This document shows, piece by piece, positions 1-64,000 of a stretch of 64,000 nucleotides of DNA; position 1 is the first letter of the stretch, and every line of letters begins with the position of its first letter. Location of the stretch: contig NZ_AP021881.1 of NCBI RefSeq assembly GCF_009937995.1, forward strand, positions 2,666,001-2,730,000. Direction: 5' to 3'. Under the pieces are notes generated by a model that saw nothing but the letters and a program-made list of their open reading frames with translations, did no database searches and was not told the DNA's origin. The position numbers and the translations under genes are program-made. This stretch comes from Sulfuriferula nivalis. Lineage in GTDB: Bacteria; Pseudomonadota; Gammaproteobacteria; Burkholderiales; Sulfuriferulaceae.

Positions 1-7
1 TATTCAT
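1..7 (-). CDS. possible first codons of ftsH (gene runs off the left edge)
   Basis: On the minus strand an ATG (positions 7-5) followed by AAT sits 7 nt behind a GGAG ribosome-binding site (18-15), just downstream of rlmE. RlmE is followed by the membrane protease gene ftsH in most proteobacteria, and betaproteobacterial FtsH commonly begins Met-Asn. Only two codons are visible, so the call rests on the start signal and gene order alone. Confidence 0.35.
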
Positions 8-71
8 AAACTAGCTCCAGACTGAGCGATTGTAACTATCTCAAAGACAATGATTGATTCTAACGCGTTTC

Positions 72-698
72 CTAGGCCGGCGTCACCGATGGACGCAAAT
101 TTTTGCACAACAAATAAACCTCACTACTACGATCCCTTGACGCTTTCGGCTTCCGGGTCAGCACCTGTTCAAACACATCTCGCATTAACTTTACGTACTC
201 CTGAAAACCCTCACCTTGAAACACTTTGACCAAAAATTGACCATTTGGTTTCAAATAAGCACTTGCAAATTCCAGCGCAAGCTCACACAAATACATGCTA
301 CGAGCCTGATCGGCAGTGGCTACACCACTCATATTGGGGGCCATATCGGAAATAACAAGGTCCACTTTACGATTATTTAATGCCAGAGCTAATTGTTCCA
401 ATGTCGCCTGTTCAGTGAAATCACCCTGAATAAAGGTTACTCCCGGAATACTATCCATCTCCAGTATATCCATAGCGATAACTTGCGCACCCTTACGCAT
501 AGCCAGTTGCGACCACCCACCCGGGGTGGCACCCAAGTCCACTACTAAAGCACCATTACGTAGCAAATGATCGCGCTCGTCTATCTCGGCCAACTTGAAT
601 GCTGCACGTGAACGATAACCTTGCGCCTTAGCCAGTTTCACATAAGGATCATTAATATGCTCTCGCATCCAAGCTTTGCTGGTTCTACTAGGCTTCAT
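72..698 (-). CDS. rlmE: 23S rRNA 2'-O-methyltransferase RlmE (FtsJ/RrmJ)
   Basis: A 208-aa protein of the usual RlmE length. It transfers a methyl group from SAM to the 2'-OH of U2552 in the 23S rRNA A-loop, a late step of 50S assembly. The SAM-binding motif [11 protein letters not shown] is near residue 55. The family's K-D-K-E catalytic tetrad is visible: Lys in SRAAFKL, Asp in [11 protein letters not shown], Lys in [10 protein letters not shown] and Glu in SSEVYLL. It is divergent from yhbY with only 36 bp between start codons, so the promoters must overlap or lie inside the genes. A likely ftsH start follows downstream. Confidence 0.97.
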
Positions 699-734
699 CA
701 GATAAAATACGGGTTTGGTTTAAGGAATAACAAG

Positions 735-1031
735 ATGATTAGTATTAACGCGCTACAACGTCGCTATTTACGCGCCCAAGCTCATGCTCTGCACCCTGTC
801 GTCATGATAGGCGACGCAGGACTATCCGAAGCTGTCATGCGTGAAATTGATATTAACCTAAAAAGCCACGAATTAATTAAAATTCGCGTACTAGGTGATG
901 ATAGAGACGCACGTGCAACCATGCTAACAACAATATGTGAAACTTTAGGCGCTGTAAACGTCCAGCACATCGGCAAACTACTTATCATTTACCGCCCGGC
1001 AGAGAAACCAAAACTGGCTTTACCAAAATAA
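735..1031 (+). CDS. yhbY: ribosome-associated RNA-binding protein YhbY (CRS1-YhbY domain)
   Basis: A 98-aa single-domain CRM (CRS1-YhbY) protein that binds pre-50S particles. The ATG at 735 is chosen because AAGGAAT (722-728) precedes it and the product then starts MISINALQRRYLRAQ, the normal family start; the open frame extends further upstream without family similarity. The conserved GxxG-type loop region is present as VVMIGDAGLSEAV, and the HELIKIRVLGDD strand follows. Its stop codon abuts the stop of the convergent DUF4149 gene with no spacer. Confidence 0.93.
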   Translation: MISINALQRRYLRAQAHALHPVVMIGDAGLSEAVMREIDINLKSHELIKIRVLGDDRDARATMLTTICETLGAVNVQHIGKLLIIYRPAEKPKLALPK

Positions 1032-1487
1032 TTACTTAGCCGATTGCTTAATCAACAGCACCAAGCCTAGCAGGCTTTCTATAATATAAGCAATGCGGGA
1101 AACACCATGCCAATGTGCAAAGCGATCACTAAATATGCTTTGCATAACGGCTTTAGGCATGGCTTGTTCTTTCAAACTTTCCATAATGGGCTGTATACCA
1201 AACTGCATACCTACGGTAATAAGCAACATCAACAATACAGCCCAAACAAAAGCCTGCTTAAAAGCAGCCCCGCCAAACTGGTTGATACGGAAAATCAGCA
1301 AATACACAGCACATACGATGCCAACATAGGCGATTACCGTAAACATACTACCCGCCAAGTTACCCGCAAGCTGTTTATCATCCAACTGGATAAACAAAAC
1401 AGGTGCAGCAATATACCCTATCGCCCACAAGCCACCTACCCACATGACCATGGCAATTTTTTCCATCAACATACCCAGTTTAGGCAT
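1032..1487 (-). CDS. DUF4149 (TMEM205-like) integral membrane protein
   Basis: A 151-aa protein with four predicted hydrophobic segments (about residues 8-30, 45-67, 78-98 and 127-147). It resembles the DUF4149/TMEM205-like family that sits beside greA in betaproteobacteria; the molecular role is unknown. The start ATG overlaps the greA stop in a TAATG arrangement, so it is translationally coupled to greA as the last gene of the carA-carB-greA run. Confidence 0.85.
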   Translation of the reverse strand: MPKLGMLMEKIAMVMWVGGLWAIGYIAAPVLFIQLDDKQLAGNLAGSMFTVIAYVGIVCAVYLLIFRINQFGGAAFKQAFVWAVLLMLLITVGMQFGIQPIMESLKEQAMPKAVMQSIFSDRFAHWHGVSRIAYIIESLLGLVLLIKQSAK

Positions 1488-1972
1488 TAGATGTACTGCA
1501 CTTCCAGAATTTCATATTGACGAATCCCGCCCGGCGCCATCACATCTGCTGTATCGCCCTCACTTTTACCTATCAATGCACGCGCTATGGGCGACCCTAT
1601 CGATATTTTCGCTTGCTTGATATCAGCCTCATCATCACCCACAATTTGATAAGTGACTTGCTCGCCCGTTTCCAGCTCTTCCAGCATTACAGTAGCACCG
1701 AAAACGATACGCCCTTCGGTGTCTAGTGTTGCAGGGTCGATAATTTGTGCGGTGGACAGTTTACCTTCCAGATCCGCAATCCGCCCCTCAATAAAACCCT
1801 GCTTTTCTTTCGCTGCATCGTATTCTGCGTTTTCTGACAAGTCACCTTGTGCGCGCGCTTCGGCAATAGCCTGAATCACTGCATGACGCTCTACAGTTTT
1901 GAGTTGATGCAACTCATCACGCAACATTTGCGCGCCTTTAACAGTTAACGGAGTTTTAATCATCATGTTCAT
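1487..1972 (-). CDS. greA: transcription elongation factor GreA
   Basis: A 161-aa protein of full family length. GreA inserts its N-terminal coiled coil into the RNA polymerase secondary channel and stimulates cleavage of backtracked transcripts. The coiled-coil tip carries the catalytic acidic pair in [15 protein letters not shown] (about residues 44-58); the C-terminal FKBP-like domain runs from about residue 85 and includes the [14 protein letters not shown] stretch. The start at 1972 has GAGG 9 nt upstream; two further in-frame ATGs lie within the first four codons. It lies 11 nt behind carB and is probably cotranscribed with it. Confidence 0.96.
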
Positions 1973-1983
1973 CTTACTTTTCC

Positions 1984-4900
1984 TCAGGCATTAAGTTGCC
2001 CATGTAATCCCTGTAAATCATACACGTTCAATTCACTCATCGCCTGCATACCTATACATGCTGCTCTCGCACCTGCCAAAGTAGTGTAATAGGTAACTCG
2101 ATGCGCTAACGCAGCACGACGTATTTCAACAGAATCACGCACAGCACGTTTATCATCGACCACATTAACGATAAAGCTAATCTCTTTATTTTTAATCATA
2201 TCCACCACATGTGGACGACCTTCAGCAACTTTATTCACTACAGTCACCGCCATGCCACCCGCACTTAATGCAGACGCGGTACCACGTGTTGCATATAACT
2301 CGAACCCTAATGCCAGTAACTGCGCACCGATTTCCAGTATTTTCTGTTTATCCGCATTACGAACACTAATAAAGGCACGCCCATCTTTAGGCAGTTTCAC
2401 ACTGGCGGCAAGTTGTGACTTCACAAATGCTTCAGCAAATGTCTTGCCCACGCCCATGACCTCACCAGTAGACTTCATCTCAGGTCCAAGCAGGGTATCA
2501 ACACCCTGGAATTTGGCGAAAGGAAACACAGCTTCCTTAACTGAATAATACGGTGGAACGACTTCACGTGTAATTCCCTGTGCTGCCAAGCTAACGCCTG
2601 CCATACAACGAGCCGCCACTTTAGCCAATTGCACACCTGTTGCCTTGGATACAAAAGGCACAGTCCGCGAAGCGCGTGGATTCACTTCCAGCACGTAAAC
2701 AGTCTCGCCTTGCAAAGCAAACTGCACATTCATCAAGCCCACCACATTCAATGCTTTTGCCATCGCTACAGTTTGGCGGCGTATCTCATCCTGAATCTCA
2801 GCTGACAAGCTATATGGAGGCAATGAACAGGCAGAATCGCCAGAATGAACACCCGCCTGTTCAATATGTTCCATGATACCGCCAATAACGACATCCACAC
2901 CATCGGACACTGCATCTACGTCTATTTCAATCGCATCATTCAAGAACCTGTCCAACAGCACAGGTGAATCATTGGAGACTTTAACTGCTTCACGCATATA
3001 GCGTTGCAAATCTTCTTCAGCACGTACGATTTCCATCGCCCGCCCACCTAATACATAGGAAGGACGCACAACTAACGGATAACCAATTTCCGCAGCACCT
3101 GCCATCGCTTCTTCAGCTGACCGCGCAGTACGGTTAGGCGGCTGTTTCAGGCCCAACCCCATCAACATTTGCTGGAAACGCTCACGGTCTTCCGCACAAT
3201 CTATCATGTCTGGAGTAGTACCAATAATTGGTGTACCAAAGGCTTCCAGCTCGCGCGCCAGTTTCAATGGTGTTTGGCCACCATATTGAACAATCACACC
3301 TACCGGTTTTTCGATGCGCACGATTTCTAACACATCTTCCAAAGTTAACGACTCGAAATACAACCTGTCTGATGTATCGTAATCGGTAGAAACAGTTTCC
3401 GGATTACAGTTAACCATAATGGTTTCATAACCATCTTCACGCATCGCCAGCGCTGCGTGTACGCAGCAATAATCAAATTCGATACCTTGACCGATACGGT
3501 TTGGACCACCACCCAGCACCATAATTTTTTTACGATCAGTTGGACGTGATTCGCACTCTTCCTCATAGGTTGAATACATATAAGCAGTAGACGTCGAAAA
3601 CTCGGCCGCACAAGTATCCACCCGTTTATATACGGGATGAATATCCAGCTCCCAGCGTCGCGCACGGACTTCATTCTTATCACTGTTTAGCAATTTAGCC
3701 AAACGACGATCAGCAAAGCCATTGCGCTTCAAACGACGAATTTCAGTCGCATCCAGATCAGCTAACTGTTTACCTTGCAAACTCGCTTCATCAGCTACCA
3801 GCGCCTGTATCTGCACCAAGAACCAAGGATCAATTTTGGTGAAAGCAAACACTTCATCCATACTCATACCGATACGGAACGCATCAGCAACGTACCACAA
3901 ACGCTCAGGGCCAGGATTACCGATTTCCGCTTCAATAATGTCACGATCCAAACTGAGAGAATCCAGTCCATCCATACCCGTTTCCAAACCACGCAATGCT
4001 TTTTGCAATGATTCACGGAAAGTACGCCCCATCGCCATCACCTCACCCACAGATTTCATCTGCGTGGTTAAACGATCATTAGCTTGCGGGAATTTCTCAA
4101 AAGCAAAACGTGGGATTTTAGTGACTACGTAATCGATACTAGGCTCAAATGACGCTGGCGTTGCGCCGCCAGTAATATCATTCTGCAATTCATCCAGCGT
4201 ATACCCCACCGCCAGTTTTGCAGCGATTTTTGCAATCGGGAAACCTGTGGCTTTCGAAGCCAAAGCAGACGAACGCGACACGCGCGGATTCATCTCGATA
4301 ACCACCATGCGCCCATCAACTGGGTTAATACCAAACTGTACGTTAGAGCCGCCTGTTTCCACGCCGATCTCACGCAATACCGCAATCGAAGCATTACGCA
4401 ATATCTGATATTCACGGTCAGTCAATGTCTGCGCAGGGGCAACGGTAATCGAATCACCGGTATGCACGCCCATAGGATCCAAGTTTTCAATGGAGCAAAC
4501 GATGATGCAATTATCATTACGATCACGCACCACCTCCATCTCGTATTCTTTCCAGCCTATGAGTGACTCTTCTATCAACAACTCTTTAGTTGGTGAGGCT
4601 TCCAGACCACGTTCGCAAATCTCAACGAACTCTTCCCGGTTGTAAGCAATACCTCCACCCGTACCCCCCATCGTGAAAGACGGACGAATAATCGTGGGAT
4701 AGCCTAACACCGCCTTAACCTGCAATGCCTCTTCCATGCTATGCGCTATCATGGAATGCGGTGAAGCCAAACCAATACGCGTCATTGCCTGCTTGAATTT
4801 TTCGCGATCTTCAGCCATGTCGATAGCTTCACGCGACGCACCTATCATTTCAACTTTGTATTTTTCCAGCACACCATGTTTAGCTAAATCTAACGCACAA

Positions 4901-5190
4901 TTCAGTGCAGTTTGACCGCCCATAGTAGGCAATACAGCGTCTGGGCGCTCTTTTTCTATGATTTTTTCCAGCACCTGCCAGGTAATCGGCTCGATGTAGG
5001 TTACATCGGCCATGTCTGGGTCAGTCATGATAGTCGCTGGGTTAGAGTTCACCAGTATGACTTTGTAACCTTCTTCACGCAGCGCCTTACACGCCTGCGC
5101 GCCAGAATAGTCAAATTCACACGCCTGGCCTATGACAATAGGGCCGGCACCAATAATCAGTATGCTATGTAAGTCTGTACGCTTGGGCAT
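1984..5190 (-). CDS. carB: carbamoyl-phosphate synthase large subunit
   Basis: A 1068-aa protein of full family length. It makes carbamoyl phosphate from ammonia (delivered by CarA), bicarbonate and two ATP, feeding arginine and pyrimidine synthesis. The duplicated architecture is clear: an N-terminal carboxyphosphate half with [18 protein letters not shown] and an ATP-grasp domain, and a second carbamoyl-phosphate half beginning at [17 protein letters not shown] near residue 560. Both halves contain the EVNPR/EMNPR metal-binding motif. A C-terminal MGS-like allosteric domain starts near residue 935. It follows carA by 93 bp. Confidence 0.98.
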
Positions 5191-5252
5191 AATTTTTCTA
5201 GCAAGATTAATGCAGCGATATATAACTCATTATCATCGCCACGAACAACATA

Positions 5253-5274
5253 AGCCGATGAACATTCATCGGCT
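5253..5274. repeat. perfect hairpin in the carA-carB gap
   Basis: AGCCGATGA (5253-5261) and TCATCGGCT (5266-5274) form a perfect 9-bp stem with a 4-nt loop between carA and carB. No T-run follows on the minus strand, so it is not a standard terminator. It could stabilise or process the carA end of the mRNA or tune the carA:carB ratio; that role is inference. Confidence 0.6.
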
Positions 5275-5283
5275 CCAAATAAC

Positions 5284-6411
5284 TTATCGCGCCTGCATCA
5301 GTGCGACAAATCGATCAAACAAATAGTCCACATCATGTGGGCCAGGACTGGCTTCAGGGTGACCCTGGAAGCAGAATGCCGGCACATCAGTTCGCGCAAA
5401 TCCCTGCAACGAACCATCAAACAATGACACGTGCGTCACTTTCACATTCGCTGGCAAGCTATCCATATCCACAGCAAAACCATGATTTTGACTGGTAATA
5501 GAAACACGACCCGTTTCAAGATCTTTTACTGGATGATTAGCGCCATGATGACCAAACTTCATCTTCATGGTTTTTGCGCCTGATGCCAACGCCAACAATT
5601 GATGACCCAGACAGATGCCAAAAGTCGGGATACCGGTTGCAACCAATTCCGTAATGGCTGCAATTGCATAATCACACGGCTCAGGATCGCCTGGACCGTT
5701 AGACAAGAAAATACCATCTGGATTTAATGCCAGCGCATCTTGAGCGGTCGCTTGCGCTGGTAACACGGTGACTTTACAACCACGCGCTGCCAGCATACGC
5801 AGAATATTACGCTTAACACCATAATCAAACGCCACGACATGATAGGGTTGCTGCACAGGGGTAATAAAACCTTTGCCCAACGCCCATTCACCTTCCTGCC
5901 AGGTGTAAGAAACTTTAGTTGACACCACTTTAGCCAAGTCCATACCAGCCAGACCAGGGAAAGCACGCGCCAGACGCAACGCTTCAGCATCGTCAACTTC
6001 ACCCGCCATAATACAACCCGATTGCGCGCCAGTTTCACGCAACACACGGGTTAAACGACGCGTATCGATATCGGCAATTGCAACAATATTTTGCGCAGCC
6101 AGATAATCAGCCAAAGAAGAAGTAGAACGGAAATTACTGGCCAGCAATGGTAAATCACGTATAACCAAACCTGCGGCATGAATCTGAGTAGATTCCACAT
6201 CTGCAGGGTTAGCACCGGTATTACCAATATGCGGGTAGGTCAACGTAACGATTTGACGGGAATAAGAAGGGTCAGTCAGGATTTCCTGATAGCCAGTCAT
6301 AGCGGTATTAAATACCACCTCACCAACAGTTGAGCCTAACGCGCCGATGGAAACACCGCGAAAAACTGTTCCATCAGCAAGCACCAAGATAGCGGATTGG
6401 GCATGCGACAA
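5284..6411 (-). CDS. carA: carbamoyl-phosphate synthase small (glutaminase) subunit
   Basis: A 375-aa class I glutamine amidotransferase that releases ammonia from glutamine and channels it to CarB. The N-terminal CPSase domain (residues 1-150) is followed by the GATase domain, with the nucleophile Cys in FGICLGHQ and the His-Glu pair in [13 protein letters not shown]. The family N-terminus [13 protein letters not shown] is encoded from a TTG at 6411, which has GGAG about 7 nt upstream; the nearby ATG at 6404 is out of frame. A strong leader hairpin lies about 30-60 nt upstream. Confidence 0.97.
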
Positions 6412-6440
6412 GGGAGTACTCCAGTGTAAGGCTTATACAA

Positions 6441-6474
6441 AGAAGCGGGCAAGGTTCGCACCACGCCCGCTTCT
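6441..6474 (-). promoter_or_regulatory. carA 5' leader hairpin
   Basis: AGAAGCGGGC (6441-6450) and GCCCGCTTCT (6465-6474) are a perfect 10-bp inverted repeat with a 14-nt loop in the 119-bp gap between carA and the divergent Crp-type gene. Read in the carA direction the stem is followed by TTTGTAT, so it could act as a weak attenuator or as a structured leader. No known riboswitch consensus was recognised. Confidence 0.5.
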
Positions 6475-6530
6475 GCAAGAATTTCGTAATTTTACCGCAA
6501 CTGGACGATAACTTCAATCTGCATTACATT

Positions 6531-7202
6531 ATGCCCATGATCAATACCGCTATAATCACGCGCTTACAGCAGCATTACCCAGCACTGCAAACCCTGTCTG
6601 GCGAGCAACTTAACCTGCTATTACCTGACCCGCGCGTTATCTCGTTACCCGCAGGCACCATAGTATTTGATGAGAATCAAACCTGCCAAGGCTTTCCCAT
6701 GTTGCTGTCGGGCAGCATACGTGTCATTAAAGCCGCCCCTAACGGGCGTGAATTACAACTATATCGCGTCCACCCCGGCGAAAGTTGCATACTCACCAGC
6801 AGCTGCCTATTGGGTCACAGCCATTACACTGCCCGTGGCATCGTTGAACACGATGCAGAATTACTGATGCTTACTACCAGCAACTTTAATCATCTCATTC
6901 AACACCATACCCAATTTCGCGATTACATATTTCACTTATTCGCGGAACGACTAACCGACTTAATGCAACTCGTAACCGCTGTCGCTTTTCAGAAACTGGA
7001 TCAACGCCTTGCTGCCACCCTGATAAAAAGAAATGCGCCCATACTATCCACCCATCAAGCATTAGCTGACGAGCTTGGCAGCTCACGTGAAATTATCAGT
7101 CGCATCCTCAAGGGATTTGCTGATCAGGGCTGGGTATCATTGGGACGCGAACAAATTGAAATAGTGAACCAGACTGCACTAAAACAGCTGGCAGAATTTT
7201 AA
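6531..7202 (+). CDS. Crp/Fnr-family transcriptional regulator
   Basis: A 223-aa protein with an N-terminal cyclic-nucleotide-binding-type beta-roll (about residues 20-120), a dimer helix and a C-terminal winged helix. The recognition helix reads SSREIISRILKGF. The Arg-Glu...Arg spacing matches that of E. coli CRP, which contacts TGTGA, rather than FNR. The protein has only three cysteines in positions unlike the FNR [4Fe-4S] ligands, so an FNR-type oxygen sensor is unlikely; the effector is unknown. Either ATG (6531 or 6537) could be the start. The canonical half-site palindrome just downstream and the following DUF2892 gene are its probable target. Confidence 0.9.
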   Translation: MPMINTAIITRLQQHYPALQTLSGEQLNLLLPDPRVISLPAGTIVFDENQTCQGFPMLLSGSIRVIKAAPNGRELQLYRVHPGESCILTSSCLLGHSHYTARGIVEHDAELLMLTTSNFNHLIQHHTQFRDYIFHLFAERLTDLMQLVTAVAFQKLDQRLAATLIKRNAPILSTHQALADELGSSREIISRILKGFADQGWVSLGREQIEIVNQTALKQLAEF

Positions 7203-7211
7203 TTGATGCTA

Positions 7212-7227
7212 TGTGACATTTGTCACA
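7212..7227 (+). promoter_or_regulatory. CRP-type operator, TGTGACATTTGTCACA
   Basis: A perfect inverted repeat (TGTGACA, TT, TGTCACA) that fits the CRP consensus TGTGA-N6-TCACA exactly. It lies between the Crp-type regulator and the DUF2892 gene. A -10-like TAAACT sits at 7248-7253, which puts the site centre close to -41, the class II activator position. The upstream regulator has a CRP-like recognition helix, so local control is likely (inference). Confidence 0.75.
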
Positions 7228-7288
7228 GACTATTCAACAGGATGCGCTAAACTAGGCACTTCATTAACCCTCACACAAGGAGCACATC

Positions 7289-7480
7289 ATGGGCTGCAAT
7301 ACAGGTGGAATAGATCGTGTACTACGTATTATCGTAGGTCTGGCATTAATCGCATTAGCCGCAACCAATACAGTGGGTGCGTGGGGATGGATAGGCGTAG
7401 TGCCATTACTGACCGGCATATTCAGTTTCTGCCCTGTTTATACCCTGCTAGGATTAAACACCTGCAAAACCAAAAAATAA
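7289..7480 (+). CDS. DUF2892 (YgaP-type) small membrane protein
   Basis: A 63-aa protein with two hydrophobic helices (about residues 10-30 and 36-54) and the family opening GGIDRVLRIIVGLALI. AAGGAG at 7277-7282 fixes the start. The DUF2892 module is also found as the membrane anchor of the rhodanese YgaP and as stand-alone proteins near sulfur or redox genes; no catalytic residue is visible here. It is preceded by a canonical CRP-type operator and is the likely regulon partner of the upstream regulator. Confidence 0.88.
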   Translation: MGCNTGGIDRVLRIIVGLALIALAATNTVGAWGWIGVVPLLTGIFSFCPVYTLLGLNTCKTKK

Positions 7481-7522
7481 TTCCATAGCGGCCTCTTGCA
7501 TCATGCCAAGTGGCCGCTTTGC

Positions 7523-8614
7523 TTAAATCACGCCAATAACCACCAACATAATAAACGCTGCGAATAGGGCAAAATGACTCACTCCTTCAATAGCGTTAGT
7601 CTCGCCGTCATGTAAATTATTCATCACAGTCACAAAAGTCAGCAATAACACACCACCTTGTATCGGCGTCAATGCCATCACAATACGCTCACCATTCAGC
7701 AGAGCCAACGCCTCTATCACCGGCAAGGTCAACAACACTGTCGCCAACGATGCGCCCAGTGCAATATTTACCGTCGTCTGCATACGATTATTTTGCGCTG
7801 CCCGTAACGCTGTCAAAATTTCAGGGCTAGCAGAAATTAACGCAACCAGCACTGCTGGAATAGCCTTGGGCAAATCACTTCCATGCAAACCTGCATCCAG
7901 CAATACCGACATCACCTCAGACAACAACCCCACTAGCACTATCGCCACGACCATAATTGACACATGCAAACTATTCGGGCTATGCAACACATCATGCACC
8001 TCATCGCCAACGCCACTGGAGTATTCAAAAAAGGTACGATGTTCCACCGTCTGCAAGCGTAAAAAAGCGATATACATCATCGCCATCACCGCAATGGAAA
8101 ACACAGAATAAATTTCCCACTTAGATTCAGGTACAAAATCAGGAATAAACATCCCCACCCCTATCGCCACCATCAACATCGCAATATAGGAGTTTGCCGA
8201 ATCCAGATTGTATTTGGCACTACCATGCTTCAACCCAGCTACGATTGCTGCCAGACCCAATATGCCATTAATATCAAACATCATCGCCGCAAACACCGTA
8301 TCACGCGCCAGCGTAGGATTCGGCTCACCCTGCAACAACACCACCAGTATCACCACCTCAACCGACACCGCCGCCAGCGTCAAAATCAGCGTGCCATAAG
8401 GCTCGCCCAACCGCAACGCCAGGATTTCCGCATGATGACTAATCCGGAACGCCACTGCAATAATCGCCGTCAATATCACCAGCAATCCAGTCCAGAGCAA
8501 ACCACCACCCTGCGCTACAACCGCGTGCTCAAACACATATCCCAACCCCAGAACAATAAGTGCCACAACGACAGGCAGTTCAGATTTAAGACTTTTCATG
8601 AGTTTGGATTCCAT
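7523..8614 (-). CDS. Ca2+/H+ antiporter of the CaCA superfamily (ChaA/Cax type)
   Basis: A 363-aa protein of ten to eleven hydrophobic segments arranged as two related halves. The first half has the acidic alpha-repeat LTLAAVSVEVVILVVLL followed by FDINGILGLAAI. The second half has LISASPEILTALRAAQNNRMQTTVNIALGASLATV, typical of ChaA-like Na+(Ca2+)/H+ antiporters. It probably exports calcium or sodium in exchange for protons at the inner membrane. The start is uncertain: ATGs at 8614 and 8599 are both possible. No operon partner is seen. Confidence 0.88.
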   Translation of the reverse strand: MESKLMKSLKSELPVVVALIVLGLGYVFEHAVVAQGGGLLWTGLLVILTAIIAVAFRISHHAEILALRLGEPYGTLILTLAAVSVEVVILVVLLQGEPNPTLARDTVFAAMMFDINGILGLAAIVAGLKHGSAKYNLDSANSYIAMLMVAIGVGMFIPDFVPESKWEIYSVFSIAVMAMMYIAFLRLQTVEHRTFFEYSSGVGDEVHDVLHSPNSLHVSIMVVAIVLVGLLSEVMSVLLDAGLHGSDLPKAIPAVLVALISASPEILTALRAAQNNRMQTTVNIALGASLATVLLTLPVIEALALLNGERIVMALTPIQGGVLLLTFVTVMNNLHDGETNAIEGVSHFALFAAFIMLVVIGVI

Positions 8615-8787
8615 TTCGATATTTACAATAACTAGCGAGCACAGTTTAACACAGCCACAATATTGTCATAATGTTAGAATTGACCCCTTGCTTTTTCCAC
8701 ACACTCCACACCTGTCACCTAATGTTCACACTAACGTCGTAAACTGACATCTCATTGTAATGTAAAGTTAAATTGAGGTTGTTTAAT

Positions 8788-10662
8788 ATGTCGGCAGCGC
8801 AAAATAGTGTCAGCGAAATTAGCTCTCTCCTGCAAGAGGCTACAGCTTTACGCACAGCATTAATTACTGTTCAAACGCAGTTACTCGCCAACTGGCACGC
8901 TCATCTTAATCTTCCACACTACTTGCCCAGCGCTGCGAATCTGGCGGCTTATATTGGGCTGCGTCGTAATGATTTGCGCGCATTACAGATTCGATTAGCG
9001 CGCGTTGGTCTTTCTTCATTAGGCCGCTGTGAAAGCCATGTGCTGGCGACACTGGATGCGGTGTCGTATGCGCTCGCCATGATGGATGGGGCGACAGCGC
9101 TGTATTGCCCAATAACTGACATTAACCACACCATGACACGCGAACAGTCATTGCTCCGTGAAAACACAATATCGCTATTTCCGCGCACCGATAATAAGCC
9201 TGGCACGCTGATGATGGTCACCATGCCCAGTGAAGCTGCGGACGACTTTGCACTGGTGCGCGACATGATCAGCGCAGGTATGGATTGCGCACGCATTAAT
9301 TGCTCACATGACGACGCAGCAAAATGGGGCAATATGGTCACCCACATACGCCAGGCCGCTAAGGAAGTTACACGCGAGTGCCTGATCATGTTCGATTTAG
9401 CAGGGCCTAAACTACGAACCGGCGAGATGTCGCCTGAACCGCCTATCCTGCACATCAAAATCAAGCGCGATCAATATGGTGACATTATCGCGCCGACCGA
9501 AATCGTACTTGATGGCACAGGCAACCCCGGCACATCTGCCAGCACCGATCCAGCTGGGAAAAACCACCCCGCCAGATTAAGCGTACCGGCCAAATGGCTA
9601 CAAAGGCTAAAGGCAGGCGACACCATCAAATTCCATGATGCGGGCAAACGCAAACGTGAATTTATCGTGACATCATGCCTGGCAAACAACGAAGTTATCG
9701 TAACCTGCGCAAAAGGCGCTTATATTGCACCAGACACTGTACTGGAACATGTGAGCAACAAATACAAAGACAACAAAACCACCACAAGCGAATTCAATGC
9801 CCCACCAGCTCGGATACATGTAGAGAAAAACGATGTCATATTACTCATGCGCGCCCAACAGTCAGGTCAACCAGAACAACGTGACAAACGCGGCAACATC
9901 ACCCTGCCCGCCCGCATAGCCTGCACCGCCCCAGAAATATTTGAATTCATAAAAGCAGGACATGCCGTATGGATAGATGACGGACGCATAGGTTGCCTGA
10001 TAGAAGAAATCGACGCGCAGGGCGCATGGTTACGGGTAACGCAGGTAAAACCTGGTGGTGAACACATAGCCGCTGAAAAAGGCCTGAATTTCCCCGACAG
10101 CAAACTGGTCTTACCCGCACTCACCGCAAAAGACATCAGCGACCTGGATTTTGTAGCACAGCACGCAGACATCGTCGGGTTATCATTCACCCAGCAAGCA
10201 GACGACGTTGATCAATTACGTGCCGCCTTAATCCAGCGCAACGCCGGCAATCTGGGCATAGTAGCCAAAATAGAAACCCGTGCAGCAGTCAAAAACCTGC
10301 CTGAAATCATAGTACACGGTGCAGGCAAAGGCGCATTCGGCATCATGATTGCACGCGGCGACCTGGCCGTAGAAATCGGCTATGAGCGGCTGGCAGAAAT
10401 ACAGGAAGAAATATTATGGCTATGTGAAGCCGCCCACATCCCCGTCATCTGGGCCACACAAGTACTGGAAAGCCTGGTAAAACAAGGTCTGCCGTCACGC
10501 GCAGAAATCACCGATGCAGCAATGTCAGAACGAGCCGAATGCGTCATGCTTAACAAAGGCCCCTACATCGTACACGGCATATCCGTGCTAAACAGCATCA
10601 TTACCCGCATGCAAGCGCATCAGGATAAAAAGACCCCGCAATATCGTGCGTTGCATTGGTAA
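8788..10662 (+). CDS. atypical pyruvate kinase with N-terminal extension and no C-terminal regulatory domain
   Basis: A 624-aa protein. The ATG at 8788 follows TTGAGG at 8773-8778. Residues 1-135 are a helical extension not found in standard enzymes. The PK barrel follows, with ARINCSHDD (substrate/metal region), FDLAGPKLRTGEM, an expanded B domain, the catalytic lysine signature GIVAKIETRAAV, IMIARGDLAVEIG and WATQVLES. The protein ends shortly after the barrel at NKGPYI, so the usual PK_C allosteric domain is absent. It should interconvert phosphoenolpyruvate/ADP and pyruvate/ATP, but allosteric control must differ. A decayed copy of its last 70 bp lies at 12826-12895. Confidence 0.88.
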   Translation: MSAAQNSVSEISSLLQEATALRTALITVQTQLLANWHAHLNLPHYLPSAANLAAYIGLRRNDLRALQIRLARVGLSSLGRCESHVLATLDAVSYALAMMDGATALYCPITDINHTMTREQSLLRENTISLFPRTDNKPGTLMMVTMPSEAADDFALVRDMISAGMDCARINCSHDDAAKWGNMVTHIRQAAKEVTRECLIMFDLAGPKLRTGEMSPEPPILHIKIKRDQYGDIIAPTEIVLDGTGNPGTSASTDPAGKNHPARLSVPAKWLQRLKAGDTIKFHDAGKRKREFIVTSCLANNEVIVTCAKGAYIAPDTVLEHVSNKYKDNKTTTSEFNAPPARIHVEKNDVILLMRAQQSGQPEQRDKRGNITLPARIACTAPEIFEFIKAGHAVWIDDGRIGCLIEEIDAQGAWLRVTQVKPGGEHIAAEKGLNFPDSKLVLPALTAKDISDLDFVAQHADIVGLSFTQQADDVDQLRAALIQRNAGNLGIVAKIETRAAVKNLPEIIVHGAGKGAFGIMIARGDLAVEIGYERLAEIQEEILWLCEAAHIPVIWATQVLESLVKQGLPSRAEITDAAMSERAECVMLNKGPYIVHGISVLNSIITRMQAHQDKKTPQYRALHW

Positions 10663-10851
10663 TGCAGCTTAAGCGTAAAGTGACAATGGGTGGCTATCGA
10701 CTGTCAGGCCCGACACCTTCATTCCGCTAACAACGGGCATGCTTTTCATGATGGTAGCTAACTCTGAACTTCAGTCACGCTAAACAGTTCATAAAAACTA
10801 CCGGCTTTGCCGGGGAATGCATACTAAGTAATAGAAAACGTCGAAACCAAT

Positions 10852-12708
10852 ATGTTTAAATTTCTCGAATCTCTTATCCATGGTACCAGAGCACACAAGG
10901 CGACAGTGCCCCCTGCAGGTCTGCTTGCTTTCTATTGGCATTTCATCAGGCAAACACCATGGTTTTACGTGGCTATGCTAGCCGGCAGCCTGAGCGTTGT
11001 CTTGGTAGATATGACGCTTCCTATTTTTATGGGCAAGTTGGTCTCGTTGATGAGCGCGCCAGATCCAACCACCGCGCTGGCGGCACAAACTACGGGGTTG
11101 TGGATCATGCTAGTGGTGGTGCTCATTGTAAGACCATTTCTCCAGTTCGCTGATACTGCGATACGTCTCAATGCGTTGATTCCAGGTGTCACCACTCTGA
11201 TACGCTGGCAAAGCCATTGGCATGTAGTACGTCAGAGCTTGCTATTCTTCCAGAAAGATTTTTCCGGACGTATTGCCAACCGTGTCCTGCAAACAGCACA
11301 TTCGTTGCGCGAAAGCGTGATATTGGCCATCCGAGGGGTATTGTATTTTTTTAGCTGGGGTATTTTGACGCTGATATTGATCTCCGGCTTCAATTGGAGA
11401 CTATCCCTGCCTACTCTAATCTGGCTACTGGCGTATGTGGCCTTCCTGCGATTTTTTGTACCGCGTTTGTGCGAGTTGGCCAAACAAAGCGCGGATGCAG
11501 ACTCAATGGTGACAGCACGCGTAGTCGATACCTATTCCAACATTCTGACCGTCAAACTATTTGCCCGCATCGTTGATGAGGATGCCTACGTGCGCGAGGT
11601 TATGGACGAACATCAGGTAGCCAGCGCCCTGCATATGCGTATGGAGACTCGCTTTGAACTCACACTAAGAATGTTGAATGCGCTGTTATTGGCGAGCACG
11701 GCAGTGATAGGAGTGAGTCTTTGGAAGCAGGGGCTGATTAGCACCAGTCAACTAGTGGTCGCATTGCCCCTAGTCTGGCAAATCACCAATATGGCCAGCT
11801 ATATAGCCTCTAGCTCTGCAAGTATTTTTGAGGGTATAGGTACGGTACAGAGCGGCATAGAAACCATTGCCGTCCCCCATGCCCTGATTGACGACACTGC
11901 TGCTAAACCAATTAAAGTTACGCAAGGGGAGATTCGTTTTGAGCAAGTGACTTTCGCTTATGACGTAGGTAAGCATGTACTCAATAACATCGATTTAACT
12001 GTGCATCCCGGTGAGCGAATCGGATTGATTGGACGGTCTGGTGCGGGTAAATCGACGCTGGTTAACTTGTTGTTGCGTTTTTTCGATATCGATCAGGGTC
12101 GTATTACTATCGATGGGCAGGATATTCGGCACATCACGCAAGAAAGCCTGCGCACCCAAATTGGGCTGGTCACACAGGACACCTCGCTGCTGCACCGCTC
12201 AATTGCAGACAATATTCGCTATGGTCGTCCGCAGGCAACGCAGGCAGATATTGAAACGGCGGCACGACAAGCACAGGCTCACGACTTCATTATGCAACTG
12301 CGCGACTGGAATGGCAGAGAAGGCTACCAAGCTCATGTTGGCGAGCGTGGTGTGAAACTTTCTGGTGGGCAACGCCAACGTGTGGCGATTGCCCGCGTTA
12401 TCCTCAAAGATGCGCCCATCCTATTACTCGATGAAGCAACTTCAGCATTAGATAGCGAGATTGAGGCTAGCATCCAAGAGCAACTAGTGGGCTTGATGGA
12501 CGGCAAGACGGTGATCGCCATTGCACATCGACTATCTACCATCGCGCATATGGATAGACTAATTGTACTCGACCAAGGCCAAATCGTTGAGCAAGGCACA
12601 CACCACGAGTTACTGCAAAAGAACGGACTCTATGCGGCACTATGGCAATATCAGTCAGGAGGTTTTCTTGCGGATGCGTTGCCCGAGGGCATGAGCCGCA
12701 TCCAGTAG
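10852..12708 (+). CDS. ABC exporter, fused membrane and ATPase half-transporter (MsbA/MdlB type)
   Basis: A 618-aa half-transporter that should act as a homodimer. Six membrane helices occupy about residues 35-335. The nucleotide-binding domain has Walker A GRSGAGKST, Q-loop VTQDTS, signature LSGGQRQRVAIAR, Walker B ILLLDEATSALD and the switch His in IAIAHRLST. The substrate is not predictable; relatives export lipids, peptides or drugs. It lies in the pyk-dnaE accessory block without obvious partners. A CCGGC-TTT-GCCGG hairpin (10801-10813) lies in its leader; the 189-bp gap from pyk shows no gene. The block looks inserted between two housekeeping genes. Confidence 0.93.
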   Translation: MFKFLESLIHGTRAHKATVPPAGLLAFYWHFIRQTPWFYVAMLAGSLSVVLVDMTLPIFMGKLVSLMSAPDPTTALAAQTTGLWIMLVVVLIVRPFLQFADTAIRLNALIPGVTTLIRWQSHWHVVRQSLLFFQKDFSGRIANRVLQTAHSLRESVILAIRGVLYFFSWGILTLILISGFNWRLSLPTLIWLLAYVAFLRFFVPRLCELAKQSADADSMVTARVVDTYSNILTVKLFARIVDEDAYVREVMDEHQVASALHMRMETRFELTLRMLNALLLASTAVIGVSLWKQGLISTSQLVVALPLVWQITNMASYIASSSASIFEGIGTVQSGIETIAVPHALIDDTAAKPIKVTQGEIRFEQVTFAYDVGKHVLNNIDLTVHPGERIGLIGRSGAGKSTLVNLLLRFFDIDQGRITIDGQDIRHITQESLRTQIGLVTQDTSLLHRSIADNIRYGRPQATQADIETAARQAQAHDFIMQLRDWNGREGYQAHVGERGVKLSGGQRQRVAIARVILKDAPILLLDEATSALDSEIEASIQEQLVGLMDGKTVIAIAHRLSTIAHMDRLIVLDQGQIVEQGTHHELLQKNGLYAALWQYQSGGFLADALPEGMSRIQ

Positions 12709-12739
12709 GTTTTGTCTAAATAGTTGAATTTTAAAACCT

Positions 12740-12830
12740 GAGGGGAGTGTCTGACATTTGACATTTTTACCCTGAATATAACTAGCAGGGATTCCAGCCT
12801 GAGGACTTAATAAACCACATTCACCGCATC
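12740..12830 (-). repeat. degenerate copy of the dnaE 3' end and its downstream flank
   Basis: About 90 bp here align with 15360-15449, the last codons of dnaE plus about 65 bp downstream. Shared blocks include ACCACATTCACCGCATC (dnaE 3' codons), the TTAATA stop region, TGAATATA and TTTGACATTT/TTTAACATTT. The copy breaks off at GCATC (12826-12830), where it joins the pyk copy. Confidence 0.8.
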
Positions 12831-12895
12831 ATTACCCATATTACGAGCACATCAAGATAAAAAGACCCCGCAATATTGCACGTTGCATAGGTAAT
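12826..12895 (+). repeat. degenerate copy of the pyk 3' end
   Basis: About 70 bp align with 10595-10664, the final codons of the pyruvate kinase gene. They share GCATCATTACCC, a 20-nt identical run beginning ATAAAAAGACC, and CGTTGCAT-GGTAAT, with roughly 80% identity and one inserted base. The copy is joined to the dnaE 3' copy at the shared pentamer GCATC, the pattern of a tandem-duplication join. Confidence 0.82.
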
Positions 12896-13054
12896 TGGTT
12901 CAACCCCACCCCTTTCTGCGCCACCGTGTAGTGGTGAACAATACGGGGGCAGTCGGCGAGGACTAATGTAATGGACGCTCCCTTCCTAAAATGGCATCTC
13001 GGTGCCAAAGTAGTGATTGCACCATCACCACGCAACCAGAAAGGAGTGTCCATT

Positions 13055-14104
13055 ATGAAGATTACGACGATTGGAATTGATTTGGCAAAGACTGTATTTC
13101 AGATTCACGGTGTAGATGAACATGGCAAGGTGATCTTGCGTAAACGGCTTAATCGATCTGAGATGGCCGTATTCTTTGCCAAGTTATCACCTTGTCTGAT
13201 CGGCATGGAAGCCTGCGGCAGTGCGCATCACTGGGCCAGGAAACTAAGCCAGTTCGGTCATGTTGTAAAGTTGATGGCACCACAATTTGTGAAGCCATAT
13301 GTCAAAACCAACAAGAACGATATGGCTGATGCTGAAGCCATTTGTGAAGCAGTAGCACGACCCAACATGCGCTATGTTGCTGTGAAAAATATCGAGCAAC
13401 AGGGGGTGCTATCGATCCATCGTGCGCGTGCCGGATTTGTAAAAAGCCGAACCGCACTAGCCAATCAGATACGCGGATTGCTCGCTGAATTTGGCATTGT
13501 AATCCCGCAAGGCATTCGCTCTATCATGAAGAAAATGCCATCAATACTGGAAGATGAGGAAAACGGTTTGCCAGGTGTGATGCGCAATCTCATGCGCGGA
13601 TTGACTGAGCATCTGAAGGGGCTGGACACACTGGTTGCAGAATTGGAAATACAGATTCAGCGGTGGCACCGTGAGAGCGATGCCAGTCGGAAGCTGGAAT
13701 CTATTCCTGGCATTGGCCCGATCACAGCGAGCGCGATCGTGGCAACTATTGGCAATGCAAGAGAGTTTAACAATGGTCGCCAGTTGGCTGCATGGTTGGG
13801 TTTGGTACCCAGGCAACACTCAAGCGGGGGCAAGCCAACACTGTTGGGGATTAGCAAACGGGGTGATGCGTATCTGCGAACTTTGCTGATTCATGGTGCG
13901 CGGTCGGTGATCCGGGTTGCAGAAACGCGGATGGATGGTGATAACTGGCTGCGTAAGTTGTTGGCAAGGCGAAACAGGAATGTAGCGTCGGTGGCGTTGG
14001 CCAACAAGAATGCACGGATCATCTGGGCACTGCTGGTGCGTGAACAGTCATTCCAACCTGGTTATGTTACGACAGGCAATTGGGCTGTGACATCTTCAGA
14101 CTAA
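13055..14104 (+). CDS. IS110-family DEDD transposase/recombinase
   Basis: A 349-aa protein. The start at 13055 is set by AAGGAG (13041-13046) and the family start MKITTIGIDLAK; the frame is open further upstream. The N-terminal RuvC-like DEDD domain shows Asp in GIDLAKTVF, Glu in GMEACGSAHHWAR and the Asp pair in KTNKNDMADAEAI. The C-terminal Transposase_20 domain contains IPGIGPITASAI, AAWLGLVPRQHSSGGK (with the conserved serines) and GDAYLRTLLIHGAR. No frameshift or stop is seen, so it may be active. Such enzymes recombine the circular element with a target under the direction of an element-encoded guide RNA. Confidence 0.95.
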   Translation: MKITTIGIDLAKTVFQIHGVDEHGKVILRKRLNRSEMAVFFAKLSPCLIGMEACGSAHHWARKLSQFGHVVKLMAPQFVKPYVKTNKNDMADAEAICEAVARPNMRYVAVKNIEQQGVLSIHRARAGFVKSRTALANQIRGLLAEFGIVIPQGIRSIMKKMPSILEDEENGLPGVMRNLMRGLTEHLKGLDTLVAELEIQIQRWHRESDASRKLESIPGIGPITASAIVATIGNAREFNNGRQLAAWLGLVPRQHSSGGKPTLLGISKRGDAYLRTLLIHGARSVIRVAETRMDGDNWLRKLLARRNRNVASVALANKNARIIWALLVREQSFQPGYVTTGNWAVTSSD

Positions 14105-14129
14105 GAGGGTATCAGGGCACTATAGTTGA

Positions 14130-14330
14130 AATAGCAGGTTCAAAGTGTAAGTTCCACAGATTGCTCAGGCAATCATGATGTGATGGTTAGACAGGTCAGA
14201 CCGTGAGTGGCGTAACCTGCCTCAGACAAGGCACTTCGAGTGCGCAGGACTATAAGGTTCTACTCAGCGGATTCCATCAGGGACAGAAGCAAAAGCTTCA
14301 CCTAAAGTCCGGATGTATGGCTGCAATCTT
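14130..14330 (+). ncRNA. candidate bridge RNA (seekRNA) of the IS1111-type element
   Basis: This is the segment between the transposase stop and the right inverted repeat. A stem GCAGGTT/AACCTGC (14134-14140 with 14214-14220) encloses the hairpin GATTGC-TCAG-GCAATC (14159-14174). Two further hairpins follow: GCACT-TCG-AGTGC (14231-14243) and GAAGC-AAAA-GCTTC (14286-14299). Around the first, CTCAGACA (14221-14228) is complementary to 14385-14392 at the right junction and AGGACTA (14246-14252) equals 12959-12965 at the left junction. Around the second, TCCATCAG (14273-14280) partly complements 12963-12970 and ATGTATGGCTG (14313-14323) matches 14380-14390 at 10 of 11. The limits and function are inference. 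Confidence 0.6.
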
Positions 14331-14389
14331 TACCTTTCTATCATCATCGATTGAAAGCTTGGCATAACTGGGAGCGTCCATGTATGTCT

Positions 14390-14553
14390 GAGACCGCAGG
14401 CCGAGTTCCGCAGCCGCCCGTTTTGTTCGTCACTACACGGGAAGTCGGCAGGAATGGCGCAGTAGGCTGCCATTCTCTTAGCTTACTTTCTCTTGGGCAA
14501 GCAAGCGTAAGTAACTTGCCATCAGACAACCCCGACCAGAATCTGCAAGCAAA
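14390..14553. other. non-coding stretch right of the IS1111-type element
   Basis: 164 bp between the insertion sequence and the stop of the orphan secreted protein. It contains the right arm of the flanking palindrome (14417-14440) and a TGGCGCAG octamer that in the left flank directly follows the arm but here is separated from it by about 14 bp. No credible coding frame, tRNA or terminator was seen. Confidence 0.5.
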
Positions 14554-15348
14554 TTAGTAATTTATGAATTTATGACTCTGGTCATAGAAATAACAAATAT
14601 CTTGTATTTCTTTAGCCTGCTTGTATTTTCCAACCACAAGCCATTCTGGATTGCGATCTGCCATGCTGATGTATGTTGTCCCATGCCAGATAAACGGCTG
14701 TAAAACAAAAAACCCCCCAATACTCGCATGATCAAAATTTTTACGGAGTTCTTCGGTATTCGTTTTTTTTAGATATTTTGGGAGATGCTTGAGTTTGTAT
14801 GCCAATATTTGCTCTTTTAGCAATGTGGGTACATTTTTCAAGTGATAAGAGTAATTAGTGTCATTGCCAAATAGAAAGTCAGGTGTAGATGACAACGCTT
14901 CTAATCCACCTTTACCTGGTTTGAGTTTTGAGAGCACATTACTTTCCATTGGAAAGATATATAGCACATCATTAAAATAGTTAAATTCTTGCATCGTTGA
15001 TTTGACGACTAATTCATTTTTCCCATCATTGTTGATATCAAAAATGGCTCGCTGAACGAAGGAGTATGAATCATCATTTAAACTATCGATACTTAACCAG
15101 TTAATCTGGGTAAATACTTCATGTGAATCATAATTAATACGTCCATATGTATCCATATCTTTGTTGTACAATTTAAGCATAGAGTCACAAAGCTCTTTCT
15201 CCTTGCTCATGACTAATACATAAGGGTCAGCCTCTGCTGCTTCATTTGTAATTAGCAGTAACATAAAAATTAAAAATATGCGGCTTATAATCCACTTATG
15301 AATATTAAGCGATAGAGTGCCTTGGTGCTTCATGTTGCCATTCTCCAT
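14554..15348 (-). CDS. orphan secreted protein of unknown function
   Basis: A 264-aa protein; MKHQG at codon 6 is an alternative start. A hydrophobic segment IFLIFMLLLITNEAAEA (about residues 29-45) looks like a signal peptide with cleavage after AEA. The mature part is rich in Lys, Asn, Tyr and Asp and carries FDINNDGKNELVV, an Asp/Asn-rich loop like those of FG-GAP/VCBS or EF-hand calcium-binding turns. No known family was recognised. The gene is visibly more AT-rich than its neighbours and sits between a transposon and the dnaE 3' end, so acquisition by transfer is likely. It has no operon partner. Confidence 0.65.
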   Translation of the reverse strand: MENGNMKHQGTLSLNIHKWIISRIFLIFMLLLITNEAAEADPYVLVMSKEKELCDSMLKLYNKDMDTYGRINYDSHEVFTQINWLSIDSLNDDSYSFVQRAIFDINNDGKNELVVKSTMQEFNYFNDVLYIFPMESNVLSKLKPGKGGLEALSSTPDFLFGNDTNYSYHLKNVPTLLKEQILAYKLKHLPKYLKKTNTEELRKNFDHASIGGFFVLQPFIWHGTTYISMADRNPEWLVVGKYKQAKEIQDICYFYDQSHKFINY

Positions 15349-15425
15349 TTTGAAACCTTATGGTCTGAACATACATTTAACATTTTCCTCATGAATATAC
15401 GTAGCTGGAGTTCTAGCTCGAGGAA

Positions 15426-18400
15426 TTAATACACCACATTCACCGCATCCGTCCCCAAATACCCCCGCAACGCCCCTAACAAATCATCATGCAACGACAC
15501 CCGCCAGCTATCGCCCAAAATCAGATCCGTCTCTGCATCAGGCAAAGTCAAATGACAGATCACCTGACAAGCTTCCGCATCACTGCGGAACGGGTCTAAC
15601 TTGGCTTGCAACTGTTGCACACTGGTTGTGGGGCTAACCCGCAGGCGCAGGTTCTTAGCATAACGAGTTCGTGCGCTGGCGACGTCGAACAGTTTGTCAA
15701 CGTTGATACGCAAACCACCAGAATAATCATCCTTGCTGACTTTGCCTTCGACCAGTAGCAACTGGTCTTCTTTCAGGCTATCACGGTGGCGTTCGAACAT
15801 TTCGTTGAATATGGGGACTTCTACCGTGGCTGTGCCATCATCAAGCAACACAAATGCCATTTTGCCGCGACGCGTCACCTGCGTACGCATGGACACAATG
15901 ACACCTGCCAACAGCACGGGGTTATGGCTGGGCGCCAGTTTATCCAGCCGCACTTTGAGCAGCGATTTTAATTCGGCGGCATAGGCATTGAACGGATGAC
16001 CACTGTAATAGAAACCTAGTGCCGTTTTCTCTTGCAGCAACTGTTCTTTTTCCGACCAGCGCGGCACTTCGACCAGACTCATCCGCGTTTCCGGATGGCT
16101 GTCAAAATCATCAAACAAGCCTACCTGATTGGCATTCGCCGCTGCCTGATTTGCCATGTCCAACGCCACGCCGACCGAAGCCAGCAATGATGCGCGATGA
16201 TCATTCAGCCCATCCAGCGCACCCGCGCGTATCAATGACTCCAGCGTGCGGCGATTGACGCTGCGTTTATCCACGCGCGTGACCAGATCAAACAAATCCG
16301 TAAATGCGCCATCTGCTTCGCGCGAAGCTACTATTGCTGCAATTGCTGCCTCACCCGTGCCCTTGATTGCTCCTAGCCCGTAGCGTATTTGTCGAGTATT
16401 TTCCGGAGCGAAACGATAACCCGAGCGATTAATATCGGGCGGCAATATTTCCAGCCCGGTTGCCAGCGCGTCTTCGTAGAAGTTTTTAACCTTATCGGTG
16501 TCATCCATATCCGCCGACAACGTCGCCGCCATGAATGCAGCAGGGTGGTGTGCTTTCAGATACGCAGTGTGGTACGCCACCAGCGCATAAGCTGCCGAGT
16601 GTGATTTATTAAAACCATAACCTGCAAACTTTTCCATCAAATCGAAAATATAGGTTGCCTGTTTGGCATCTATATTTTTCGCCACCGCGCCATTAACGAA
16701 GAGATCGCGGTGCTCGGCCATTTCCTCGGCTTTTTTCTTACCCATCGCGCGCCGCAGCAAGTCCGCACCACCAAGGGAATAACCGCCCATCACCTGCGCG
16801 ATTTGCATCACCTGTTCTTGATAAACGATGACACCGTAAGTCGGCTTGAGCGTCGCTTCCAGTGACGGATGCATGTAATCGACCTTGGCTTTACCGTGTT
16901 TACGATTGATAAAGTCATCCACCATGCCTGACTCCAGCGGACCGGGACGGAACAGCGCCACCAGCGCCACCACGTCTTCAAAACAGTCAGGCTGCAAACG
17001 CCGTATCAAATCTTTCATACCACGCGATTCCAGCTGGAATACCGCCGTGGTCTTGCACGCCTTGAGCAGGTTATAGCTCGCTCTGTCGTCCAGCGGCAAA
17101 GTTTCCAGACTGAACGGTGCTTTACCGTCCGCGGACAATTGCGCCACATAGCGCATCGCCCAGTCCAGAATAGTCAGAGTGCGCAAACCCAAAAAGTCGA
17201 ATTTAACCAGACCCGCTTTTTCAACGTCATCCTTATCAAACTGCGAAACAGCCGAATCCGAACCCTCTGCCTGATACAGCGGACAGAAGTCGGTTAGTTG
17301 TCCAGGCGCAATCAGCACGCCACCCGCGTGCATACCGACGTTGCGTGTCAAATCTTCGAGCTTGCTGGCCAGCGCAAACAGTTCGCGCACATCCTCTTCG
17401 TTGTCATAACGCTCTTTGAGCTGCGGCTCCATCTCCAGCGCTTTCGCCAGCGAGACGGGTTTGACGCCTTCTATCGGTATCAGTTTCGATAGCTGATCGC
17501 ACAAGTTATAAGGCAAATCCAGCACGCGGCCGACGTCACGGATAACTGACTTGGAACCCAGCGTACCAAAGGTCACAATCTGCGAAACCGCGTCGCGCCC
17601 GTATTTATCCTTGACGTAATTGATGACGCGGTCACGACCATCCTGACAGAAGTCGATATCAAAGTCGGGCATGGATACCCGCTCAGGATTCAAAAACCGC
17701 TCAAACAGCAAGTCATAAGGCAAAGGATCCAGATCAGTAATGTTCAGCACATACGCAACCAGCGACCCAGCACCCGAACCCCGTCCAGGACCGACAGGCA
17801 CGCCATTCTGTTTAGCCCAGTTGATAAAATCCGCAACAATCAGGAAGTATCCCGGGAAACCCATCTGAATAATGGTATTCAGCTCAAAATCCAGGCGTGC
17901 CGCATACTCAGGATAACGCTGCTCTCGTACCGCTGCATCGGTATATAACACCTGCATACGTGCAGCCAGCCCTTCCGCTGAACGCTGCCGCAAATAATCA
18001 TCCAGCGTCATGCCATCAGGCGTAGGAAACTGCGGCAATTTACTTTTGCCCAGCTCCAAATTCAGCGAACAGCGTTTGGCGATTTCCACCGTGTTCGCGC
18101 AGGCATCAGGCACATCGGCAAACAATGCCAGCATTTCTGCCTGCGTTTTAAAATATTGTTCTTCAGTAAACGCTTTCTGCCGCCGCCTGTCGCCGAGCAA
18201 TGCACCTTCGGCAATACAGACCCGCGCTTCATGCGCCTTAAAATCATCGGCATCGAGGAACTGGATAGGATGTGTGGCCACTACTGGCACAGCTAACTCC
18301 GCAGCCAACGGCAAGGTCAGATTCAGGCAATTTTCCGCTTCTGGCTGCCCGGTGCGCTGAATTTCCAGATAATAACGATCAGGGAATAACACCGCCCAGC

Positions 18401-18872
18401 GCTGGGCTGCCAGCCGGGCTTCATCCAGATTGCCCGCCAGTAACGCCTGACCAACATCGCCCAACTGCGCACCTGACAACGCAATCAGACCCGTGGTATC
18501 TATCTCATTAAACCAGGCTAACCTTATCTCGGCACGACCGCGCTCACGGTTTTCCAGATTCGCGCGCGTCAATAATACTGACAACGCCCGATATCCAGCG
18601 ACATTCTGCACCAGCAAACCCAACCGACTGGGTCGGTCACGATCAGCTTCATTGGTTATCCATACATCGCAACCCACAACAGGCTTTACACCCTTGCCGC
18701 GCGCCGCCTGATAGAACTTGAGCAAGCCAAACACGTTGGACAAATCGGTCAACGCCAATGCAGGCATACCATCCTGCACCGCCCGCGCTATCGCGTCATC
18801 AATGCGCACGATACCGTCAGAAATAGAAAACTCCGAATGGAGCCGAAGATGGATGAATTGGGAAGAAGACAT
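15426..18872 (-). CDS. dnaE: DNA polymerase III alpha subunit
   Basis: A 1148-aa protein, the replicative polymerase of the holoenzyme. Order: PHP domain (FIHLRLHSEFSISDG at the start, to about residue 270), then the polymerase palm. The palm has GPGRGSGAGSLVAY near residue 360 and the catalytic aspartates in PDFDIDFCQDGRD. After it come fingers, a beta-binding region, an OB-fold and the C-terminal tau-binding part. ATG at 18872 is preferred over an in-frame GTG two codons upstream. A diverged duplicate of its last codons lies at 12740-12830, evidence of a past duplication of the pyk-dnaE gap. Confidence 0.97.
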   Translation of the reverse strand: MSSSQFIHLRLHSEFSISDGIVRIDDAIARAVQDGMPALALTDLSNVFGLLKFYQAARGKGVKPVVGCDVWITNEADRDRPSRLGLLVQNVAGYRALSVLLTRANLENRERGRAEIRLAWFNEIDTTGLIALSGAQLGDVGQALLAGNLDEARLAAQRWAVLFPDRYYLEIQRTGQPEAENCLNLTLPLAAELAVPVVATHPIQFLDADDFKAHEARVCIAEGALLGDRRRQKAFTEEQYFKTQAEMLALFADVPDACANTVEIAKRCSLNLELGKSKLPQFPTPDGMTLDDYLRQRSAEGLAARMQVLYTDAAVREQRYPEYAARLDFELNTIIQMGFPGYFLIVADFINWAKQNGVPVGPGRGSGAGSLVAYVLNITDLDPLPYDLLFERFLNPERVSMPDFDIDFCQDGRDRVINYVKDKYGRDAVSQIVTFGTLGSKSVIRDVGRVLDLPYNLCDQLSKLIPIEGVKPVSLAKALEMEPQLKERYDNEEDVRELFALASKLEDLTRNVGMHAGGVLIAPGQLTDFCPLYQAEGSDSAVSQFDKDDVEKAGLVKFDFLGLRTLTILDWAMRYVAQLSADGKAPFSLETLPLDDRASYNLLKACKTTAVFQLESRGMKDLIRRLQPDCFEDVVALVALFRPGPLESGMVDDFINRKHGKAKVDYMHPSLEATLKPTYGVIVYQEQVMQIAQVMGGYSLGGADLLRRAMGKKKAEEMAEHRDLFVNGAVAKNIDAKQATYIFDLMEKFAGYGFNKSHSAAYALVAYHTAYLKAHHPAAFMAATLSADMDDTDKVKNFYEDALATGLEILPPDINRSGYRFAPENTRQIRYGLGAIKGTGEAAIAAIVASREADGAFTDLFDLVTRVDKRSVNRRTLESLIRAGALDGLNDHRASLLASVGVALDMANQAAANANQVGLFDDFDSHPETRMSLVEVPRWSEKEQLLQEKTALGFYYSGHPFNAYAAELKSLLKVRLDKLAPSHNPVLLAGVIVSMRTQVTRRGKMAFVLLDDGTATVEVPIFNEMFERHRDSLKEDQLLLVEGKVSKDDYSGGLRINVDKLFDVASARTRYAKNLRLRVSPTTSVQQLQAKLDPFRSDAEACQVICHLTLPDAETDLILGDSWRVSLHDDLLGALRGYLGTDAVNVVY

Positions 18873-19069
18873 GGGCACATTTTAACTCAGAAACACGCAC
18901 CGAACGCATACTCAATGTGCAACATGGGCTGCAACTTACAGCGCAAACAAAGTTAAATGCAATTAAACATAGACATCGACAACAGGGTAGAACTTAATGA
19001 TTATGCATACTGTCGAACTTGGCTTAATTGCTGTATTAAAAATACATACCCAACAAAAAGGAGATCGCT

Positions 19070-19894
19070 ATGGATCGAGCAGCTGGCGCCATTATGGGTG
19101 CACTTATCGGCGATGCCCTGGGCTTGGGTTGCCACTGGTACTATGATCTCGCCGAGTTGCGCCGCGACTGTGGCGTATGGATTAGTGATTACACTACGCC
19201 AAAAGCAGACCGTTATCATGGCGGCATGCGCGCCGGACAATTGTCGCAGAGCGGACTCATCATGGTCATGCTGCTTGAATCTGTGGTTGAGCATGGCGAA
19301 TATCAGGAAGACGATTTCACCCGCAGGCTGGATGAAGAACTGTTCCCGTTATTAAATGGCAGCCCAGTTTACGGCCCCGGTGGCTATACCAACCAGTCTA
19401 TCCGCGAAGCTTACCGGCGGCGCGTGCAGCAACACAAATCCTGGCGCGAAACTGGCGGCCACGCCGACACCAGCGAATCGGCAGAACGCGCCATCGTACT
19501 GGCGGTCAGATATGCCAAACAGCCTCATTTATTGGCTCAATTTGTCAGTGCCAATTGCGTGCTGACTCAGGCCGATGAAGCCATCGTCGCAATGAGCACA
19601 GCTTACAATGCCATACTGTCCTTACTCGTAACCGGGGAAAAGCTGAGCCCAGACATCTCGAACAAGCTCATGCAACTGGTGCACAGTAATGAATTGCCGT
19701 TCCATGCAGTCACAAAAAGTGATTTTTCCGCACCCCAGCGCGGCGATCCGGACCCACCATTAGCTGGGCGCTTCTCTTCTCCCGACGCTTTGTTGACGCC
19801 ACATTACATGGCTCTGGCAGCGCTGGATCCGGGCATCCAGATCGAACCAGCCTGGAAAGCCGCTATCGTATACGGCATGCCTTGTGCGATTTAC
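19070..19894 (+). pseudogene. 5' fragment of an ADP-ribosylglycohydrolase gene interrupted by an IS91-type element
   Basis: AAGGAG precedes the ATG. The first 275 codons read as a COG1397-type ADP-ribosylglycohydrolase: MGALIGDALGLGCHWYYD (start of the metal-binding fold), GGYTNQSIREAYRRR and HADTSESAERAIVLAVRY. The family usually removes ADP-ribose from arginine or related substrates using two Mg ions. Family similarity stops at GMPCAIY (19894), and about 29 unrelated codons follow to a stop at 19984. The missing C-terminal part is at 22335-22571, in frame once the insertion is removed. The joined protein would be about 353 aa. Confidence 0.82.
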
Positions 19895-20166
19895 CGAATA
19901 AGGTTAGATTGTGATCGCGAAGCGAGCCACAATCTGAACCGTTTGTTGGACAAGCCCGGCATGGCTGGGGCGGGTGTTGCTTGAGCGCTTATGGAAATAT
20001 CTTTTTGACTATGCTGGCATAACTGGACGCGTTACGCATCCCACCCGCCATTTCACGACCTTCACGTTGCCATTGCAGCAACTTATTCTATTCAACTCAC
20101 CGTTTTTAGTCGGCTTTTCGGGCATGTTAACCCAATTTCAGCCTTCTTCAGGGCGAGCACGGCCAT

Positions 20167-20186
20167 ACCTGCCTAGTCTGGCAGGT
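20167..20186. repeat. hairpin just downstream of the IS91 transposase gene
   Basis: ACCTGCC (20167-20173) and GGCAGGT (20180-20186) form a perfect 7-bp stem with a 6-nt loop, 18 bp beyond the transposase stop. It may terminate the transposase transcript or belong to the replication origin end. The rest of 19936-20203 shows no gene. Confidence 0.45.
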
Positions 20187-20203
20187 GGGCGGTGTGGGCT
20201 GGT

Positions 20204-21319
20204 TTAGCGCATGGTCTCCCACCCTGTGTCATCTGCTCTGTGTTCCCGTTTTATAGATGGGGCTGATGTGGCTAGCGGTATCGCTTTGATACGTGTGCGC
20301 ACTATCTTCATCACCCCACCGCAACATTGGCAACGTATCGCTGGTCTGGGTTGCGCTGGCGGCGGATTGTTCCGTCGCCATAGGTGGGTCAGCTGTAGCT
20401 GGGTGAGTAGTTTGCTATTGGGATGCAGGTAGCCAAAGTTGCGGGCGCGGCGGTAGCCTTTGGGCAGAATGTGTTGCAGTATCAGTCGCAGGAAGGCTAC
20501 ACCACTCAAGGTACGGGTTTCCATTTGTTTGGTTTGGCTGTTCCGGTAACGGAAGGTGACCTGACCATGCCGGTCGGAGAGGATGTCTTTCTCCTGTATC
20601 ACCCCCCGATACAGATAGCGCCCAAGGTAGATCAGAGCGTGCTGTCCAGTGCCGACGGCTTTGCAATCCACCACCCAATCGGTCGGGTAATCGTTTGGCA
20701 GGGTGAGTCCTGCTTGTCTGATGCCTGCCAGTAATTTGGCACGAAATACTTTGGCCAGGGCTTTGTGGTTAAACAGGTAGTTGCCGTGTTTATGACGCAT
20801 GCGTCGCTGTTTGGGGTTAAAGGCGACAGCGGGCATGACGAGATGCACATGGGGGTGATAGTCCAGTCGGCGGTTATGGGTATGCAGTACAGTCACCGCC
20901 CCTGCGCTGCCGCGCAGCTTGTTGTCGTTTTGGCTGAAGGTGTTGACTGTTTCCCACGCGCAGCGTGTGATCAAGTCATACATGACGCGCTGATGTTGCC
21001 AGGCCAGTGTGCGCAACTGGGCGGGCACGGTGAAGGTGAGCATGAAGTAGTTGGCGGGGATGGATTTGTGTAATTGCTGGTCTATCCAGCGCTGTGATTC
21101 GTGCGCCTGGCAATGCGGGCAATGCCGATGACCGCAGGAATGTGGCAGGTAGCTGGGTGTTTGACAATCATCACAGGCAAGTTGCATCCTCGGGCTCATC
21201 TGGCTACGGCAGGTTTGAAAGGCGGTTAAGGCAGCTTGCTGGCTGGGCAATAGGTGATGACCGTGTTGTGCAAGCAGTTTAGCTGCGTAGGTTGCTACGA
21301 TGTGCGCCAGTCTGATCAT
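20204..21319 (-). CDS. IS91-family Y2 HUH transposase
   Basis: A 371-aa protein. ATG at 21319 is chosen because it overlaps the recombinase stop as ATGA. The N-terminal zinc-binding domain has CDDCQ...[12 protein letters not shown]. The HUH metal motif is in [10 protein letters not shown], and the paired tyrosines are in [10 protein letters not shown] (Y-x3-Y). A C-terminal region with CQCCGG (a second Cys pair) ends the protein. It should nick one strand at the origin end and move the element by rolling-circle replication. No stop or frameshift interrupts it. Confidence 0.93.
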
Positions 21320-22229
21320 TTGACTTTGCCCCAATGAATGTGGAATTTCTCCATTAATTGATTAAGGCGAGTGTGTGCGCTCTGATGGCGTTGTTCGGTG
21401 AGGTGGGTGTAGCGGATGGTGGTGAGGATGGACTGGTGTCCGAGTATCTGCTGAATTTCGAGTAAATCGATGCCAGCTTCTATCAGGTGGGTGGCATAGC
21501 TGTGGCGCAGGCTGTGTGGTGTAATTCTTTTTTTAAGCCACAGTCACGGGTCACTTGACCCAAGGTGGTCTGGATACCACCACGATCCAGCGGGGTGCGT
21601 GCCAAGTGCGATTTGGCAAGACCGCCGTGTCGATTAGGAAAGAGCAAGCTTGGGTTGCGATGGGTGAGCCAGAAACGGCGCAATACCTGCAAGGTGTTCT
21701 CTGATAACGGCACCAATCGATCACGGTTGCCTTTGGCGTTGCGTACTTGCACCCGCATCCGATCCGCATCGATATCCCCTACCTGCAAGCGTAAGCCTTC
21801 GCCTAATCGTAAGCCCAGGCTGTAGAGGGTGAAGAAGAATACGCGGTAGCTCAATACGCGGGTGGCCATGAAGATTTGTTGTGCCTGGGCGACGGTAATG
21901 ATGTCGGGCAGGCTATATGACTTGGGTGGTTTAACCAGATCCGCACCTGGCCAGGGTTGGCTGAGTACATGGGCATAATAGAACTTCAGTCCATACAGAT
22001 CATGTTTGAGCGTACTCCATGAATGGGTATCCAGGATGCGAACAAAATAGTCGGTTAATTGTGGCTTGGTGAGCGCGTCTATCTGGTCATTAAAATACAC
22101 CGCTGCGCGCCGTACGCCGTGTGAATACAAGGCGATGGTTTTAGGCTGCATGCCTCTGAGCTTGAGGCAATTCAGCAGTCGCTGGTGATTGTGCTCGAAG
22201 TGCGCGGGGATGGGTGTGGGGGCTGTCAA
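21316..22229 (-). CDS. tyrosine recombinase (XerC/D-like) of the IS91-type element, needing a -1 frameshift
   Basis: From 22229 the frame encodes a core-binding domain ([14 protein letters not shown]...) and the first catalytic Arg ([12 protein letters not shown]), then reaches a run of seven A residues (21534-21528, minus strand) and stops soon after, at 21483. In the -1 frame directly after that run the rest of the catalytic domain is intact: [19 protein letters not shown] (HxxR), ILGHQS and TIRYTHL (nucleophile Tyr), ending at 21316 in an ATGA overlap with the transposase. Either the A7 run is a programmed slippery site (frame TTA-AAA-AAA) or the gene has a single-base indel. The joined protein is about 304 aa. 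Confidence 0.82.
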
Positions 22230-22230
22230 T

Positions 22231-22280
22231 GTCGTCTCCTCGTGGTACAGTAATCAAAATTCCATTGCTGGGGGAGACGA
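22231..22280. repeat. inverted repeat upstream of the recombinase gene
   Basis: TCGTCTCC (22231-22238) and GGAGACGA (22273-22280) are perfect 8-bp arms around a 34-nt loop in the leader of the recombinase-transposase operon. It could be an operator or part of the terminal region of the element. Confidence 0.45.
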
Positions 22281-22334
22281 AATTATGCTGCGTAATTTGA
22301 TGGTTCGGGAATATTTCTCCGCGATAGCGGCTTC

Positions 22335-22571
22335 GTTCAACATCAGCTTCCAGCGGCCTATTACCTGGCAGCCCGCTTTGCCGACGATTTCGAAGCCGCT
22401 GTACTCCACGCCATTAACGGTGGTGGACAAAACATGTCCCGCGCCATGCTGACAGGCGCTCTGGTGGGCGCACAGGTTGGGCTGGAAGGTATTCCCCAGC
22501 GATTCATTGACGGTCTCGACAACGGTGCGGCATTATTGGCGCTCGCAAAAAAACTGGGAACCCAGCTTTAA
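22335..22571 (+). pseudogene. 3' fragment of the interrupted ADP-ribosylglycohydrolase gene
   Basis: Read in frame to the stop at 22569-22571, this piece encodes the family C-terminus: QLPAAYYLAARFADDFEAAV, then the metal-binding-region equivalent HAINGGGQNMSRAM, then GALVGAQVGLEGIPQRFIDGL. It has no start of its own. Joining codon 19892-19894 to 22335 or 22341 restores one reading frame, which shows that the IS91-type element split a single gene without loss of host sequence beyond a few codons. Confidence 0.82.
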
Positions 22572-22613
22572 ACGTTATAATGCTGAGTAATCAAATTGCT
22601 ACATTCACATATC

Positions 22614-23474
22614 ATGGCCAACATATTAAATATCGCTGCATATCGCTTTGTCGAACTCGACCAACTACCTGAACTACGTGAACAGTTCCGTAATAAAACA
22701 GCTGCACATAAACTCAAAGGCACTATATTACTCACGCCCGAAGGCATTAATATGTTTTTGGCTGGCATCCCTGATGAACTGGAAGCGTTTATCAGCTGGC
22801 TGACTGCTGATGCGCGTTTTGCAGATATCGAAATCAAACGCAGCTGGTCAGACGAAATGCCGTTTAACCGCATGCTGGTCAAACTGAAAAAGGAAATCAT
22901 CACCTTCCATCAGCCTGGCTTTGACCGCACTGCTCATCCTGCGCCGCAATTGCCTGCCAGCGAATTGAAAAAATGGTATGACGAAGGTCGTGAATTCGTT
23001 ATTGTCGATACGCGTAATGATTTTGAGTTTCAGGTAGGCACATTCAAAAACGCAGTGAACCTGCAGCTTAATACCTTTGGCGACTTTGCCGCCGCGACCA
23101 AACAACTGGACAACTATCGTGACATTCCTATCGTCACCTTCTGTACCGGCGGCATACGCTGTGAAAAAGCTGCACCTTATATGGCTGGAGAAGGATTCAA
23201 TCAGGTGTATCAACTGCAAGGTGGAATACTGAAGTACTTTGAAGAATGCGGCGATACGCATTATGACGGCGAATGTTTTGTGTTTGATAAGCGTGTTGCG
23301 CTGGATGGTGAACTCAAACCGACTGCAACCAATATCTGCTTTGCCTGCCGCACTGTACTTACACCTGAAGAACAAACCAGCCCTGATTATGTAGTGGGTG
23401 TGTCATGCCCACATTGCATAGGCAAGGTTCAGTCTTCTACGTCTACCATGGCAGGAAACAGCACTTCGGTATAA
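22614..23474 (+). CDS. trhO: tRNA uridine(34) hydroxylase TrhO (rhodanese-like, YceA)
   Basis: A 286-aa protein; ATG at 22614 gives the family start [15 protein letters not shown] (a TTG six codons upstream is possible). TrhO uses oxygen to hydroxylate uridine-34 toward 5-methoxy/carboxymethoxyuridine in tRNA. An N-terminal acylphosphatase-like domain (to about residue 95) is followed by the rhodanese domain, with the active Cys in [17 protein letters not shown]-terminal Cys-rich part has CFACR and CPHC pairs. Its last 46 nt overlap the 3' end of the convergent def gene. Confidence 0.93.
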
Positions 23475-23962
23475 CCAAAGTCACGCATATCTTTAATGCG
23501 CATGGGGTAGAGCACGCCCCACAGGTGGTCAACTTCATGCTGCACCACCCGAGCATGAAAGCCTGAAACGGTGCGGTCTATGGCATTACCATATTGATCA
23601 AATCCCTGGTAGCGCAGGTGGGTATAACGTGGCACCAGACCACGCATACCTGGCACGGATAAGCAGCCTTCCCAAGCTTCATCCTGCTCCTCGCTCAAAG
23701 CGGTGAGCACAGGATTAATCAGTACGGTTTCGGGTACAGCTTCTGCATCAGGATAACGGGGATTATTGCCCACACTGAATATCACCACTTGCTGGCTCAC
23801 GCCTATCTGCGGCGCGGCCAAACCTGCACCATTCAGCGCCGTCATGGTATCGCGCAAATCTGCTATCAGACTATGCAGTTCAGTGGTATCAAATTCAGTA
23901 ATGGCAGACGCCTGCTGAAATAACAGCGGCTCGCCCATTTTTAAGGTGGATTTAATCGCCAA
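23429..23962 (-). CDS. def: peptide deformylase
   Basis: A 177-aa metalloenzyme that removes the formyl group from nascent N-terminal methionine. The three family motifs are complete: [17 protein letters not shown] (metal Cys) and HEVDHL (two metal His and the catalytic Glu). The stop lies inside the end of trhO (46-nt convergent overlap). The start is immediately after the kup stop, with no spacer, so the two are probably cotranscribed. Confidence 0.96.
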
Positions 23963-25855
23963 TTACAGCTCCACTTGTGTACCAAGTTCAATTACACGAT
24001 TAGTCGGGATATGGAAAAATGCGGTTGCACTGCTGCCGTTACGCGCCATACTAACAAATAGTTTTTCCCGCCAAATCGCCATACCTGGCACTTTGGTCGC
24101 AATCAACGTTTCACGACTGAGGAAGAATGAGGTTTCCAGCAGATTAAATTCGTTACCCTTAATCTTGATACGACTCAATGCTAATGGGATATCCGGCTCA
24201 TCCTTGAAACCATAGTAAATAGTCACCCGATAAAACTCATTTTTGAGCGACTCAACGATCACACGTTCGGTCTCTGGCACCCAAGGCTCATCCTTCACTT
24301 TCACGGTCAACAACATCACCGTTTCATGTATTACCTTGTTGTGCACTAAATTATGCAACATGGCATGAGGCACGCCATCTGGATTAGTGGTTAAAAATAC
24401 CGCCGTACCGGGTACGCGTATCGGTGGATGATCCAGTATGCCGCGCAAAAATGGAAGTAACGCAATGGAAGCACTTGCCTGACGTTCGGCCAGTATTTCT
24501 TTACCACGCTTCCAAGTCGTCATCAACGTAAACACCAACAAACCGATGGCCAGTGGGAACCAGCCACCTTGCAAAATTTTAATGGAGTTCGCACTGAAGA
24601 ATGCCAAATCTATACTCAAGAAAAACAGCATGCCTGTCAACGTCACAGCCCAGCTCCATTTCCACATCCCACGTACAACGACAAAAGCTAAAATCGTGTC
24701 TATCGCCATCGTCCCGGTTACCGCAATGCCGTATGCCGATGCCAGATTACTTGAGCTCTGGAAACCCAATATCAAGGCAACGATACCTATCAACATGGCC
24801 CAGTTCATCACAGGGACATAGATTTGCCCGATTTCACGCGCTGAAGTGTGCACAATATCCATGCGCGGCATAAAACCCAATTGCGTCGCCTGTCGGGTTA
24901 CCGAAAACACGCCGGAAATCACTGCCTGTGAAGCGATCACTGTCGCCAGCGTTGCCAACCCGACCATAGGATACAAAGCCCAGTCAGGTAGCATATTGTA
25001 AAAGGGGTTAGCAGCTGAAGCCGGGTCTTGTATTAACAACGCACCCTGACCAAAATAATTCAGTAATAGCGTAGGTAATACAAACAAAAACCACGCCGCA
25101 CGGATAGGATGCTTACCAAAATGCCCCATATCTGCATAGAGCGCTTCGGCACCTGTCAGTGCCAATACCACTGCACCCAGCGCAAGGAATCCATGCATCT
25201 TATGCTCAATAAAAAAATTCGCAGCGTACATAGGATTCAAGGCTTGCAACACGGCGGGATACTGGAAAATTTTAATTACCCCCATTATGCCCAGCGTTAA
25301 AAACCAACCTATCATGATCGGCCCAAACAATATACCGACCGTAGCCGTTCCCTTACGTTGTATAAAGAATAACCCACCCAACACCCCTAAGGCGATGGGA
25401 ATCACGAAAGGTTTGAAAGCTGGCGTGGCTATTTCCAATCCCTCAACCGCTGACAACACGGAAATTGCCGGGGTAATAAGACCATCACCAAAAAACAGCG
25501 AACCACCAAACAAGCCCAGCATTAGCAAAGGCCAACGCAGCTTAGAATCAGTAGAGACCACTCGCTGCATCAAGGCTATCAGCGCCATAATACCGCCCTC
25601 GCCCTTGTTATCCGCGCGCATAATAAACACGACGTATTTAAGTGACACGACGATCAATAACGACCAGAACACCAGCGACAACACACCCAGCACATTTTCA
25701 TGACTGGTACTGATACCATGTGCCGGATTAAATACTTCTTTCAGGGTGTACAACGGGCTAGTACCAATATCGCCGTATACGACACCAATAGCAGCAATAG
25801 ACAGCGCGGCTAAACTTTGTTTATGGACAGCTTCATTCGGATTTGCAGGTTGCAT
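23963..25855 (-). CDS. kup: low-affinity K+ transporter Kup
   Basis: A 630-aa inner-membrane K+/H+ symporter of family length. About twelve hydrophobic segments fill the first 430 residues, beginning with the hallmark AIGVVYGDIGTSPLYTLKE and including FFGDGLITPAISVLSAVEG. The cytoplasmic tail (about 430-630) contains GTAVFLTTNPDGVPHAMLHNLVHNKVIHE. No internal break is seen. def follows directly. Confidence 0.97.
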   Translation of the reverse strand: MQPANPNEAVHKQSLAALSIAAIGVVYGDIGTSPLYTLKEVFNPAHGISTSHENVLGVLSLVFWSLLIVVSLKYVVFIMRADNKGEGGIMALIALMQRVVSTDSKLRWPLLMLGLFGGSLFFGDGLITPAISVLSAVEGLEIATPAFKPFVIPIALGVLGGLFFIQRKGTATVGILFGPIMIGWFLTLGIMGVIKIFQYPAVLQALNPMYAANFFIEHKMHGFLALGAVVLALTGAEALYADMGHFGKHPIRAAWFLFVLPTLLLNYFGQGALLIQDPASAANPFYNMLPDWALYPMVGLATLATVIASQAVISGVFSVTRQATQLGFMPRMDIVHTSAREIGQIYVPVMNWAMLIGIVALILGFQSSSNLASAYGIAVTGTMAIDTILAFVVVRGMWKWSWAVTLTGMLFFLSIDLAFFSANSIKILQGGWFPLAIGLLVFTLMTTWKRGKEILAERQASASIALLPFLRGILDHPPIRVPGTAVFLTTNPDGVPHAMLHNLVHNKVIHETVMLLTVKVKDEPWVPETERVIVESLKNEFYRVTIYYGFKDEPDIPLALSRIKIKGNEFNLLETSFFLSRETLIATKVPGMAIWREKLFVSMARNGSSATAFFHIPTNRVIELGTQVEL

Positions 25856-25879
25856 GGATAACCTTAACGAGAATAAGTT

Positions 25880-26443
25880 CTAGCGCGTCACGGCAGGAAG
25901 TGCACGACGCAGATAATAAACCATAGACCAGACTGTCAGCACTGAAGCCAGCCAAATCAGCCAAGTGCCAATATATTGAATATCCAGACCAAATAATGAC
26001 TCATGAAATAGCAATAAAGCTATCGCTATCATTTGTGCGGTCGTTTTAAGTTTCCCCAACATCGACACCGCCACGCTTGAACGCGCCCCAATATTCGCCA
26101 TCCACTCACGCAGCGCAGAAATAGTGATTTCACGACCGATAATAATCAACGCGATAAGTGCATCAACCCGTCCCAATTGCACCAGCACGATTAACGCCGC
26201 TGCTACCATGAGTTTATCCGCGACGGGATCAAGGAAAGCACCAAAATCTGAAGTCTGGTGCCACATGCGCGCCAAGTAACCATCTAACCAATCAGTCACT
26301 GCTGCCACTGCAAACATCCCCGTGGCAGCCATATTCACTTGATGTTCCGTCAGCCAACCTGCTGGCAAATAAAACACAGCCACCACCAGTGGTATCAGTA
26401 GAATGCGTAACCAGGTTAGTAAATTTGGTACGTTAAGCGGCAT
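25880..26443 (-). CDS. pgsA: CDP-diacylglycerol-glycerol-3-phosphate 3-phosphatidyltransferase
   Basis: A 187-aa membrane enzyme making phosphatidylglycerol phosphate, the committed step to phosphatidylglycerol and cardiolipin. The N-terminus NVPNLLTWLRILLIPLVV is typical. The CDP-alcohol phosphotransferase signature runs from TDWLDGYLAR through FGAFLDPVADKLMV, with all four metal/active-site Asp present. In many proteobacteria uvrC is next to pgsA; here a small divergent gene lies between them. Confidence 0.96.
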   Translation of the reverse strand: MPLNVPNLLTWLRILLIPLVVAVFYLPAGWLTEHQVNMAATGMFAVAAVTDWLDGYLARMWHQTSDFGAFLDPVADKLMVAAALIVLVQLGRVDALIALIIIGREITISALREWMANIGARSSVAVSMLGKLKTTAQMIAIALLLFHESLFGLDIQYIGTWLIWLASVLTVWSMVYYLRRALPAVTR

Positions 26444-26587
26444 ATTGCATCAACAAAATAGAATGTACGCTTATTCTAACTCAGAAAATGCTTATCACTA
26501 AATCGGGTTAGCAAACCTGATGTTGTCATGCAATGCCATCATCACTATCCGTTATACTGATTCCAACGCATACGAAATGGAAATTTG

Positions 26588-27064
26588 ATGAAAATCTCGA
26601 GTTTATTTATTAGCTTATTCGCTGGATTAACGCTGAATGTGGCTGCCGCTGCAGACCTGTTAAAAACCGGGGACGAACTGCCAAAATTAACGCTAACCGA
26701 TCAATTCGATAAAGCAGGTGCTATTCCCACAGCCACTAAGCTTATCGTCTTCATGGCTGACCCGACAGCAGGTCGCATGATAGTGTCGTACATAGACAGC
26801 AAGAGCTCAGCCTGGCTTGCACAAAAACATGCGGTAATTTTAAGTGATATCCACAAGATGCCAGCGATGATGAAATTATTTGCTTTCCCTGAGTTACGCA
26901 GCAAATTTTATAGCATCATACTGGGTCGGGAAGAAGCTGATTTGGCAATGTTCCCACATCAGAAAAGCTGCGCTACCGTGCTGGCAACGCAGGCCAACAC
27001 CATTACAACTATACAATATGCATGTAGCGAAAAAGAATTAAGCGTACAAATGGAAGCTCATTAA
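26588..27064 (+). CDS. periplasmic protein of unknown function, thioredoxin-fold-like
   Basis: A 158-aa protein with a signal peptide (MKISSLFISLFAGLTLNVAAA, cleavage probably after AAA). The mature part DLLKTGDELPKLTLTDQFDKAG resembles the opening of peroxiredoxin/TlpA-like or YtfJ-like folds. No CxxC motif is present; only two cysteines occur, both near the C-terminus (KSCAT and YACSE), and they could form a disulfide. A redox role is therefore speculative. It stands alone between pgsA and uvrC, on the opposite strand. Confidence 0.7.
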   Translation: MKISSLFISLFAGLTLNVAAAADLLKTGDELPKLTLTDQFDKAGAIPTATKLIVFMADPTAGRMIVSYIDSKSSAWLAQKHAVILSDIHKMPAMMKLFAFPELRSKFYSIILGREEADLAMFPHQKSCATVLATQANTITTIQYACSEKELSVQMEAH

Positions 27065-27107
27065 CCTGCCGCAGATAAACCGCAGCATTGGCGGGTCACA
27101 GTGCCTA

Positions 27108-28907
27108 TTAGCGCAACGCCTGATAAATCTGTTCGGCTAGCTTCAGGCTAATACCTTCCACCTGTGCTATCTCAGCCACACCCGCATTTTTCAATTCGCG
27201 CATACCGCCAAAAGTTTCCAGCAATTTTTGTCTGCGCTTTGCTCCCACCCCAGCAATATCTTCCAGTGATGAAGTTACACGCGCCTTTGCCCTGCGGGCG
27301 CGATGACCGGTGATAGCGAATCGGTGCGCTTCGTCGCGGATTTGCTGTATCAGGTGTAGCGCGGGATCATCAGGCGATAAACGCGTAGCCTGACCGTCAG
27401 TGCTGATCAATTGCTCCATACCCGCCTTGCGCTCCACGCCCTTGGCCACACCGATAAGCATGATGTCGGTGATACCCAGATCATCCATTACCGCCTTGGC
27501 AATGTTGAGTTGCCCAGCACCACCGTCGATCAATATCAAATCAGGTCGCTGTGCATCGGTTTGCTGTATTTTGGTATAACGTCGTGTCAGCGCATCACGC
27601 ATGGCAGCATAGTCGTCGCCCGGGGTGATACCGCTGATGTTGTAGCGACGATACTGACTGTTCTGCATAGCTTCGAGGTCATAAACCACACACGACGCCA
27701 CCGTCGCTTCGCCCATGGTATGACTAATGTCAAAACACTCTATGCGTTGTAAATTTGGCAAATTCAATGCCGTTTGCAACGCCGACAATCTCGCACTTTG
27801 CGTGGTTTTTTGAGCAACCTGGCGAGTAATTGCCAGTTGCGCGTTATTCACCGTCATTTGCAGCCAGGTTTTACGCTCACCTGTCGGTTTGCTCTGGATA
27901 CGCACCGCATAACCCGCTTGTGCGCTCAACATCTCTACCAGTGCAGGCTCATCGACCTGCTCCGAGACGACAATCTGCGCAGGCACGGCGCGCTCAGTGT
28001 AATGCTGCGCAATAAAAGCCGTCAAAGCTTCTTGCGTACTCACATCCTGCGCGTTTTGTGGAAAGATACTACGGTCACCCAAATGCCGCCCACCGCGTAT
28101 CATCAACAAGTTGACGCACAGCAAACCATGTGCGGCAACGACTGCAATCACATCCGCATCCGCCTGACTGTTGCTGGTGACAAATTGCTTCTCACGTACC
28201 GCAGTCAGACTCTTGATCTGATCGCGATACAACGCCGCTTCTTCATAATGCATCAACTCTGCCGCGTGTTGCATCTTGACTGTAATCGCCTGTAGCACTT
28301 CATTCGCTTTGCCCGCTAAAAATAATGCGGCATTATTCACGTCAGCAGCATAATCTGCTTTGCTAATCACCCCCACGCATGGCGCGGTACAACGCTGAAT
28401 CTGATGTAATAAACATGGCCTTGAGCGATTATTGAAAACACTGTCTTCGCAAGTACGCAGACGAAATACTTTTTGCAGTATATGAATACTTTCGCGCACG
28501 GCATAACTGTTAGGAAACGGTCCGAAACAATTATCCTGACGCTGCGGCGTACCACGAAAATATGCCAGTCGAGGATAATCGTGGCCAGATAACAGCAGAT
28601 ACGGATAAGACTTATCATCACGAAATAAAATATTGTAACGCGGTGATAAGGCCTTGATGAGGTTGTTTTCCAGCACCAAGGCTTCCGATTCCGAGCGTGT
28701 CACGGTGATTTCCACCGCGTGGATTTTGCCCACCATCAGTCGTATGCGTGGCGATAAATCATTTTTTTGGAAGTATGACGATACACGCTTTTTTAGATCA
28801 CGCGCTTTACCCACATACAATACATCTCCCGTCTCACCCAGCATCCGATACACGCCGGGTAAATTCGGCAAGGTAGAAAGTAAGTGCGTACTATCAAACT
28901 CAGCCAT
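27108..28907 (-). CDS. uvrC: excinuclease ABC subunit C
   Basis: A 599-aa dual-incision nuclease subunit of nucleotide excision repair. The N-terminal GIY-YIG domain (LPGVYRMLGETGDVLYVGKARDLKKRV) makes the 3' cut. A UVR motif region sits near residue 205, then the RNase H-like 5' nuclease domain with CFDISH and LILIDGGAGQL, and C-terminal helix-hairpin-helix repeats (LEDIAGVGAKRRQKLLETFGG). Start ATG 28907 overlaps the uracil-DNA glycosylase stop by 8 nt, so it belongs to the repair operon upstream. Confidence 0.97.
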   Translation of the reverse strand: MAEFDSTHLLSTLPNLPGVYRMLGETGDVLYVGKARDLKKRVSSYFQKNDLSPRIRLMVGKIHAVEITVTRSESEALVLENNLIKALSPRYNILFRDDKSYPYLLLSGHDYPRLAYFRGTPQRQDNCFGPFPNSYAVRESIHILQKVFRLRTCEDSVFNNRSRPCLLHQIQRCTAPCVGVISKADYAADVNNAALFLAGKANEVLQAITVKMQHAAELMHYEEAALYRDQIKSLTAVREKQFVTSNSQADADVIAVVAAHGLLCVNLLMIRGGRHLGDRSIFPQNAQDVSTQEALTAFIAQHYTERAVPAQIVVSEQVDEPALVEMLSAQAGYAVRIQSKPTGERKTWLQMTVNNAQLAITRQVAQKTTQSARLSALQTALNLPNLQRIECFDISHTMGEATVASCVVYDLEAMQNSQYRRYNISGITPGDDYAAMRDALTRRYTKIQQTDAQRPDLILIDGGAGQLNIAKAVMDDLGITDIMLIGVAKGVERKAGMEQLISTDGQATRLSPDDPALHLIQQIRDEAHRFAITGHRARRAKARVTSSLEDIAGVGAKRRQKLLETFGGMRELKNAGVAEIAQVEGISLKLAEQIYQALR

Positions 28908-29532
28908 TGTCTGACTTAATTTTCGCAAAGACCGCCTTAAACATCTCCGGCGTCAGTCGGCGCGTATTGGTGTTATAGCGACTGCAATGGTAACTATCAT
29001 ACAAACGCTGTCCACTGGCGAGTTCATGCACCGCACCGTGGGCAAATTTATGTGCCTTGGCGGGGACGCCGCAAGCCATCAACACCGCAGCATGCGCCAC
29101 CGCCCCCAGTGCCAGTATGCTGATATTGGCTGGCAAGCCCGCCAATTCGGCTTGCAAATAATGATTGCACTGGCGTATCTCCGCCGTTTCTGGCTTATTC
29201 GCAGGGGGCAAGCACTTCACTGCATTAGTAATACGGCAACCCTGCAACACCAGCCCATCATCTACACGCGTCGACACAGGCGCGCTGGCATAACCAAACT
29301 GATGCAAAGTTTCGTATAGTAAAATTCCCGCATAATCGCCAGTAAATGGTCGCCCAGATCGATTTGCACCATGTAACCCTGGCGCCAACCCAACAATCAG
29401 CAAGCGAGGTTCGACGTCGCCAAAAGCAGCTACAGGGCGCGCGTAATAGGTCGGATAGTCAGTACGTACTTGCGCCAAGAAACCCGCCAGACGAGGGCAC
29501 TCCGTACATTGCGCATCAAATACCGCACTCAT
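28900..29532 (-). CDS. family 5 uracil-DNA glycosylase (UdgB)
   Basis: A 210-aa [4Fe-4S] glycosylase that removes uracil and other deaminated bases. The motif [19 protein letters not shown] (about residues 50-68) is characteristic of family 5 and lacks the polar Asp/Asn of families 1 and 4. The second motif is seen as [13 protein letters not shown]. Cysteines in CTECPRL near the N-terminus and others further on fit cluster ligands. It overlaps nagZ upstream (ATGA) and uvrC downstream. Confidence 0.92.
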
Positions 29533-30614
29533 ACACCACCACTCAAACCACAGTTATTACTCGCATCCTTAGCCCATAAATCACTGTCATCTTGTCCGAT
29601 TGCTACAACCCGACGCACCGCTTCAACATAACGCGCTTGCTCGCGCAGCGCAGTCATATCCAGCGGATGCGAGTGACCATGCAAACGTGCGATACGGGTA
29701 ATGTTGGTCGCCGATTGCTGCCAGCGCAATCCATGCAATACCGCATCCGCAGCTGCGCAGTTATTGCATACCAACGCCATATCACAACCCGCGTCCAGCG
29801 CAGCTTGCGCACGCTGCACAATATCACCTGCTACACTCGCGCCTTCCATCGACAGATCGTCGCTGAATATCACGCCATTAAATCCCAACTGTCCACGCAG
29901 CACACGCTGTAGCCAGTGCTTGGAAAAACCAGCAGGCAAACTGTCAATTGCCGGGTAAATCACATGCGCAGGCATAATCCCTGTCATCCCATCTGCCACC
30001 AGACGCACAAACGGGATCAAATCCGCATGCTCAATTTCCTGCCAGCTACGTTCGTCGACAGGAATAGCCAGATGCGAATCGGCGCGCACATAACCATGCC
30101 CGGGGAAATGCTTACCCACACTACCCATGCCCGCCTCTTTCAACCCCAGCATCAAGGCATGCGCCAAGTCAGCCACCACATCAGGCTGCACATGAAAAGC
30201 ACGATCACCGATAACACCGGACTCACCATAATCCAGATCAAGCACAGGCGTAAAACTCAAATCCACACCATGCGCGCGCAACTCTGCCGCAAGCACATAG
30301 CCACAATCCTGCGCCAAATGCCGCGCTTGCGACGGATTATGTTCCCACACCCGCCCCAGCTCACGCATGGCTGGCAGCACAGTAAATCCAGCACGAAACC
30401 GTTGTACCCGACCACCCTCGTGATCAACAGCTATCAATAAATGTGGATGCCGCAAAGCGCGTATCTCGCTAGTCAAGGCGATAAGCTGCGCGGGTGATTC
30501 GTAATTACGCTTAAACAAAATCACGCCACCGACTAAGGGATGCAGCAATCGCTGTTTATCATCCTCAGTCAAAGTCAGCCCTGGCACATCCACCATCACT
30601 GGCCCTAAACTCAT
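29529..30614 (-). CDS. nagZ: beta-N-acetylhexosaminidase NagZ
   Basis: A 361-aa glycoside hydrolase family 3 enzyme of peptidoglycan recycling that releases N-acetylglucosamine from GlcNAc-anhydroMurNAc peptides in the cytoplasm. Hallmarks: [27 protein letters not shown] (catalytic His loop) and [13 protein letters not shown] (Asp nucleophile). The ATG at 30614 is chosen because it gives the family start [15 protein letters not shown] and overlaps the acpS stop as ATGA; the frame is open for 30 further codons upstream inside acpS. Confidence 0.96.
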
Positions 30615-30991
30615 ACCCGCTCCAATATCACAAATGCCACTACTGTATCCATTTCGTCTGTTATCGATAAATGACTGGAAATTATCCCGTGTGCCGTTAA
30701 CCATTCTTGCAATGGCGCGGCAAAACTAAATTGTGGCTGCCCCAGTTTAGTATGAATGACTGAGATATTGGCGAAATTCACTGGCTCCCGCAAACCCGTG
30801 CCCGTCGCTTTTGACAATGCCTCTTTGGCGGCAAAACGCTTCGCTAACAACCTCGCAGGATCCTGATGCTGTGCAAATTCCTTCAGTTCATTCACTGCCA
30901 ACAATCGCGCCGCCGCACGTTCACCATGCCGTGTCAGCATCGCTGCAATACGCGGTATGCTGACTATATCCGTCCCTATTCCGTAAATCAC
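30611..30991 (-). CDS. acpS: holo-[acyl-carrier-protein] synthase
   Basis: A 126-aa enzyme that transfers phosphopantetheine from CoA to the acyl carrier protein. It starts [14 protein letters not shown] and has [15 protein letters not shown], the two metal/substrate-binding family motifs. A GTG start at 30991 overlaps the upstream radical SAM stop (GTGA), and its own stop overlaps nagZ (ATGA). Confidence 0.97.
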
Positions 30992-31857
30992 ACACTCACC
31001 TTAACCAGTACGCCACCCGCGGCAATCCGCGCCGCAAACTCATCCAGCCATGCACGCGGTAACGCCGCCAGACGCGCCGCTTCAGGTTGTTGCGAATCAC
31101 GCGCAATACCGTACAACAACACCCCCTGCAACCTCACACCCAACGCTAACGCCTGCTGGATAAAATCCAGATAAGCCGCTTGTTCCTGCGCAGACGGCGG
31201 CTCATTATCCATAGCAAACACACAAGTTTGCAACCAGGTCGGGCACAAGCCCGCTGCAATTTGCAAATTAGCCAACATCCGCGCAGGCGCTATTTCAGTA
31301 TCATTAATCCGCCGCAAGCCTTCTCGGGTCGCACTATCAACCTTAAACCACACCTCGCCACCTACCGCGGCCATTTCACGCAAACCCGCCTGCACGTAAG
31401 GCTTATCCATCAAGCTGCCATTGCTGATCAACACCAGCTTGATTTTATCTACCAAATCAAATGCCGCCATCACTCGCGCGATCACCGCCACCACCTCTGC
31501 AAACGCCTTGGCACTGGTGGGTTCGCCATTACCCGAGATTGCAATATCATGCAGCACACGCATATTCTCAGGCACAGAGGTCTGCATAAAGTCACCATGT
31601 ACAATGCTAGACAACATTGTCGTCAGTTCCTGTTCCAGCGAAATCAAATCTATCTCAGGCGCAGCCCCACGTTGCAAGTCAGGCACCTGGCAATATGCAC
31701 AACGCCAGTTACAGGCGTTATTCGGGTTCAGATTTATCCCCACCGACACCCCACCTGCACGACGAGATACCACGGGATAAACGTAAGTCATCCCCGCTGC
31801 GTCACGCGAATGTTGGGTTACTGTTAATATTTCAGAAGACAGGGGCATAGAGGGCAT
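30988..31857 (-). CDS. radical SAM protein of unknown substrate
   Basis: A 289-aa protein from the ATG at 31857; the frame is open to 31905, but that extension runs into the tRNA-Ser terminator, so the shorter form is preferred. The cluster motif CNWRCAYCQVP (CxxxCxxC) is near residue 57, followed by SGNGEPTSAKAFAEVV (the GGE-like SAM loop) and a TIM-barrel of about 200 residues. No SPASM or extra cluster cysteines are seen at the C-terminus. It heads the acpS-nagZ-udg-uvrC run; its substrate cannot be read from the sequence. Confidence 0.88.
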   Translation of the reverse strand: MPSMPLSSEILTVTQHSRDAAGMTYVYPVVSRRAGGVSVGINLNPNNACNWRCAYCQVPDLQRGAAPEIDLISLEQELTTMLSSIVHGDFMQTSVPENMRVLHDIAISGNGEPTSAKAFAEVVAVIARVMAAFDLVDKIKLVLISNGSLMDKPYVQAGLREMAAVGGEVWFKVDSATREGLRRINDTEIAPARMLANLQIAAGLCPTWLQTCVFAMDNEPPSAQEQAAYLDFIQQALALGVRLQGVLLYGIARDSQQPEAARLAALPRAWLDEFAARIAAGGVLVKVSV

Positions 31858-31887
31858 AGTAGAAGATTCGTCCCACATTATGACAAT

Positions 31888-31917
31888 AAAAAAGCCCTTA
31901 ATCAAAAGGGCTTTTTT
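31888..31917 (-). terminator. intrinsic terminator after tRNA-Ser
   Basis: Perfect 12-bp arms AAAAAAGCCCTT (31888-31899) and AAGGGCTTTTTT (31906-31917) with a 6-nt loop give a stem bounded by A and T runs, so it can act in both directions. It ends the tRNA-Ser transcript and insulates the radical SAM operon. Confidence 0.88.
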
Positions 31918-31930
31918 ATTTACAGTTCGA

Positions 31931-32018
31931 TGGCGGAGGCTGTGAGATTCGAACTCACGGAAGGTCTCCCTTCGGCAGTTTTCAAGACTGCTGGTTTAAA
32001 CCACTCACCCAAACCTCC
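31931..32018 (-). tRNA. tRNA-Ser (anticodon TGA)
   Basis: An 88-nt class II tRNA with encoded CCA. The acceptor GGAGGTT pairs with AGCCTCC, the anticodon loop is CTTGAAA (TGA), the variable arm GGGAGACC is long, and the T-arm is GTGAGTTCGAATCTCAC. It reads UCA and, by wobble, other UCN codons. Confidence 0.97.
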
Positions 32019-32209
32019 TCGTCATTGCGACTAGGGCGACATTGTAACGCATATGGGTAGTTTCAGCAATTATTGCTTGTCACCACTATCACCGCCATAC
32101 GATTACCATTTGTGTCACATTCCTCCGAAAACCGTCACTGCATCACTTCAAAATAATTCACCAGAATAAACAACATATTGAATAATATAATAATTATTAT
32201 TGGCACGGC

Positions 32210-32225
32210 TTATGCTGTTAGTTCA
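32210..32225 (+). promoter_or_regulatory. possible sigma-54 promoter
   Basis: TTGGCACG-GCTT-ATGC fits the -24/-12 consensus (TTGGCACG-N4-TTGC) except for one base in the -12 element; GG and GC are separated by the required 10 nt. Transcription would start near 32237, 19 nt before the ATG of the 518-aa protein. The rest of the 237-bp gap after tRNA-Ser is AT-rich and shows no gene. Confidence 0.5.
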
Positions 32226-32255
32226 CTGAATAAAACACACTAATAATTAATAGTT

Positions 32256-33812
32256 ATGCTTAATCATTTTTTGGACAAATTTTTGCAAAAGCCCGATATA
32301 GAAAGTATTTCGCCTATATCAACGGTTGGTGCAGCTCAAAAATGGGTATTAGGTCTAACAAAATTACATGAGTATGATGCACATCAACAAATCATCAAGA
32401 TACTCAAATTATACAATCAAGGCCACCCTCCGTTTGATCCGCAGCGACTGCATATACTCAGCATTATTGAACAAGCAGGCTCTAAATATCAGCACGGTCT
32501 GATTACGCAATTTCTTACTAATCACGCCAACCTGGAATATGCGGGTAAATCGCTCTGGAAAGAAATTGTTAACTTTTACTGGCAAATGGCGCTGTCTTAT
32601 CAAGTGCTGACGAATGCAGCATTACATGGTGGCGAACAAGGTAGCGCAGCTTTATCAGGACTGGTTTTACGCAGTATTCATTATCAAGGTAAATTAATAC
32701 AGTGGCGGTATTTGCGTTATGAATTACCCACTGCGCAGATTTGGCATTCCATCCACAAGTTATATCGTATCGCTGAGCAGCATGGTTTTGCGCACGAGAG
32801 TCTGGTACTTAAAGGCAGCGCTTATTGCAGCTGCGAGCAGGCCTATGCACGCGTTTTACTACTTCATTTGATGCATCCGGTTGGACTGAGCCCTAACGAA
32901 TTAGAACTGGCTGCGTATTGGGCATGGAAATGGCGCGATGCGCTCAAGCTTGATAAAAAATATCTCGGAAATGAACACACCTATTGTGTGGCACTAGCCG
33001 ATAGCCTGCCACCCCAGCCTACCTATGGCAATATCATCGAGCTTGAGTCGGCTCGTTATTTTTCCATGCAGGCTGTCATCAATCAATTAATTCAAGCGCA
33101 GGCAATGCTGACGCAACGCCAAAAGAATATAAAGCTATATGGCGTACCCTTTTCCGACGATCCTAACTTGCTACTTAATCATATTCATACTCAATTTACC
33201 TATGTTGAGGGCAATCCAGCGCTAAATCAGGTTAACCTGCTCACGGAAATCAACATTATTGGATGTAAACCGGAACTAATACCTGCGCTGACCCAGCCTG
33301 AGATGGTCCAGCCGTTATTGGCCTACCATGAAGCAGCTGGACATCCCATTGAACATTATTATCGTTTGAACTTGCCATCCAATACTTTGGAATGCCCAAT
33401 TCAGCAGCATGATCTGGTGCTTATTTATAATGAAAGTAAAACTAAGATTGCCAGCGTTGCCGCTGTCAGATGGATGGAAATCAGTGCCAGCAAAATTACC
33501 ACGCTAGGACTCGAACAACTGGGGATTACTCCGCAATTAGTAACCTTATGTGAGGTACGAGACGTATTTGCACCCAGAACATTTATGAACGAACACAATG
33601 AATTGGCATTCCCTGCCATGTATTTATCGCAATCATCCAACCTCGTTGCATTGCATGCTATAGACGGCAAATATTACGATATGTTAATGGATGATTACGT
33701 TTACCGAATACGCATCCATGCACGACTTGAGCATCAATATGATTGGCTACGCGCCAAATTCAATATGCTCACTCGCACTCACTTAACACGTCTTTCAACA
33801 TCACCTATATGA
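32256..33812 (+). CDS. conserved-looking cytoplasmic protein of unknown function (518 aa)
   Basis: It is not recognised as a named family. Residues 1-300 are largely helical (for example ELELAAYWAWKWRDALKLDKKYLGN). About residues 380-500 look beta-rich (HDLVLIYNESKTKIASVAAVRWMEIS and DVFAPRTFMNEHNELAFPAMYLS), which resembles a PilZ-like barrel. The RxxxR and D/NxSxxG c-di-GMP motifs of true PilZ domains were not found, so nucleotide binding is unproven. No signal peptide or membrane segment is evident. A possible sigma-54 promoter precedes it, and its 3' end overlaps the convergent Nudix gene by 34 nt. Confidence 0.75.
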   Translation: MLNHFLDKFLQKPDIESISPISTVGAAQKWVLGLTKLHEYDAHQQIIKILKLYNQGHPPFDPQRLHILSIIEQAGSKYQHGLITQFLTNHANLEYAGKSLWKEIVNFYWQMALSYQVLTNAALHGGEQGSAALSGLVLRSIHYQGKLIQWRYLRYELPTAQIWHSIHKLYRIAEQHGFAHESLVLKGSAYCSCEQAYARVLLLHLMHPVGLSPNELELAAYWAWKWRDALKLDKKYLGNEHTYCVALADSLPPQPTYGNIIELESARYFSMQAVINQLIQAQAMLTQRQKNIKLYGVPFSDDPNLLLNHIHTQFTYVEGNPALNQVNLLTEINIIGCKPELIPALTQPEMVQPLLAYHEAAGHPIEHYYRLNLPSNTLECPIQQHDLVLIYNESKTKIASVAAVRWMEISASKITTLGLEQLGITPQLVTLCEVRDVFAPRTFMNEHNELAFPAMYLSQSSNLVALHAIDGKYYDMLMDDYVYRIRIHARLEHQYDWLRAKFNMLTRTHLTRLSTSPI

Positions 33813-34318
33813 AATTCGAAGTGCCCTTTACGCCGGTCTTCAAAATACTGGCGTAGGGTTTTTTCTATGGTGAGAAATGCAATTTCATCCCACGGAATTT
33901 CATCTTCGCTAAACAGCCTGACTTCCAGACTTTCTTCTCCGGCAGAAAAATTCAAATCCAGCAATTTAGCGCGAAACATTAAATAAACCTGGCTGATGTA
34001 TGGCAAATTGTACAGCGTGAACAAATGCGATATTTCCACGCGCGCGCCCGCCTCTTCCCAAGTTTCTCGCAATGCGCCCTGTTCAGTGGTTTCGGCGTTC
34101 TCCATGAACCCTGCAGGTAAAGTCCATTTTCCATATTGCGGCTCTATTGCACGCTTGCACAGCAGTACTTTATCTTGCCATTCAGGCAAACAACCAACAA
34201 CCATCTTGGGGTTTTCATAATGGATGGTCTCGCACGTTGTACAGACAAACCGTAGTCGATTATCCCCATGAGGAATACGTTGTTTCACTTCACTACTGCA
34301 AACACTACAAAACTTCAT
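33779..34318 (-). CDS. Nudix hydrolase with N-terminal zinc ribbon
   Basis: A 179-aa protein. A four-Cys ribbon (FCSVCSS...FVCTTCET, residues 3-29) precedes the Nudix fold. The Nudix box is complete: GFMENAETTEQGALRETWEEAGA (G-x5-E-x7-RExxEExG, about residues 70-92). The ribbon plus the PKMVVGCLPEW context resembles the NudC/ADP-ribose pyrophosphatase-like group; the substrate is not certain. It overlaps truB upstream (ATGA) and is the last gene of the rimP operon strand, with a convergent overlap at its 3' end. Confidence 0.9.
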   Translation of the reverse strand: MKFCSVCSSEVKQRIPHGDNRLRFVCTTCETIHYENPKMVVGCLPEWQDKVLLCKRAIEPQYGKWTLPAGFMENAETTEQGALRETWEEAGARVEISHLFTLYNLPYISQVYLMFRAKLLDLNFSAGEESLEVRLFSEDEIPWDEIAFLTIEKTLRQYFEDRRKGHFEFHIGDVERRVK

Positions 34319-35247
34319 AACGTCTCCAATAAAGTATGGCTAGACATTAAACGCTGAGGAATCAACCTGCCATCAGCCTGTAACTGCACCAAGCCCAAAA
34401 ACTGTTGTAGATGGTAGGCACGCAATAAGCCATTTTGTTCAATCTCAACCGAAATTAATGGGTGTTGTCCTTGCATCAACAACTTTGCACTGGGCGCATC
34501 TATCTGTATTGCTGGAATATAATTAACCAGGCCATCGGCAGCTGCCAAGCGTGCATCACGTGAGGGCGCGTCATCCAACTCTAATTGTGCAAGGGTCACA
34601 GCCTGTGCCAACTGGAAGCCACCACTAGCCAATCTTGTTAACTTTGTTAAATGCGCACCACAGCCAAGTTGGTTACCTATATCTTCAGCTAATGTACGTA
34701 TATAGGTGCCTGCACTTACGGTGACAGTAATATCAACGGTAGCCTCATCCAAATCCAAACTGTTAATCTCGATTGCTTTTATACTGACTGGACGCGCAGG
34801 ACGTTCTATCGTAATACCTGCTCGCGCATATTCATACAAAGGCTTGCCTTGATGTTTCAAGGCTGAATACATAGGTGGCGTTTGCATCCTGTCGCCGATA
34901 AAGCTGGCAACGGTAGCTTGTATCTGCTCAGCACTAACGTTAACAGGCAGGCTTTGCAGCACTTCACCTTCAGGATCGCCAGTTGTGGTAGTAACGCCTA
35001 ATTGCAGTAGTGCACGATAACATTTATCGGCTTCGAGTTGATATTGGGAAAACTTAGTAGCTTCGCCAAAACACAATGGCAACAAACCATCCGCAAACGG
35101 ATCAAGCGTGCCTGTATGCCCTGCCTTTTCAGCAGTATATAAACGTTTGGCTATTTGTAATGCGGTATTAGAGGTAATGCCGACAGGTTTGTTCAGGAGT
35201 AGTACGCCATCTATACGGCGTTTAATACGTTTAACTGGTGCGTTCAA
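34315..35247 (-). CDS. truB: tRNA pseudouridine(55) synthase TruB
   Basis: A 310-aa enzyme that makes the T-loop pseudouridine. It starts GVLLLNKPVGITSN; the catalytic Asp is in HTGTLDPFADGLLPLCFGEATK. The TruB C-terminal region, with SAGTYIRTLAEDIG, is followed by a short PUA-like tail. Only 2 nt separate it from rbfA. It is fifth in the rimP-nusA-infB-rbfA-truB order. Confidence 0.97.
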   Translation of the reverse strand: MNAPVKRIKRRIDGVLLLNKPVGITSNTALQIAKRLYTAEKAGHTGTLDPFADGLLPLCFGEATKFSQYQLEADKCYRALLQLGVTTTTGDPEGEVLQSLPVNVSAEQIQATVASFIGDRMQTPPMYSALKHQGKPLYEYARAGITIERPARPVSIKAIEINSLDLDEATVDITVTVSAGTYIRTLAEDIGNQLGCGAHLTKLTRLASGGFQLAQAVTLAQLELDDAPSRDARLAAADGLVNYIPAIQIDAPSAKLLMQGQHPLISVEIEQNGLLRAYHLQQFLGLVQLQADGRLIPQRLMSSHTLLETL

Positions 35248-35249
35248 GA

Positions 35250-35627
35250 TTACTCATCATCAGCAGGACGTGATGAGTCTGCCGCAACCGCTTCGTCAAT
35301 AATGCGTGATAATTCCGCACCACGTGCAACTGAAGTGTCATAAACAAATGTGAGTTGCGGCACGATGCGTAAACGCATACGCGGCCCCAGCTGTGAACGG
35401 ATAAAACCAGCGGCGTGACCTAAAGCTTTGGCAGCTTCAAGTCCACGCGCTTCACTCTCAAACACAGTAAAGTAAATCTTGGCGTGTTCCAGATCATGTG
35501 TAACCACGACCTCAGTAATCGTAACCATCCCCACGCGCGGATCATGTATCTCTTTGCGCAGTATATCCGCCATTTCGCGCTGAATTTGCTCAGCGACACG
35601 ACGTGAACGTGGGTAGTCTTTAGCCAT
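35250..35627 (-). CDS. rbfA: ribosome-binding factor A
   Basis: A 125-aa KH-fold protein needed for maturation of the 16S rRNA 5' end and 30S assembly. Family features: RSRRVAEQIQREMADILRKEIHDPRVGMVTITEV at the N-terminus (residues 5-38) and the RMRLRIVPQLTFVYDTSV kink region. It lies between infB (2 nt) and truB (2 nt). Confidence 0.97.
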   Translation of the reverse strand: MAKDYPRSRRVAEQIQREMADILRKEIHDPRVGMVTITEVVVTHDLEHAKIYFTVFESEARGLEAAKALGHAAGFIRSQLGPRMRLRIVPQLTFVYDTSVARGAELSRIIDEAVAADSSRPADDE

Positions 35628-35629
35628 AA

Positions 35630-38407
35630 TTACAGTGTACGAGCTACTTGAACAATTTCGTATGCTTCAACTTTATCGCCGACTTGCATATCGTTAAAGT
35701 TTTTCACAGACAAACCACAGTCGTAGCCAAATTTAACTTCTTTAACGTCATCTTTAAAGCGTTTCAATGAATCCAGTTCGCCATCATGGATAACCTGCCC
35801 CATACGCATAACGCGTACGCGCTGACCGCGTTTGATAACACCATCCAGCACATGGCAACCCAATACCGTACCCACTTTAGAAATCACATAAACTTCACGG
35901 ACTTCAACTGTACCCGTGATATTTTCTTTCAAATCTGGTGTCAACATGCCAGACAAGGCAGCTTTTACCAAATCGACAACTTCGTAAATAATTGTGTAAT
36001 AACGGATATCAACGCCGAGTGTTTCCGCTAGCTTCCGTGCAGTTGCATCAGCGCGCACGTTAAAGCCGATAATCACAGCTTTAGAGGCAGCAGCCAAGTT
36101 AACGTCAGATTCAGAAATAGAACCCACAGCATTGTGCAAAATATCCACTTTCACTTCATCAGTCGAGATCTTTTGCAACGAAACGGATAAAGCTTCTGCC
36201 GAACCCTGTACGTCAGCTTTCAATATCAATGGCAGGCGTTTCGCTTCACCTTCACCCATTTGTTCCATGATACTTTCCAGTTTAGCCGCTTGACGTTTAG
36301 CCAAGTGCACGTCACGGAACTTGCCTTGACGGAATAACGCGATTTCACGCGCTTTACGCTCATCTTGCAACACCATGGCATCTTCGCCAGCTTTAGGCAC
36401 ATCAGATAACCCCTGGATTTCGACAGGAATAGACGGACCTGCTTCTAAAATAGTTTTACCATCTTCGTCCAACATCGCACGAACACGACCGTAAACCGCA
36501 CCAGCCAGCACCACATCACCACGGCGCAACGTTCCTGATTGCACTAACAAGGTTGCTACCGGACCACGGCCTTTATCCAGACGCGCTTCAATAATTACAC
36601 CACGTGCTGGCGCATCTTTAGCAGCTGTTAACTCCAGCACTTCGGCTTGTAGTAATATAGCTTCGATCAGGCCATTAATATTCGTGCCTTTCTTCGCTGA
36701 CACTTCGACAAACTGGGTATCGCCACCCCAATCTTCAGGCACTACTTCTTGCGCAACCAGTTCCTGACGAATACGCTCGGAATTAGCTTCTGGCTTATCA
36801 ATTTTATTAACAGCAACCACTATAGGCACACCGGCTGCTTTAGCGTGATGTATCGCCTCTATGGTTTGTGGCATAACACCATCGTCTGCTGCAACTACCA
36901 AGACGACCAAGTCCGTCACTTGCGCACCGCGGGCACGCATCGCGGTAAAGGCTTCGTGACCAGGAGTATCAAGGAATGTCACCATACCATGATCTGTTTC
37001 TACGTGATAAGCACCAATATGCTGGGTAATACCACCCGCTTCTCCGCTGGCAACACGTGCACGACGTATCGCATCCAGCAACGAAGTTTTACCGTGATCG
37101 ACGTGACCCATCACCGTGACCACAGGTGCACGATGGGTCAACTCTACTTCATGCGCTTCATCATCTTCCAGGAATGATTCTGGTGTATCCAACGGTGCAG
37201 GTTTCGCCACGTGCCCCATTTCTTCAACCAATATCATGGCTGTTTCTTGGTCTAGCACCTGGTTAATCGTAACCATACTACCCATTTTCATTAACGCCTT
37301 AATTACTTCAGCGGCCTTGACAGACATCTTATGCGACAACTCAGCAACGGTAATCGTTTCTGGCACCAGCACTTCCTGAACAATAGGTTCAGTTGGCGCA
37401 TTAAAGTTACTCGATGGATCCTGTTCTTTATGATGTTTACCACCACCCTTGCGATTGCGCCAAGCATCACCACCAGTATCACCACGCGATTTAATACCGC
37501 GTTTTTTCGCTTGCATATCATTCCAGGCAGTATCTGCTTTACCAGCTGGCGATTTAGCTTTTTTATCAGCTGGCTTAGGCTTATCACCTGTCTTAGGTGC
37601 TGTCTTATGTAACGTACCTTCTTTTACTACTGGCTTCGCAGCAACTTCAGGCTGAGCAACCGGAGGTGGATTTTTCGCTGCTTCAATCGCAACCTGCTGA
37701 GCTTCCATCGCCTGCTTACGCTTGGATTCACGCTCTTGTTTAATCCGTATTTCTTCTGCCTGACGCTCGTGCAAAGCAGATTTACGACGTTCTTCGTCCG
37801 CACGGCGCGCCAATTCCTGCTCGTCCAGCATAGGCTTGACGATACGTTTGCGTAATACGACAGGTTCAGCAACACTATCTGCTTCAGAAGTAGCGACTGT
37901 TTCCGCAACTTGCTCTGCTTCCGCAGGAGCAGTTTCTTCCTCAACTGCAACAATCACTTCTTCCACTACAGGCGCAACTTCTTCTACTACGGCTTCAACT
38001 ACAGGTTCTGGAATCTCAACTACTGCGGGCTGAATTTCTACAACATGCTCATCAATTTCTTCGGATACCGATGCAGTATCTTCCACAGGCATATTTGCTG
38101 CAGGATTTACCACGCCAGGCTCACGTTTTACCAACACACGTTTTTTACGCACTTCTACCTGTATGGTACGCGCGCGGCCAGTACTGTCTGATTTTTTAAT
38201 CTCGGTGGTTTCACGGCGTGTCAGTGTGATTTTGCTTTTAACATCGCTCGCGCCATGTTTTTTGCTTAGATAATCCAGCAATCCTGCTTTATCTTGTTCG
38301 GTAATCACATCCACAGCCGCTGATTTTTCTACGCCAGCTGCACGCAACTGCTCCAACAATTTATCTGTGGAGAGCTTTAGTTCTTGGGCAAATTGTTCTA
38401 CATTCAT
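35630..38407 (-). CDS. infB: translation initiation factor IF-2
   Basis: A 925-aa GTPase that positions fMet-tRNA on the 30S subunit and promotes subunit joining. The N-terminal IF2_N subdomain ([21 protein letters not shown]) is followed by a long low-complexity linker (residues about 100-330). That linker is rich in Glu/Val, then Lys/Arg. A second IF2_N-like piece comes next, then the G domain with [18 protein letters not shown] and NKID. Domains II-IV end in the fMet-tRNA-binding C2 region. Confidence 0.98.
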
Positions 38408-38439
38408 AATCAGGGCTGTCGAAGCTTTCTCTACTAAAA

Positions 38440-39912
38440 TTATTCAAACCATGGCGCACGTGCTGCCATGATCAGTGTAGAAGCACGTTCAGCATCCACA
38501 CCTGTCATTTCCACCAATTCATCCACACCTAATTCGGCTAATGCTTCTGAATCAACGATATTATGTGTTGCCAACTTACGCAACACTTCATTATCCATAC
38601 CATCCAGTGTCGCCAGATCCAGCGTCACACTTTCAACTTTTTCTTCACTGACTATGGCATCGGTTAATAATGCATCTCGAGCACGAGCGCGAAGCTCGTT
38701 TACCAGATCCTCATCAAAACCTTCAATTTCCAGCATTTCACCTATAGGCACATACGCAACTTCTTCTATGCTGTTAAAGCCTTCAGCTACCAGAATATCC
38801 GCAACCTCTTCATCCACATCCAACTTTTCAACGAATAAGGCGCGTACTGCCAATGCTTCAGTTTCATTCTTTTTGCTGGCTTCTTCAACTGTCATGATGT
38901 TCAGCTCCCAGCCTGTTAATTCCGAGGCTAGACGCACATTTTGACCGCTGCGACCAATTGCTTGCGCAAGCTGATCTTCTTCCAGCACGACATCCATACT
39001 ATGTTTCTCTTCATCGACCACAATACTGCTAACTTCAGCAGGAGCCAATGCATTAATCACAAATTGCGCAGGCTCAGGCGACCACAAAATAATATCTACA
39101 CGCTCACCTGCCAACTCGCCTGTCACTGCCTGTACACGTGAACCACGCATACCAACACAAGTGCCAATTGGGTCTAAACGCTGATCATTAGACTTGACTG
39201 CAATTTTAGCACGCGCACCAGGATCCCGTGCCGCACCCATAATCTCCAGCAAGCCTTCTTCAATTTCAGGCACTTCAAGTTCGAATAGTTTAGCAATGAA
39301 TTCCGGTGCTGTGCGTGACAATATTAATTGCGGACCACGACCACCACGTTCTACACGTGCCAGATATGCGCGCACTCTATCGCCCACACGCAAATTCTCT
39401 TTCGGTATCATTTGATCGCGCGGCAACAAGCCCTCAACACGACCTGACTCGATAATGGCGCTACCGCGCTCCATACGTTTAACCGTACCGGTAACCAGAA
39501 ACTCTTTACGATCCAGAAAATCCGTCAAAATCTGTTCGCGCTCTGCGTCACGTATTTTTTGCAAAATAACTTGCTTAGCCGCTTGAGCACCAATACGCCC
39601 AAACTCTACTGCCTGCAACGGTTCTTCTATCACCGCACCGACTTGCAAGTCCGGATGTGAAACCTGTGCATCAGTCCACGCTATTTGACGACTAGGATAT
39701 TCGTGGTCGTTATCTTCAACCAGATCCCAGTGACGGTACGCATGGTACTCACCGTTATCACGATTAATCTCGACACGGATGTCAGCATCTTCGTGATAAC
39801 CTTTTTTAGTAGCCGAAGCCAGTGCTTGCTCTAACGCACCAAACACGATTTCCTTGCTTACATTTTTCTCTCTGGCTAACGCGTCAACCAGCAACAAAAT
39901 CTCGCGGCTCAT
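38440..39912 (-). CDS. nusA: transcription termination/antitermination factor NusA
   Basis: A 490-aa protein from ATG 39912, which gives the family start [19 protein letters not shown]. The N-terminal RNA polymerase-binding domain (1-130) is followed by S1 (about 133-200, [17 protein letters not shown]), two KH domains ([22 protein letters not shown] and [19 protein letters not shown]), and two C-terminal acidic repeats as in gammaproteobacterial NusA. It regulates pausing, Rho/intrinsic termination and rRNA antitermination. Confidence 0.97.
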
Positions 39913-39940
39913 ACTCAACAACCTCCGGCCATACTTATCA

Positions 39941-40369
39941 TTAAATATTAGGGACCAAACGCGCAATGTCTATATTGGAAACATCCAATTTAAGCATAGC
40001 ACCATCCACTTCCAGTTCAATCTGTGTATCGCTTGCACCGCGCAGCACGCCGACGAAACGGCGTTGCCCTGCCAATGCAATACGCAACTTAACCTGCACC
40101 TGCTCACCCATAAAGCGCTGATAAGCCGCCAAAGTTTTCAATGGCCTATCCATACCCGGTGACGATACTTCCAACCGCTCATATTCTACGTTTTCAACCA
40201 CTAGCCAATTGCTCAAATGGTTACTTACCAACGTACAATCTTCTATGCTAATGCCAGCCGGTTTATCAATAAAAACACGCAGCAAACCACTTTTAGACGA
40301 CATAGACATATCGACCAATTCATAGCCTAAACCTGCCAACGTAGCTTCTATTAACGACTCTAACGACAT
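39941..40369 (-). CDS. rimP: ribosome maturation factor RimP
   Basis: A 142-aa protein that acts in 30S assembly. ATG 40369 is chosen from the family start [19 protein letters not shown]; the open frame upstream runs back into tRNA-Leu. [14 protein letters not shown] and [12 protein letters not shown] are typical RimP segments. It is the first gene of the rimP-nusA-infB operon; a small hairpin with an A/T run (40384-40404) lies between it and tRNA-Leu. Confidence 0.96.
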
Positions 40370-40383
40370 GCGCCACCCAAAAA

Positions 40384-40404
40384 CAAAAAAAGGGCCATAA
40401 GCCC
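40384..40404 (-). terminator. weak terminator/attenuator between tRNA-Leu and rimP
   Basis: On the minus strand GGGC (40404-40401) and GCCC (40395-40392) form a short stem followed by seven T residues. It would end most tRNA transcripts while permitting partial read-through into the rimP operon. The stem is only 4-5 bp, so efficiency is doubtful. Confidence 0.5.
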
Positions 40405-40459
40405 ATAAAACATCTCGCGGCTTTCGAAAACCCAAGACAAAATGTACTACAAATAAAAC

Positions 40460-40548
40460 TGGTGCCCGGAGCCGGAATCGAACCGGCACGCCGATTTCTC
40501 AGCGAGGGATTTTAAGTCCCTTGTGTCTACCTATTCCACCACCCGGGC
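40460..40548 (-). tRNA. tRNA-Leu (anticodon TAA)
   Basis: An 89-nt class II tRNA with encoded CCA. GCCCGGG pairs with CTCCGGGC-type acceptor bases, the anticodon loop is CTTAAAA (TAA), a long variable arm is present, and the T-arm is TGCCGGTTCCGATTCCGGC. It reads UUA/UUG. It sits directly upstream of rimP. Confidence 0.96.
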
Positions 40549-40551
40549 GGT

Positions 40552-40625
40552 TGGAGGCGGGGGTCGGAATCGAACCGGCGTCCACGGCTTTGCAGGCCGC
40601 TGCATAACCACTCTGCCACCCCGCC
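40552..40625 (-). tRNA. tRNA-Cys (anticodon GCA)
   Basis: A 74-nt tRNA with encoded CCA: acceptor GGCGGGG with CCCCGCC, anticodon loop CTGCAAA (GCA), T-arm CGCCGGTTCGATTCCGACC. It lies 3 nt upstream of tRNA-Leu in the same orientation, so they are cotranscribed. Confidence 0.97.
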
Positions 40626-40664
40626 AAACAATCAGCGTACCACCTTCATTACCAAACAAATTAA

Positions 40665-40691
40665 AAAGGGAAAGCGCCATGCTTTCCCTTT
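40665..40691 (-). terminator. intrinsic terminator between tRNA-Gly and tRNA-Cys
   Basis: AAAGGGAAAGC (40665-40675) and GCTTTCCCTTT (40681-40691) are perfect 11-bp arms around a 5-nt loop, with a run of T residues after the stem on the minus strand. It should stop most of the tRNA-Gly transcript ahead of tRNA-Cys. Confidence 0.8.
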
Positions 40692-40726
40692 ATTAAGCGC
40701 AACTAATTAAAGATACACTTTTAATT

Positions 40727-40802
40727 TGGAGCGGGAAACGAGATTCGAACTCGCGACCTATACCTTGGCAAGGTATCGCTCTACCAGCTGAGCTATTCCC
40801 GC
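40727..40802 (-). tRNA. tRNA-Gly (anticodon GCC)
   Basis: A 76-nt tRNA with encoded CCA: acceptor GCGGGAA with TTCCCGC, anticodon loop TTGCCAA (GCC), T-arm CGCGAGTTCGAATCTCG. It reads GGC/GGU and is first of the Gly-Cys-Leu tRNA group. Confidence 0.97.
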
Positions 40803-40863
40803 GTTAATGAGATGCGTATTATAAGGATATATTACACACTGTCAACACTTTCCTTACATCTGT

Positions 40864-41688
40864 TTACTTCTGGGAAATCGAAAAACGCTCAGTTAATGCG
40901 GTTAATCCGAACATAATCAACAACTCACGCAACCGTTCCGCAGCACGTTTACCTGGTAAATTTTTATAACTGGCAATAATCAATTCGTTCTTCATTGAAT
41001 GCTCCCAACCTACCAATTCCGTCACTGTCACCTGATAGCCATGTGCTTCCAGTTGCAAACAGCGCAGCACATTGGTTAAATGGCTACCCAGTTCGCGAGT
41101 ATGAATAGGATGCCGCCACAACTCAGCTAACGCACCTTGTGCCAGTGACTGCGCCTTGCCTTTACGCAACTCCGCAGCCACCTCTGCCTGACAACAAGGC
41201 ACCAGCACCATATGTTTTGCCCGTTTCTCCAGACCAAAACGTATTGCATCATCGGTTGCCGTATCACAAGCGTGGAGCGCTGTTACTATATCCACCTGCG
41301 CTGGCAACAAAGGTGAGGTTATAGAATCAGCTACAGATAAATTCAGAAACGACATTCCCGCGAATCCCAACTGCTGCGCTAATTCACGTGAACGCAACAC
41401 CAACTCTTCCCGCGTCTCTATGCCAAATACATGAGCAGCATCATCACGCTGCTTGAAAAACAAGTCATACAAAATAAATCCCAGATAAGATTTACCCGCA
41501 CCGTGATCAACCAATTGTACGTTCTCCCCTACGGCTGCCAATAAGGGTTCTATGAATTGATACAGATGATAGACCTGCTTTAGTTTGCGTCGGCTGTCCT
41601 GATTCAGCTTGCCATCACGCGTCAGGATGTGTAACGCCTTGAGTAAGTCTATGGATTGATTGGGTTTGATCTCTGGAATAACTAACAT
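40864..41688 (-). CDS. SAM-dependent methyltransferase (Methyltransf_32, GSTCD-like)
   Basis: A 274-aa protein. A Rossmann methyltransferase core is visible, with motif I VDHGAGKSYLGFILYD near residue 65, the acidic loop FGIETREELV, and DIVTALHACDTATDDAIRFG. A catalytic-looking VPCCQ motif follows near residue 170. This layout matches the PF13679 group, some of which are suspected tRNA/RNA methyltransferases; the substrate is unknown. It stands alone upstream of the tRNA group. Confidence 0.85.
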   Translation of the reverse strand: MLVIPEIKPNQSIDLLKALHILTRDGKLNQDSRRKLKQVYHLYQFIEPLLAAVGENVQLVDHGAGKSYLGFILYDLFFKQRDDAAHVFGIETREELVLRSRELAQQLGFAGMSFLNLSVADSITSPLLPAQVDIVTALHACDTATDDAIRFGLEKRAKHMVLVPCCQAEVAAELRKGKAQSLAQGALAELWRHPIHTRELGSHLTNVLRCLQLEAHGYQVTVTELVGWEHSMKNELIIASYKNLPGKRAAERLRELLIMFGLTALTERFSISQK

Positions 41689-41783
41689 GACAACTCTGCA
41701 TTAGATGAATTAAAGGCTATTGTAACCGCAAAGCAAAACCGCTTTGAGTTAGAATAGGGTCTTTTACAATTAGGCATACATTC

Positions 41784-42140
41784 ATGGATAAGCTGTTTTT
41801 ACGTGATTTCAGACTGCAAATGATAATAGGCATTTACGAATGGGAACGTAAACTACCGCAAACGGTACAGCTAGACTTGGAAATAGGGCTGGCGAACAAT
41901 CACGCCTATCTGACTGACAACGTTGCTGACTCCATCAATTACGCCGAAGTCGCACAACGAATCAAGGACACGGTTCTGCAAAAAGAATTTCAACTGGTTG
42001 AAACCTTGGCCGAGCATATTGCACAACTCATACTCACTGAATTCAAATCGCCCTGGACTAAAGTTTGTGTCACCAAAATTGCAGTAGTACCAGGCATACA
42101 GCAACTTGGTATTTGCATAGAACGCGGCAATCCAGCTTGA
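41784..42140 (+). CDS. folB: dihydroneopterin aldolase
   Basis: A 118-aa enzyme of folate synthesis converting dihydroneopterin to hydroxymethyl-dihydropterin and glycolaldehyde. It starts MDKLFLRDFRLQMIIGIYEWER (residues 1-22), with the active-site Glu in the IYEWER segment and Lys in VCVTKIAVVPG. Its TGA overlaps a TTG start of the next gene. Confidence 0.95.
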   Translation: MDKLFLRDFRLQMIIGIYEWERKLPQTVQLDLEIGLANNHAYLTDNVADSINYAEVAQRIKDTVLQKEFQLVETLAEHIAQLILTEFKSPWTKVCVTKIAVVPGIQQLGICIERGNPA

Positions 42141-42871
42141 GTACTGAATATATTGCATACTCCTGCATCACCCTGCTTATCGCCTATTTTATCCGCGGCA
42201 TTTCCGGGTTTGGTTCTGGCCTAATCGCCATTCCTATTTTAGCACTATGGCTGCCACTGACATTTGTGGTGCCTTTAATGCTGCTGCTGGATTTTTCTGC
42301 ATCCATATTACTGAGTGGGGTCAATTTGCGCCAGGTAAACTGGCGTGAAGTACGCACCCTCATACCGCTCAGCATAATCGGCATCACGCTAGGAACACAC
42401 CTGCTCACCAGCCTGCCTTTGCAACCCATGCTGATCACGCTGGCAATTTTTGTTGCCATCTTTGGCATACGCTCACTACTCAACCTGCACGGCGAAAAAA
42501 TTATCTCACGGTGGTGGGCAATCCCTGCGGGACTCGGTGGCGGCACTATAGGCGCCTTATTCGGCACAGGTGGCCCACCCTACATCATTTATCTGGGACA
42601 TCGTATCAGTGACAAAACGGCATTACGCGCAACTTTTTCAGGCCTGATTTTAGTAGAAGGCTCATTGCGTATCGGCAGCTTCGCTTATGCAGGCTTATTC
42701 TCGGATACGCGCTTATTCTGGTCATACTTCGCAGCCATGCCTATCGTCGCCATTGGCCTGACTCTCGGAAATCGCGCCCACATCGGGCTCACCCGTGAAA
42801 AAATGATGAAACTGATAGGCGTATTACTACTAGGCAGTAGCATAAGCCTGCTGATAAAAGCGTTTCATTAA
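42137..42871 (+). CDS. TauE/SafE-family membrane permease
   Basis: A 244-aa protein with seven to eight hydrophobic helices. TTG at 42137 overlaps the folB stop (TTGA) and gives a membrane-protein start STEYIAYSCITLLIAYFIRG. The two family repeats are seen as ISGFGSGLIAIPILALWLP and GGTIGALFGTGGPPYIIYL. Members export sulfite, sulfoacetate or other organic anions; the substrate here is unknown. The frame is open into folB, so the start is inferred. Confidence 0.87.
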   Translation: MSTEYIAYSCITLLIAYFIRGISGFGSGLIAIPILALWLPLTFVVPLMLLLDFSASILLSGVNLRQVNWREVRTLIPLSIIGITLGTHLLTSLPLQPMLITLAIFVAIFGIRSLLNLHGEKIISRWWAIPAGLGGGTIGALFGTGGPPYIIYLGHRISDKTALRATFSGLILVEGSLRIGSFAYAGLFSDTRLFWSYFAAMPIVAIGLTLGNRAHIGLTREKMMKLIGVLLLGSSISLLIKAFH

Positions 42872-42875
42872 AGCG

Positions 42876-43766
42876 CTACCCTCGAGGGTGGTGCTTGGCG
42901 TGCAACTGCTTCAGTCGTTCACGTGCCACATGCGTATAAATTTGCGTAGTCACAATATCCGCATGCCCTAACAGCAACTGCACCACACGCAAATCTGCAC
43001 CATGATTCAGCAAATGCGTAGCAAAGGCATGACGCAACACGTGCGGTGACGGTGGCTTAGCCATACCTATCTGCCGTGCACGGCGCTTGATCAAATACCA
43101 GAACGCCTGTCTAGTCATCGCGCTGCCACGCTCAGTGACAAACAAATCATCAGTCACTCGCCCATGCAATAAAGCCTGACGTGCGGTTGTCAAATACAAC
43201 GTCAGTGCATCTGCGGCCATTTCACCCAAAGGCACCAGACGCTCCTTACTACCCTTACCGACGACCTGCACCACACCCATATCCAGATTAACCTGACGCA
43301 GCGAAATACTCACCAATTCAGACACGCGTAGACCCGTGGCATAGAGCAACTCCAGCATCGCCCGGTCACGCACCGCCATCGCATCATCACCCGCAGGCGC
43401 AGCCAGCAAAGCCTCGACTTCCACCTCACTCATACTTTTAGGCAAACTATGCGGAAGTTTAGGCGTATCAATTTTTAAGGTAGGGTCTATCGCAATCCGC
43501 CCGTCACGCAACGCTAATCGATAAAAGCGCTTTAACGCTGATAACTGACGCGCTGTACTGCGTGGACTGGTACGCATCTGATAGCGCGCAGACATATAAC
43601 TCTGCAAATCCGACTGCTCCACACCTAGCAAAGATTTCCCATCCAGCCAGGTCGCAAACTGTGTTAAATCACGCCGGTAACTTTGCAAGGTATTAGCCGA
43701 CAAGCCGTCTTCCAGCCAGATCAAATCACAAAAATTATCAATCAGACTTTGATTATCCACGCTCAT
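42876..43766 (-). CDS. xerD: site-specific tyrosine recombinase XerD
   Basis: A 296-aa chromosome-dimer resolution recombinase acting with XerC at dif. N-terminal SAM-like domain LIDNFCDLIWLEDGLSAN; the catalytic set is complete: Arg in YATGLRVSELVS, Lys in VVGKGSKERLVPL, HVLRHAFATHLL (HxxR), LLGHADIVTTQ and Tyr in QIYTHVAR. The N-terminal sequence fits XerD better than XerC. Its start overlaps the 3' end of ogt by 14 nt. Confidence 0.95.
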   Translation of the reverse strand: MSVDNQSLIDNFCDLIWLEDGLSANTLQSYRRDLTQFATWLDGKSLLGVEQSDLQSYMSARYQMRTSPRSTARQLSALKRFYRLALRDGRIAIDPTLKIDTPKLPHSLPKSMSEVEVEALLAAPAGDDAMAVRDRAMLELLYATGLRVSELVSISLRQVNLDMGVVQVVGKGSKERLVPLGEMAADALTLYLTTARQALLHGRVTDDLFVTERGSAMTRQAFWYLIKRRARQIGMAKPPSPHVLRHAFATHLLNHGADLRVVQLLLGHADIVTTQIYTHVARERLKQLHAKHHPRG

Positions 43767-44220
43767 GATTCAACAACCATTGCTTGTAAGCCAGCACAAA
43801 TTCATCACGACTATGCATAAAACCACCCGCGCCGGCCTTACCGACAACACGATGACATGGTATGAGTATGGGCAAAGGGTTCGCACCACAAGCCTGCCCT
43901 ACAGCACGTGGACTGGATGTAATTTGCGCTGCGATTTCACCATAATAGCGTGTACACCCGACAGGAATCGCCAATAGCGCCTGCCATACTCGGGCTTGAT
44001 GCGGGGTCGCTGAATATGACACCAGCACATCGGCTAACGGTTGATATTCCGCATTTTGCCAATATTTATCCAGCGCCTGCGTTAGCGCGAATATATGTGG
44101 ATGACCGTTTGCCAACAGCGGCGTGGCCATGGGCAAAAAGTCGATACGCTGGATACCAGACTGATCAAACATCACCCCCAAGTGCGCGAATGGAGCAGCT
44201 ATGACAGCCTGATATTGCAT
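43753..44220 (-). CDS. ogt: methylated-DNA-[protein]-cysteine S-methyltransferase
   Basis: A 155-aa suicide repair protein that takes the alkyl group from O6-alkylguanine. The active-site motif IPCHRVVGKAGAGGFMH is intact (Cys at about 120), with the DNA-binding helix RVWQALLAIPVGCTRYYGEIA before it. The length and lack of an Ada regulatory part fit Ogt. It overlaps xerD and follows the TPR gene by 2 nt. Confidence 0.93.
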   Translation of the reverse strand: MQYQAVIAAPFAHLGVMFDQSGIQRIDFLPMATPLLANGHPHIFALTQALDKYWQNAEYQPLADVLVSYSATPHQARVWQALLAIPVGCTRYYGEIAAQITSSPRAVGQACGANPLPILIPCHRVVGKAGAGGFMHSRDEFVLAYKQWLLNHERG

Positions 44221-44222
44221 GG

Positions 44223-45842
44223 TTAAAAATCAGCCAGCGCGTCAGTTGCCAAGGCACGCTGAGCCGCAGCATCACTACCCGCCAATACTGCCTGGTATTG
44301 TTGTTTTGCATCCAGCAACAGCCCCGCCTTTTTCAGTCGCGCAGCTGCATCGAGGCGCGCCTGCCATGCCGCTTCATCGTGCGCATTCTCCGCCGCATTC
44401 AATAACCAGGTAGCGGCTTCCTTATCATTACTAGAAATTGCACCCAAACGTTGCATGGCTACCCGCTGTTGCGCCGGGTTCAGCACTGGTAACAATTTAA
44501 TGAGCAAAGCGCTGCTATCTTGCGGCATCTGCAATGCCACATTCAGCATCTGCCAGCGCACACTTTCCACCGCAGTATCCGCAAGTGGTATCCATGCATA
44601 CACGGCATCCGCCACCAACGGCCACAAACCCTGACGCGCAAATAATCGTGCGCGCTGTACTTGCCAATCTGCCACAGCCACCGCTTGTGGTGGTGCAGGT
44701 AAATCGCGCCATAAATTTACTGCCACAGCGGGCTGATTTTCTGCCCATGCTACCGCACCTAACTGATAACGCGTATCAGCGTTAAATACACTGGCTGGCA
44801 AATTAGGCCAGGCTGACGCAAACAAACGCAACGCTGTCCTGTCCAGTTTTGCCGCATGCAATTGCGTCAATAATTGCTGCTGTGCGGTTTGGCGTAAATT
44901 TGCATCTTTAGCACTACGCGCCAGATACGCCCACACTGCACGCGCCATCATAGGATTGGTTGTTTCTGACTCCTTGGCCAGATCAGCCCAGCCCGCATCC
45001 GAACCAAACAGCAGCAGACGCACATTACCTAATGTTTGCGTCAAACTGCGATATTCTTCCCAAATTTTATCGGCTGTAATTTGCGCTTCAGGCAAATTCA
45101 GCAGACGCTCATCTATCTGCGCCAACAAATCAGGCGCATTGTATGCACTGACTAATTTGCGCAGCAACGTTAAACGCGCCGCATCTTTCGCCGCAAGAAT
45201 AGCGGCCTGCAAACGCAGCTTACTTTGATCATCAGTAAATTGCCCAGCTGAGATATCTATTAATTCAGCAACAGCATCAGTATCGTCCAGTTGGCTGCGC
45301 GCCCACTTTAATTCATCTGCCCGACCCGCTTGCAACATCGCCAGTGCATAGCTTTGCAACAAAGCTTTATCTTTACCAAAATCTTGCTGATAGCGCAGCA
45401 TCACACTGGCAACCTCGTTACCCAAAGGCGGTAGCAAATAACTTCGTACCACCGCCGCACGAGCCTGTTGATATACAGTGGTATCCAGTGTTCTATCGGC
45501 TAATAACGCAGCCAAATAAGAACGCGACAACACGCCATTTCCTTGTTGCAGCGCCGCATGTGCTGCCGCCTGATTACACAAACGCGCCACATCCGGCGGT
45601 GCATTTTTCGGCAATGTCGATGCTGCTTGCAATATAGCTTCCGCATCATCCATTTGCGCCAACAACTGCCATTTCAAACGCAATTCGTCATCACTGAGAT
45701 TAGCCCCTTGCAATTGCTGCAGCGCTAACTGAGGTGAATTTAACTGCGCCAGCTGCTGTGCATCCAGACCACTTTGCGCATGAGCTGTAATTGCACCCAT
45801 ACCCGCAAGCATTAAACCGATTAAAAGATTAGAGAGTCGCAT
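44223..45842 (-). CDS. secreted/periplasmic TPR-like protein of unknown function
   Basis: A 539-aa protein. A signal peptide MRLSNLLIGLMLAGMGAITAHAQS with cleavage after AHA is clear. The rest is an all-helical Ala/Leu-rich array of about 34-residue units (for example AQQRVAMQRLGAISSNDKEAATWLLNAAENAHDEA, residues about 460-495), as in TPR or SEL1-like superhelices. It probably scaffolds protein contacts in the periplasm. It is divergent from proA and heads a short operon with ogt and xerD. Confidence 0.82.
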   Translation of the reverse strand: MRLSNLLIGLMLAGMGAITAHAQSGLDAQQLAQLNSPQLALQQLQGANLSDDELRLKWQLLAQMDDAEAILQAASTLPKNAPPDVARLCNQAAAHAALQQGNGVLSRSYLAALLADRTLDTTVYQQARAAVVRSYLLPPLGNEVASVMLRYQQDFGKDKALLQSYALAMLQAGRADELKWARSQLDDTDAVAELIDISAGQFTDDQSKLRLQAAILAAKDAARLTLLRKLVSAYNAPDLLAQIDERLLNLPEAQITADKIWEEYRSLTQTLGNVRLLLFGSDAGWADLAKESETTNPMMARAVWAYLARSAKDANLRQTAQQQLLTQLHAAKLDRTALRLFASAWPNLPASVFNADTRYQLGAVAWAENQPAVAVNLWRDLPAPPQAVAVADWQVQRARLFARQGLWPLVADAVYAWIPLADTAVESVRWQMLNVALQMPQDSSALLIKLLPVLNPAQQRVAMQRLGAISSNDKEAATWLLNAAENAHDEAAWQARLDAAARLKKAGLLLDAKQQYQAVLAGSDAAAQRALATDALADF

Positions 45843-45886
45843 TTTTGAGTTAAAATTAAAGTTTAGTTTTCAAGATGATGCTAGAG

Positions 45887-47143
45887 ATGGACATTAAAAC
45901 CTATATGCACCAAGTTGGGCAAGCGGCACGCACGGCTTCTCGTGCTATCGCCCGCGCCGACAGCAATGCAAAGAATAAAGCACTACTAGCCATGGCTGAT
46001 GCAATAGAGCGTGACAGCGCCATTTTGCTCGCTGCAAATGAAACTGACATGACGGCTGCACGCGCAAATGGCCTGGATGCCGCGCTGCTGGATCGTCTGT
46101 CACTGAATGCAAAATCAGTTGCAGGCATGGCAGAAGGTTTACGCCAGATCGCCGCACTGCCTGACCCAGTCGGCGAAATCACCGATTTAAAATACCGCCC
46201 TTCCGGCATACAAGTCGGCAAGATGCGCGTGCCATTAGGTGTCATCGGCATAATTTATGAAGCGCGTCCAAATGTCACCGCTGACGCTGCTGGTCTGTGC
46301 CTGAAATCAGGCAATGCCGCGATACTCCGTGGCGGCTCTGAAGCACTGCACAGCAACCAAGCCATCGCCGCCTGCGTGCGTGAGGGACTGGCTGCTGCTG
46401 GCCTGCCTGAAACTGCCGTGCAAGTCATTAACACCACTGACCGCGCTGCAGTAGCTGAACTGATTACCATGCGCGAATTCGTTGATGTCATCGTGCCACG
46501 TGGTGGCAAAGGGCTGATAGAACGCCTGATGAATGACGCCCGCATTCCTGTCATCAAGCATTTGCATGGTGTTTGTCATGTGTATGTGGATGACAAAGCT
46601 GATATGGATAAAGCCATACGCATAGCAGACAACGCCAAGACCAGCCGTTACGGTACCTGCAATACCACAGAGACTTTGCTTGTTGCCAGTGCAGTAGCCG
46701 CTGAATTCCTGCCAAAAATCGCCGCAATCTACGCCAGCAAAAATGTGGAAATGCGCGGCTGTGAACGCACACGTGCTTTGCTCAAAGATATCGTCACCGC
46801 AACCGAAGAAGACTGGCATACAGAATATTTGGCGCCCATCATTTCCATCCGCGTCGTGGATGACATGGATGCCGCTATCACCCACATCAATCATTATGGC
46901 TCGCAACATACGGATGCCATCATCACCGAAGACTACACTCGCGCCCGTCGTTTCTTGCGTGAAGTCGATTCCAGCAGTGTGATGATTAATGCTTCGACAC
47001 GTTTTGCCGATGGTTTTGAATATGGGCTAGGTGCGGAAATCGGCATTTCCACTGATAAAATCCACGCGCGTGGTCCTGTTGGCCTGGAAGGCCTGACATC
47101 TCAAAAGTGGATAGTTTTGGGCGACGGGCACGTGCGTGGCTGA
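45887..47143 (+). CDS. proA: glutamate-5-semialdehyde dehydrogenase (gamma-glutamyl phosphate reductase)
   Basis: A 418-aa enzyme, the second step of proline synthesis, reducing gamma-glutamyl phosphate with NADPH. The start [18 protein letters not shown] (45887) matches the family N-terminus; ATGs at 45875 and 45878 are alternatives. The catalytic Cys is in [15 protein letters not shown] and the nucleotide-binding part is [33 protein letters not shown] (residues about 113-145). A GTG for nadD overlaps its end. Confidence 0.96.
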
Positions 47144-47801
47144 AGCGCCCATCGGCATTTTTGGTGGCACATTTGACCCGATACATTTCGGTCATTTGCG
47201 TTTAGCGGAAGAAATGGCAGAACAGATTAATCTGGCACAAATCCGCTTCATTCCAGCAGGCACACCGCCACATCGCAGTATGCCGCGTACGGATGCTGCA
47301 CATCGTTTGGCCATGGTGGAACTGGCAACCGCCAATAATGCGCGCTTTGTCGTTGACACTCGAGAAATGGTCTCGCCCAGCCTGTCGTATACAGTAGATA
47401 CCTTACACTCATTACGCGTATCATTTGGCACAACTCAGCCATTATGTTTACTTTTAGGTGCAGATGCTTTTCTAGGGCTTACAAACTGGAATCGCTGGCG
47501 CGAATTGTTTGATTTAAGTCACATTGCCATCGCCCATCGCCCAGGTTACCCGCAGAGCACATGGAAAGACAACATGCCCGAAGCTTTACGCGATGAGCTG
47601 GAAAAACGTTTAGCCCACCCAGATGATGTCAAATCATGTGCAGCAGGATTGATCGTCATGCGCCCGATTACCGCATTAGACATCTCGGCAACTCATATTC
47701 GTGATACCTTACGCGGTGGACGCAATCCTCGCTATTTACTCCCTGATGCAGTTTTAGACTACATCCACACCCATCAACTTTATTTACCGGAAGCTACATG
47801 A
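47136..47801 (+). CDS. nadD: nicotinate-nucleotide adenylyltransferase
   Basis: A 221-aa enzyme of NAD synthesis that adenylates nicotinate mononucleotide. It starts at GTG 47136, overlapping proA by 8 nt, and has [21 protein letters not shown] (nucleotide HxGH motif) and [12 protein letters not shown] (ISSTxIR). It ends in an ATGA overlap with rsfS. Confidence 0.96.
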
Positions 47802-48160
47802 ACACAGAAATGAACACAGACCAGATCGCCGCAGCCGTGGTGACCGCTATCGAAAATATCAAAGGACAAGATATTGTTGTACTCGATGTATCCAAACAAA
47901 GCGCATTGTTCGAACGCATGATAATCGCCAGCGCAGAATCTACCCGCCAGACCAAAGCAATTGCACACAACGTTCAAGTTGAATTAAAAGCATTAGGCGT
48001 ACCCGACCAAGGTATAGAAGGCTTAACTTCAGGCGAATGGGTTTTGCTTGATTTGGGTAGCATTGTTGTCCATATCATGCAGCCTGCAGTTCGCCAGTAC
48101 TATGATTTGGAAGCTTTGTGGAGCGCTGCAGCAGATCAACGTAATCGCCGCACCAGCTAA
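47798..48160 (+). CDS. rsfS: ribosome silencing factor RsfS
   Basis: A 120-aa protein that binds uL14 on the 50S subunit and blocks subunit joining when nutrients are low. Family segments: IVVLDVSKQSALFERMIIASAESTRQTKAIA and GEWVLLDLGSIVVHIMQP (residues about 30-95). The start overlaps nadD (ATGA); a second ATG four codons later is possible. rlmH follows after 3 nt, the usual order. Confidence 0.96.
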   Translation: MNTEMNTDQIAAAVVTAIENIKGQDIVVLDVSKQSALFERMIIASAESTRQTKAIAHNVQVELKALGVPDQGIEGLTSGEWVLLDLGSIVVHIMQPAVRQYYDLEALWSAAADQRNRRTS

Positions 48161-48163
48161 ATC

Positions 48164-48634
48164 ATGAAGCTAAACATCATCGCTGTCGGTCAAAAAATGC
48201 CGGTCTGGATAGCAGCAGGCTTTGACGAATATGCCAAACGCATGCCCCGCGAAGCGATGATAAATCTGATAGAACTAAAACCAGAAAAACGTGCCACAGG
48301 TAAGACAGCCGAGCAAATTAAAACAGCAGAGCGCGATCGAATTATTGCAGCCTTACCCAAAGACAGCACAATATGGGCGTTAGACGAACATGGTGAACAA
48401 CTCACCACTGTCGCACTGGCTCAGCATTTTAACGACTGGCAAAGTGCAGGTCGTGATACCTGCTTTATTATCGGTGGTGCAGATGGCTTGCACGAAGACA
48501 TCAAGCAACGAGGCAATAAATTATTTGCATTATCTAAACTCACGCTACCACACGGCATGGTAAGAGTGCTCCTCGCAGAGCAACTTTACCGTGCATGGAG
48601 CATTACTCAGAATCATCCATACCATCGTGAATAA
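48164..48634 (+). CDS. rlmH: 23S rRNA (pseudouridine1915-N3)-methyltransferase RlmH
   Basis: A 156-aa SPOUT methyltransferase modifying helix 69 of 23S rRNA. It starts [16 protein letters not shown], has the SAM-binding trefoil knot [18 protein letters not shown] and the C-terminal [16 protein letters not shown] signature. Its end overlaps the GTG start of maf by 8 nt. Confidence 0.97.
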
Positions 48635-49247
48635 TACCGCCAAGCGCATCTACCTTGCTTCACGCTCCCCCCGTCGCCGCGAACTATTGACGCAAATGGG
48701 GGTGCATTATGATGTATTGCTATTACGCGAATCAGTTGGGCGCCTGGATGTTGATGAAACGCCCATGCCGGGTGAATCTCCGGCCGAATATGTAGAACGC
48801 ATTGCCATTACCAAAGCACAGGTAGGCTGGCAGCGTGTCTGCCAACGCAATTTGCCCAGGCATCCCGTATTGGGTGCAGATACCATGGTGACACTGGACG
48901 ACACCATTTTTGGCAAGCCTGCTTCACCCGCTCATGCCAAAGAAATGTTGGCACAGCTGTCAGGCCGCATCCACCAAGTTATGACGACGGTTGCGCTGTG
49001 CTATCAAGACACGCTCACCCACCTTACCAGCATATCGGAAGTACGATTTAAAACACTGACCGATGCGGAAATCGCGGCTTATGTCGCCACTGGCGAACCG
49101 CTGGACAAAGCTGGGAGCTACGCCATCCAAGGCCGGGGAGCAGTTTTTATTTCCCATTTAAGCGGCAGCTATACCGGCGTAATGGGCTTACCCTTATATG
49201 AAACAGCCAATTTATTACAATCTTATCTGACAACAAAATCCCTATGA
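48627..49247 (+). CDS. maf: Maf-family nucleoside triphosphate pyrophosphatase
   Basis: A 206-aa protein. A GTG at 48627 gives [20 protein letters not shown], the family opening, and overlaps rlmH by 8 nt; the frame is open further into rlmH. Conserved Maf segments: [22 protein letters not shown] and [17 protein letters not shown]. These proteins hydrolyse dTTP/UTP or modified nucleotides; YhdE-type activity is most likely. It ends in an ATGA overlap with rng. Confidence 0.92.
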
Positions 49248-50698
49248 GCGAAGAGATACTGATTAACATCACGCCACAAGAAACCCGAGTTGCTGTCATG
49301 CACTTGGGCGTGGTGCAAGAGTTGCATATAGAACGCAGCAGTCAACGCGGTTTAGTCGGCAATATCTATTTTGGTAAAGTTTGCCGGGTGCTGCCTGGCA
49401 TGCAATCAGCTTTTATTGACATCGGTTTAGAGCGGGCTGCTTTCCTGCACGTAGCAGACATTTGGGAAGAGAGACAAAATGGCAATGAAGATCGCCCCAT
49501 AGAGCGCATACTGTTTGAAGGTCAAAGCATCATGGTGCAGGTTATCAAAGACCCGATAGGCACTAAGGGCGCACGGCTTTCCACACAAATGAGCTTTGCA
49601 GGTCGCTTTCTGGTTTACTTGCCGCAAGATTCGCATATTGGCATTTCACAGAAAATCGAAGATGAAACTGAGCGCGAGCAGCTCAAACAAAAGCTACAAA
49701 GTCTGATCCCAGCCGACGAACCAGGCGGTTTTATTATCCGCACGCTGGCTGAACAAGCGAGTGAAACAGAATTACAGGCCGACGTCGATTATCTGCGTCG
49801 TTTGTGGGCAGACATACAGACGCGCGCCCGCACTGCGGCACCCAAGACCTTGCTGTACCAAGATTTGAATCTGGCATTACGTGTGCTGCGCGATTTTTCT
49901 AACGATGAAACTTCTCGCATACTGATAGATTCACGTGAGAACTTCCAGAAGATGCAGGAATTTGCGCAGAGCTATACGCAAGAAGTGCTGCACAAACTGC
50001 ATCACTATGCCGCAGACCGGCCACTGTTTGATTTATATGCGGTAGAAGCCGAAATAGAAAAAGCGCTCGCCAGACGTGTTGATTTAAAGTCGGGCGGCTA
50101 TTTGATTATTGACCAAACTGAAGCGCTGACTACCATAGATGTCAATACGGGCGGTTTCGTAGGCGTACGCAATTTCGATGACACCATATTTAAAACCAAT
50201 CTGGAGGCCGCTCAAACCATCGCCCGGCAACTGCGTTTACGCAACTTAGGCGGCATCATCATAGTCGACTTTATCGACATGGATAATCGCGATCATCAAC
50301 AAGAAGTGTTTCTGGAATTCAAAAAAGCCCTGTCACGCGACTATACGCGCATGACCGTACATGATTTCTCGCCACTGGGTCTGGTTGAAATGACGCGTAA
50401 GCGCACGCGTGAAAGCCTGGCGCATATTCTTTGTCAGCCTTGCCCTACTTGCCAGGGACGAGGTGAGATAAAAACGGCCAAGACTATGTGTTATCAGATA
50501 TTACGGGAAATAGTCCGTGAAGCACGGCAATTCAATGCCAAAGAATTCCGTATATTAGCTTCACAAACTGTCATTGATTTATTCCTGGACGAAGAGTCAC
50601 AGAATCTTGCGCAACTGGGTGATTTCATTGCCAAACCGATTTCATTACAAGTAGAAACCTGCTACTCGCAAGAACAGTACGACATCATACTGATTTAA
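49244..50698 (+). CDS. rng: ribonuclease G
   Basis: A 484-aa endonuclease for 16S rRNA 5' maturation and mRNA decay. It begins EEILINITPQETRVAV, has an S1 domain (GNIYFGKVCRVLPGMQSAFIDIG, residues about 36-58), the catalytic DNase I-like domain with TIDVNTGGFVG and IIIVDFIDM, and the zinc-link CQPCPTC. It lacks the long C-terminal scaffold of RNase E. The TAA stop is part of the TTTAA that duplicates around a MITE-like insertion. Confidence 0.96.
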   Translation: MSEEILINITPQETRVAVMHLGVVQELHIERSSQRGLVGNIYFGKVCRVLPGMQSAFIDIGLERAAFLHVADIWEERQNGNEDRPIERILFEGQSIMVQVIKDPIGTKGARLSTQMSFAGRFLVYLPQDSHIGISQKIEDETEREQLKQKLQSLIPADEPGGFIIRTLAEQASETELQADVDYLRRLWADIQTRARTAAPKTLLYQDLNLALRVLRDFSNDETSRILIDSRENFQKMQEFAQSYTQEVLHKLHHYAADRPLFDLYAVEAEIEKALARRVDLKSGGYLIIDQTEALTTIDVNTGGFVGVRNFDDTIFKTNLEAAQTIARQLRLRNLGGIIIVDFIDMDNRDHQQEVFLEFKKALSRDYTRMTVHDFSPLGLVEMTRKRTRESLAHILCQPCPTCQGRGEIKTAKTMCYQILREIVREARQFNAKEFRILASQTVIDLFLDEESQNLAQLGDFIAKPISLQVETCYSQEQYDIILI

Positions 50699-50934
50699 CC
50701 TAGAAACGGCAGTTGGACACGTTGAAGTGTGCGTGCATCGCGGTGCAGGGCAAGGCGCGAGAAACCTGAATGGTCATTCCATTCAGGTGCGGAGCAACGC
50801 CGCCATGTGCCGTGAGGGGTGTGTAATTCAACGTGTAGCGTAGTCACCAAACAAGTGACAGGCGAACCCCCAAAATAAACGTTAAGTATGATGATGTTAA
50901 CTCAAAAAATTAGCGGTCAACTGCCGTTTCTAGG
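50699..50934. mobile_element. MITE-like 236-bp non-autonomous element
   Basis: 17-bp perfect terminal inverted repeats CCTAGAAACGGCAGTTG (50699-50715) and CAACTGCCGTTTCTAGG (50918-50934) are bounded on each side by the direct repeat TTTAA (50694-50698 and 50935-50939), a probable 5-bp target duplication. Inside are nested stems: ACACGTTGAA/TTCAACGTGT (50717-50726 with 50827-50836) and ACCTGAATGG-TCATT-CCATTCAGGT (50764-50788). No coding frame is present. The parent transposase family was not identified. Confidence 0.75.
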
Positions 50935-50948
50935 TTTAAGTTAACAGG

Positions 50949-50963
50949 GCAGCCGAAAGCTGC
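50949..50963. repeat. short hairpin between the MITE and the FimV-like gene
   Basis: GCAGC and GCTGC arms around CGAAA form a 5-bp stem beyond the stop of the FimV-like gene. No T-run follows, so it is at best a weak terminator for that minus-strand gene. Confidence 0.35.
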
Positions 50964-50991
50964 GCTGTTGTACAACATGCAAGAAAAAATG

Positions 50992-52674
50992 CTACAAGTC
51001 CCAATCCAGCATATCGTTTGCGGCCACATCTTCTGCAATTTGTGATTCGGGCTGACTTAACACTGCCCACACTTCTTTAAGCCAGATAATGTCACGATAA
51101 ACATCCAGCCTGAAGCCCTGACGCGTTCCATTCCTGTCGTCATACAACAATTCACTCAAATAATCATGACATTCATGGCTAGGCCACAAGGCTATAACTT
51201 TAGTAAGCACATGCGGCATTGTCAGCAACCCTTCACCTTCCTGTTCAGGAAGCAAAATATCATCCCAAGTAGGTGAGACCAAATTAAAACCCGCATTAAA
51301 GGCAACTAGCGCTTCATCGAATGCCTGCCTGTTGTCTTGCTGCCGGTAAATTCCTAATAACATTAGCCAGACTGAAGGTCTATTTCTAGGGTGCGCCTCA
51401 ATATCATCAGTCAACACTTTAATAGCTCTATCTGGATAACCCAACTCCAGAAACACCTCTGCTTCTTCGGTAACCCGCATTAAGTTTGATACGGACAGAC
51501 TGTCTGACGTCATTTTTTCCATGTTGGATTTCCCAACCGACATGGATTTTCCGGGCAAATCTTCCATTAAAAAATCATCCCGGACAGCGATGTGCATGTC
51601 TTCATCCACATCATCACCGACAGCAACAGTCGAATGCGATACAGTTGACACAACGGGCTCTGGCAGCGCTATTGCCTGATCAAAATCCGGCAATTGACGA
51701 CGTCTTCTAAACATAAATACATAAACCAGCAACAGTATAACTACGCCAGCAACCAGCATCCACACCACAAACAGGGATGAAGAAGAAGCCGGTATCACTG
51801 TTGCTTGCTTCGGTGCACTAGGCGTTTTAGCCCGCTCACTTGCAACATGAGCCTGCACAATTTGGCTACGCAACTGCGCCAGTTCCTGTTTTGCCTGTGC
51901 CAGCTGCTTTTGAGTCGCAACAATATCATCCTGTAAATTATCTACTGTGCCAGTATCACCACCAGCATCTATCGACAACTTACTACGCATACGCTTGAGG
52001 TCACTTAACTGCTCAGCGGTCAATGGATGCTGACCAGGCAGCCACTGCAGATCAGAACTCAGCTTGAGTTCTGGCGTTGCAGTTGCGATCTCGGTACGCA
52101 TGCTACTGACATAATGTGATGCTGGTCGAGTCCGACCCTCAGATTTTACACGGGCAGAATGTATTGGGTGCACAGGGGAGGCTATAGGAGATTTTATCGC
52201 TGCATTTGTTAACTCAACAGATTGCACTACTGGCGTATCAACAGGGCTGCCTACATCCAGCAACACCATATATTCACGCTTCACTACGCCTGTACAACGT
52301 GACTCGATCGCAAAAGCCACCACAGGATCATTAACAATGTAGTTAGTCGTCAATCGCAAAAAAGCGGTGTCATCATCGCGCCGCTGTACCATTAACTTCG
52401 CCTTCAAAATCGTAGGCAATCCACTATCATCACGCCCTGTTGCAACTAATGCAAAGCAACCACTATCCAATTCTGCAGGCGTAGCTGAAATCACCGGTAT
52501 TAACAAATTTAATGGTTGCCCCAATGCCGACTTAAGCTGAGCCGCGCCCAGACCTATCGCAAATGCAGGAGTAATACTCAAGCCTAGTAATATAAATATT
52601 CCGCACAGCCTGCTGGGTATACCCGATAACTTGGCTACGACAAATTTCATCTGATCATTAATTATTGTTTTCAT
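50992..52674 (-). CDS. FimV/HubP-like polar or pilus-associated membrane protein
   Basis: A 560-aa protein (an ATG at 52650 is an alternative start). Signal segment GIFILLGLSITPAFA, then the FimV N-terminal domain beginning IGLGAAQLKSALGQPLNL. A linker of about 100 residues leads to a coiled coil (NLQDDIVATQKQLAQAKQELAQLRSQI, about 243-270), a membrane helix (LFVVWMLVAGVVILLLVYVF, about 300-320) and a cytoplasmic TPR-like part (EVFLELGYPDRAIKVLTDDIEAHPRNR). No LysM domain was seen, and it is much shorter than Pseudomonas FimV. The pilT/pilU genes nearby fit a role in type IV pili or polarity. Confidence 0.82.
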   Translation of the reverse strand: MKTIINDQMKFVVAKLSGIPSRLCGIFILLGLSITPAFAIGLGAAQLKSALGQPLNLLIPVISATPAELDSGCFALVATGRDDSGLPTILKAKLMVQRRDDDTAFLRLTTNYIVNDPVVAFAIESRCTGVVKREYMVLLDVGSPVDTPVVQSVELTNAAIKSPIASPVHPIHSARVKSEGRTRPASHYVSSMRTEIATATPELKLSSDLQWLPGQHPLTAEQLSDLKRMRSKLSIDAGGDTGTVDNLQDDIVATQKQLAQAKQELAQLRSQIVQAHVASERAKTPSAPKQATVIPASSSSLFVVWMLVAGVVILLLVYVFMFRRRRQLPDFDQAIALPEPVVSTVSHSTVAVGDDVDEDMHIAVRDDFLMEDLPGKSMSVGKSNMEKMTSDSLSVSNLMRVTEEAEVFLELGYPDRAIKVLTDDIEAHPRNRPSVWLMLLGIYRQQDNRQAFDEALVAFNAGFNLVSPTWDDILLPEQEGEGLLTMPHVLTKVIALWPSHECHDYLSELLYDDRNGTRQGFRLDVYRDIIWLKEVWAVLSQPESQIAEDVAANDMLDWDL

Positions 52675-52765
52675 CTATATCGCCGATCATTCTATGATTA
52701 CGCCAAGCCACACATTCAATATCCCAAACATAGCTACACCGCTGCATACAGAATCAGCCCCATGC

Positions 52766-54688
52766 TCACGCTGATGAGGCCGCACATACACCGATATCAT
52801 TCAGTTGCTGCACGATCATGTTAATGCTTTGCTGCTGCAATGCCAATCCGGTTTGCTGCGACTTGAGTGCAATTGTCCTGGCTTGCAAATTATCCAGGTT
52901 GGCATGCACCTGTTTGATATTCTCAATCCGAGTTTCTAACAGTTTCTTATGTTCACGAATACGCATCACAACGGGATCCAGACTACGCCGTAACCAGGCA
53001 TCGACCTCAGTTCTTGCCAACACGAACATCCCTTGCGCTTCTGCAACCAGACTCAAATAGAATTTTTTAACCATGAAGCGTTTTTCCAGCATCAAATTCG
53101 CTGGATCCCTGCCAAACTGCTCCACTTGATGCAACAACACACCCAATTTTTGTCTACAAATTTCCATATTTAACTGCGGTGGATTCAGTAAAGGAAAGCC
53201 ATGTTCCTGATGGAAACGCAGATAGGCCGCATCCAGCAACTCAACGATTCTGATTGAGCTTGCCTCAACATCATGAAAACGCAACGCAATCTTCGCAAAC
53301 AAATCCTCCATGCCTCTGACCAGGCCGGGTGTAGTCCAACGATCTTCTAGTTCCGCGCGCCCCGCCACCAGCATTTGTTCCAGCACATCTTCAGACAGCT
53401 GATTAAGCAATACTCTTCCCTGTTCCTGAATCACATTGCGCGTCACTTTGAAATTCATCGTGGTTCCATCATAAGCTGATTTTTCTTTAATCAACTTATC
53501 ACGCAGACCTGTCACTATTTCACGATTTTTTCCTGAAAAACTATTCAATTGCTCAATATCCTGCTGCACACCATCCAGCTGCATGGCTACACCTTGACGT
53601 GACTGATTAGCCATCGTTTGTATCTCACCGCAAACCGATTTATACAAAATAGCCTGACGCGCAGGAATAATGTCATCAACCAGCAAACTTTCCAATGCAG
53701 CAATCCCTGAACGTGCAATCAGAGCTTTATCACCACGAATTTTTCCTACCAACGCCTTTTGCGCAGACAATGCCAGTACCTGATTTTCGCGTAAATTCAG
53801 CTCATGTGCAGTTTGCGCAATTTGCTTTTTAATTCCTGCGGCAATTTCATCTTCAGATTTTAAATCGTCCCATAACATATCAACCTTATTCAAAATTGCT
53901 ACGTGATGATTAGCATGATGACGTACGCTATTTTCCCATATTTCCAGATCAGACCGCGTAACACCCGTATCCGTTGCCAACAGGAACAAGACGCCATGCG
54001 CACTCGGAATGGTGTTCATCGTTAACTCAGGTTCCGCCCCTAGCGCGTTTAATCCAGGGGTATCCAATATAGCCAGCCCACTTTTCAACAAAGGATGCGG
54101 GAAATTAATCATGGCATAACGCCAGGACGGCACCTCCACTTTACCGTCGGTCGAGCGTTGCGCATCATCGGCATTAAATAAGCCCAGTGCCTGAGCATCT
54201 TCGATAGAGATACGTTTTACGTCTGCCAACGCACTTAAAGCCTTACTCACCTGCGTTACATCAGATGGATCCAGCTTAACCGTGCTCCACTCTATTGGCT
54301 TACGTTTTAACGATGAAATCGTATCATCACGCAGACGTGTTTCTATGGGCAATAATCGCAAATAGGGGTCACTATCGGCATCAAAAAACAATTCCGTTGG
54401 GCACATCGTCGTGCGACCGACATCAGACGGTAACAATCGCTGTTTAAAATCAGAAAAGAACAGGGCATTGATTAACTCTGATTTGCCGCGAGAAAATTCT
54501 GCCACAAACGCCAACATTAATTTATCGCGTTTTAAACTTTCTGATAAATCATATAAGCGCAAATTCTGCTCTGGCGCATCATCGGTATATTTTTCCAGCC
54601 ACTGACGATAAGATTCCAGCGCTGCCAGTATTCCATCACGGCGCTGTTGATATTGCGCAACCCCTATGTCTAACCTGCTATCGCTCAT
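52766..54688 (-). CDS. bacterial dynamin-like GTPase
   Basis: A 640-aa protein from ATG 54688. The GTPase domain has a P-loop AEFSRGKSELINAL (the first Gly of G1 is Ala), G2 Thr in GRTTMCPTE, G3 LDTPGLNALG and G4 LNKVDMLWDD. Long helical regions follow (about 350-640), ending in a coiled coil QARTIALKSQQTGLALQQQ. No clear membrane helix is seen. Such proteins remodel or tether membranes or act in stress responses; here it stands alone between the FimV-like and yggT genes. Confidence 0.88.
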   Translation of the reverse strand: MSDSRLDIGVAQYQQRRDGILAALESYRQWLEKYTDDAPEQNLRLYDLSESLKRDKLMLAFVAEFSRGKSELINALFFSDFKQRLLPSDVGRTTMCPTELFFDADSDPYLRLLPIETRLRDDTISSLKRKPIEWSTVKLDPSDVTQVSKALSALADVKRISIEDAQALGLFNADDAQRSTDGKVEVPSWRYAMINFPHPLLKSGLAILDTPGLNALGAEPELTMNTIPSAHGVLFLLATDTGVTRSDLEIWENSVRHHANHHVAILNKVDMLWDDLKSEDEIAAGIKKQIAQTAHELNLRENQVLALSAQKALVGKIRGDKALIARSGIAALESLLVDDIIPARQAILYKSVCGEIQTMANQSRQGVAMQLDGVQQDIEQLNSFSGKNREIVTGLRDKLIKEKSAYDGTTMNFKVTRNVIQEQGRVLLNQLSEDVLEQMLVAGRAELEDRWTTPGLVRGMEDLFAKIALRFHDVEASSIRIVELLDAAYLRFHQEHGFPLLNPPQLNMEICRQKLGVLLHQVEQFGRDPANLMLEKRFMVKKFYLSLVAEAQGMFVLARTEVDAWLRRSLDPVVMRIREHKKLLETRIENIKQVHANLDNLQARTIALKSQQTGLALQQQSINMIVQQLNDIGVCAASSA

Positions 54689-54722
54689 GCCCAACCCCAA
54701 TTTTTTATTATCGCTTAGTTTG

Positions 54723-55298
54723 TTACATTAACTGACGAGCTAACATCGCCAACCAAGCAAGTGGAAAAGCCACTAAAAACTGCATCACTAAAAAAAAAGC
54801 CACAGGTGATAAATCCACATTGCCCACCAACGGTATCCAACGGCGGAAAATACCCAACACTGGTCGAGTCAAAGAGTCAAACACCACCATGTAAGGCGAG
54901 TAAGGATTAACCAACGACAGCACAGCCACCACCGCAACCAGACCCATCAATACGTAACACATTAAACTCAACAAGGACACCAGTGCCAGCAAACCGAATC
55001 CCAACAGCACAGACGCTCCTACCACCGCAAATGGAAAACCTGATAACCAGCCCAATGCAAAGGTTAACAACAATTGCAAAGATATCGCCAATAACAAGGT
55101 GCCCATATCCAGACCGAATAATCCTGGCACTATCCGCCGAACCGGCTTCACAGCAAAATCCGTAAATTTAACGATAAATTGAGAAAACGGATTTTTAAAT
55201 GGTACTCTCACCCATTGCATATATACACGCAACAATAAGGCAATCAAAAACAAATTGATCACGTTTTGCAAAATAAAAGCAAGTGCTTGATTAATCAT
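54723..55298 (-). CDS. yggT: YggT-family membrane protein
   Basis: A 191-aa protein made of two tandem YggT units, each with a pair of hydrophobic helices and an RxxxP...DxS-like loop: LLRVYMQWVRVPFKNPFSQFIVKFTDFAVKPVRRIVP (about residues 22-58) and NPYSPYMVVFDSLTRPVLGIFRRWIP. The function is unknown; it is usually linked to proC/yggS and osmotic or division phenotypes. Confidence 0.93.
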   Translation of the reverse strand: MINQALAFILQNVINLFLIALLLRVYMQWVRVPFKNPFSQFIVKFTDFAVKPVRRIVPGLFGLDMGTLLLAISLQLLLTFALGWLSGFPFAVVGASVLLGFGLLALVSLLSLMCYVLMGLVAVVAVLSLVNPYSPYMVVFDSLTRPVLGIFRRWIPLVGNVDLSPVAFFLVMQFLVAFPLAWLAMLARQLM

Positions 55299-55318
55299 AG
55301 CTTACCATAGTACAGAAT

Positions 55319-56119
55319 CTATGCCTCCCCTAGTGTTTTAGAGCGTTGGGCCGCAGCATGTACGGCCGCCACAATAGCTTCAGGAACTGCATGCGTCTGC
55401 ATCGTCAAAATTGCCTGCTCAGTTGTTCCTCCCTTTGACGTCACCCGCGCACGTAACTGCGCCAGGTCCTCGCTACTATTCGCCGCCAATTTGGCCGCAC
55501 CCGCAAACGTTTCCAGGGTCAGCTGCCGTGCTACATCGGCTGTCAGGCCTAACTCCATACCTGCCTGCTGCATCGCTTCCATAAACATGAACACATAAGC
55601 TGGGCCGCTACCGGACACAGCCGTTACCGCATCCATCAATGTTTCCTCAGTCAGCCAAACCACGCTGCCTGCGGCTTCCAGTATCACCCCGGCTTGCAGA
55701 CGTTGATGGGCATTAACCGCAGATGCTGCAAATAATGCCGTCACACCCGCACCCACCATCGCCGGCGTATTCGGCATAGCGCGAACAATAATAGGATAAT
55801 TACCCAGCAATGCAGATAAATTCGCAATGCGTATTCCGGCTGCAATCGACACTACGACTTGCGAGGTCAGCATAGGCGCCAATGCAGCTGCAACCTCAGG
55901 TAATTGCTGTGGCTTCACGGCCAACACTATCACATCAACAGCCAGCATAGCAGACTCCAGTTGCGCTACCACGCGCACACCAAACTCACTACGCAGGCGC
56001 TGCTGTGCCTGCTCGTTATGTTCAACAACCTGGATGTGACCTGCTGTCACCCCTTCCCGCAGCAAACCCGAAATCAACGCCGTGGCCATATTGCCACCAC
56101 CTATAAATACCACCTGCAT
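55319..56119 (-). CDS. proC: pyrroline-5-carboxylate reductase
   Basis: A 266-aa last enzyme of proline synthesis, reducing pyrroline-5-carboxylate with NAD(P)H. It has the Rossmann start VVFIGGGNMATALISGLL, the RAMPNTPAMVGAGVTAL segment and the C-terminal signature region AVSGSGPAYVFMFMEAMQQAG...TSKGGTTEQAI. It follows yggS by 2 nt. proA is about 8 kb away on the opposite strand. Confidence 0.97.
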   Translation of the reverse strand: MQVVFIGGGNMATALISGLLREGVTAGHIQVVEHNEQAQQRLRSEFGVRVVAQLESAMLAVDVIVLAVKPQQLPEVAAALAPMLTSQVVVSIAAGIRIANLSALLGNYPIIVRAMPNTPAMVGAGVTALFAASAVNAHQRLQAGVILEAAGSVVWLTEETLMDAVTAVSGSGPAYVFMFMEAMQQAGMELGLTADVARQLTLETFAGAAKLAANSSEDLAQLRARVTSKGGTTEQAILTMQTHAVPEAIVAAVHAAAQRSKTLGEA

Positions 56120-56121
56120 GA

Positions 56122-56808
56122 CTATCCTTCTCTTTTCCCAAACAACGCCGTCCCCACACGCACGATAGTCGCACCTTCAGCGATCGCCGCTTCCAAGTCA
56201 GCTGACATACCCATCGACAGCGTATCCAATTGCAAACCCATATTATTTAATTCTTCAAAACGTGTTCGCACCAGCGCAAATTGCGCTCGTTGCTTATTTT
56301 CATCCACTTCTGCACGTGGTATTGCCATTAAACCGCGCAAATGCAAGTTAGGCAAATTTTGTACAGCCCTTGCCAGCGCTGGCACTTCCGCCATGCTAAC
56401 ACCGCTCTTGGATACCTCACCACTTACATTCACCTGCAAGCAAATATTCAGTGGTGCAGCATGGTTCGCACGCTCGTTAGACAGACGTTGCGCAATAAGC
56501 AACCTGTCCACGCTATGCACCCAGCTAAAATGCGCAGCAATTTGCGCTGTTTTATTACGCTGAATAGGGCCTATAAAATGCCAATCTAATGCCAAATCGC
56601 GTAAAGCCTGAATTTTAGCCACACTCTCTTGCACATAACTCTCGCCAAAGGCATGCTGACCCTGCTCTGCCAATGCGCGAACTGACGCTACAGGCTGCAA
56701 TTTACTCACTGCCAACAAGGTAATTTCATTCACATCTCGCTCAGCATTCTGTGCCGCCTGCGCAATTCTTTCCTGAACTGCTTGCAATGTGCTTTTTACT
56801 ATGTCCAT
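56122..56808 (-). CDS. yggS: YggS/PLPBP-type pyridoxal phosphate homeostasis protein
   Basis: A 228-aa single-domain alanine-racemase-like barrel that binds PLP and buffers B6 and amino-acid metabolism. The PLP lysine is in LLAVSKLQPVASVRALAEQG, with HFIGPIQRNKT and LSMGMSADLEAAIAEGATIVRVGTALFG as family marks. It is divergent from pilT across a 41-bp gap, a very common arrangement in proteobacteria. Confidence 0.96.
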   Translation of the reverse strand: MDIVKSTLQAVQERIAQAAQNAERDVNEITLLAVSKLQPVASVRALAEQGQHAFGESYVQESVAKIQALRDLALDWHFIGPIQRNKTAQIAAHFSWVHSVDRLLIAQRLSNERANHAAPLNICLQVNVSGEVSKSGVSMAEVPALARAVQNLPNLHLRGLMAIPRAEVDENKQRAQFALVRTRFEELNNMGLQLDTLSMGMSADLEAAIAEGATIVRVGTALFGKREG

Positions 56809-56849
56809 AATACCTAAAATTCAAAATAACGAAGAGGAATATACATTAA

Positions 56850-57893
56850 ATGGAAATATCTGAATTACTCGCATTTGCTGTTAAAAACAAAGCATCCGAC
56901 TTACATTTATCCGCAGGTTTACCGCCTATGATACGCGTCCACGGCGATATTAGACGCATTAATCTGCCTGACATGAACCATCAGACCGTACACGACATGG
57001 TGTACGACATCATGAACGATGGTCAGCGTAAAATCTACGAAGAAACTTTAGAAGTCGATTTTTCATTCGAAGTCCCGACACTAGCGCGTTTTCGTGTCAA
57101 CGCTTTTAACCAGAACCGTGGTGCAGGCGCAGTATTCCGTACCATTCCAAGCAAAGTCCTGACACTGGAGGATCTCAACGCCCCCAAGATTTTCAAAGAC
57201 ATTGCTGATACCCCTCGCGGTATCGTATTGGTCACCGGCCCAACGGGTTCTGGTAAATCGACCACGCTGGCGGCGATGGTCGATTATGTTAACGAAAATG
57301 AATATGGCCATATCCTGACCGTTGAAGACCCTATCGAATTTGTCCATCAAAGTAAAAAATGCGTAATCAACCAGCGCGAAGTCGGTCCTCACACACTGTC
57401 ATTCTCAAATGCATTGCGTTCCGCATTGCGTGAAGATCCGGACGTTATTCTCGTCGGCGAGATGCGCGATCTGGAAACCATACGACTCGCGCTCACCGCT
57501 GCTGAAACAGGCCACCTAGTATTTGGTACGCTACACACCAGCTCGGCTGCCAAAACCATAGACCGTATTGTAGACGTATTTCCAGCGGCAGAAAAAGAGA
57601 TGGTACGTTCCATGCTATCGGAATCTATCCGCGCCGTTATTTCCCAGACCCTGCTCAAAACCAAAGATGGCACAGGTCGAGTTGCCGCTCATGAAATTAT
57701 GATAGGTACACCTGCCATACGTAACTTGATACGTGAAAACAAAGTGGCACAAATGTACTCGTCTATCCAGACCGGTCAGAATGTTGGTATGCAAACGCTG
57801 GATCAATGCCTGCAAGATTTGGTCAAGCGCAATATTATTTCCATCGGCGAAGCACGCTCACGTGCCGCTAATAAAGATATGTTCTTAGGATAA
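56850..57893 (+). CDS. pilT: type IV pilus retraction ATPase PilT
   Basis: A 347-aa hexameric ATPase that depolymerises pili for twitching and DNA uptake. GAGGA precedes the start. The PAS-like N-terminus ASDLHLSAGLPPMIRVHGD is followed by Walker A GPTGSGKST, the Asp box EDPIEF, Walker B VILVGEMRDLET, and the PilT-specific AIRNLIRE motif near the C-terminus. pilU follows after 3 nt. Confidence 0.97.
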   Translation: MEISELLAFAVKNKASDLHLSAGLPPMIRVHGDIRRINLPDMNHQTVHDMVYDIMNDGQRKIYEETLEVDFSFEVPTLARFRVNAFNQNRGAGAVFRTIPSKVLTLEDLNAPKIFKDIADTPRGIVLVTGPTGSGKSTTLAAMVDYVNENEYGHILTVEDPIEFVHQSKKCVINQREVGPHTLSFSNALRSALREDPDVILVGEMRDLETIRLALTAAETGHLVFGTLHTSSAAKTIDRIVDVFPAAEKEMVRSMLSESIRAVISQTLLKTKDGTGRVAAHEIMIGTPAIRNLIRENKVAQMYSSIQTGQNVGMQTLDQCLQDLVKRNIISIGEARSRAANKDMFLG

Positions 57894-57896
57894 TCC

Positions 57897-59024
57897 ATGG
57901 AAGCACTCAAAACTGTACACGACCTGCTCAGACTCATGTTGAGCAAACGCGCATCTGATTTGTTCATCACGGCTGGTTTTCCCCCTGCCATCAAGGTCGA
58001 TGGCAAAATCGCGCCTGTATCCAATCAGACACTCACTCCTTCACATACCCGTGAGCTGGCGCGCAGTATCATGAATGACAGGCAGTGGCATGATTTTGAA
58101 CATACGCACGAAGCCAATTTTGCTATATCACCTGAGGGGATAGGTCGCTTCCGTGTGAACGCATTTGTCCAGCAAGGTCGTATAGGTTTAGTCCTGCGTA
58201 CCATCACCACACTCATTCCCAAACTTGAACAACTTAATCTGCCCCCCGTACTCAAGGACGTGGCTATGGTAAAACGCGGTTTGGTTATTTTTGTCGGTGG
58301 TACAGGCTCTGGTAAATCAACATCATTGGCAGCCATGGTTGGGCACCGTAACGAAAATGCCCAGGATCACATCATCACCATCGAAGATCCTGTTGAATAT
58401 GTACACGAACACAAAAAATCCATTATCACTCAGCGTGAAGTCGGCATAGATACCGACAACTGGTTCTCAGCCCTCAAAAACACCCTGCGCCAGGCACCTG
58501 ACGTCATCCTTATCGGTGAGGTACGTGACCGCGAGACCATGGAATACGCCATCGCCTTTGCCGAAACAGGTCACCTGTGCTTCACCACGCTACACGCGAA
58601 CTCGGCCAACCAGGCACTGGATCGTATTATCAACTTCTTCCCTGATGAGCGCCGTCAGCAATTGCTCATGGATTTATCACTGAATCTGAAAGCTTTTGTC
58701 TCCCAGCGCCTGATCGCCCGTAAAGGCACAACCGGACGAATTGCCGCTGTTGAAGTATTGCTAAACTCGCCGCTCATTTCCGAACTGATATTCAAAGGTG
58801 AAGTCCATGAAATCAAGGCGATTATGGCAAAGTCACGGGAAATGGGTATGCAGACTTTCGATCAATCACTATTTGATTTGTATGAAGCTGGACTGATTAC
58901 TTATGAAGATGCGCTACGCAATGCCGACTCACTCAACGACCTCAGACTGAAAATAAAACTGGAAGGCCATGAAGCCAAAGGGCGTGATGTGATGGATGGA
59001 ATACAGAGTCTGAATATTGTCTAA
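57897..59024 (+). CDS. pilU: PilT-dependent accessory retraction ATPase PilU
   Basis: A 375-aa PilT paralog that boosts retraction force. Walker A is GGTGSGKST, the Asp box EDPVEYVHEHKKS and Walker B ILIGEVRDRET; the PilT AIRNLIRE motif is replaced by LLNSPLISELIFKGE. Its distinct C-terminus ends in an LKIKLEGHEAKG tail. An intrinsic terminator lies 20 nt after the stop. Confidence 0.95.
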   Translation: MEALKTVHDLLRLMLSKRASDLFITAGFPPAIKVDGKIAPVSNQTLTPSHTRELARSIMNDRQWHDFEHTHEANFAISPEGIGRFRVNAFVQQGRIGLVLRTITTLIPKLEQLNLPPVLKDVAMVKRGLVIFVGGTGSGKSTSLAAMVGHRNENAQDHIITIEDPVEYVHEHKKSIITQREVGIDTDNWFSALKNTLRQAPDVILIGEVRDRETMEYAIAFAETGHLCFTTLHANSANQALDRIINFFPDERRQQLLMDLSLNLKAFVSQRLIARKGTTGRIAAVEVLLNSPLISELIFKGEVHEIKAIMAKSREMGMQTFDQSLFDLYEAGLITYEDALRNADSLNDLRLKIKLEGHEAKGRDVMDGIQSLNIV

Positions 59025-59043
59025 ATAGCCCTGCGATAAAAAA

Positions 59044-59073
59044 TCCCGCTAAACTTCTTAGCGGGATTTTTTT
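59044..59073. terminator. bidirectional intrinsic terminator between pilU and rlmL-like gene
   Basis: TCCCGCTAA (59044-59052) and TTAGCGGGA (59058-59066) form a 9-bp stem with a 5-nt loop, flanked by an A-run on the left and seven T residues on the right. It serves pilTU on the plus strand and the convergent methyltransferase gene on the minus strand, whose stop lies in its right edge. Confidence 0.9.
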
Positions 59074-60223
59074 ATTTACGTGCAGAACCTGCCACTATCT
59101 TGTATTCAAACAATCGACACTCTAGCGCGCCATTGAACAACGGCGTACGTTTGGTTGCATTCAGCCGTATCAGCTTCGGCAAATTCATATCAGCCGACAG
59201 AATATATGCATTCCAGCCCGTGCATTTCTGCTTTAACCAGTTGCCTAACTGCGGATAAAATTCCGCCAACTCAGACTGTTCTCCAATGCGTATCCCATAA
59301 GGCGGATTGGTCACAATCACGCCATGGTCAGCAGGTGCAGGAACTTCAATCACATTACCCTGCTTGAGCTGAATTACACCTGCCAAACCTGCCGCTTCCA
59401 GGTTTACCTGCGCATCACGCAAGGAGTCGCCAAACATATCGCGCCCAAAAATAGGTTGTAAAGTTGCAGGTAATTGGGCGTCTATCGCTGCCTGCTTAAT
59501 TGGCAGCCAGACTTTAGGATCAAATCTTGTCAGCTTTTCAAAACCAAAATCCCTGTGGCTACCAGGCGCAATATTCAATGCTACCTGCGCCGCTTCCATC
59601 AATATGGTCGCACTTCCGCACATAGGATCGAAAAACGGCGTACCAGGCTGCCAGCCAGACAATTTCACCATGCCGGCTGCCAGATTCTCATTTAACGGTG
59701 CAGCACCTGCCTGTTTACGCAGACCACGTTTAAACAGTGACTGTCCCGAAGTATCCAGATACAAGGTACACTCTGTTGCGGTCAAAAATACATGAATACG
59801 CACATCGGGTTCACGTATATCGACATTCGGACGCTCTCCTGTAGCTTCGCGAAAGCGGTCACAAATCGCATCCTTGATACGCAACGTTGTAAATTCGAGA
59901 CTTTTCAGTGGTGCTTTTTGCGCCGTCATTTTCACGACTATAGTTTTATCCACGCTAAACATAGTCGGCCAGTCAAACGATAGTGCACCATGATAAATAT
60001 CTTCCTCATCACGATACTCGCCACCACCTACCCGCAGCAAAACCCGACTAGCCAGACGTGAATGCAGGTTGGCGCGATAGCACAGCTCATACTCACCCGA
60101 AAACGCCACACCACCATAAGTTGGGGCAATAGCTTGCGCACCCAATTCCCGCAGTTCTTCACCTAATAAGGCTTCCAGTCCACGTGGACAGGTTGCGAAA
60201 AATTGTTCTAGCTTTTTGCTCAT
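59072..60223 (-). CDS. THUMP-domain 23S rRNA guanine-N2 methyltransferase (RlmL N-terminal type)
   Basis: A 383-aa protein. A ferredoxin-like/THUMP region (residues 1-155) precedes the methyltransferase domain, with PMCGSATILMEAAQVALN (SAM site, about 197) and the catalytic NPPYG (about 308). It matches the N-terminal half of gammaproteobacterial RlmL/YcbY, which makes m2G2445; the RlmK half is absent, as is usual outside Gammaproteobacteria. It overlaps hemJ by ATGA. Confidence 0.93.
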   Translation of the reverse strand: MSKKLEQFFATCPRGLEALLGEELRELGAQAIAPTYGGVAFSGEYELCYRANLHSRLASRVLLRVGGGEYRDEEDIYHGALSFDWPTMFSVDKTIVVKMTAQKAPLKSLEFTTLRIKDAICDRFREATGERPNVDIREPDVRIHVFLTATECTLYLDTSGQSLFKRGLRKQAGAAPLNENLAAGMVKLSGWQPGTPFFDPMCGSATILMEAAQVALNIAPGSHRDFGFEKLTRFDPKVWLPIKQAAIDAQLPATLQPIFGRDMFGDSLRDAQVNLEAAGLAGVIQLKQGNVIEVPAPADHGVIVTNPPYGIRIGEQSELAEFYPQLGNWLKQKCTGWNAYILSADMNLPKLIRLNATKRTPLFNGALECRLFEYKIVAGSARK

Positions 60224-60636
60224 GCAAACTCCGGTTTCAATACCACTAAAAATACCACCACAAATAAAATCAACACAGGCAATTCATTAAACCAGCGATA
60301 AAACACATGGCTGCGTTTATTCTCATCACGCGCAAACACTTGAACCAGATGCCCACAATATAAATGGTAGGCGATTAACACACCGACCAATGCCAATTTA
60401 ATATCCAGCCAAGCGCCTGAATAACCATAGCGCAGCCACAACCAGGTACCAAATATCAGTGCCAACACCCCCAGCGGAGTCATGAATTTATATAGCTTAC
60501 GCTCCATCAACTTAAATTGCGCAATCGTTGCCGCATCGTTTACCATGGCATGATTAACGAACAAACGCGGCAAATAGAACAAGCCCGCAAACCAGCTCGC
60601 TACAAAAATGATATGTAATGCTTTAATCCACAACAA
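60220..60636 (-). CDS. hemJ: HemJ-type protoporphyrinogen IX oxidase
   Basis: A 138-aa protein with four membrane helices. The conserved residues are visible: His in LWIKALHIIFVASWFAGLFYLPRLFV (residues 2-27) with the Arg after YLP, and Lys/His in WLDIKLALVGVLIAYHLYCG. HemJ carries haem b and oxidises protoporphyrinogen IX in organisms without HemG/HemY. It is divergent from the thioredoxin-like gene across 12 bp. Confidence 0.92.
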   Translation of the reverse strand: MLWIKALHIIFVASWFAGLFYLPRLFVNHAMVNDAATIAQFKLMERKLYKFMTPLGVLALIFGTWLWLRYGYSGAWLDIKLALVGVLIAYHLYCGHLVQVFARDENKRSHVFYRWFNELPVLILFVVVFLVVLKPEFA

Positions 60637-60648
60637 TTTAACACTCCT

Positions 60649-61185
60649 ATGCTGAAAAACTTAACCACGCACCCCTGGGTAAAAAAATTAACACCCAGCC
60701 CATTCACGGCCGTGTTACTCATGCTCATCGTTTATTTCTGGTTCAGACCACCCGCCTGGGTCAGCGAAGAGCATCGTCCTGTTGATAATTTCAGCGTCAC
60801 GACGACTGATAACCGGGTTATTGCATTATCTGATTTACGTGGCAAAGTCGTCATCGTCAGTTTCTGGGCAACCTGGTGTCCCTATTGCCGTCATGAGATG
60901 CCAGAGATACAATCATTTTACCGCGACTGGCATAACAAAGGCGTGGAAATATTAGCCCTCTCGATTGAAGACGATCCTGCACTGGTCGCCCAGTTTATGC
61001 GTCAGGAAGCTTACAGTTTCACCGCTGCAATTGCTGATGCAACAACACAGCAGGCATTTGGCAAAATTGACAAGGTGCCGATGTCATTCATTATTGATAA
61101 AAAAGGCGTTATACGTCATAAAATTGATGGCCAGGTTTATTACGGCCGGCTTGAAGATTTAGTGCAGCCCTTGCTCAAGGAATAG
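60649..61185 (+). CDS. membrane-anchored thioredoxin-like protein (TlpA/ResA type)
   Basis: A 178-aa protein. An N-terminal membrane anchor (FTAVLLMLIVYFWF, about 18-31) leads to a periplasmic redoxin domain: DLRGKVVIVSFWATWCPYCRHEMPEI (about 63-88), with an active CPYC pair, and the cis-Pro loop KVPMSFIIDKKG. It is likely a thiol reductase in cytochrome c or other envelope redox maturation. It overlaps the convergent DinB gene end by 11 nt. Confidence 0.9.
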   Translation: MLKNLTTHPWVKKLTPSPFTAVLLMLIVYFWFRPPAWVSEEHRPVDNFSVTTTDNRVIALSDLRGKVVIVSFWATWCPYCRHEMPEIQSFYRDWHNKGVEILALSIEDDPALVAQFMRQEAYSFTAAIADATTQQAFGKIDKVPMSFIIDKKGVIRHKIDGQVYYGRLEDLVQPLLKE

Positions 61186-61714
61186 CAGCCAGCTGACGCC
61201 TGTAAGCGATTATTTCACGCTTGTAATATAAATAATCCATTTCCAGTGCACGATAACCCAAACGCGTCAGCACCGCTGATATTTGCCCACGGTGATGCAC
61301 CTGATGATCCATCATATGTGAAAGCACATCACGTACCCACATAATTTCATGCTCACCCTTACTGGTCAGATAAGCCAGCTCGCTTTCAAAAAACGTATCG
61401 TCACACTCCTCCAACCAGAGTTGCAATTCACGTAAATTAGCTTGTGTCGTTTCTATCAACTGATCCCAGTCAGGATAAGTAATCTGACTAAAGTCGACGT
61501 GCCCTGACTGACCACGCAGCCGTGCAAACCACAGCTTGTTGACCAGCAACAAATGATCAACGGTATGATGAATACTATGAAAAAACAGGCCTTGTTCCTG
61601 CAGACGCACAACAGGATCCAGACAACCTAGCGCAGCGAACATCCTGTCATTCGCCCATAACTGGTAATCCACTTGTACAACAAAATAGCTACGCCAGGCA
61701 TATTGTTCATTCAT
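61175..61714 (-). CDS. DinB-family four-helix protein
   Basis: A 179-aa protein of the DinB/YfiT metal-binding four-helix fold. The His triad expected for a metal site is present: FHSIHHTVDHLL (about 46-57) and SHMMDHQVHHRGQISAVLTRLG (about 132-153). Relatives are thiol-dependent transferases or hydrolases; no substrate can be given. It is coupled by ATGA to the upstream thioredoxin-like gene. Confidence 0.88.
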   Translation of the reverse strand: MNEQYAWRSYFVVQVDYQLWANDRMFAALGCLDPVVRLQEQGLFFHSIHHTVDHLLLVNKLWFARLRGQSGHVDFSQITYPDWDQLIETTQANLRELQLWLEECDDTFFESELAYLTSKGEHEIMWVRDVLSHMMDHQVHHRGQISAVLTRLGYRALEMDYLYYKREIIAYRRQLAAIP

Positions 61715-62214
61715 GTTTTCACCCCATCCAAACGCTGCCGCAATTTTGCAAAATCCAAGTCGCCGATAGTTTGTTCTGCGATATGACCATCAGCATCAAT
61801 CAGAAAGGAGGTTGGCGTTAACTTTACCTCACCAAATGCGTGTGCAATATCGCCTTGCGTATCCATCACCACAGGAAATGGCAAATGCTGCTCAGCAGCA
61901 AATTGCCGGACATTCTCGGCAGGATCATAATTCATCGCCACGGCCACAACTTCCAGACCTTTACTATGATAACGCTGATATACATCGACCAGTTGCGGCA
62001 TTTCCTTGACGCAACCGGGGCAACTTGTCGCCCAAAAATTCACCACCACCGTTTTACCACGGTATTGCGCCAAGTCTAATGTCTGACCAGATAAAGTGGT
62101 CATCGTTAACGCAGGCGCACTGGCTTTTTGCGTCAAGCCCATATAAACCAATACCGCCAACACCCCACCCAGCACAGCATAAATAATGAACTTATGATAT
62201 TGTTTACTACCCAT
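61711..62214 (-). CDS. TlpA-like thioredoxin-fold protein
   Basis: A 167-aa protein. An N-terminal signal anchor (FIIYAVLGGVLAVLVYMGL) is followed by a periplasmic TlpA/ResA domain with VVNFWATSCPGCVKEMPQL (CPGC active pair) and the cis-Pro loop KLTPTSFLIDADG. It differs from the 60649 paralog in its active-site dipeptide (PG versus PY). A DinB-family gene follows as ATGA. Confidence 0.9.
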   Translation of the reverse strand: MGSKQYHKFIIYAVLGGVLAVLVYMGLTQKASAPALTMTTLSGQTLDLAQYRGKTVVVNFWATSCPGCVKEMPQLVDVYQRYHSKGLEVVAVAMNYDPAENVRQFAAEQHLPFPVVMDTQGDIAHAFGEVKLTPTSFLIDADGHIAEQTIGDLDFAKLRQRLDGVKT

Positions 62215-62239
62215 TTAGCAACCTTTCAGGAATACAAGC

Positions 62240-62944
62240 ATGTCTAAAATTATCGGATTTCTCCTGACTACTTTCTTCAGCACCTCACTGCTAGCTGCAA
62301 ATTTAGACAGCATCACCGATACACAAGCGAATAGTGGCTTAAAACAAGCATTAGAACAAGGTGCAGTCAAAGCCGTTAGTCAACTCGGGCGTACAGATGG
62401 TTTCATGAACAACCCACAAATTAAGATACCACTCCCGCCCGCCATGCAACAAGTCGAAACCATCATGCGCACTTTAGGGCAGGGACGTGCCTTTGACGAA
62501 CTTGATCTCACTATCAACCGTGCTGCCGAAGCCTCAGTGCCTGCTGCGAAAAACCTGCTCGTCAGTGCAGTCAAAAAAATGACACTCACCGATGCCAAAA
62601 ACATCCTCATGGGTGGTGATACTGCAGGCACAGAATACTTCCGCAAAAATTCGCAGACTCAGTTACAGCAGACTTTTCTTCCCATTGTGACTCGCTACAC
62701 ACAAAAACTGGGCTTGGCACAACAATACAACCAACTCGCAGGACAAGCGGCACAATTTGGTCTGGTTAAACAGGAAGATGCCAGCATAGAACGCTATGTC
62801 ACGCAAAAAACGCTGGATGGTTTATACCTCACTATAGGTAATGAAGAAAAGGCGTTGCGTGCCAACCCTGTTCAATATACTGCAGGCATGGCCAGCAAAT
62901 ATGGCAGCAGCATCCTCAAGACGGTATTTGGGGCGCTGCAATAA
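62240..62944 (+). CDS. DUF4197 secreted protein
   Basis: A 234-aa protein with signal peptide MSKIIGFLLTTFFSTSLLAA. The mature sequence matches the DUF4197 pattern: GLKQALEQGAVKAVSQLGRTDGFMNN (about 31-56), IKIPLPPAMQQVETIMRTLGQG and ILMGGDTAGTEYFRKNSQTQL, ending KYGSSILKTVFGAL. The function is unknown; the fold is predicted to be helical. The stop overlaps the next start (TAATG). Confidence 0.9.
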   Translation: MSKIIGFLLTTFFSTSLLAANLDSITDTQANSGLKQALEQGAVKAVSQLGRTDGFMNNPQIKIPLPPAMQQVETIMRTLGQGRAFDELDLTINRAAEASVPAAKNLLVSAVKKMTLTDAKNILMGGDTAGTEYFRKNSQTQLQQTFLPIVTRYTQKLGLAQQYNQLAGQAAQFGLVKQEDASIERYVTQKTLDGLYLTIGNEEKALRANPVQYTAGMASKYGSSILKTVFGALQ

Positions 62945-63690
62945 TGGCACACGTCTTATTCATCCTCACCGCCGCCGAACAATTACCCTTGCTTGACGGC
63001 AGCAACATGCCCACAGGATTCTGGGCGCAAGAATTTGTGCCCGCACATCATTTGTTTCTCGAACATGGCCATCAAGTCAGCATCGCCACCCCCAAGGGCA
63101 AACCGGCTGCGCTCGATGAAAACTGCTTCGCACCCGAATTTCACCAGCATGATTCAGGTCGCATTGCCAACCTGCGCGAGCAGCTCGACGAAATTGATGG
63201 CTGGCGTACCCCATTGTCATTGGAACGCCTGGCTCTGACTGGTATTAAGTACGATGCAGTATTTTTCCCAGGCGGTCACGGCCCTATGGTAGATTTAATC
63301 GACTCAGCAGCAACGGGCACACTCGTCAAGCGCACTCTGGCCAACAATGGACTCATAGGCGCTATCTGCCATGGCCCAGCGGGTTTAGTACCCGCACAGC
63401 ACGAAGACAATTGGTTATTAGCAGGTTACCAACTCACCTGCTTTAGTCCAGAAGAAGAACAACTTGCTGGACTCGCCACGCAACTCCCTGACTTACTCGC
63501 TAACCGTATTACTCATTTAGGTGGATTATTAAGCTTTGCACAACCCGGACAAGAGCATGTTGTAATTGACCGTCAACTCTACACCGGACAAAATCCTGCA
63601 TCAGTCGATAAACTAGCCTATCACATGGCGCGCAAACTCAAAAAAATGGGTACGCTGGATAAAGATGCCTGTGTTACACCGTGTGATTAA
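62944..63690 (+). CDS. DJ-1/PfpI superfamily type 1 glutamine amidotransferase-like protein
   Basis: A 248-aa protein of the Hsp31-like class. It has the conserved Glu region GFWAQEFVPAHHLF (about 26-39), FFPGGHGPMVDL and the nucleophile elbow IGAICHGPAGLV (Cys about 142). The C-terminus VIDRQLYTGQNPASVDKLAYHMARKL (about 206-231) is the family ending. Activities reported in the group include glyoxalase/deglycase and chaperone functions; which applies here is unknown. It is coupled to the DUF4197 gene. Confidence 0.9.
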   Translation: MAHVLFILTAAEQLPLLDGSNMPTGFWAQEFVPAHHLFLEHGHQVSIATPKGKPAALDENCFAPEFHQHDSGRIANLREQLDEIDGWRTPLSLERLALTGIKYDAVFFPGGHGPMVDLIDSAATGTLVKRTLANNGLIGAICHGPAGLVPAQHEDNWLLAGYQLTCFSPEEEQLAGLATQLPDLLANRITHLGGLLSFAQPGQEHVVIDRQLYTGQNPASVDKLAYHMARKLKKMGTLDKDACVTPCD

Positions 63691-63735
63691 TCCAAATATT
63701 ACAAATCTGAACGATAAATTAATACGCATGTCTTA

Positions 63736-63769
63736 ATTTGGTGCGATGATGTACAGATACGCACCAAAT
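63736..63769. promoter_or_regulatory. 10-bp inverted repeat upstream of a sigma-54 promoter, possible enhancer site
   Basis: ATTTGGTGCG (63736-63745) and CGCACCAAAT (63760-63769) are perfect arms around 14 nt. The centre is about 120 bp upstream of the predicted start point of the following sigma-54 promoter, the usual place for an activator of the NtrC type. The GGTGC/GCACC words occur in NtrC sites, but the order and spacing differ from the NtrC consensus. A second repeat, TCTATAT-N5-ATATAGA, lies at 63811-63829. Confidence 0.5.
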
Positions 63770-63844
63770 AGTCGCAAAATTGCAGTATCAATTAACAATG
63801 CGAAATTAAATCTATATTAAACATATAGATAAATAACTCCATAA

Positions 63845-63860
63845 TTGGCACGCTCTTTGC
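63845..63860 (+). promoter_or_regulatory. sigma-54 (RpoN) promoter
   Basis: TTGGCACG-CTCT-TTGC matches the -24/-12 consensus at every conserved position, with GG (63847-63848) and GC (63859-63860) separated by 10 nt. The start point would be near 63872, 26 nt before the ATG at 63898. Confidence 0.8.
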
Positions 63861-63897
63861 GATTATCCAATCACAGACAAAAGCAAAGAGTACGATC

Positions 63898-64000
63898 ATG
63901 GATGAAATTACGCCTGCAGCACCAGTAACATTAATATATGATGAAATGTACACCAGTGAAGGCGCCGCACGACATCATTATCAAAATATTGCCCGTCAGT
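63898..64000 (+). CDS. N-terminus of a probable circularly permuted ATP-grasp protein (runs off the window)
   Basis: Only 34 codons are visible, from the ATG at 63898. The stretch LIYDEMYTSEGAARHHYQNI resembles the opening of circularly permuted ATP-grasp proteins (DUF404/DUF407 type), which read YDEM...GxxRPHY and are often cotranscribed with alpha-E and transglutaminase-like genes. A clear sigma-54 promoter precedes it. The family call rests on a short match and needs the rest of the gene. Confidence 0.5.
   Translation, partial: MDEITPAAPVTLIYDEMYTSEGAARHHYQNIARQ

What the first reader, a model, noticed from the sequence alone, without database searches (positions are those of the whole stretch)
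14130..14392. Candidate bridge RNA (seekRNA) with recognisable guide segments in an intact IS1111-type element
Seen: the 3' non-coding part holds two hairpins, each flanked by short segments that match the element's junctions. Around hairpin 14231-14243, CTCAGACA (14221-14228) is the exact reverse complement of 14385-14392, and AGGACTA (14246-14252) is identical to 12959-12965. Around hairpin 14286-14299, TCCATCAG (14273-14280) complements 12963-12970 at 6 of 8 positions, and ATGTATGGCTG (14313-14323) equals 14380-14390 at 10 of 11. Both loops share the same order: right guide, hairpin, left guide. Known: IS110/IS1111 elements carry structured RNAs whose loops pair with target and donor DNA. 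Inference: this is the guide RNA, with CT as the core dinucleotide.
Basis: partly seen in the sequence, partly recalled or inferred. Interest (0 to 1): 0.75.

Follow-up and report, generated by a model that had tools for sequence, protein, structure and literature searches.

The report
Guide RNA of a jumping gene
This is a small, intact bacterial jumping gene whose RNA carries four short address labels for where to cut and insert; comparison with about 70 relatives shows the labels change in step with each element's own insertion site and ends, so it is a well-supported but ordinary new member of the recently discovered bridge-RNA (seekRNA) family.

Summary
Window 12964-14384 is a complete 1421-bp IS1111-group element: 349-aa DEDD transposase, 12-bp sub-terminal inverted repeats with 7-bp and 3-bp outer extensions, and a 3' non-coding region. 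A second copy with an identical RNA sits elsewhere in the genome in the same palindromic repeat. Removing the element restores GAGGACTGTCTGAG, the unfilled sequence of that repeat in related genomes.

In 33 homologous elements inserted at about 30 different sites, RNA positions matching 14246-14251 and 14221-14228 match each element's own left and right flanks (187/198 versus 65+-8 when shuffled; 231/264 versus 127+-7). The two donor segments follow the element's own ends. All four signals repeat in 38 held-out, more distant elements. Structure is conserved, with many compensatory changes.

Only one base (T or C) is common to both junctions; the donor has A-T where the target has C-T. The donor right guide is a 5-nt core (TCCAT), with one mismatch to this element's own end; it also pairs with an RNA segment (TGATGG) resembling that end.

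Novelty is low: a new member of a known kind. Expression and activity are untested.

The parts
12964..14384 (+). Complete IS1111-group insertion sequence, 1421 bp
   Evidence: Removing it restores GAGGAC+TGTCTGAG, as in unfilled repeats; second copy of the same length at C1:506852-508393
12958..12963 (+). Left target flank GAGGAC
   Evidence: matches unfilled repeat copies
12964..12970 (+). Left outer extension TAATGTA (7 bp); first T is the only base shared by target and donor at both junctions
   Evidence: canonical 7-bp IS1111 left extension; family consensus TAATGGA or CAATGGG
12971..12982 (+). Left sub-terminal inverted repeat ATGGACGCTCCC
   Evidence: perfect 12-bp inverted repeat of 14370-14381
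13055..14104 (+). Transposase, 349 aa, DEDD/RuvC plus Transposase_20 domains; AAAGGAG just upstream of ATG
   Evidence: Pfam PF01548 and PF02371, NCBIfam NF033542 IS110 family RNA-guided transposase 374 bits; E52, D89, D92 invariant in A1 and D9 present wherever the N-terminus is
14105..14369 (+). 3' non-coding region that holds the guide RNA
   Evidence: between stop codon and right inverted repeat
14159..14345 (+). Conserved guide RNA (bridge RNA/seekRNA) domain as modelled; true 5' and 3' ends unknown
   Evidence: alignment A2, model R1; 186.9 bits here and 27-187 bits in the homologs
14181..14186 (+). TGATGG, pairs with CCATCA 14274-14279; resembles the element's own left end (consensus TAATGGA)
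   Evidence: helix supported by compensatory changes in the wider set (helix 3)
14204..14210 (+). 5' strand of target-loop stem, pairs with 14260-14266
   Evidence: 6 of 7 pairs with double-sided compensatory changes in A2
14221..14228 (+). Right target guide CTCAGACA (14229 A can extend it to the first target core base)
   Evidence: covaries with own right flank, 231/264 vs 127+-7 shuffled
14231..14243 (+). Hairpin between the two target guides
   Evidence: compensatory pairs
14246..14251 (+). Left target guide AGGACT
   Evidence: covaries with own left flank, 187/198 vs 65+-8 shuffled; held-out 204/228 vs 127+-5
14260..14266 (+). 3' strand of target-loop stem
14273..14280 (+). Right donor guide TCCATCAG (pairing core TCCAT 14273-14277)
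   Evidence: covaries with left-end positions 3-7: 318/345 vs 289+-4 (max of 10,000 shuffles 304)
14281..14310 (+). Donor-loop hairpin GGAC...GTCC with inner stem 14286-14299
   Evidence: compensatory pairs
14313..14318 (+). Left donor guide ATGTAT
   Evidence: equals own right end in all parsable homologs of the close set, with variants ATGTAC, ATCTAT, ATATAT, ATGCAT; held-out 202/228 vs 170+-4
14359..14364 (+). -35 box TTGGCA of the promoter formed in the excised circle (-10 TATAAT = 14383-14384 joined to 12964-12967)
   Evidence: 11/12 consensus, spacer 18; none of 5000 random end joins reached 10/12
14370..14381 (+). Right sub-terminal inverted repeat GGGAGCGTCCAT
14382..14384 (+). Right outer extension GTA (3 bp)
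   Evidence: canonical IS1111 length
14385..14392 (+). Right target flank TGTCTGAG
   Evidence: matches unfilled repeats

Best explanation
The 3' non-coding region of this IS1111-group element is transcribed into a bridge RNA (seekRNA) that the 349-aa DEDD transposase uses to choose both partners of recombination. In the upper loop, CTCAGACA (14221-14228) pairs with the top strand right of the insertion point and AGGACT (14246-14251) pairs with the bottom strand left of it, addressing GAGGACTGTCTGAG inside a dispersed palindromic repeat. In the lower loop, TCCAT(CAG) (14273-14280) pairs with the element's left end and ATGTAT (14313-14318) with its right end as joined in the excised circle. The circle joins 14384 to 12964 and so builds a TTGGCA-N18-TATAAT promoter that can transcribe transposase and RNA. 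Shown here by sequence: the ends, the target, all four guides by natural covariation, the RNA fold, and the junction promoter sequence. Inferred from the characterised family: transcription, binding to the transposase, circle formation, strand exchange.
For: Intact transposase. Canonical 7/3-bp extensions around 12-bp inverted repeats. Exact reconstitution of the unfilled repeat. Second copy with identical RNA in the same repeat and same orientation. Target guides track each element's own flanks in 33 elements with 30 distinct right and 27 distinct left targets and in 38 held-out elements at 43-61% transposase identity. Donor guides track each element's own ends. Structure 97.7% paired with 16 double-compensated pairs, far above shuffled and slid controls. 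Six related copies in genome G001 with near-identical RNA all sit at the same short guide-matched motif in six different genes. Junction promoter. Order of guides as published for IS1111 (PMC11187229).
Against: No RNA or activity data. Single-sequence fold is not unusually stable (z -1.17). This element's left end TAATGTA mismatches its own donor guide TCCAT at one base. Rfam has no family that matches. Some homologs have partial right-guide matches (5 of 8). Related elements inflate the shuffle statistics somewhat.
Confidence: 0.96

Rival explanations
1. The guide/flank matches are chance or the by-product of the non-coding region having captured flanking DNA; target choice is by the protein alone.
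For: A single element's 6-8 nt matches are short; the 8-mer alone appears in about 1.3% of shuffled regions.
Against: The same RNA columns match each element's own flanks in dozens of elements at different sites, and the pattern holds in a held-out set.
Confidence: 0.01
2. Only the target loop (short seekRNA) matters; the lower segments 14273-14318 are conserved for RNA folding or protein binding and not for donor recognition.
For: For ISEc11 the short 82-nt seekRNA was sufficient for movement (PMC11187229). CCATCA 14274-14279 also pairs with TGATGG inside the RNA. The match to this element's left end is only 4 of 5 in the core.
Against: ATGTAT changes to ATGTAC, ATCTAT, ATATAT or ATGCAT in step with the right end in every element of the close set whose right end could be parsed, and TCCAT changes to CCCAT, TTCAT or ATCAT with the left end.
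Confidence: 0.08
3. The element and RNA are real but inactive relics in this genome.
For: Only two copies; the left end has a mismatch to its donor guide; the copies differ at a dozen internal sites.
Against: Open frame, conserved catalytic residues, perfect inverted repeats, complete guide matches to the target, identical RNA in both copies.
Confidence: 0.25

Closest known systems
IS1111-group seekRNA elements (ISEc11, ISKpn4, ISPst6, ISPa11; Siddiquee et al. 2024, PMC11187229)
   Same: Transposase type and length, 12-bp sub-terminal inverted repeats with 7/3-bp extensions, downstream non-coding region, guide order (top-strand complement first), promoter formed at the joined ends; ISPa11 likewise targets a palindromic repeat
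   Different: Different target sequence and repeat; donor-guide covariation is read here directly, whereas that paper's sequenced short RNAs were described for their target matches
IS621 bridge RNA (IS110 group; Durrant et al. 2024, PMC11208160; Hiraizumi et al. 2024, PMC11208158)
   Same: Bispecific RNA with target and donor loops, each with a left and a right guide; DEDD transposase with detectable sequence similarity in the C-terminal part (8wt6, E 9e-10)
   Different: RNA lies in the right end rather than the left; guide order within the loops is reversed; no CT core common to donor and target (one shared base only); long inverted repeats
IS110-family transposases of other betaproteobacteria (about 65-76% identical, e.g. 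L069-L091)
   Same: Same architecture, homologous RNA, same end sequences
   Different: Each has other target guides and sits at another target

Membership tests
IS1111 group | DEDD (RuvC) N-terminal domain and Transposase_20 C-terminal domain, about 330-350 aa, G--P----S(t)G motif | tested here: met
   349 aa; PF01548 and PF02371; GLVPRQHSSG motif; D/E/D/D residues conserved
IS1111 group | Sub-terminal inverted repeats of 11-13 bp with 7-bp left and 3-bp right extensions, no target duplication | tested here: met
   12-bp perfect repeats, extensions 7 and 3; exact reconstitution of the empty site
IS1111 group | Long non-coding region downstream of the transposase gene | tested here: met
   14105-14369, 265 nt
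IS1111 group | Guide order: top-strand complement precedes bottom-strand match | tested here: met
   CTCAGACA then AGGACT; same order in all homologs tested
IS1111 group | Joined ends create a promoter | tested here: met
   sequence only: TTGGCA-N18-TATAAT across the junction, conserved in most homologs; activity not testable
Bridge RNA / seekRNA | Two loops that address target and donor, supported by covariation with flanks and ends | tested here: met
Bridge RNA / seekRNA | Conserved secondary structure | tested here: met
Bridge RNA / seekRNA | RNA is expressed, bound by the transposase, required for movement | not testable with these tools
   no RNA or activity data available
IS621-like IS110 group | Bridge RNA in the left end, left guide before right guide, CT core common to donor and target | tested here: not met
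   RNA in the right end, reversed order, only one shared base

The most novel reading that the evidence does not exclude
In this IS1111 clade the donor right guide is held in a stem by an upstream RNA segment (TGATGG) that mimics the element's own left end, so donor binding must displace an internal mimic; and recombination proceeds with a single shared base (T, C or, in one relative, G) in place of a two-base core. The stem and the donor pairing both show covariation, which fits a conformational switch or a proofreading step, not described in the papers read here.
Probability: 0.3. Interest if true: 0.5.

Novelty: new member of a known kind. Interest (0 to 1): 0.33.

Why it matters
It gives one more programmable RNA-guided recombination system with all four guides read out and checked by natural variation. 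The set of about 70 homologs with matched RNAs, ends and targets is a ready-made table of natural reprogramming for the IS1111 branch. That includes donor-guide covariation, which bears on whether IS1111 RNAs really bridge donor and target as IS621's does. It does not open a new class of system.

Tried and rejected
Rfam: no hit at or near the RNA, even at E up to 5, and none on the unfilled target repeats. Single-sequence folding alone is uninformative (z -1.17). A CT core as proposed: rejected as a shared core, because the first base differs between target (variable) and donor (always A at the right end of parsable close homologs). Fixed-column scoring of the right guide understated the signal because its register shifts by one in some homologs; best-register scoring with the same freedom in the shuffles was used instead. 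L092 and L100 run off their contigs and were dropped. An alternative outer stem pairing 14181-14186 with the 3' CATCA near 14341-14348 is possible in some homologs but only weakly above shuffles. No structure prediction was run, as the protein family is not in doubt.

Full report
Observation. In shuffled versions of the non-coding region the exact right-guide octamer followed within 40 nt by the left-guide hexamer appeared 4 times in 50,000. So the target part was already unlikely to be chance; the donor matches were weaker.

The element. The gene at 13055-14104 encodes a 349-aa transposase with PF01548 (DEDD) and PF02371 and matches NCBIfam 'IS110 family RNA-guided transposase' at 374 bits against a cut-off of 140. 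It is 59-74% identical to the relatives in A1, with the E52, D89 and D92 positions invariant. Its perfect 12-bp inverted repeats lie at 12971-12982 and 14370-14381. With the IS1111 rule of a 7-bp left and a 3-bp right extension (PMC11187229), the element is 12964-14384. Taking it out leaves GAGGAC+TGTCTGAG.

The site. The own genome holds one other copy (C1:506852-508393; 98% identical over the stretch compared, non-coding region identical), in the same orientation in the same repeat. It also holds unfilled copies of the repeat with GAGGATTGTCTGAG (twice), GAGGACTATCTGAG and GAGGACTATTTGAG. Copies in other genomes of the genus carry the exact sequence GAGGACTGTCTGAG (A4). Both exact sites found in this genome are the two occupied ones. 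The repeat is a long palindrome (DNA hairpin z -5.05), so the choice of target resembles ISPa11 in REP sequences and ISKpn4 in attC sites (PMC11187229).

Covariation of target guides. I collected homologous elements from other genomes, located their ends by the inverted repeats, and aligned their non-coding regions. Thirty-three elements at 60-100% transposase identity, with 30 distinct right targets and 27 distinct left targets, were compared. The RNA hexamer aligned to 14246-14251 matches the element's own left flank at 187 of 198 positions; shuffling partners gives 65+-7.6, maximum 92 in 5000. The right guide pairs with the element's own right flank at 231 of 264 positions (246 with G-U) against 127+-7, maximum 154. 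A covariance model built from these found the RNA in more distant elements not used to build it, and their guides were scored the same way: left 204/228 versus 127+-5, right 196/266 versus 145+-5. Relatedness inflates such shuffles somewhat, but the excess is many standard deviations.

Covariation of donor guides. RNA 14313-14318 equals the last two bases of the right inverted repeat, the 3-bp extension and the next base in all 33 close elements whose right end could be parsed (among them window ATGTAT; others ATGTAC, ATCTAT, ATATAT, ATGCAT), and in the held-out set scores 202/228 versus 170+-4. RNA 14273-14277 follows the reverse complement of left-end positions 3-7: 318/345 versus 289+-4, maximum 304 in 10,000 shuffles (69 elements); held-out alone 174/190 versus 154+-3. 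Telling cases are CAATGAA with UUCAU and GAATGAU with AUCAU. Its 6-of-8 match is explained by one G-to-T change in this left end (family TAATGGA, here TAATGTA) and one position that does not pair in the family.

Structure. The consensus fold has 36 pairs, 97.7% formed in 33 sequences, 16 of them with changes on both sides, all far above both controls. In 73 sequences 35 of 36 pairs have double-sided changes (that alignment was fitted to the model, so it leans towards it). Each guide pair flanks a hairpin. The stem TGATGG (14181-14186) with CCATCA (14274-14279) includes most of the right donor guide. Its 5' strand resembles the left end itself, and the stem keeps pairing when the guide changes (helix 3). 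This suggests, as inference only, that the donor guide is masked in the free RNA by an internal mimic.

Core. The base T at 12964 / 14385 is common to both junctions and is T or C in the homologs, matched by the left target guide, the right target guide and the left donor guide. The base before it varies in the target (C here) and is A on the donor side in the parsable close homologs. It is read by the left target guide and, in about half of the elements (17 of 35 against 9 expected), by one more base of the right guide. In this element that base is A (14229), which pairs with the T of the GAGGATTG variants, while the left guide reads C. Hence there is no CT core shared by donor and target as in IS621 (PMC11208160).

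Transcription. The joined ends form TTGGCA-18 nt-TATAAT (11 of 12 consensus), with the -10 box spanning the junction. Most homologs form the same promoter, with TATAAT or TACAAT; 5000 random joins never reached 10 of 12. The linear element shows no such site. This agrees with reports that circle formation creates a promoter (PMC11187229; PMC11208160).

Independent test by multi-copy relatives. Six copies of a shortened related element in genome G001 carry near-identical RNA and sit in six different genes. They share just the guide-matched bases AGGA|G on the left and G..CATCATG on the right. Here the flanks beyond the guides are unrelated, so shared flanking homology cannot explain the agreement.

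Verdict. A real, probably functional bridge RNA in an intact IS1111-group element; a new member of a known kind. Not shown: expression, binding, movement.

Noticed in passing
L199-L204 (genome G001, same genus), about 1.07 kb each: Six copies of a related, internally deleted IS1111 element (transposase reading frame broken) keep both ends and a well-scoring guide RNA (100-107 bits). All are inserted between a Shine-Dalgarno-like AGGAG and the ATG of six different genes; RNA segments CAGGAGA and ATGATGAGC match that motif. It looks like a non-autonomous element aimed at translation start regions.
   Followed up: partly
window 12910-12963 joined to 14385-14540; also L004, L005, L007, L008, L180-L184: The target is a dispersed, strongly palindromic repeat of about 170-200 bp (11 matches in this genome, found in 9 of 18 genomes of the genus; no Rfam family) ending in GGTTACTTTCTCTTGGGCAAGCAAGAGAAAGTAACTTGCC. 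Its stem arms differ between copies in ways that look compensatory.
   Followed up: partly
L007 1380-1960 (G000:C1:2441034-2441599); similar in G012 and G014: Inverted pairs of the same repeat about 230-270 bp apart recur in several genomes, suggesting a composite mobile or structured unit.
   Followed up: no
window 12964-14384 and C1:506852-508393: Both exact GAGGACTGTCTGAG sites found in this genome are occupied by the element; the free ones are one-base variants, as if the element has filled its perfect targets.
   Followed up: partly
L133 2231-2416 and 3569-3758; L139 1247-1425 and 2573-2759; L140; L113; L135 2045-2250 (-) and 3609-3814 (+): Several loci hold two guide-RNA matches close together, in tandem or inverted, which points to neighbouring or nested IS1111 elements or to duplicated RNAs.
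   Followed up: no
window 12971-13054: The transposase frame stays open upstream of its ATG back through the left inverted repeat (a 377-aa ORF from 12971), so a longer start at the inverted repeat is formally possible; homologs support the 13055 start.
   Followed up: partly
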